A stretch of DNA of 22,410 bases from a virus. Of this stretch, positions 1-22,410 are shown piece after piece. The notes under the pieces were generated by a model that had not been told where the DNA came from, made no database searches, and saw only the letters and a list, made by a program, of their open reading frames with translations. The DNA is taken from IMG/VR virus record IMGVR_UViG_3300043436_003624, positions 1 through 22,410 of that record. One strand, 5' to 3'. Both the position numbers and the translations under genes were made by a program. Numbering within the stretch: the first letter of the stretch is position 1; every line of letters starts with the position of its first letter.

Positions 1-3000
1 TCGGTAATGTAGCTATAGGCGGACTGGTAAACGGAACTGTTTACTATGTAAAGTCAATAGATTCGAGCACTATAGAATTATACGAAGATTACTCGTTGCT
101 TAATAAGATCGAATTCTCAAGTACTCCTGCAAACAACAATCACAACATTACTCGTTTTACTGTAAACGTAATAGATAATAGTGTTGTAATTCCAGCACAC
201 GGATTTACAACCGGCGGCGCTGTACGTTTTGAAGGCAATGATCTCTTTGATATTTCTGGTACACAGGTTGAATCAGGAAGTAGATTCTTTATCGGTAGTG
301 TAACAACAAACAGCTTTACACTACACGAATTAAGATCAGAAGCATTAGTAAGTATAAATGGACTTGTAACTGGTGCAAAAAATATTGACGGAGTTGGTAC
401 AGGAACAGCAGTGGTGTATCCACAAAATGCACGAGTTAATGCTGTAGTTAATACAAGTTCTAGAATAAAAGCTAACTGGAATAGCTTAACAGCATCAAAC
501 ATCGATGCAAGTAACATTGTGTCTGGTACAATTTCACCATCAAGATTAGCAAGTTCTGGTAGTGCAAATACAGATACATTCTTAAGAGGTGACAGCAGTT
601 ATCAAACTGTTGTGCAATCTGTTAAAAAAGCAAATACCACAGACAACCCGATAACTCTTACTGGATCTAACATTGCTGGAGAGTATTATGGAGATCCTGT
701 AAATATTGGAATTGCAAACGTTGACTTAGATGTTGGTCAATCATACTCTACACTAGGAGTTGCAAGATTTTTACAAAGTCAATTCGATGTAGATGCTGGT
801 GCATCAGGACAAGTGTTTATTAAAAGTGGTGTAATAGATGCAGGCACACTGGACAGTCTCGATAGTGCTTATTTCTTAAATCCTGCAAACTTAACATCCG
901 CTGTTCCTGTAAATAGAGGCGGAACAAACTTAACCACTTATGCTACAGGAGATATAATTTATGCTCAGACAAGTGGTACACTTGGTACACTGGCAATTGG
1001 TAGAGCAAATTCATTCCTTCGTTCAACAGGTACTGCACCGGAATGGAGTACTGCACTTGAACTTGCAGAAGGACTAGACGTTGGTTCTGCAAGATTGTCG
1101 TCTGCTAGTGTTGGTATAGGTACAGTTTATAACGATAACGTAACTTCGGTAGAAATAGGAAGTAACGCAGAAACTGTTAAAATTGGTAAGAGCACAGCAA
1201 CAAGAACACTTACATCTTTTGTATCAGGATACGATGCTTCAATATCAACTACTGTTGCTGTGAATCTTGCTAGCTTTACTGCAAGTACAGATGCGGTAAC
1301 AGCGTTAGGAACAACTGAAATTCCAATGGGATCAACTGCTGGAATTCTTTATGGTATGCTGGTTACCGGCAGTGCGTCGATACCAGCAAACACTATTGTA
1401 ACAGGTGTTACTGCTGATTACATTTATATAAGTGCAGAAACTGTTGGAACTATCAACAATTTAACAACACTAACATTTACATACACACCATTAACCTTAG
1501 GTATCAGAGCTGGAGACACTGTAAACATAGCCAGCAGCGGTATAACAAACCTTGATGGTCAATGGCCAGTATTAGGTGCAACATCAAATGCCAACAGTTT
1601 TACCGTTGCAGTTGCGTCAACTGTAACAGCAAATCCAGCTAACCCAGTTGCAGGATCTATTACCAAAGACAACACAATACTATTTAGAAATAGAAATGTA
1701 ATTTTTGGTAGTGCCGAAGCAAGTTCGTCACCTGTTGCTGCAACAATTAAAGGCGAAAGCGGCATTGGCACAAACGTTGCTGGCGGAAACTTTACAATTC
1801 AAGGTGGATTAAGTACAGGAAACGCCACCGGTGGATCGGTGCTTATCAAAACTGGACAAGTAGGTTCTTCGGGAATAGTAGAACAGACATCGACTACTAG
1901 ATTGACTATCGATACCAGTGGCATAGCAACATTTACAGGCGAAGTCAGAACTGCTGGTACTATCAGAAGTACTGAAACTACAGCAAATGTGTTTAACACT
2001 ATTTCAACAACTGTAAACGCATTTGGTGCTGCAACTGCACTTTCATTAGGCGCTGGTACAGGAAATACTACCGTTAATAATAGTTTAATAGTTACTGGAA
2101 ACTTAACTGTAAACGGCACAACTACAACTATGAATTCAACTACAATTACTGTAGACGACAAAAACATAGAATTAGGGTCTGTAGCAAGTCCAACGGATGT
2201 AACTGCGGACGGCGGCGGCATTACACTCAGAGGCACAACAGATAAAACTATTATTTGGGATGACACAAACGACAACTGGACTTCGAGTGAACACTGGAAC
2301 TTAGCAACTGGTAAAGTATTTAAGATCAATAACACATCTGTTCTTAGTGCAACAACACTAGGATCCGCTGTTGTTACATCAAGCTTGACCAGTGTCGGAA
2401 CCATAGGAACTGGTACTTGGCAAGGTTCAATTATAGCAGGTACTTATGGCGGAACTGGTGTAAACAATGGTAGCAAAACAATCACACTTGGCGGAAATTT
2501 TGTTACTAGCGGTGCATATACTTTACAATTAACAGCAACAGATAATACCAACATAACGTTGCCTACATCCGGTACTTTAGCAGTAATAGGCAATCCGTTA
2601 AGTCAATTTGCAGCAACTACTAGCTCACAACTAGCAGGCGTAATTAGTGATGAAACTGGTAGCGGAAAACTTGTTTTTGCAACCAGCCCAACTTTCTCTA
2701 CAAGTTTACTTACTGATAGTACAACACTAGCAGTATTTAATACCACTGCAACAACTGTAAATGCATTTGGTGCAGCTACAGTAATATCAATGGGTGCCGC
2801 ATCATCAATGGTGACGTTTGGCGATGACATAACGGTAACAGGTGAAACAAAAGCAACCCAGGGTGTAAAATTTGGAGCAACTGATTCGTTACTATACGAA
2901 AGTGCAAGCAATGTAGCAACACTACGCATCGGTGCCGATGGTCCATTTATCAGCTTCTCGGACAGTGGCTCTAACGTTGCAACACTAAGCAATGCGTCAG

Positions 3001-5987
3001 GACCATTAACTATTGCAACCGGCGCAGGCAATGGTGCAATCACGTTAACACCTAACGGAACAGGAAACGTTATTATTTCCAGTGGAAATCTTGGAATTGG
3101 TACAGGTAGTTCTCCTGCAACAAAACTAGACGTTGTTGGATCTATAACTGCAAGAGCCGCTGCAACACAAGACGGCGTAATACTTGCTGGTAGAGCCGGC
3201 GGAACAGGTACTTATGCAGTAACAATTACACCTGCTACTTTGGGTGCTAATAGAACTGTTACATTACCGGACGGAAACGTGACTTTACAAACCGGTACCA
3301 TGGCCACTACTGGCGGTACCCTTGCACAATTTGCTGCAACTACTAGCTCGGAACTAGCAGGTGTAATTAGTGATGAAACCGGTAGCGGTGCATTGGTATT
3401 TGGTACAAGTCCATCATTTACAACCAGCATCGTCGCAGCAAGTGCTACTATGGGACTGTTTGATACAACTGCGACTACTGTAAATGCATTTGGTGCTACA
3501 ACCACACTCAATCTAGGATATGACAGTACCGCAGCAAGCACAACAAACATCAGTATAGGTGCTGTAGCAGCCGCTACTACAAAAACTGTAAACCTAGGTA
3601 CGGGTGGAGCAGCTAGCTCAGTAACTGATATCAATGTTGGTTCGAGTGCAGGCGGAACTACAACTATAAGTTCTCCAAACATAACAATCAACAGCTTGGC
3701 CGACACTGCTACAGCAGCAACACATTACTACGTTGAAACAACTGGTGGAAACATATTACCAAAAACACTAGCAAATGTTAAGTCCGAAATAGTTACCACA
3801 ACAGCAGTAAACAGTGCCGCAGCAACCACAGTCGGTACTGTTACTAGCGGTACCTGGAGTGCTTCGTTTGGTGCAGTATCTGGTGCAAACCTAACCAACT
3901 TAACAGCTGGTAATTTAACAGGAACTATACCTTCGACAGTATTGGCTAACTCTGCTCTATTTGTAGGAACTACTTCAATTGCACTCAACCGTGCATCAAG
4001 TAACTTAGGATTAACTGGCATTACATCTATAGCTATGCCAGGTGCTACATCTGGCACAATAACTGTAACTCCGGCGGCAACAGCAGGTACTACAGCAATT
4101 ACTATACCTGCAACTACTGGTACGTTAATTACATCAGGCGACACCGGCACTGTCACATCAACAATGATACTAGATGGAACTATTGTTAATGGCGACATCA
4201 ATGCAAGTGCTGCAATTGCGTATACTAAATTGTCATTGTCAAACTCAATTGTCAATGCCGACATTAACGCAAGTGCTGCAATTGTGTATACTAAATTGTC
4301 ATTGTCAAACTCAATTGTCAATGCTGATATTAACGCAAGCGCCGCGATAGTGGATACCAAACTAGCTACAATATCAACTGCTGGTAAGGTAGCTAATTCG
4401 GCAACTACTGCAACTAACGCTAATACTGCTAGTGCAATTGTTGCACGTGATGCCAGTGGCAACTTTAGTGCAGGAACTATTACCGCAGCATTAACAGGTG
4501 CGGCTTCAAGTAACGTGTTAAAAGCCGGTGATACAATGACCGGCAAATTGAATCTTGCCGGTAATGATAGTTTTAGACTAATTGAAAGTTTAAATACCAG
4601 TGCAAGCAGCGCAGTACAGTTCTACATTGAACACAACCTAGGTGCTACAAACATAGGTAATGCTAGAGGCGTACTTAATTTAGTAAGTACAGGTGCTCTA
4701 ACAATTGGAGGAAGCGTTGCTCTTACTGCAAGTAACTTTAACACTTATGCTCCAACACTAACCGGTACTGGCGCTTCTGGAAGCTGGAATATTAACGCAG
4801 CAACCGTTACTAATGGTGCTCTTACAACTGGTAACTTATCACAGTTTGCTGCTACTACTAGTTCTCAACTAGCAGGTGTTATAAGCGATGAAACTGGTAG
4901 CGGTGCTCTTGTATTTGGTACTGCGCCCACATTTACTACAAGTGTTGACTCGAGTGCAACGTTCAGTGCGTTTAGCAGTTCTACAGCATTAACAATAGGT
5001 TATTCTAGTACAGCCACTAGTACTACTAACATCAGTACGGGCGCTGTAGCATCGGCAACTACAAAAACAGTAAACCTAGGTACAGGTGGAGCAGCTGGCT
5101 CCACTACTAATATTAATATTGGTTCAAGTGTTGGCGGCACAACTACAATTAGTTCGCCAAATATAACAATTAGTGGTCTAGCTGATACTGCTACCACTGC
5201 AACTCATTATTATGTTGAAACAACTGGCGGAAACATTGCACCAAAGACATTAGCTAACGTGCAAACAGAAATTGTTACTACTGCCGCTGTTAACAGTGCC
5301 GCAGCAACCACAGTTGGCACAGTTACTAGCGGTATTTGGAATGCAGGTGCAGTGACGTCAACTGGTGCATTTACATCAACATTAACAGGTGTTACTACTA
5401 CAGGCGGTGGCCAAGTATACTTAAATGGTGCAACTAGTAACAGAATTGATTTTAATACAAACGGTGTTGCAATACCAGCAATTACAACTCGCAGTGCCGG
5501 TACAAAGGTTGTTTATTCTCCAGCTGTGTCTGGTGTGGCGGTAGACTATGCTGTCGGTATAGCTACGGATACATTATGGCATAGTGTTCCGACCGGATCT
5601 CAATTTTTTAGATGGTATGGCGGAACAACTGTAGCCGCGACGCTAACCGGCGGCGGCGCATTTACTGCAACAAACGAAGTTACTGCATATTCAGATGCTA
5701 GAATAAAAGACAATATTACTGTTATTGCAGATCCGTTAACAAAAGTATTAAACATACGCGGTGTAAACTATACTAGAACTGACTTAGAAGATAAAGACAG
5801 AGTCTACATGGGTGTAGTTGCACAAGAAGTAGAACAATACATTCCGGAAGTTGTTACTACACTGGAAGACGGTACTAAAACTGTTAACTATGGTGCAATG
5901 GCTGGCTTGTTCATCGAATCAATAAAAGCACAGCAGGCACAAATAGATGAATTAAAAGCAATGATACTAGAATTAACAAAGAAATAA
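1..5987 (+). CDS. Long tail fibre protein with C-terminal S74 self-cleaving chaperone domain (5' end outside window)
   Basis: A receptor-binding or structural fibre of the virion. The reading frame is open from base 3, so the true start lies upstream; about 1994 residues are visible and the first ATG or TTG codons seen are internal. Composition is dominated by T, A, S, G, V and N, with short beta-repeat-like stretches typical of trimeric fibres. A module starting QFAATTSS.LAGVISDETGSG occurs three times (about 2598, 3322 and 4834), a motif TTVNAFGA recurs, and a 66-base unit is repeated three times at 4182-4379. The last 98 residues (from base 5691) match the Peptidase_S74 intramolecular chaperone: SDARIKDNI, then GVVAQEVEQYIPEVV and a terminal coiled coil rich in Q, E, L and K. 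In the family this domain assists trimer folding and cuts itself off just before the Ser; the Ser/Lys pair spaced by five residues is present. The gene ends just before a strong hairpin and a new promoter. Fibre assignment is secure; which fibre (side, distal or proximal) is not known. Confidence 0.9.
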   Translation, partial: GNVAIGGLVNGTVYYVKSIDSSTIELYEDYSLLNKIEFSSTPANNNHNITRFTVNVIDNSVVIPAHGFTTGGAVRFEGNDLFDISGTQVESGSRFFIGSVTTNSFTLHELRSEALVSINGLVTGAKNIDGVGTGTAVVYPQNARVNAVVNTSSRIKANWNSLTASNIDASNIVSGTISPSRLASSGSANTDTFLRGDSSYQTVVQSVKKANTTDNPITLTGSNIAGEYYGDPVNIGIANVDLDVGQSYSTLGVARFLQSQFDVDAGASGQVFIKSGVIDAGTLDSLDSAYFLNPANLTSAVPVNRGGTNLTTYATGDIIYAQTSGTLGTLAIGRANSFLRSTGTAPEWSTALELAEGLDVGSARLSSASVGIGTVYNDNVTSVEIGSNAETVKIGKSTATRTLTSFVSGYDASISTTVAVNLASFTASTDAVTALGTTEIPMGSTAGILYGMLVTGSASIPANTIVTGVTADYIYISAETVGTINNLTTLTFTYTPLTLGIRAGDTVNIASSGITNLDGQWPVLGATSNANSFTVAVASTVTANPANPVAGSITKDNTILFRNRNVIFGSAEASSSPVAATIKGESGIGTNVAGGNFTIQGGLSTGNATGGSVLIKTGQVGSSGIVEQTSTTRLTIDTSGIATFTGEVRTAGTIRSTETTANVFNTISTTVNAFGAATALSLGAGTGNTTVNNSLIVTGNLTVNGTTTTMNSTTITVDDKNIELGSVASPTDVTADGGGITLRGTTDKTIIWDDTNDNWTSSEHWNLATGKVFKINNTSVLSATTLGSAVVTSSLTSVGTIGTGTWQGSIIAGTYGGTGVNNGSKTITLGGNFVTSGAYTLQLTATDNTNITLPTSGTLAVIGNPLSQFAATTSSQLAGVISDETGSGKLVFATSPTFSTSLLTDSTTLAVFNTTATTVNAFGAATVISMGAASSMVTFGDDITVTGETKATQGVKFGATDSLLYESASNVATLRIGADGPFISFSDSGSNVATLSNASGPLTIATGAGNGAITLTPNGTGNVIISSGNLGIGTGSSPATKLDVVGSITARAAATQDGVILAGRAGGTGTYAVTITPATLGANRTVTLPDGNVTLQTGTMATTGGTLAQFAATTSSELAGVISDETGSGALVFGTSPSFTTSIVAASATMGLFDTTATTVNAFGATTTLNLGYDSTAASTTNISIGAVAAATTKTVNLGTGGAASSVTDINVGSSAGGTTTISSPNITINSLADTATAATHYYVETTGGNILPKTLANVKSEIVTTTAVNSAAATTVGTVTSGTWSASFGAVSGANLTNLTAGNLTGTIPSTVLANSALFVGTTSIALNRASSNLGLTGITSIAMPGATSGTITVTPAATAGTTAITIPATTGTLITSGDTGTVTSTMILDGTIVNGDINASAAIAYTKLSLSNSIVNADINASAAIVYTKLSLSNSIVNADINASAAIVDTKLATISTAGKVANSATTATNANTASAIVARDASGNFSAGTITAALTGAASSNVLKAGDTMTGKLNLAGNDSFRLIESLNTSASSAVQFYIEHNLGATNIGNARGVLNLVSTGALTIGGSVALTASNFNTYAPTLTGTGASGSWNINAATVTNGALTTGNLSQFAATTSSQLAGVISDETGSGALVFGTAPTFTTSVDSSATFSAFSSSTALTIGYSSTATSTTNISTGAVASATTKTVNLGTGGAAGSTTNINIGSSVGGTTTISSPNITISGLADTATTATHYYVETTGGNIAPKTLANVQTEIVTTAAVNSAAATTVGTVTSGIWNAGAVTSTGAFTSTLTGVTTTGGGQVYLNGATSNRIDFNTNGVAIPAITTRSAGTKVVYSPAVSGVAVDYAVGIATDTLWHSVPTGSQFFRWYGGTTVAATLTGGGAFTATNEVTAYSDARIKDNITVIADPLTKVLNIRGVNYTRTDLEDKDRVYMGVVAQEVEQYIPEVVTTLEDGTKTVNYGAMAGLFIESIKAQQAQIDELKAMILELTKK
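2598..4990 (+). repeat. Dispersed internal fibre modules (three copies of a QFAATTSS...SGxLVF unit; two copies of a longer block)
   Basis: Three copies begin near 2598, 3322 and 4834. Each reads QFAATTSS[QE]LAGVISDE followed by TGSG, LVF and a T/S-rich stretch. Copies two and three continue into a second shared block (about 3497-3860 and 4985-5345) containing TKTVNLGTGGAA, SSPNITI, THYYVETTGGNI and SAAATTVGTVTSG. The larger block is therefore duplicated with an offset of about 1.5 kb. The DNA has diverged at synonymous positions, so these are old modular duplications in the fibre shaft and not a recent or assembly repeat. Confidence 0.85.
4182..4379 (+). repeat. Three tandem 66-bp (22-residue) units in the fibre gene
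   Basis: Units begin at 4182, 4248 and 4314 and each encodes I-V-N-[GA]-D-I-N-A-S-A-A-I followed by TKL. Units one and two are almost identical at DNA level over their last two thirds. Unit three has drifted, especially at its end. The period is an exact multiple of three and keeps the frame, as expected for a shaft repeat that can expand or contract by recombination. Confidence 0.9.
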
Positions 5988-5988
5988 C

Positions 5989-6015
5989 TTGATAGCCAAC
6001 TTTGTTGGCTATCAA
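5989..6015 (+). terminator. Strong hairpin after the fibre gene (12-bp stem, 3-base loop)
   Basis: A perfect inverted repeat: TTGATAGCCAAC at 5989-6000 pairs with GTTGGCTATCAA at 6004-6015 around a TTT loop. It starts two bases after the fibre stop codon. No T-tract follows on either strand, so it is not a textbook intrinsic terminator. It may terminate with a factor, protect the 3' end of the fibre mRNA, or simply punctuate the operon boundary. The -35 box of the next promoter starts three bases after the stem. Confidence 0.6.
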
Positions 6016-6017
6016 AC

Positions 6018-6046
6018 TTGACAATCATAAAATATTATGTTAGAAT
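6018..6046 (+). promoter_or_regulatory. Sigma70-type promoter with extended -10
   Basis: TTGACA at 6018-6023, a 17-base spacer, and TAGAAT at 6041-6046 preceded by TGT (extended -10). This is near-consensus for the bacterial housekeeping sigma factor. The predicted start is about 6053, leaving a leader of roughly 18 bases before the ATG at 6071. It would drive the operon 6071-8854 independently of late transcription of the fibre gene. Confidence 0.75.
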
Positions 6047-6070
6047 GATGATTAAATGTGGGAATTGTAA

Positions 6071-6232
6071 ATGGCGTTACCTCCAACCGGTAGTACAATA
6101 AGATTATATGCCGATATATCAGTTTATTTTGGCGGGCCGTCAACAACAGTATCCCTAGGGATACTCGGTGTATATATTGGCATTGCAACAGGTAATATTA
6201 TAACTATGAGTTCTACATTTGGCGGAAGATAA
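6071..6232 (+). CDS. Small fibre/tail-module protein (53 residues)
   Basis: A short gene between the promoter at 6018-6046 and the gene at 6245. The 53-residue product starts MALPPTGSTIRLYADISVYF, continues with a VSLG segment and a YIGIATG segment, and ends TMSSTFGGR. This follows the layout of short modules seen in many phage tail and collar-fibre proteins: LP.SG.ISL.DI..ELG, then a SL segment, then a final ISMS.FYG. Here that module stands alone as a complete gene. A weak GGGA ribosome site lies about ten bases upstream. It is probably a small virion or fibre-associated protein. The match is from pattern memory and the function is inferred; that the gene is real is supported by promoter placement, motif and tight spacing to the next gene. 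Confidence 0.7.
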   Translation: MALPPTGSTIRLYADISVYFGGPSTTVSLGILGVYIGIATGNIITMSSTFGGR

Positions 6233-6244
6233 TAAGGATATATT

Positions 6245-6643
6245 ATGATTACACAATACGAAATTGAACACGTTTTATTGGCTAATGAACATAGCAAGGC
6301 AAGAAAATTATTAAAACTTAATTCATTAACAATTGACGGCGAAATTAAAGAAACAATAAAAGAAAAAGTGCTAAACGGTGAAACTGTTGAAGAAGTTATG
6401 AGCAGGATTGAATCCGACGATCGAATGCACTGGATTACATTTTTAGGTAAAAAAGCAGCAGCAGATCTTTTAACTTTAGGTAAAGTACAGCCTGAAACTA
6501 TGTTAGAGATGTCAGCCCTTCCAGAAAAAGATTTTAGAGAAGTTGTTAAAATTGCAACATCAACGGCAAGAAATCTTAATGATATAACAATTGAAGCAGA
6601 AAGAGACTTGTCGGTTAATACAATACATAAATCTATTGTGTAA
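6245..6643 (+). CDS. Hypothetical protein, 132 residues
   Basis: A mostly helical, charged protein without signal peptide or membrane segment. AAGG at 6234-6237 gives a good ribosome site seven bases before the ATG. Its stop overlaps the next ATG (TAATG), so it is probably co-translated with the glycosyltransferase. I do not recognise the family. Its position, second in an operon of fibre-module protein, this protein, glycosyltransferase and repeat protein, suggests a role in fibre assembly or virion or surface modification, but nothing in the sequence shows an activity. Confidence 0.8.
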   Translation: MITQYEIEHVLLANEHSKARKLLKLNSLTIDGEIKETIKEKVLNGETVEEVMSRIESDDRMHWITFLGKKAAADLLTLGKVQPETMLEMSALPEKDFREVVKIATSTARNLNDITIEAERDLSVNTIHKSIV

Positions 6644-7257
6644 TGAAATTAGCTATATGCATTCCTGCAAGAGACACTGTACATACAACTTTTGTACAGT
6701 GTTTAGTTAATTTAACTAAAAAATTAACCAAAGATAATATAAATTTTGAAGTTGTTTTTAACCTAGGTAGTGTTATATCACAACAAAGAAATGAATTAGT
6801 TGACAGTGCGTTATCAATTAACGCAACTCATATTCTTTGGCTTGACAGCGATATGCATTTTCCCGATAACGTTTTTTACGAATTAAATAAACATAACAAA
6901 GATATTATAGCTGCAACTTATAGCACACGAATAAAACCCCAAACATCTGTTGCATTCATTGACAAAGACGATCTTTCTAAACGCTTGTTGATTTCTAGCA
7001 CCGGACTACAAAAAGTTTTTGCTGTAGGAATGGGATGCTTTTTAACAAAAATTGAAGTATTTAAAGAAATTCCAAAGCCTTGGTTTTTTCATGTATGGAA
7101 TAAAGATACACAAGATATTTCTGGGGAAGATATTTACTTTTGTAAACAAGCAAATGACACTGGGTTTGATATATTTGTTGACTGCTCAATAAGCAAATGT
7201 ATTGCACATTATGGAATGAAAGGTTACTTACTTGACGAAATACATGAACACCGTTGA
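6643..7257 (+). CDS. Glycosyltransferase, family 2-like (GT-A fold)
   Basis: A 204-residue protein with a GT-A-type start (KLAICIPARDTV, residues 2-13), RNELVDSAL at 49-57, and the metal- and nucleotide-sugar-binding DSD motif in ILWLDSDMHFP at 64-74. A later acidic GED at 161-163, where family members place the catalytic region, is followed by HYG at 189-191. These are features of family-2-like transferases, which move a sugar from a nucleotide donor to an acceptor. The protein is shorter than most cellular enzymes and has no membrane segment, so it would act in the infected-cell cytoplasm. The start overlaps the previous stop (TAATG), and the 3' end overlaps the next gene by 14 bases. Likely acceptors are virion proteins or modified DNA, but the sequence does not say which. 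Confidence 0.8.
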   Translation: MKLAICIPARDTVHTTFVQCLVNLTKKLTKDNINFEVVFNLGSVISQQRNELVDSALSINATHILWLDSDMHFPDNVFYELNKHNKDIIAATYSTRIKPQTSVAFIDKDDLSKRLLISSTGLQKVFAVGMGCFLTKIEVFKEIPKPWFFHVWNKDTQDISGEDIYFCKQANDTGFDIFVDCSISKCIAHYGMKGYLLDEIHEHR

Positions 7258-8854
7258 AAAGTTTAATAGATTTTCAAAAGAAATTTACAACGGACAAGAT
7301 GTTTTAAAAAATCAAATACTAACAAAACATCCTGTTTTATTTGTAGATGATACTTCTGATTATTCAGTACTAAAAGACTATACAATGCATGAATTTGTTT
7401 GGTTAGTTGATAAAAAAATAAAGTTATTAAATACTTTTCCTCTATGGCTTAGTCCTCGAGAATCAAATGCTATACATGTTTTTCCATATGTAAATAAATC
7501 TAAGTGGCACGTTAAAAGTTGGGATATGGTCAAACTAGTACCAACTAAAATTAAAACAGACATTATTATAAAACACAACAATATCTGTGGAATATACGAC
7601 ACATACTGCGGAAAAGATATGTACGATATATTTTTTATAGGAAATAAAGAATCTGAAAGTTATAAAAAATTAATAAAAAAATTTCCACAAACACAATCAG
7701 TAAAGTCTTATAACGAAGCAGCAGAGCTATCTGAAACTGATTTGTTTTGGATAGTTCCGGATGATGTAATTATAACACATAGATTTCAATTTAATTATGA
7801 ACCAGACGACTGGAGTTTAGATCTTATACATGTTTTTAAAAACGGGGTAGATGGACAGTTTGACGGAATTGCATTATTTCCAAAAAATTCTAATCCAACA
7901 GTCAAGGAATTAAATTATAGATTTTATGCATTAAAAAAAGAAGTAAATGTAGTTGCATCTAATCCTATTCCCTTTGAAAAGTTTAATTTTAAAAATTACA
8001 ATGAGTATCTTTATGCACTACAGAATTCAAAAACTGACAGTTTTTGGTTTATACCCGATGACGTAGAAGTAAACAAAGAGTTTTCTTTTACTTCATACTA
8101 TGACAGATCTATTAATCATACCTTTTTAAACGGCAATTACACTGACGGTATTGTATTGTTTAGTAAAAATTCTCCAGTAACTGAAAAAGAATTTTTGTCT
8201 AGAAGTTATTTACAAAAAAAAGAATGGTCAATTATAGCAAGTACTCCTAAAAAATATGAACAATTTAAAATAGATAACTATCAAGATTATTTAACTGCAA
8301 GAGAAAAAAGCAAAACTAACATGTTTTACGGAATTCCTAGCAATGTTAAAGTAAGCGATTCTTTCAAATTTGATATGTACTTTCCGTATAATAATAATTT
8401 TGATAATAAAATTACACATGTTTTTTTAAATGGAACACAGTATAACGGAATTGCTCTGTTTAGTAAAAATGATAATTTAACAGAAAACGAAATAAATTAT
8501 AAATTTTATATAGAAATAAAATATTGGCAGATTGTTGCAAGTACTCCTGACAACTTTAATCAAAGCAGCTTAATAACGGATGCATTTTCTGCATGGGCGG
8601 CTGGGTTTATTGACACTGCTAAGTTAACAAACGAGCTACATGTTAATGGAAAATTAAATGTAGAAATTAAAAATCAGATTAACTTAAATTGTACAGAAAT
8701 AAAAAATGTGCCGTTTGCTGAATTTTATATAATAGGATCTAAGCAAGGAAAAAACTTTGGGTTAGAAAATATAGGCGAGCCTGATAATCTTTTAAAAATA
8801 AACGATGATTCGTGGCTTAAGGATCAATTTAGCCAATTAAATCAATTAACTTAA
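7244..8854 (+). CDS. Repeat protein of unknown function (FWxxPDDV...HxFxNG...DGIxLFxKN modules), linked to glycosyltransferase
   Basis: 536 residues from the ATG at 7244; an upstream TTG at 7232 is in frame but less likely. Three homologous modules of about 75-100 residues lie near residues 165-240, 264-337 and 358-436. Each carries an [FY]W.[IV]P.[DN]V strand, an H[VT]F.NG turn, [DN]GI.LF.KN, then a Y/F..KKE..[IV][VI]AS.P segment. A degenerate N-terminal copy is visible at about 49-101 (HEFVWLVD, then IHVFPY). The C-terminal 90 residues are different. I recall the same layout in proteins of large marine T4-like phages, where the function is unknown. There is no signal peptide or membrane segment. 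Operon position after the glycosyltransferase suggests a sugar- or surface-related role, which is inference. The last 26 bases overlap the convergent Nudix gene. Confidence 0.75.
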   Translation: MNTVEKFNRFSKEIYNGQDVLKNQILTKHPVLFVDDTSDYSVLKDYTMHEFVWLVDKKIKLLNTFPLWLSPRESNAIHVFPYVNKSKWHVKSWDMVKLVPTKIKTDIIIKHNNICGIYDTYCGKDMYDIFFIGNKESESYKKLIKKFPQTQSVKSYNEAAELSETDLFWIVPDDVIITHRFQFNYEPDDWSLDLIHVFKNGVDGQFDGIALFPKNSNPTVKELNYRFYALKKEVNVVASNPIPFEKFNFKNYNEYLYALQNSKTDSFWFIPDDVEVNKEFSFTSYYDRSINHTFLNGNYTDGIVLFSKNSPVTEKEFLSRSYLQKKEWSIIASTPKKYEQFKIDNYQDYLTAREKSKTNMFYGIPSNVKVSDSFKFDMYFPYNNNFDNKITHVFLNGTQYNGIALFSKNDNLTENEINYKFYIEIKYWQIVASTPDNFNQSSLITDAFSAWAAGFIDTAKLTNELHVNGKLNVEIKNQINLNCTEIKNVPFAEFYIIGSKQGKNFGLENIGEPDNLLKINDDSWLKDQFSQLNQLT

Positions 8855-9263
8855 AAACTGTTTCGAGTTTTTGTTGATTTGTTTTATTTCTTAAAGTATT
8901 TGCTAACCCAGTGTGCAAAGGCTTTGGCCATTTTCCAAAACTTACCCAACAATATCCATCGTGTTCGTTGTTTAGTATAGGTATAAATTCGTCTTGTACA
9001 ACACACAAATAAGTATGAAATAAAAATTGTTCGTCGTTGCTGATAAAAGTTTCTAAGGGTATAGTTTTTTTAATTTCAGGCAGCGTACCAATTTCTTCTT
9101 GAATTTCTCTACGTAAGCCTTCCCATGGGGTTTCGGAGTCTTCGTTAGTGCCCCCTACTACTCCCCAAACATTACTTTGCTTAGACTGTGTTCTGTGTAA
9201 TAACAAAAATCTATTTGTGCTTAAGGTATAAAATAACGCACCAGAACATACTATTTTCTTCAT
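8829..9263 (-). CDS. Nudix hydrolase
   Basis: A 144-residue protein with a full Nudix box at residues 38-60: G, five residues, E44, seven residues, then R52-E53-I-Q-E56-E57-I-G59. The glutamates bind the divalent metal that hydrolyses a nucleoside diphosphate linked to another group (NTPs, ADP-ribose, NAD-type compounds or mRNA caps). The sequence does not fix the substrate. I chose the ATG at 9263 because it lies just after the gp15 stop at 9272-9274, with an AAGG upstream, and MKKIVCSGALFY is a normal Nudix first strand. A frame-compatible ATG at 9296 would overlap gp15. It is the last gene of the minus-strand gp14-gp15 operon, so it is probably made late. Its 3' end overlaps the convergent gene by 26 bases. 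Confidence 0.88.
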   Translation of the reverse strand: MKKIVCSGALFYTLSTNRFLLLHRTQSKQSNVWGVVGGTNEDSETPWEGLRREIQEEIGTLPEIKKTIPLETFISNDEQFLFHTYLCVVQDEFIPILNNEHDGYCWVSFGKWPKPLHTGLANTLRNKTNQQKLETVFKLIDLIG

Positions 9264-9271
9264 AACATTAA

Positions 9272-10792
9272 TTAGCCTTCTGGAAACAACATCCATCCGC
9301 CTTGTGAAAATTCGCCTTCGTAACTTTTAGTCCAGTATTCACCTGTCCACTTGTACTGAGAACCTGTTGCTAGATTAGTAATGTAAATAGAATCTGTTTC
9401 TTCACTAGAATTAAAAATAACAGACCATTCGGAACCGTCATACTCTATTATGTCATTTTCACCAGCAACTAGATCTCCAAAAGGTGAATCAGCAGCCTTC
9501 CATCCATATGCACCGTCGTCGTTGGTTGCATTTCCAATTTTTCCTAACAGCATAACACGCAATCCAGCAACAAGTTTTGTAGTAGGGTTCCATCTTAGCG
9601 GATCAATAATATAATCAATGGATGTATAGCTGGTTGGATTTCTTGCAGGCCCAGGCAATACAGTATTGCTAGGTAATGTGTCACTGTCCCAATCAACAAA
9701 TAATTCGCTCGGTTTGAGAGGATTTACAGTAACATATCCTACTACATAAGTACCGTCGTCTTTTAAAATTCGTATTTGACTTATTCCGGGCTTATAACAT
9801 CCGGGATACGCATCAAACAGTGAATCCCAATTCATAGATCCGATAGTACCCTTGTCTATTACATACGCTTTATTACCAATTACATATAATCCTAATGACA
9901 ACCAAGTACTGTTCATAGATGTTGAGCCCGGCTGACGAGGTTTAATTTTTCTAGTAACTCGAATGTCCATTTCTCCAGTACCATCGTTTGGAAACTGACC
10001 ATCATCTACAATTCTTTCTGCAACACCATCGACGTTTGTTAATTCTCTTTCTTCGACAATTTCAAAATTATTTGCATCTAGCAAATTGGTCGGTGTACTT
10101 ATACCTAAGTCTATATTTCCTTGACTTTCAGTAAAGATGCTAGTGATGATGTTAGTAATAACACCTAAGCGTTTTACTTTTGCAGGAGGTGAAATATATA
10201 TAGGTGTAGTAAATGCAAGAGTGGCTATATCTATCTCACTTTCTAATCCTACAGGGATAGATCTATTACTAAATTCTATTCTATCTAAATTAACTACAGT
10301 TAGACTGGTCCAATCAACAAAGTTATCGGTTGTCTGTATTTCTAAGCTAGGATGAAATAGTGTTAAAATTTGCTCAACAATTTGTAATTTTTGATCTGTA
10401 TTGCTGCTCCAAATGTCAACATTCACTGACAGATTATAAGGACTTGGCATAAGACGTTCTACTGTATAGTTACGACCTTGCGTATTTAAATATTCTTGAC
10501 CTGAATCGTCAACAGCACGTTCTCTTATATGAACTTTACTTACAAACGAAGAATCGCTAGTACGAGTTCTGTCCATTTCGAGACCTGTTATGTATACTGC
10601 CATTCGTGGTACACTGGGTAATTTATTTTCAGAATTATCTTTAATAATAGACGCAACTTGACGAGTTAAATCACCGTATAGTACAGGAACCTGTTTAACA
10701 TCGCCATCACCATCCTTGTACGAAAAATTACTCATTAAACGTATTATTTGTGTTAAATATCTTCTAATCTGACCGTCATAAAAATGCAACAT
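9272..10792 (-). CDS. 15: gp15-like proximal tail sheath stabilisation / tail completion protein, with long C-terminal extension
   Basis: The N-terminal ~215 residues follow T4 gp15. MLHFYDGQIRRYLTQIIRLM parallels the T4 start (MFGYFYNSSFRRYATLM); a PSPYNLSVNVDIWSSNTDQ stretch is followed by QIVEQIL..FHP; and a final strand leads to ..YISPP. In T4, gp15 forms a ring at the head-proximal end of the tail, stabilises the contracted sheath and joins the neck gp13/gp14. T4 gp15 has about 270 residues; this one has 506, so roughly 290 residues are extra. The tail of the extension has W/Y- and DG-rich segments (EYDGSEWSVIF, YKWTGEYWTK) like those in gp14 and gp18 here. The start overlaps the gp14 stop (TAATG), which fits translational coupling. 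It lies on the minus strand, unlike gp13 and gp18. Confidence 0.87.
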   Translation of the reverse strand: MLHFYDGQIRRYLTQIIRLMSNFSYKDGDGDVKQVPVLYGDLTRQVASIIKDNSENKLPSVPRMAVYITGLEMDRTRTSDSSFVSKVHIRERAVDDSGQEYLNTQGRNYTVERLMPSPYNLSVNVDIWSSNTDQKLQIVEQILTLFHPSLEIQTTDNFVDWTSLTVVNLDRIEFSNRSIPVGLESEIDIATLAFTTPIYISPPAKVKRLGVITNIITSIFTESQGNIDLGISTPTNLLDANNFEIVEERELTNVDGVAERIVDDGQFPNDGTGEMDIRVTRKIKPRQPGSTSMNSTWLSLGLYVIGNKAYVIDKGTIGSMNWDSLFDAYPGCYKPGISQIRILKDDGTYVVGYVTVNPLKPSELFVDWDSDTLPSNTVLPGPARNPTSYTSIDYIIDPLRWNPTTKLVAGLRVMLLGKIGNATNDDGAYGWKAADSPFGDLVAGENDIIEYDGSEWSVIFNSSEETDSIYITNLATGSQYKWTGEYWTKSYEGEFSQGGWMLFPEG

Positions 10793-11949
10793 TAGTTATC
10801 TGCCCTTGGTCTTAATGCTTTACTAAGGCTTTGTCTTTCAACAATTTCGTCGTCACAAATAGTGTTTGTATTTGTATTGTTGATAAATGTACCTTTTTGT
10901 GTTTGTCTTGTATTTGTATTTGACAAAGTATGTCTAACGTTGTCTTCAACTTTGACCCAACGAGCTCCGTCAAATCTAAAAAGTCTGTTTGGCATAAAAT
11001 CTGTTCGTAAAAAGTAATCACCTTTAACTGCGCTTAATGGAAATGTAATGCCGCTCCCAAAAGATTCGCCATTGGGTGCTAATCCGTCACCTAATAAATA
11101 ACCACTATATCCTGCACGTTCCGGTGTTTGATTTACCCTGTCTGCTATTTCATTTTGTGTTGATGCATCGAGAGATGTCAAATCTGCGGTAACTAATTCT
11201 GTTCTTCCGTTTTGGTCAACTTGTAATGTATAAAAGTGACTGATGTCGTACCCGCTTAATCCGGCATCTGCTTCGGCTTGTGCAATTACAGCATTGTTAA
11301 TTTGCATATCCTTTTCGTATGTGCTTAATACATCTCCTAGTGTAGTATCAGATCCTTCTTCAATTGGTAATTCGAGTATATCTTTATATTCCTGCGAAGC
11401 AGTAATTTGTTTTAATTTTAATCTATAAAGATGTGGATACCAAGTTTGGCTAAATCCTTCAGCTGCACGAGTAACTTCTTCTATTACATAATATCTTTTT
11501 AAAGCAACAGAATAATCATTTAATGCATATTCGTCTCTTAGATGTGGAAGTTCGATAACGTCACCTGACATTAGCTTACGCCCAATAGTTTTTACACTTG
11601 AATTAATATGTACAGTTACAAATAGAATATCATTAGATAAAAACAAACCAAATTGAGAAAGATTAAAATCATAATCTTGTAACTGATAGATTCCTCTAAT
11701 CCGATAAATGTCGCTATCATACTTTCTGTCTCTGTTTTCTAAAAGTAACAAATCTTGTATATTTGTTTCTTTTATTGCATCATACTGCGGTTGATCAGCA
11801 GTTGCATTTTCTGAAGTAGTATTTTTTGGACCAAGATACTTATGAACAAATAGATCTGTACCGCCTACAGAAAATTGTTCATTGATAATTTTATCAAAAA
11901 ATTCATAGTCATTACTTTTTTCGGGTCTATAGAGGCTTAAGCGTGGCAT
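10792..11949 (-). CDS. 14: gp14-like neck protein
   Basis: 385 residues. The start (SLYRPEKSNDYEFFDKII, then VGGTDLFVHKYLGP) and the end (a FLRTDFMPNRLFRFDGARW region, FINNTNTNTI and RQSLSKALRPRADN) agree with my recollection of the neck protein gp14 of marine T4-like phages. The middle holds the GDVIELPHLRD region matching GDLIYFP in T4 gp14. With gp13 the protein forms the neck to which the tail attaches after DNA packaging. It is longer than T4 gp14 (256 residues). Because family similarity starts within the first few residues, the ATG at 11949 is well supported, yet no Shine-Dalgarno sequence precedes it: a late-promoter-like octamer ends only four bases upstream. The gene is divergent from gp13. 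Confidence 0.8.
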   Translation of the reverse strand: MPRLSLYRPEKSNDYEFFDKIINEQFSVGGTDLFVHKYLGPKNTTSENATADQPQYDAIKETNIQDLLLLENRDRKYDSDIYRIRGIYQLQDYDFNLSQFGLFLSNDILFVTVHINSSVKTIGRKLMSGDVIELPHLRDEYALNDYSVALKRYYVIEEVTRAAEGFSQTWYPHLYRLKLKQITASQEYKDILELPIEEGSDTTLGDVLSTYEKDMQINNAVIAQAEADAGLSGYDISHFYTLQVDQNGRTELVTADLTSLDASTQNEIADRVNQTPERAGYSGYLLGDGLAPNGESFGSGITFPLSAVKGDYFLRTDFMPNRLFRFDGARWVKVEDNVRHTLSNTNTRQTQKGTFINNTNTNTICDDEIVERQSLSKALRPRADN

Positions 11950-11953
11950 ATTA

Positions 11954-11961
11954 TATTTATT
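11954..11961 (-). promoter_or_regulatory. Late-type promoter octamer for gp14 (AATAAATA, 4 bases from ATG)
   Basis: On the minus strand AATAAATA is followed by TAAT and then the gp14 ATG (11949). T4 late promoters consist of TATAAATA with transcription starting about six bases downstream, which here falls within one base of the ATG. It abuts, sharing one base, the plus-strand octamer of gp13, so the two divergent late promoters are back to back. The match is to a short AT-rich motif, so the evidence is the position and the repetition of the arrangement elsewhere in the window. Confidence 0.5.
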
Positions 11962-11968
11962 ATAAATA
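11961..11968 (+). promoter_or_regulatory. Late promoter octamer for gp13 (TATAAATA)
   Basis: A perfect T4 late-promoter consensus, 17 bases before the gp13 ATG. A GGAG ribosome site (11974-11977) lies between. The predicted transcript starts near 11974 and would just include the ribosome site. Confidence 0.65.
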
Positions 11969-11985
11969 CATGTGGAGAATACTCA

Positions 11986-12747
11986 ATGGACAGCAATTTA
12001 GTAACCTACAAACAAGAAGTTTATGATTATATACATGCTATGCTTGGCGGCGGCATGGTTGATGTTGAACTAGACCCTATTCATTATGAAACTGCATTAA
12101 ACAGAGCGTTGGGTAAATTTAGACAAAAAAGTGGTAACAGTGTTGAAGAAAGTTATGTAACTTTAAAGTTAATAAATGATACTAACGAATACATATTACC
12201 GCATGAAATAATAGAAGTAAGACAGTGTTTTAGAAGGAGTGTTGGCAGTAGAAGCGGTGGCGGCGATGGAAGCAGCTTATTTGAACCATTTAATCTTGCA
12301 TACACAAACACTTATTTGTTAGCTGGTTCTGGAATGGGCGGATTATTAACATACGAATTATTTGCTCAGCAACAAGAACTGGTAGGCAGAATGTTTGGTA
12401 GTTTTATCGAATTTGTTTGGAACCCACCGACTAGAAAACTTACATTACTACAACGTCCTAGAGCAGGCGAAGAAATTTTACTGTTTTGTTATAATCATAG
12501 ACCAGATAGTGAATTGTTAACTGACTATCTTGCCAAACAATGGATTAAAGATTATGCACTTGCTACATGCAAGTACATGTTAGGCGAAGCAAGAGAAAAG
12601 TTTGCAACAATTGCGGGTCCACAAGGCGGCACCAGTTTAAATGGTACTGCACTCAAAGCAGAAGCAAGTGCAGAAATTGAAAAACTTGACAACGAAGCAG
12701 CTCTTGCAGTTGCCGGCGGATACGGTTACGGATTTCTAATCGGCTAA
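11986..12747 (+). CDS. 13: gp13-like neck protein
   Basis: 253 residues. The start (LVTYKQEVYDYIHAMLGGG, VDVELDPIHYETALNRALGK) corresponds to the N-terminal helix and 'LG.P.I.VEL...Q...C..RALE' segment of T4 gp13. EEILLFCYNH, DYLAKQWIKDYALATCK and a Gly-rich end (GGYGYGFLIG) are typical of the marine versions. gp13 caps the filled head together with gp14 and provides the docking surface for the tail. The length is close to cyanophage gp13 and slightly shorter than T4 gp13 (309). The GGAG ribosome site is well placed. It is the first gene of the rightward cluster, whereas its partners gp14 and gp15 run leftward from the same 36-base gap. Confidence 0.85.
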   Translation: MDSNLVTYKQEVYDYIHAMLGGGMVDVELDPIHYETALNRALGKFRQKSGNSVEESYVTLKLINDTNEYILPHEIIEVRQCFRRSVGSRSGGGDGSSLFEPFNLAYTNTYLLAGSGMGGLLTYELFAQQQELVGRMFGSFIEFVWNPPTRKLTLLQRPRAGEEILLFCYNHRPDSELLTDYLAKQWIKDYALATCKYMLGEAREKFATIAGPQGGTSLNGTALKAEASAEIEKLDNEAALAVAGGYGYGFLIG

Positions 12748-12750
12748 CTT

Positions 12751-13260
12751 ATGTCAAAAAAATATAATGTTAAAATAGATAATAGTTCTAAACAAAATAT
12801 AAATTACAACGGCAAACCGACCAGAGAACATTTTATTGATTCTTTAATTAAAAAAAATTCGTGGACTGTTGGAGTTGAAGTAGGAACAAGAATCGGAAGA
12901 ACATTATTTCATCTTTTAGATAGCAATCCTACGTTAAAAATGTACAGCGTTGACAAAGATATTAGTCAATTTTATAATACTAAAATTAAAGAAAAGTATA
13001 AAGATAGATTGATTGTACTCGAAGGTTCGAGCTGGGAACAATCAGGTAATATAAATGAAAAAATAGACTTTGTGTTTATTGACGCTAGCCACACATACAA
13101 AAATGTAGTTAAAGATATAAAGGCATATAGTCCATTATTAAAAACCACAGCAGGACTATTAGGACATGATATAAACATGTATCCTGTACAAGATGCTGTA
13201 GTTGATTGCGGTTTTAAGTATTTAATAGGACCTGATAACGTCTGGTTGACAAGTTTTTAA
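12751..13260 (+). CDS. Class I SAM-dependent methyltransferase
   Basis: 169 residues with a Rossmann-type methyltransferase layout. The SAM-binding first motif is VGVEVGTRIGRT (40-51, acidic E43 then G-x-x-x-G); the second acidic strand end is YSVDKD (65-70); DFVFIDASHTYKNVVKDI at 106-123 resembles the Methyltransf_24 family; and GLLGHD is at 135-140. The acceptor cannot be read from the sequence. The start is three bases after the gp13 stop with no clear ribosome site, suggesting translation coupled to gp13. It is not part of the T4 neck or tail set and looks like accessory cargo placed between gp13 and gp18. Confidence 0.82.
   Translation: MSKKYNVKIDNSSKQNINYNGKPTREHFIDSLIKKNSWTVGVEVGTRIGRTLFHLLDSNPTLKMYSVDKDISQFYNTKIKEKYKDRLIVLEGSSWEQSGNINEKIDFVFIDASHTYKNVVKDIKAYSPLLKTTAGLLGHDINMYPVQDAVVDCGFKYLIGPDNVWLTSF
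12950..12978 (+). promoter_or_regulatory. Perfect-consensus sigma70 -35/-10 pair inside the methyltransferase gene
   Basis: TTGACA at 12950-12955, a 17-base spacer and TATAAT at 12973-12978 lie within the methyltransferase coding sequence. Both hexamers and the spacing are ideal. It would transcribe the 3' part of this gene and the P-loop kinase. The codons involved (V-D-K-D-I-S-Q-F-Y-N) are plausible protein sequence, and an AT-rich genome can produce such a match by chance, so use in vivo is uncertain. Confidence 0.45.
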
Positions 13261-13274
13261 ATTAATGTTATAAA
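13246..13274 (+). promoter_or_regulatory. Sigma70-type promoter with extended -10 before the kinase gene
   Basis: TTGACA at 13246-13251, a 17-base spacer and TATAAA at 13269-13274 preceded by TGT. It has the same layout as the promoter at 6018-6046. The predicted start is near 13281, just before an AAGG ribosome site (13282-13285) and the ATG at 13294. The -35 box overlaps the end of the methyltransferase gene. Confidence 0.68.
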
Positions 13275-13293
13275 CTTTAAAAAGGTCAATGCA

Positions 13294-13800
13294 ATGAATT
13301 TACTTCCAAAACTATTAATTATTGGTCATGGAAGACATGGAAAAGATACTGTCTGCGAAATTTTAAGAGATACTTACGGTTTTAGTTTTGAAAGTAGTAG
13401 CAAATTTTGTAGTAAATTGTTCATTTATAATAATCTTAAAGACAAGTATGGATATTCTAATGAAGAAGAGTGTTATGCTGATAGACATAATCACAGAGCA
13501 GAATGGTATGATGCTATCTGCAATTATAATGTTCCTGATGCAGCTAAACTAGGACGAGAAATTTTTAAGGCACACGACATCTATTGTGGCCTTCGAAATA
13601 AACGTGAATTTTTTGCTATGAAGAATACACAAGTGTTCGATCTTGCTATTTGGGTTGACCGCAGCGATTGTTTACCGCTAGAATCTAAAGATAGTATGAG
13701 CTTAGAGCATTGGATGGCAGATTTTACTATTGATAACAATGGATCAATAGATGATTTAGTTTTTAATACTAAACAACTTATAACTAATATATTAAATTAA
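13294..13800 (+). CDS. P-loop kinase, deoxynucleoside-monophosphate-kinase-like
   Basis: 168 residues starting with a P-loop (LLIIGHGRHGKDTVCEIL, residues 7-24; G11-x4-G16-K17-D18-T19). The GKD[ST] form is typical of dNMP kinases such as T4 gp1, which phosphorylate deoxynucleoside monophosphates for DNA synthesis. The following SSSKF segment, the conserved LGREIF, the VDRSDC strand and the closing FTIDNNGSIDDL parallel T4 gp1's HVVRPG and DLVITNDGSLEEL. It is shorter than T4 gp1 (241 residues), so the base-recognition insert may be reduced. The nearby sigma70-like promoters would let it be expressed early, unlike its late structural neighbours, in keeping with a nucleotide-metabolism role. 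Confidence 0.7.
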   Translation: MNLLPKLLIIGHGRHGKDTVCEILRDTYGFSFESSSKFCSKLFIYNNLKDKYGYSNEEECYADRHNHRAEWYDAICNYNVPDAAKLGREIFKAHDIYCGLRNKREFFAMKNTQVFDLAIWVDRSDCLPLESKDSMSLEHWMADFTIDNNGSIDDLVFNTKQLITNILN

Positions 13801-13808
13801 AATTAAAC

Positions 13809-13825
13809 TAGCAGTTTATCTGCTA
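13809..13825 (+). terminator. Weak hairpin after the kinase gene
   Basis: TAGCAG at 13809-13814 pairs with CTGCTA at 13820-13825 around a five-base loop. A run of six T follows about ten bases later and not directly, so termination would be weak. It separates the kinase from the gp18 late promoter. Confidence 0.3.
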
Positions 13826-13850
13826 AAATACGGTTTTTTCCGGTGGTTTT

Positions 13851-13858
13851 GCTAAATA
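13851..13858 (+). promoter_or_regulatory. Late promoter octamer for gp18 (GCTAAATA)
   Basis: A variant of TATAAATA in the 94-base gap before the sheath gene. Predicted transcription start is near 13864, giving a leader of about 30 bases with an AAGGAG ribosome site at 13879-13884. Confidence 0.55.
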
Positions 13859-13894
13859 ATAATAGCAACGAAATCCACAAGGAGAAAACACACA

Positions 13895-16800
13895 ATGGCA
13901 TTAGTATCACCGGGCGTACAGGTTAGCGTAATCGACGAGAGTTTCTATACTCCTGCCGAACCTGGTACTGTACCTCTTATTTTTGTAGCAACAAAAGAGA
14001 ATAAAACAAATCCGGGCAACACTGGTATTGCACCCGGTACATTAAAATCAAACGCAGGAAAAGTTTATCTTATTTCTTCTCAAAGAGAACTTTCAGAAAC
14101 ATTCGGCGACCCGTTATTTTACACTGACGCAAATAACAATCCTATTCACGGCGGCGAACAAAATGAATACGGATTACAAGCTGCTTATTCTTACCTAGGT
14201 GTTGCAAACAGAGCATACATTGTTAGAGCAGATGTTGATCTAAATTCTATAACTGCAAGTAATACACCAGTTACAGGCGATCCAACTAACGGATCTTATT
14301 GGTTTGATACAGATGCTTCTTTCTACGGTGTGTTCGAGTGGAACGGTGCTGCAATTACTACAACTAACGGTCAAAGCTTTTCAAACAAAGTGCCGCTGGT
14401 AATAACCGATACTACAAAAGTAGTCGATTATTCAGGCGAAGACTATACTCCAAAAGGCAGTGTTGGTGCAATTGGTGATTATGCTATAGTTGCAGTTACT
14501 GATGTTAATACTCTTTGGTATAAAAATAGACTAGGAACTTGGGTTAAAGTTGGAACTCCAGAATGGAAAGCTAGTCATGCTGTTGTTACTGGCTCAAATG
14601 CCAATCCTACATTAATTGCAGGTAGAACTATTACATTTAGTTTAACTAGTGATAGTACTGGTAACCAATACAATGTAACTACAGTAGGTACAACAGCATC
14701 GTCGTTAGCATCTGTTATCAACGCTAACACTACATTAGTAACAGCAGGTATTACAGCCAGCGTTGTAAACAGTCGTCTTGCAATATTTTATTCAGGCGCT
14801 TCCGGCGATGTAGTTGAAATGTATGGTGACGATGCTACATTTACACTGTTGGGAATATCACAGGGCGATTACTACGCACCAAAGCTTGAAATTGCTCCGC
14901 ATACTAGCGTTCCAGAATTTAAAACAACTGACACAAACCCACGCCCAACTGGGTCACTGTGGACAAAAACTACTACCCCTAACTTAGGTGCAAATTGGAG
15001 TGTCAAGCGTTACAGTTCAGATACTGCATCTTGGACTACCATACCTGCTTCAATATATGCAACTAATACCGCAGCTATTTACGGGTTAGATAGTACAGGC
15101 GGCGGCGCAAACTTAGTAGAAGGTCAACTGTATATTCAAAGCAATGTTGCTGAAGATGCTGACAAGCTCGCAACATTTAAATTATATAGAAGAAATTCTT
15201 CTGGCGCAACTTCAATTACCAGTGCAAAAGTAACTGCATCGTCATTCCCTGCAGGAACACATTCATTTAGTTTAACAGAAACACTTGCAGGCGAATCAAC
15301 TACTACAACGATGACCGTTTCATTTGTTGCAACAGGTGCTACTAGCGATGCAGATGTTCTTGCCAACGCAATCAATGCAAAGGGTTACACACATGTTAAT
15401 GCAAGCGTTAACTCACAAAATAGAGTTGTAATTTCGCACACAACCGGCGGCGATATTCGTTTTGTTGACACCAGCGGAGTGTTGGACAATGTCTTTACAC
15501 CATATGTATCAACTGATCCAACAAGCACTACTAATTTCTACTATGCTCCAGGAACCGATGTAAGCACTAGTCCTAAGGAATTCATAGCTACACTTTGGAA
15601 AGTGTTAACTTATACTGCACAAACTACAGAACCAACTACTACACCTGCACAAGATGCATTGTGGTACAGTAGTGTTGTTGACGAAGTTGATATGCTATAT
15701 CATAACGGAACAACTTGGGTTGGCTATAGAGACAATGCAACTGCATTCCCTAACACAGATCCAAATGGCCCAATTGTTGCAGCAACAGAACCAACCGAAC
15801 AGTCGGACGGTAGTGCTCTTGTAACTAACGACTTGTGGATTTCTACAGCCGATATAGAAAACTATCCTTCTGTTTATCGTTATAATACTATAACTGGAAA
15901 GTGGGCACTGGTTGACAAAACCGATCAGACTACTGAAAACGGTATATTGTTTGCCGATGCTCGCTGGAGCACTGCTGGAAGTAGTGAAACTGCCGCTGAC
16001 ATTGTTGATTTGCTTGAAAGCAACTATCTAGATGCTGACGCACCAGATCCTGCATTGTATCCAAAAGGCATGTTGCTTTGGAACTTGCGTCGTAGCGGAT
16101 TCAACGTAAAACGTTTTGAAAGAAACTATGTTGACATCGAAGGTACTAACACTAGATACAACGACGAAGCAATGACCAACTATTATCCACATCGTTGGGT
16201 TACTGAATCAGCAAACAACGTTGATGGATCAGGATCGTTTGGACGTAATGCTCAACGTAAAGTAGTAGTCCAAGCATTGCAAGCAAGTGTAAATAGTAAT
16301 GAAGACATCCGCGATGACGAATCAAGAATATTTAACTTGATTGCATCGCCGGGATATCCAGAACTTATCGGAGAAATGATTAGTCTAAACTACGACAGAG
16401 GATTAACAGCTTTTGTAGTTGGAGATAGTCCAATGAGACTTCAACCAAACACTACATCCATAAACAACTGGGCTAATAACGTAGCACTAGCTGTCGAGGA
16501 TAACGATCTAGGACTTGTAAGCAGAGACGAATACCTTGGAGTATACTATCCAGCTGGATTTACTAGTGATAACGCAGGCAATAACATTGTTGTGCCTCCA
16601 AGCCAAATGGCATTGCGTGTAATTGCACTTAACGATCAAGTTGCTTATCCGTGGTTTGCACCAGCAGGTACACGTCGCGGAGGAGTAACCAATGCGTCAG
16701 CAGTTGGATACATTAGTTCAGAGGGAGAGTTTGTAAGTATTAGTCTTAACGAAGGTCAACGAGACACACTGTATCAAGCAAATGTTAACCCAATAACATT

Positions 16801-17182
16801 CTTAAATGGCGCTGGACTAGTTGTATTTGGACAAAAAACTCGTGCAAGAAATGCTAGTGCGCTTGACAGAATTAACGTTGCAAGATTGGTAATTTATCTA
16901 CGCAGTCAACTTAAGAAACTTGCAAAACCATATATCTTTGAACCTAATGATAAAATTACTCGTGATGAAATCAAACAACAAGTTGAAAGCTTAATGGTTG
17001 AACTTATTGGATTAAGAGCTATATACGACTATCTTGTTGTATGTGACGAAACAAACAATACTCCAGCAAGAATAGATAGAAATGAACTTTATGTTGACAT
17101 TGCTATAGAACCAGTTAAAGCAATTGAATTTATATACATTCCGTTGCGCTTGAAAAACACAGGGGAAATTGCAGGTCTATAA
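13895..17182 (+). CDS. 18: gp18-like contractile tail sheath protein, large form
   Basis: The subunit of the sheath that contracts to drive the tube into the host. Residues 1-120 (MALVSPGVQVSVIDESFYTP, then VPLIFVATKE, LSETFGDP, YSYLGVANRAYIVRADVD) are the conserved N-terminal sheath region. From about residue 785 to the end is the conserved C-terminal domain (VVVQALQASVNSNEDIRDDE, then NLIASPGYPELI, NARNASALDRINVARL and VKAIEFIYIPLRL). Between them lie about 600 residues of insertion with repeated W/Y- and DG-rich motifs (WYKNRLGTWVKV, LYHNGTTWVGYRD, YRYNTITGKWALVDKTDQ). T4 gp18 has 659 residues; this has 1095, an enlargement reminiscent of marine relatives. The insertion is probably displayed on the sheath surface. 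The AAGGAG site and late octamer upstream fit very high late expression. Confidence 0.93.
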   Translation: MALVSPGVQVSVIDESFYTPAEPGTVPLIFVATKENKTNPGNTGIAPGTLKSNAGKVYLISSQRELSETFGDPLFYTDANNNPIHGGEQNEYGLQAAYSYLGVANRAYIVRADVDLNSITASNTPVTGDPTNGSYWFDTDASFYGVFEWNGAAITTTNGQSFSNKVPLVITDTTKVVDYSGEDYTPKGSVGAIGDYAIVAVTDVNTLWYKNRLGTWVKVGTPEWKASHAVVTGSNANPTLIAGRTITFSLTSDSTGNQYNVTTVGTTASSLASVINANTTLVTAGITASVVNSRLAIFYSGASGDVVEMYGDDATFTLLGISQGDYYAPKLEIAPHTSVPEFKTTDTNPRPTGSLWTKTTTPNLGANWSVKRYSSDTASWTTIPASIYATNTAAIYGLDSTGGGANLVEGQLYIQSNVAEDADKLATFKLYRRNSSGATSITSAKVTASSFPAGTHSFSLTETLAGESTTTTMTVSFVATGATSDADVLANAINAKGYTHVNASVNSQNRVVISHTTGGDIRFVDTSGVLDNVFTPYVSTDPTSTTNFYYAPGTDVSTSPKEFIATLWKVLTYTAQTTEPTTTPAQDALWYSSVVDEVDMLYHNGTTWVGYRDNATAFPNTDPNGPIVAATEPTEQSDGSALVTNDLWISTADIENYPSVYRYNTITGKWALVDKTDQTTENGILFADARWSTAGSSETAADIVDLLESNYLDADAPDPALYPKGMLLWNLRRSGFNVKRFERNYVDIEGTNTRYNDEAMTNYYPHRWVTESANNVDGSGSFGRNAQRKVVVQALQASVNSNEDIRDDESRIFNLIASPGYPELIGEMISLNYDRGLTAFVVGDSPMRLQPNTTSINNWANNVALAVEDNDLGLVSRDEYLGVYYPAGFTSDNAGNNIVVPPSQMALRVIALNDQVAYPWFAPAGTRRGGVTNASAVGYISSEGEFVSISLNEGQRDTLYQANVNPITFLNGAGLVVFGQKTRARNASALDRINVARLVIYLRSQLKKLAKPYIFEPNDKITRDEIKQQVESLMVELIGLRAIYDYLVVCDETNNTPARIDRNELYVDIAIEPVKAIEFIYIPLRLKNTGEIAGL

Positions 17183-17215
17183 AATTATGGGGGTCTTTTA
17201 AAGATCCCCATAATT
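17183..17215 (+). terminator. Long hairpin between gp18 and gp19
   Basis: AATTATGGGG at 17183-17192 continues to 17197 and pairs with 17201-17215 (ends CCCCATAATT), giving about 15 base pairs including one G-U and a very small loop. It starts right after the gp18 stop. No T-tract follows; instead the late octamer of gp19 begins at the next base. It may reduce read-through or stabilise the gp18 mRNA. Confidence 0.6.
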
Positions 17216-17223
17216 GATAAATA
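17216..17223 (+). promoter_or_regulatory. Late promoter octamer for gp19 (GATAAATA)
   Basis: It begins directly at the base of the preceding hairpin. The predicted start near 17229 gives a leader of about 19 bases with AAGGAG at 17232-17237, well placed for the ATG at 17248. Confidence 0.6.
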
Positions 17224-17247
17224 CTTGTAACAAGGAGTTAATTATAT

Positions 17248-17892
17248 ATGGCAATCTCATCATTAACAAAACTAACAGTACCGTTAGCAACCAACGATAG
17301 TGCATCAGCACAAGGCTTGCTAATGCCTAAACTACAATACCGTTTTCGTGTAACACTTGAAAACTTTGGTGTTAGTACTCCAACTACTGAATTAACAAAA
17401 CAAGTTGTAGACGTAACACGTCCTAACTTAACTTTTGAAAACATGGAAGTACATGTCTATAACTCAAAAGTTAACTTAGCAGGCAAGCACACATGGAACC
17501 CAATAACACTTAACTTAAGAGAAGATGTTAATAATAACGTTCAAAAGCTTGTTGGTGAGCAACTACAAAAGCAATTTGACTTTATGGAACAAGCCAGTGC
17601 TGCTTCTGGATCGGATTATAAGTTCTTAACACGTATAGAAATTCTCGACGGTGGCAACGGGTCGTTCACTCCTACTGTCTTAGAAACATGGGAAGCATAT
17701 GGATGCTATGTAACTGAAGCAAATTATAATACACTTGCATACGAAACTAGTGCACCTGTAACTGTCACTCTTAACATACAATATGATAACGCAGTACAAT
17801 TTAACGGCGCAACAGGCTCTGGTCCAGATCGCGGTCTTGGTGCAAACGTAGGACGTACTCTAGGTACAAACGCAACTGGCGCTGGCGCTTAA
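17248..17892 (+). CDS. 19: gp19-like tail tube protein
   Basis: 214 residues; T4 gp19 has 163. It forms the hexameric rings of the inner tail tube through which DNA passes. The sequence shows the tube layout: LQYRFRVTLENFG near residue 30, KQVVDVTRPNLTFE near 51, WNPITLNLREDVNN at about 80-95, a helix VQKLVGEQLQKQFDFMEQAS, LTRIEILDG, ETWEAYGCYVTEANYNTLAY and a final strand (VTVTLNIQYDNAV). The Gly/Ala/Asn-rich last 25 residues look disordered. It follows gp18, as in T4-like phages, and has its own late octamer and AAGGAG site, matching the need for many copies. Confidence 0.92.
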   Translation: MAISSLTKLTVPLATNDSASAQGLLMPKLQYRFRVTLENFGVSTPTTELTKQVVDVTRPNLTFENMEVHVYNSKVNLAGKHTWNPITLNLREDVNNNVQKLVGEQLQKQFDFMEQASAASGSDYKFLTRIEILDGGNGSFTPTVLETWEAYGCYVTEANYNTLAYETSAPVTVTLNIQYDNAVQFNGATGSGPDRGLGANVGRTLGTNATGAGA

Positions 17893-17915
17893 ATTTTAAT
17901 ATAAGATTGCCGAAT

Positions 17916-17943
17916 AAAAGGGAGATTAATTTCTCCCTTTTTT
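17916..17943 (+). terminator. Intrinsic terminator after gp19
   Basis: AAAGGGAGA at 17917-17925 pairs with TCTCCCTTT at 17932-17940 around a six-base loop, and the T-run continues to 17943. It is a standard rho-independent terminator for the gp19 transcript. Confidence 0.85.
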
Positions 17944-17968
17944 CTTTATATTAGTGTTTTTTAAATTA

Positions 17969-17976
17969 GATAAATA
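17969..17976 (+). promoter_or_regulatory. Late promoter octamer five bases before an ATG (GATAAATA)
   Basis: The octamer is followed by TTTGT and the ATG at 17982. With T4 late spacing (start six bases after the octamer) the first transcribed base is the A of the ATG. No Shine-Dalgarno sequence lies upstream of the ATG, so the predicted mRNA is leaderless. Confidence 0.55.
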
Positions 17977-17981
17977 TTTGT

Positions 17982-18983
17982 ATGGCGTTTAATGGATATT
18001 ATGATAATTTTAGTTCGTACGGTAGCTTAAAAGGCAATTTAGGAGATTACGCCCACGCGGCCAAGCTGTATCGAGCAAATAACATGCTGCTGGCCCCTAA
18101 GGTTAAGTTTTTATTTCATGTTGTAGTTAATATAAATCCATCAGTGAGCACACCCGGTTTAAACAGAAGTGAAATAAATCTTTTAGCTAAGAGTATAGAT
18201 TTACCTAAATATAGAACACAAACTGAAACATTAAATCAATATAACAGAAAAAAAGTTTTACATACAACAGTACAATATCAACCGGTGGTTATTGAATTCC
18301 ACGATGATAATAAAGGTGCAACAACCAAGTTGTGGAACTCGTATTTTAATTATTATTATCAAGATAGTAGATATAGTACAGTTTCGGGGTCGTCGCCTAG
18401 TATAACAGAAAATGCATATCGCCGTACAGTTAGCGGGTTGAATACTGCTTATGGTTCGCCGGATATACAGACGTTTAGATATGGTCTTGACGCTCAAGGA
18501 AAAGTTTATAACTTTTTTACAAGCATACAAATATTTCAACTTCATCCTAAAAATACTGTTCCGACTTTTACCTCGTTTACATTAATAAATCCGTTAATTG
18601 AGTCGTTTGAACACGATAACATGAATTATAGCGAAAGCGATCTTACAACAAATAGACTAGCAATTTCTTTTGAATCTGTGCAATATGCCGAAGGTCCAAT
18701 TGTATTAGGTATATCTCCAACAGACTTCGGCGAGCCTGCTCACTATGATTTAGGAAAAAGTTCATTAAGCAATCCTTTTATTAATACTAATGTTAATAGT
18801 AGAATTAGCAACGTTAAAAAAACAAATGCCGCAGTAACATTATCAACTATAGAAAATCTTTTAAAGCCAGCAACTGTGGCTACACCACAAACAGTTGTTA
18901 CTACTAACCAATTAGGAAATATCGAATTTCCAACACAAAGTTCTGCGAGCAACACAACAGTTGCTTCTCAAAAAAGTTTTTAA
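17982..18983 (+). CDS. Second tail-tube-fold virion protein (gp19 / gp48 / gp54-type paralogue)
   Basis: 333 residues. Residues 36-120 resemble the tube fold in layout: a first long strand (APKVKFLFHVVVNINP), a 'LLAKSIDLPKYRTQTETLNQ' element parallel to the 'TRPN..FE' turn of gp19, a strand with VVIEFHDD, and the helix KLWNSYFNYYYQDSRY. Residues 170-260 hold paired strands (FFTSIQIFQLHP, FTLINPLIESFEHDN, RLAISFESVQYAEG). The last 75 residues are N/T/S-rich and probably flexible. T4 has tube-fold paralogues at the baseplate end (gp48, gp54), so a tube-initiating or terminating protein is a reasonable guess, but I cannot say which. It sits right after gp19 behind a terminator. There is no ribosome site, and the ATG is five bases from a late octamer. 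Confidence 0.65.
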   Translation: MAFNGYYDNFSSYGSLKGNLGDYAHAAKLYRANNMLLAPKVKFLFHVVVNINPSVSTPGLNRSEINLLAKSIDLPKYRTQTETLNQYNRKKVLHTTVQYQPVVIEFHDDNKGATTKLWNSYFNYYYQDSRYSTVSGSSPSITENAYRRTVSGLNTAYGSPDIQTFRYGLDAQGKVYNFFTSIQIFQLHPKNTVPTFTSFTLINPLIESFEHDNMNYSESDLTTNRLAISFESVQYAEGPIVLGISPTDFGEPAHYDLGKSSLSNPFINTNVNSRISNVKKTNAAVTLSTIENLLKPATVATPQTVVTTNQLGNIEFPTQSSASNTTVASQKSF

Positions 18984-18991
18984 GGTGACCG

Positions 18992-19360
18992 ATGTCTTCA
19001 ACAACAAATATTAATACTAATACAGATAGTAATAAAAATACAAGACTATTTTTTGATAGATTTTTTCAAAAAGAAATAGCCTATCCTAGCAATCAAGTTG
19101 ATGCGGTAGTTGGATTTTTTAAAAACCGAGGATTTGAAGAATCTGCTGCAATAAGTATTAGCACTGTTCTTTTACAAGACGCAAAAATAGATAACGTTAA
19201 TGTACTTGAATTATTAGATACTCTTAAAGGATACGACAAGCTAAAATTAAGTAATCTTGTTACAGCAATTTTAAATTCTAATAGATCTAAAATAAGCAAA
19301 TTGGGTTACAGATCTCAGTTGGATGTGAATAGAGTCGAAGCGAGAAATATTGTTTACTAA
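18992..19360 (+). CDS. Conserved-looking hypothetical protein, 122 residues
   Basis: An N/T/S-rich first 15 residues are followed by a compact helical region (LFFDRFFQKEI, VDAVVGFFKNRGFEESAAIS, VLELLDTLKGYDKLKLSNLV). The AAGGTGA ribosome site overlaps the previous stop codon, and its own stop overlaps the gp4 start (TAATG), so it belongs to a coupled chain with the tube-fold protein and gp4. I do not recognise the family. The neighbours suggest a structural or assembly role in the tail or head; no enzymatic motif is visible. Confidence 0.8.
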   Translation: MSSTTNINTNTDSNKNTRLFFDRFFQKEIAYPSNQVDAVVGFFKNRGFEESAAISISTVLLQDAKIDNVNVLELLDTLKGYDKLKLSNLVTAILNSNRSKISKLGYRSQLDVNRVEARNIVY

Positions 19361-19797
19361 TGGCAAAGTGGGCTCAAGGAAAATTTACTGTAAAAAACAC
19401 AGACAAGTATGCAGGGCTCGGTTCTCCTAGATACAGAAGTAGCTGGGAATTTGCATTTATGAAATTTTGTGACGAAAATCCAAGTGTTGTTAAATGGGCT
19501 TCTGAATCTATAAAAATTCCATATAGAAATCCGTTTACAGGAAAATATACAGTATATGTTCCTGATTTTTTTATAGTATACGTTGACAAAGACAATCAAA
19601 AACATGCCGAAGTTATAGAAGTTAAACCATTAAGTCAAACTAGTTTAGCCGAAGCAAAACGCAATAAACTACATAGGGCACATGCAGTTTTAAATGAAGC
19701 AAAATGGGGAGCCGCACGGGCGTGGTGTTCTCAAAACGGAGTAACGTTTAGAGTTGTAAGTGAAAACGATATTTTTCACAACGGCAGATCAAGATAA
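19360..19797 (+). CDS. 4: gp4-like head completion protein (gp50/gp65), nuclease-like fold
   Basis: 145 residues, matching T4 gp4 in length and motifs: KNTDKYAGLGSPRYRSSWE (12-30), a CDEN at 37-40, IPYRNPFTGK (53-62), YVPDFFIVYVDK (66-77) and VIEVKP (85-90). E30, D69 and E87-V-K89 have the order of a PD-(D/E)XK nuclease core, related to TnsA-type endonucleases. In T4 gp4 is needed to complete filled heads so that tails can join. It is translated directly after the previous gene through a TAATG overlap. Confidence 0.87.
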   Translation: MAKWAQGKFTVKNTDKYAGLGSPRYRSSWEFAFMKFCDENPSVVKWASESIKIPYRNPFTGKYTVYVPDFFIVYVDKDNQKHAEVIEVKPLSQTSLAEAKRNKLHRAHAVLNEAKWGAARAWCSQNGVTFRVVSENDIFHNGRSR

Positions 19798-19810
19798 AAA
19801 GGAAAGTCCT

Positions 19811-20311
19811 ATGAATAAAAAATTAGAAGATTTATTTAATTTGCCCGAAGCAAAAGAAATATTAAAACAAGAAAAAAATAAAGAAAAAAAAGAACAGGAA
19901 GTTGAAATAGCAGAACAAAAAAAAGCATTTAGAGATATTGCAGAGTTTGATAAAATTGCTGCTGCCCTTCCAGCAGTTGATGGACTAGGTCAAATGGCAG
20001 ATCGAGAATTAAACGAAGTTGCCGACAAAGCCATGAGTGCATATGAAGATTTAATGGATCTTGGCATGAGTGTAGAAGCACGATTTTCTGGGCGTGTTTT
20101 TGAAGTAGCAGGAAACATGCTAAGAACTAGTTTAGATGCAAAAGTAGCTAAAATAGATAAAAAGTTAAAAATGATTGAGCTTCAGCTTAAAAAAGAAAAA
20201 CAAGACAAAGATGTAACCAATGATTCGAACTTTACCGAAGGCGAAGGCTATGTAGTAACAGACAGAAATAGCTTATTACAGCGTCTCAAAGGCATAGACA
20301 AAGATAAATAA
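19811..20311 (+). CDS. 16: gp16-like small terminase subunit
   Basis: 166 residues. The N-terminal part is very rich in K and E (helical, coiled-coil-like). The middle (ELNEVADKAMSAYEDLMDLG, then ARFSGRVFEVAGNMLRTSLD) followed by a K-rich helix KIDKKLKMIELQLKKEK is the antiparallel helical-hairpin core of T4 gp16, and the end (DVTNDSNFTEGEGYVVTDRN) corresponds to its C-terminal tail. gp16 recognises DNA and stimulates the gp17 motor during packaging. An AAAAGGAAAG ribosome site precedes the ATG at 19811; an in-frame GTG at 19760 lies inside gp4 and is rejected. Unlike T4, where gp16 directly adjoins gp17, two genes separate them here. Confidence 0.78.
   Translation: MNKKLEDLFNLPEAKEILKQEKNKEKKEQEVEIAEQKKAFRDIAEFDKIAAALPAVDGLGQMADRELNEVADKAMSAYEDLMDLGMSVEARFSGRVFEVAGNMLRTSLDAKVAKIDKKLKMIELQLKKEKQDKDVTNDSNFTEGEGYVVTDRNSLLQRLKGIDKDK
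20303..20310 (+). promoter_or_regulatory. Late promoter octamer (GATAAATA) at the end of gp16
   Basis: It overlaps the gp16 stop codon and lies 22 bases before the ATG at 20333. The predicted start near 20316 leaves room for a weak AGGA ribosome site around 20320. Confidence 0.5.
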
Positions 20312-20332
20312 GTTATAACAGGATTACCGACA

Positions 20333-20881
20333 ATGAAAAAACTTAACGAGTATATCACCGAATCTAAAAAAACTTATCCTTTTAAGATAGGTATTGCTGG
20401 AGATATTCCAGCTGATACTAAAGAAAAGTTACAGATTCATTTAGAAAAATTTGGTGTTTCTAATTTAAGTGCAGGAAAAAGAACTCCGATACAAGAGCGT
20501 CCGCTAGACTTTCCTAACTTAGAAAATTTAGAAGTAACATATTTCGAAGTAGAATTAACATATCCTACTACAGATAATGTGTTGCGCGAATACTTAGGAA
20601 GTGTGTGTAATTTTCCTAGAAGTCATATAGTTGTTAGAAATGCAAACGGCCCTCTAGAAGAAATTCAAGACAGTGCAGAAGATGCTACATACGAAACTCT
20701 ATTAACCAAAGAAGACATGGGTGGAGAAAGTGCGCAAGCATCTGTTGGTAATTCACGTGTAATGGATTTATTAAAAGAACTAGAAATAGCACGTAAGGAA
20801 CGTGATAAAAATTCCAGTGGTTTCAAGATTGAAACATTTAAAGAGGAACCACAAAATAAAAAAAGTGTGGTAGGAAAATAA
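20333..20881 (+). CDS. Candidate internal head protein with capsid-targeting-like N-terminus
   Basis: 182 residues. The first ten residues, MKKLNEYITE followed by SKK, resemble the capsid-targeting peptide of T4 internal proteins (MKTYQEFIAE followed by A). Both share M-K, E6, aromatic 7, I8 and E10, and both end in the [LI]-x-E site cut by the gp21 prohead protease. If it works the same way, the protein enters the prohead and is trimmed after E10. Residues 15-105 form a compact alpha/beta region (FKIGIAGDIPADTKEKLQIH, then VTYFEVELTYPTTDNVLREY); the rest is polar and helical. I do not recognise this domain. The gene is between gp16 and gp17, with its own late octamer, and the next ATG follows three bases after its stop. 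The packaging role is inference from the peptide. Confidence 0.7.
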   Translation: MKKLNEYITESKKTYPFKIGIAGDIPADTKEKLQIHLEKFGVSNLSAGKRTPIQERPLDFPNLENLEVTYFEVELTYPTTDNVLREYLGSVCNFPRSHIVVRNANGPLEEIQDSAEDATYETLLTKEDMGGESAQASVGNSRVMDLLKELEIARKERDKNSSGFKIETFKEEPQNKKSVVGK

Positions 20882-20883
20882 AA

Positions 20884-21600
20884 ATGAGTATGTTAGATAT
20901 TTTGAAAAAACTTGACAAAATTGAAAGTAAAAAATCGCTAAATGAATCGGCATTAACTGAATGCCCTCCTGAAATGGGAATGGCTGGTCCATCATCTGGA
21001 CCAGCTTCGCTAAACATTAGTGCAGGAAATGCTTCAGAAATGGCGCAAATTTTAAAAGCACTTATGTCAATTGATCATGGATCATCTGGTCCTGTTATTG
21101 ATATGAATCCAGAAGCTGAAGGAGCAATGGGCGGTATTGCTGGCGCAGCACTTGGTGGCGCTATGGGGGGAATTCCTGGTGCAATTGCCGGCGGCGCAAT
21201 TGGTGATAAGTTATCCGGTAACGAAAACGAAGCCGAAGAATGGGATAACACACCTGAAGAAAAGTATCAAGATCACAAGTACATGACTAAAGATCTTTCG
21301 GGTGGTATCAACCGTCAAAAGAAAATGTATAAACCAGCAGCAAAAGGTGATAATCCAATGGCTGTAGAAAGTATTAAAGATCGTCTTTATCGTGCATTAA
21401 ACGAAAAGAAAGCAAAACCAGACTTCCTTGACATGGACAAAGATGGCAACAAAAAAGAGCCAATGAAAAAGGCCCTTAAAGATAAAAAAGTCAAAGAAGC
21501 AGCAAAACCAGACTTCCTTGACATGGACAAAGATGGCAACAAAAAAGAGCCAATGAAAAAGGCAGTTGCTGATAAGAAAAAAGCACCATTTAAAAAGTAA
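20884..21600 (+). CDS. Glycine-zipper protein with duplicated KPDFLDMDKDG motif
   Basis: 238 residues in three visible parts. Residues 1-25 are a charged amphipathic helix ending in LNE-S, a possible gp21 protease site. Residues 80-108 form a small-residue stretch (AMGGIAGAALGGAMGGIPGA and on) with G-x3-G spacing, the pattern of glycine-zipper membrane or self-associating segments. The lysine-rich C-terminus holds two copies of KPDFLDMDKDGNKKEPMKKA (178-197 and 208-227); DxDxDG resembles a calcium loop but lacks the canonical twelfth-position Glu spacing. A second LNE occurs at 172-174. The motif KPDFLD.DKDG occurs in marine phage proteins of unknown role. The late position and possible protease sites suggest a virion-internal or DNA-associated protein; no function can be read. 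Confidence 0.7.
   Translation: MSMLDILKKLDKIESKKSLNESALTECPPEMGMAGPSSGPASLNISAGNASEMAQILKALMSIDHGSSGPVIDMNPEAEGAMGGIAGAALGGAMGGIPGAIAGGAIGDKLSGNENEAEEWDNTPEEKYQDHKYMTKDLSGGINRQKKMYKPAAKGDNPMAVESIKDRLYRALNEKKAKPDFLDMDKDGNKKEPMKKALKDKKVKEAAKPDFLDMDKDGNKKEPMKKAVADKKKAPFKK
21411..21563 (+). repeat. Direct repeat: two exact 63-bp copies, 90 bp apart
   Basis: Bases 21411-21473 and 21501-21563 are identical without a single synonymous change. They encode KPDFLDMDKDGNKKEPMKKA in the same frame. Exact DNA identity points to a recent duplication, or to gene conversion, within the C-terminus of the gene. Confidence 0.95.
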
Positions 21601-21601
21601 C

Positions 21602-21627
21602 AAAAAGCGCCGAGAGGCGCTTTTTTT
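21602..21627 (+). terminator. Intrinsic terminator before gp17
   Basis: GCGCC at 21607-21611 pairs with GGCGC at 21616-21620 around a GAGA tetraloop, extended by the flanking A- and T-runs and followed by seven T. It starts right after the stop of the preceding gene and would separate gp17 from the upstream transcript. Confidence 0.92.
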
Positions 21628-21630
21628 ATT

Positions 21631-21638
21631 GCTAAATA
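21631..21638 (+). promoter_or_regulatory. Late promoter octamer four bases before the gp17 ATG (GCTAAATA)
   Basis: It lies between the terminator and the ATG at 21643, separated from it by TTTT. By T4 late spacing transcription would begin within one base of the start codon. No Shine-Dalgarno sequence is available, because the upstream bases are the terminator T-run and this octamer. Confidence 0.5.
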
Positions 21639-21642
21639 TTTT

Positions 21643-22410
21643 ATGGGAAAAAGTTTAGACGGCGTATTAGTTAAAAAAGCCAATCAAAAAGAAACATATA
21701 CTGAAAAGCAAATTGAAGATCTACTTAAATGTATGGATCCAGACGAAGGATATTTGCACTTTGCAAAACACTTTGCTTATATTCAACACCCAGTTAAGGG
21801 TAAGTTACTTTTTGAGCCTTACGAATATCAGTTGAGATTACTGCACAGTTATCACAACTATAGATTTAACATTAATATGATGCCTCGACAAACAGGTAAA
21901 ACAACTTGTGCTGCAATTTATCTTTGCTGGTATGCAATGTTTCATCCTGACCAAACTATCCTTATTGCAGCACACAAGTACACCGGCGCACAAGAAATCA
22001 TGCAACGTGTAAGATATGTATACGAAACTTGCCCTGATCATATTCGTGCAGGCGCAACCGGCTACGCAAAAGGCTTTATTGAATTTGAAAACGGTTCGCG
22101 TATTGTAAGTCAAACAACTACAGGCAATACAGGTCGTGGTATGAGTATTTCGTTACTATATTGTGACGAATTTGCATTCGTGCAGCCCAACATAGCAGAA
22201 GAATTTTGGACCTCAATTTCGCCTACACTTGCAACGGGTGGACGAGCAATTATTACGTCAACTCCAAACAGCGACGAAGACACATTTGCTACAATATGGA
22301 AACAAGCTGAACAAAAATTTGACGAATTTGGTAACGAAAGCGACTTGGGCACCAATGGGTTTCATGCATTTAGAGCTCATTGGAACGAACACCCCGATCG
22401 CGACGAAACG
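21643..22410 (+). CDS. 17: gp17-like large terminase subunit, N-terminal ATPase half (3' end outside window)
   Basis: The packaging motor ATPase and headful nuclease. 256 codons are visible. The adenine-binding Q lies in EPYEYQLRLL; Walker A is NMMPRQTGKTT (residues 78-88, T4 SRQLGKTT); Walker B with catalytic Glu is LLYCDEFAFV (171-180, E176); and the coupling motif is TSTPN (205-209). The nuclease domain lies beyond the window. The N-terminus is about 85 residues shorter than in T4 gp17. The only ATG between the in-frame stop at 21598 and the conserved region that fits is 21643; the next Met is residue 31. It has its own terminator-isolated late promoter and no ribosome site. Confidence 0.93.
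   Translation, partial: MGKSLDGVLVKKANQKETYTEKQIEDLLKCMDPDEGYLHFAKHFAYIQHPVKGKLLFEPYEYQLRLLHSYHNYRFNINMMPRQTGKTTCAAIYLCWYAMFHPDQTILIAAHKYTGAQEIMQRVRYVYETCPDHIRAGATGYAKGFIEFENGSRIVSQTTTGNTGRGMSISLLYCDEFAFVQPNIAEEFWTSISPTLATGGRAIITSTPNSDEDTFATIWKQAEQKFDEFGNESDLGTNGFHAFRAHWNEHPDRDET

Follow-up and report, generated by a model that had tools for sequence, protein, structure and literature searches.

Predicted leaderless late mRNAs from T4-type promoters that abut the start codon in a group of large phages

It seems highly probable (roughly 0.87 by our own estimate) that T4-type late promoters start transcription at the AUG itself in the window, a 22.4-kb virus record analysed over its entire 22,410 nucleotides, such that the tube-fold gene, gp14 and gp17 are first on leaderless late mRNAs. 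By this mechanism, gp55 together with host RNA polymerase would read the late octamer, with the A of the ATG as the first transcribed base. The resulting mRNA would lack a Shine-Dalgarno (SD) sequence, and the ribosome would most likely bind the 5′-terminal AUG. Leaderless genes would then represent a fixed second late class, beside a class with a leader and SD, in the window's phage group. What we observe for the leaderless class is the motif, its rigid spacing, its conservation, the split into two classes, the absence of an SD and the presence of terminators upstream. The initial annotation had predicted a leaderless late mRNA for the tube-fold gene, and this is supported by a peak at spacings of 4-5 nt and by the pyrimidine at −1 described below. 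No 5′ ends have been mapped, and the 5′ end itself, the dependence on gp55 and leaderless translation are inferences.

Direct reading of the window places the octamer GATAAATA (17969-17976), the spacer TTTGT (17977-17981) and the ATG (17982-17984) of the tube-fold gene one immediately after another (Table 1), exactly as had been annotated. Also in agreement with that annotation, no SD motif precedes this ATG, and its A stands six bases past the octamer. The start-site rule on which the annotation relied is the published T4 rule, in which the late octamer lies at −13 to −6 (PMC1524935). Given this rule and a 5-nt spacer, the A of the tube-fold ATG is +1, and with this assignment GATAAATA meets the T4-type late-promoter distance.

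IMG/VR was searched with the gp14, gp17 and tube-fold proteins to collect relatives of the window. Among 42 distinct tube-fold upstream regions, which span 39 to 97% identity, the spacing is 4 (n = 13), 5 (n = 22) or 6 (n = 6), with a single exception in which the octamer lies at 20 nt and is accompanied by a GGAG SD. Terminator-like hairpins are found upstream of the gene in most relatives. The structure model of the tube-fold protein is of low confidence (pLDDT 59) and was used only as confirmation of the tube fold; Foldseek ranks a chain from the T4 baseplate-tail tube complex highest for this model. A PDB sequence search with the profile of this protein gave no match.

Table 1. Late-gene features of the window. 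Promoter, start-site and leaderless assignments are predictions.
Feature	Position	Strand	Remarks
gp14-like neck/virion structural protein, predicted leaderless	10792..11949	-	PHROG 11591 E=1.6e-92
Late octamer AATAAATA of gp14, 4 nt (TAAT) from ATG	11954..11961	-	
gp13 late octamer TATAAATA, back to back with that of gp14	11961..11968	+	Leader + GGAG 11974-11977
gp13 head-tail adaptor, leader class, octamer 17 nt upstream	11986..12747	+	PHROG 211 E=3.3e-31
Late octamer of gp18 sheath, leader class, 36 nt upstream	13851..13858	+	AAGGAG 13879-13884
Late octamer of gp19 tail tube, leader class, 24 nt upstream	17216..17223	+	AAGGAG 17232-17237
Intrinsic terminator between gp19 and tube-fold gene	17916..17941	+	RNA fold -15.9 kcal/mol, z -4.6
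Late-promoter octamer GATAAATA of tube-fold gene	17969..17976	+	Spacing kept in 41/42 distinct relatives
5-nt spacer TTTGT, -1 pyrimidine, predicted +1 = A of ATG	17977..17981	+	
Tail-tube-fold structural protein, 333 aa, predicted leaderless	17982..18983	+	PHROG 4542 tail tube E=2.7e-18
Late octamer 22 nt ahead of virion gene at 20333, AGGA, leader class	20303..20310	+	
Intrinsic terminator ahead of gp17	21602..21625	+	
Late octamer GCTAAATA of gp17, 4 nt (TTTT) from ATG at 21643	21631..21638	+	
gp17 terminase large subunit, cut by window end, predicted leaderless	21643..22410	+	PHROG 36964 E=1.8e-55

The same layout had been noted for gp17 and for gp14 (on the minus strand), and the sequence confirms a spacing of 4 in both cases. 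For gp17, TAAATA is present at 4-5 nt in 33 of the 38 relatives listed, and the other five carry TAAGTA in the same place. This TAAGTA core, found at the same 5-nt spacing in L100, L102, L118, L123 and L146, is possibly a late-promoter variant. In the relative G005, the gp17 octamer has moved to 19 nt and an SD is present.

The spacing ahead of gp14 is 4-5 in 57 of 80 relative loci, many of which are near-identical, with a spacing of 8 in 22 loci and 23 in one. The last of these, the sole locus outside the short-spacing class (L066, ~10001), has a gp14 with an apparent ATT start, an octamer 23 nt upstream and AGGAG. The neighboring gp13 side carries an SD and a spacing of 13-20 in 31 of 31 distinct relatives, and the gp14 side is without SD. 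In PA5oct, Phosso, RaK2 and CBB, the octamer of the gp14 orthologue lies 19-32 nt away and an SD-like motif is present, and the orthologue in Atu_ph07 has a long leader with no clear SD. The divergent gp13 and gp14 late promoters are about 2 to 40 bp apart (window 11947-11990; gp14 loci L011-L090), and two polymerases may be unable to bind these adjoining promoters simultaneously. This gene pair offers a ready contrast in which one promoter type occurs back to back with and without a leader.

Octamer, leader and SD are indeed all carried by gp13, gp18 and gp19 (GGAG, AAGGAG and AAGGAG, respectively), as had been annotated, including the strong AAGGAG sites of sheath and tube. That the two classes might set expression level is a hypothesis with which the data merely agree: it fits a leaderless class of low-copy proteins, in that the predicted leaderless genes include those of the terminase, neck and tube-fold proteins, whereas capsid, sheath and tube have strong SD sequences.

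The window contains 31 copies of TAAATA where 39.5 are expected, so that the motif is not enriched and only its placement is informative. Across the dereplicated pool of relatives, the gap between TAAATA and the first ATG of an ORF was 4 nt in 75 cases and 5 nt in 122, with none at 1-3 nt, one at 6 nt, smaller numbers at 7-9 nt and a broad hump at 13-27 nt. Permuted hexamers of the same composition yield no spike at 4-5, except for two that overlap TAAATA, and internal in-frame ATGs likewise give no spacing spike. Genes at spacing 4-5 were then counted in five relatives, taking gene starts by a simple longest-ORF rule in which the first four ATGs were considered and the nearest octamer was used, and with expectations derived by the same rule. 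The numbers found (expected) are 17 (1.8) in G001, 6 (0.4) in G002, 9 (0.7) in G003, 19 (1.1) in G004 and 29 (1.1) in G005, with Poisson p values of 2e-6 to 5e-31. In total, 80 genes carry TAAATA at 4-5 nt where about 5 are expected from neighboring spacings, although orthologues common to several genomes are not independent in these counts. A separate leader class of 167 genes in these genomes has the octamer at 13-40 nt, which substantiates the earlier claim that leader and leaderless-type late genes coexist in the same genomes, and the 80:167 ratio differs from that of controls (p 1e-22). No excess at spacing 4-5 is evident in T4, KVP40, Syn9, phiM12, PA5oct, RaK2 or Atu_ph07 (0 to 2 genes each). 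The tabulation of spacings across relatives thus gave the peak at 4-5 bases that had been predicted, confined to the window's phage group and pelagimyophages. Chance occurrence in AT-rich DNA is ruled out by the permuted hexamers, the internal ATGs and the control phages.

An independent sign comes from the base that precedes the start codon. RNA polymerase prefers a pyrimidine at −1 and a purine at +1. Position −1 is C or T in 78 of the 80 genes at spacing 4-5, again including orthologues that are not fully independent, versus 77 of 167 leader genes (46%; p 8e-18) and 43% of genes without an octamer. We take this to be the usual −1Y/+1A start signature. Four P-SSM2 genes at spacing 5 were set aside as chance, since only one has the −1 pyrimidine. 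The pyrimidine-purine step of the leader-class promoters in these genomes occurs most often at 4/5 and 5/6 nt past the octamer, with 108 of 126 having it at one position or the other, and the A of the leaderless ATG falls on just these positions when the spacing is 4 or 5. Pelagiphages and T4/KVP40 have the step at 5/6, and the leaderless genes of pelagiphages have almost only spacing 5. Because the 4/5 signal partly reflects positional base composition, this agreement is supportive but is not proof. SD-like motifs precede only 7 of the 80 genes versus 126 of the 167 leader-class genes, a lack that is partly forced because the octamer sits in the place of the SD. Start codons at spacing 4-5 comprise 62 ATG, one TTG and no GTG (G001-G004 plus HTVC008M).

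Reciprocal-best orthologue pairs within the clade include 46 in which both members are leaderless, 14 with a near spacing, 23 that pair leaderless with leader and 15 that pair leaderless with neither class. Orthologues in isolates and in T4 hardly ever belong to the leaderless class. As judged from these sequences, the class of a gene is changeable over evolution (23 leaderless/leader versus 46 leaderless/leaderless pairs), and this was counted against our preferred reading.

There remains a slim chance that the promoter is real and that transcription starts a few bases away from the ATG, giving a very short leader (1-5 nt) or heterogeneous starts, and thus near-leaderless messages. The gp14 loci with spacing 8 (22/80) and the tube-fold regions with spacing 6 (6/42) would leave 2-3 nt and are compatible with such an arrangement. 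However, no spacings other than 4 and 5 occur in most genes, where a pyrimidine precedes the A, and the pooled count has hardly any case at spacing 6.

Translation could also proceed from longer mRNAs started upstream, with TAAATA serving as an AU-rich ribosome-binding aid or being an AT-rich coincidence. The AT-richness of the intergenic DNA and the absence of TAAATA enrichment in the window can be cited for this explanation, which we nevertheless judge to be very improbable. A terminator lies upstream, the gene upstream of gp14 is divergent, and the octamer flanks (GATAAATA) are identical in both classes. Moreover, the spike is missing for permuted hexamers and internal ATGs, and phages of similar AT content show none. 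Even harder to credit is the proposal that the true start is an internal codon preceded by an SD and that the first ATG lies within the leader, for which no supporting evidence was found. The residues that follow the ATG of gp14 (MPRLSLY) and of gp17 (M-x-x-SLDG) are conserved as protein, with synonymous change, and most deposited HTVC008M starts agree in the region examined. Initiation of transcription at the A of the ATG remains the reading that we prefer.

The predicted promoters resemble those of T4 in having a TATAAATA-like octamer with the same start distance, in needing no −35 element, in residing on virion genes and in the presence of a gp55-like sigma in relatives. They differ in that the T4 octamer lies at least 12 nt before the late-gene ATG with an SD between, and spacing 4-5 is absent. 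A gp55-like late sigma (phrog_234) was identified in G001, G002 and G003 (E 2e-23 to 5e-23); the phrog_234 profile did not find one in G004, and the window is not long enough for an answer. Unlike in T4, gp33 and gp45 are not recognized in the jumbo genomes of the window's group, as models of the T4-type proteins gave no match in G001-G004 (nor in PA5oct, Atu_ph07 or RaK2), a result that counts against our preferred reading; divergence or replacement is possible. The isolated jumbo relatives PA5oct, RaK2, CBB, Atu_ph07 and Phosso share the gp14, gp17 and tube-fold orthologues and have late octamers, but the octamer is at least 19 nt upstream of gp14, mostly with an SD, and there is no leaderless excess.

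Initiation by 70S ribosomes at or near a 5′ AUG has been described (reviewed in PMC9031893). Leaderless mRNAs of bacteria and of the lambda cI gene likewise have a 5′-terminal AUG, which is only predicted here, and no SD. The class reported here differs from these in being large and conserved, in using a late-phage sigma promoter and in including essential virion genes. No description of leaderless T4-type late mRNAs was found in the open-licence literature searched, and as far as we could find this would be the first conserved leaderless class described on the T4-type late system. It would fix the start codons of hundreds of virion genes exactly, and would connect host translation with phage regulation in a way that can be tested.

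Several candidates for the switch between phages with and without the class were rejected. The ribosomal protein bS21 is encoded in G001, G004, HTVC008M, PA5oct and Atu_ph07 and does not separate the groups, as PA5oct and Atu_ph07 have bS21 without the class. Phage tRNA-Met is not discriminating, and an alphaproteobacterial host as such is not the cause, because the class is missing from two phages with hosts of this kind, Atu_ph07 and phiM12. A rather speculative possibility is that a two-class programme of late translation, with abundant SD-led proteins and scarce leaderless assembly proteins, possibly tuned by phage-encoded translation components such as bS21, arose independently in two families as an answer to host translation. 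Apart from these considerations, the 382-kb genome of G005 (L524-L542) has 40 tRNA genes by ARAGORN, one of which is labelled tRNA-Pyl. In G001 (302593-306413; L197), a divergent gene pair encodes a zeta-toxin-like kinase of 243 aa and a protein of 1019 aa, and the octamer-to-ATG distance is 4 nt for each gene.

In a group of large aquatic T4-like phages and, separately, in viruses of the ocean bacterium SAR11, the promoters of many late genes abut the start codon, and unlike those of T4 the messages should begin at the AUG without a ribosome-binding leader. HTVC008M (Kyanoviridae, host Pelagibacter) has 12 genes with TAAATA near the ATG, 11 at 5 nt and one at 4 nt, and these include gp2, gp4, gp25, gp48 and the tape measure. 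HTVC008M and its relatives have the same leaderless-type class as the window's group, but belong to another family and use almost only spacing 5. The deposited starts agree for most of the leaderless genes in the region examined. TAAATA-N5-ATG precedes gp48 in 20 of 20 distinct relatives that match from residue 1, and three more distant relatives also have an ATG at that distance. The class signal is weaker in Mosig (6 genes) and Melnitz (3), and Syn9, from the same family as HTVC008M, has no class genes. Earlier prediction of late promoters in pelagimyophages is reported to have failed (PMC7029224). Promoters that touch or overlap the gene start, and that filters for intergenic motifs may drop, would explain why the late promoters of SAR11 phages have been described as difficult to find.

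One further gene type occurs in the leaderless class of two phage families. A G001 protein of this class (275951-277990; L195) is a large membrane-type cyclase in which Pfam confirms CHASE2 and guanylate cyclase domains. Leaderless-class proteins that resemble it at the N-terminus are encoded in G004 (133242-135299; L205) and in Melnitz (54825 onward), and an annotated cyclase gene of HTVC008M (11972-13807) is also in the leaderless class.
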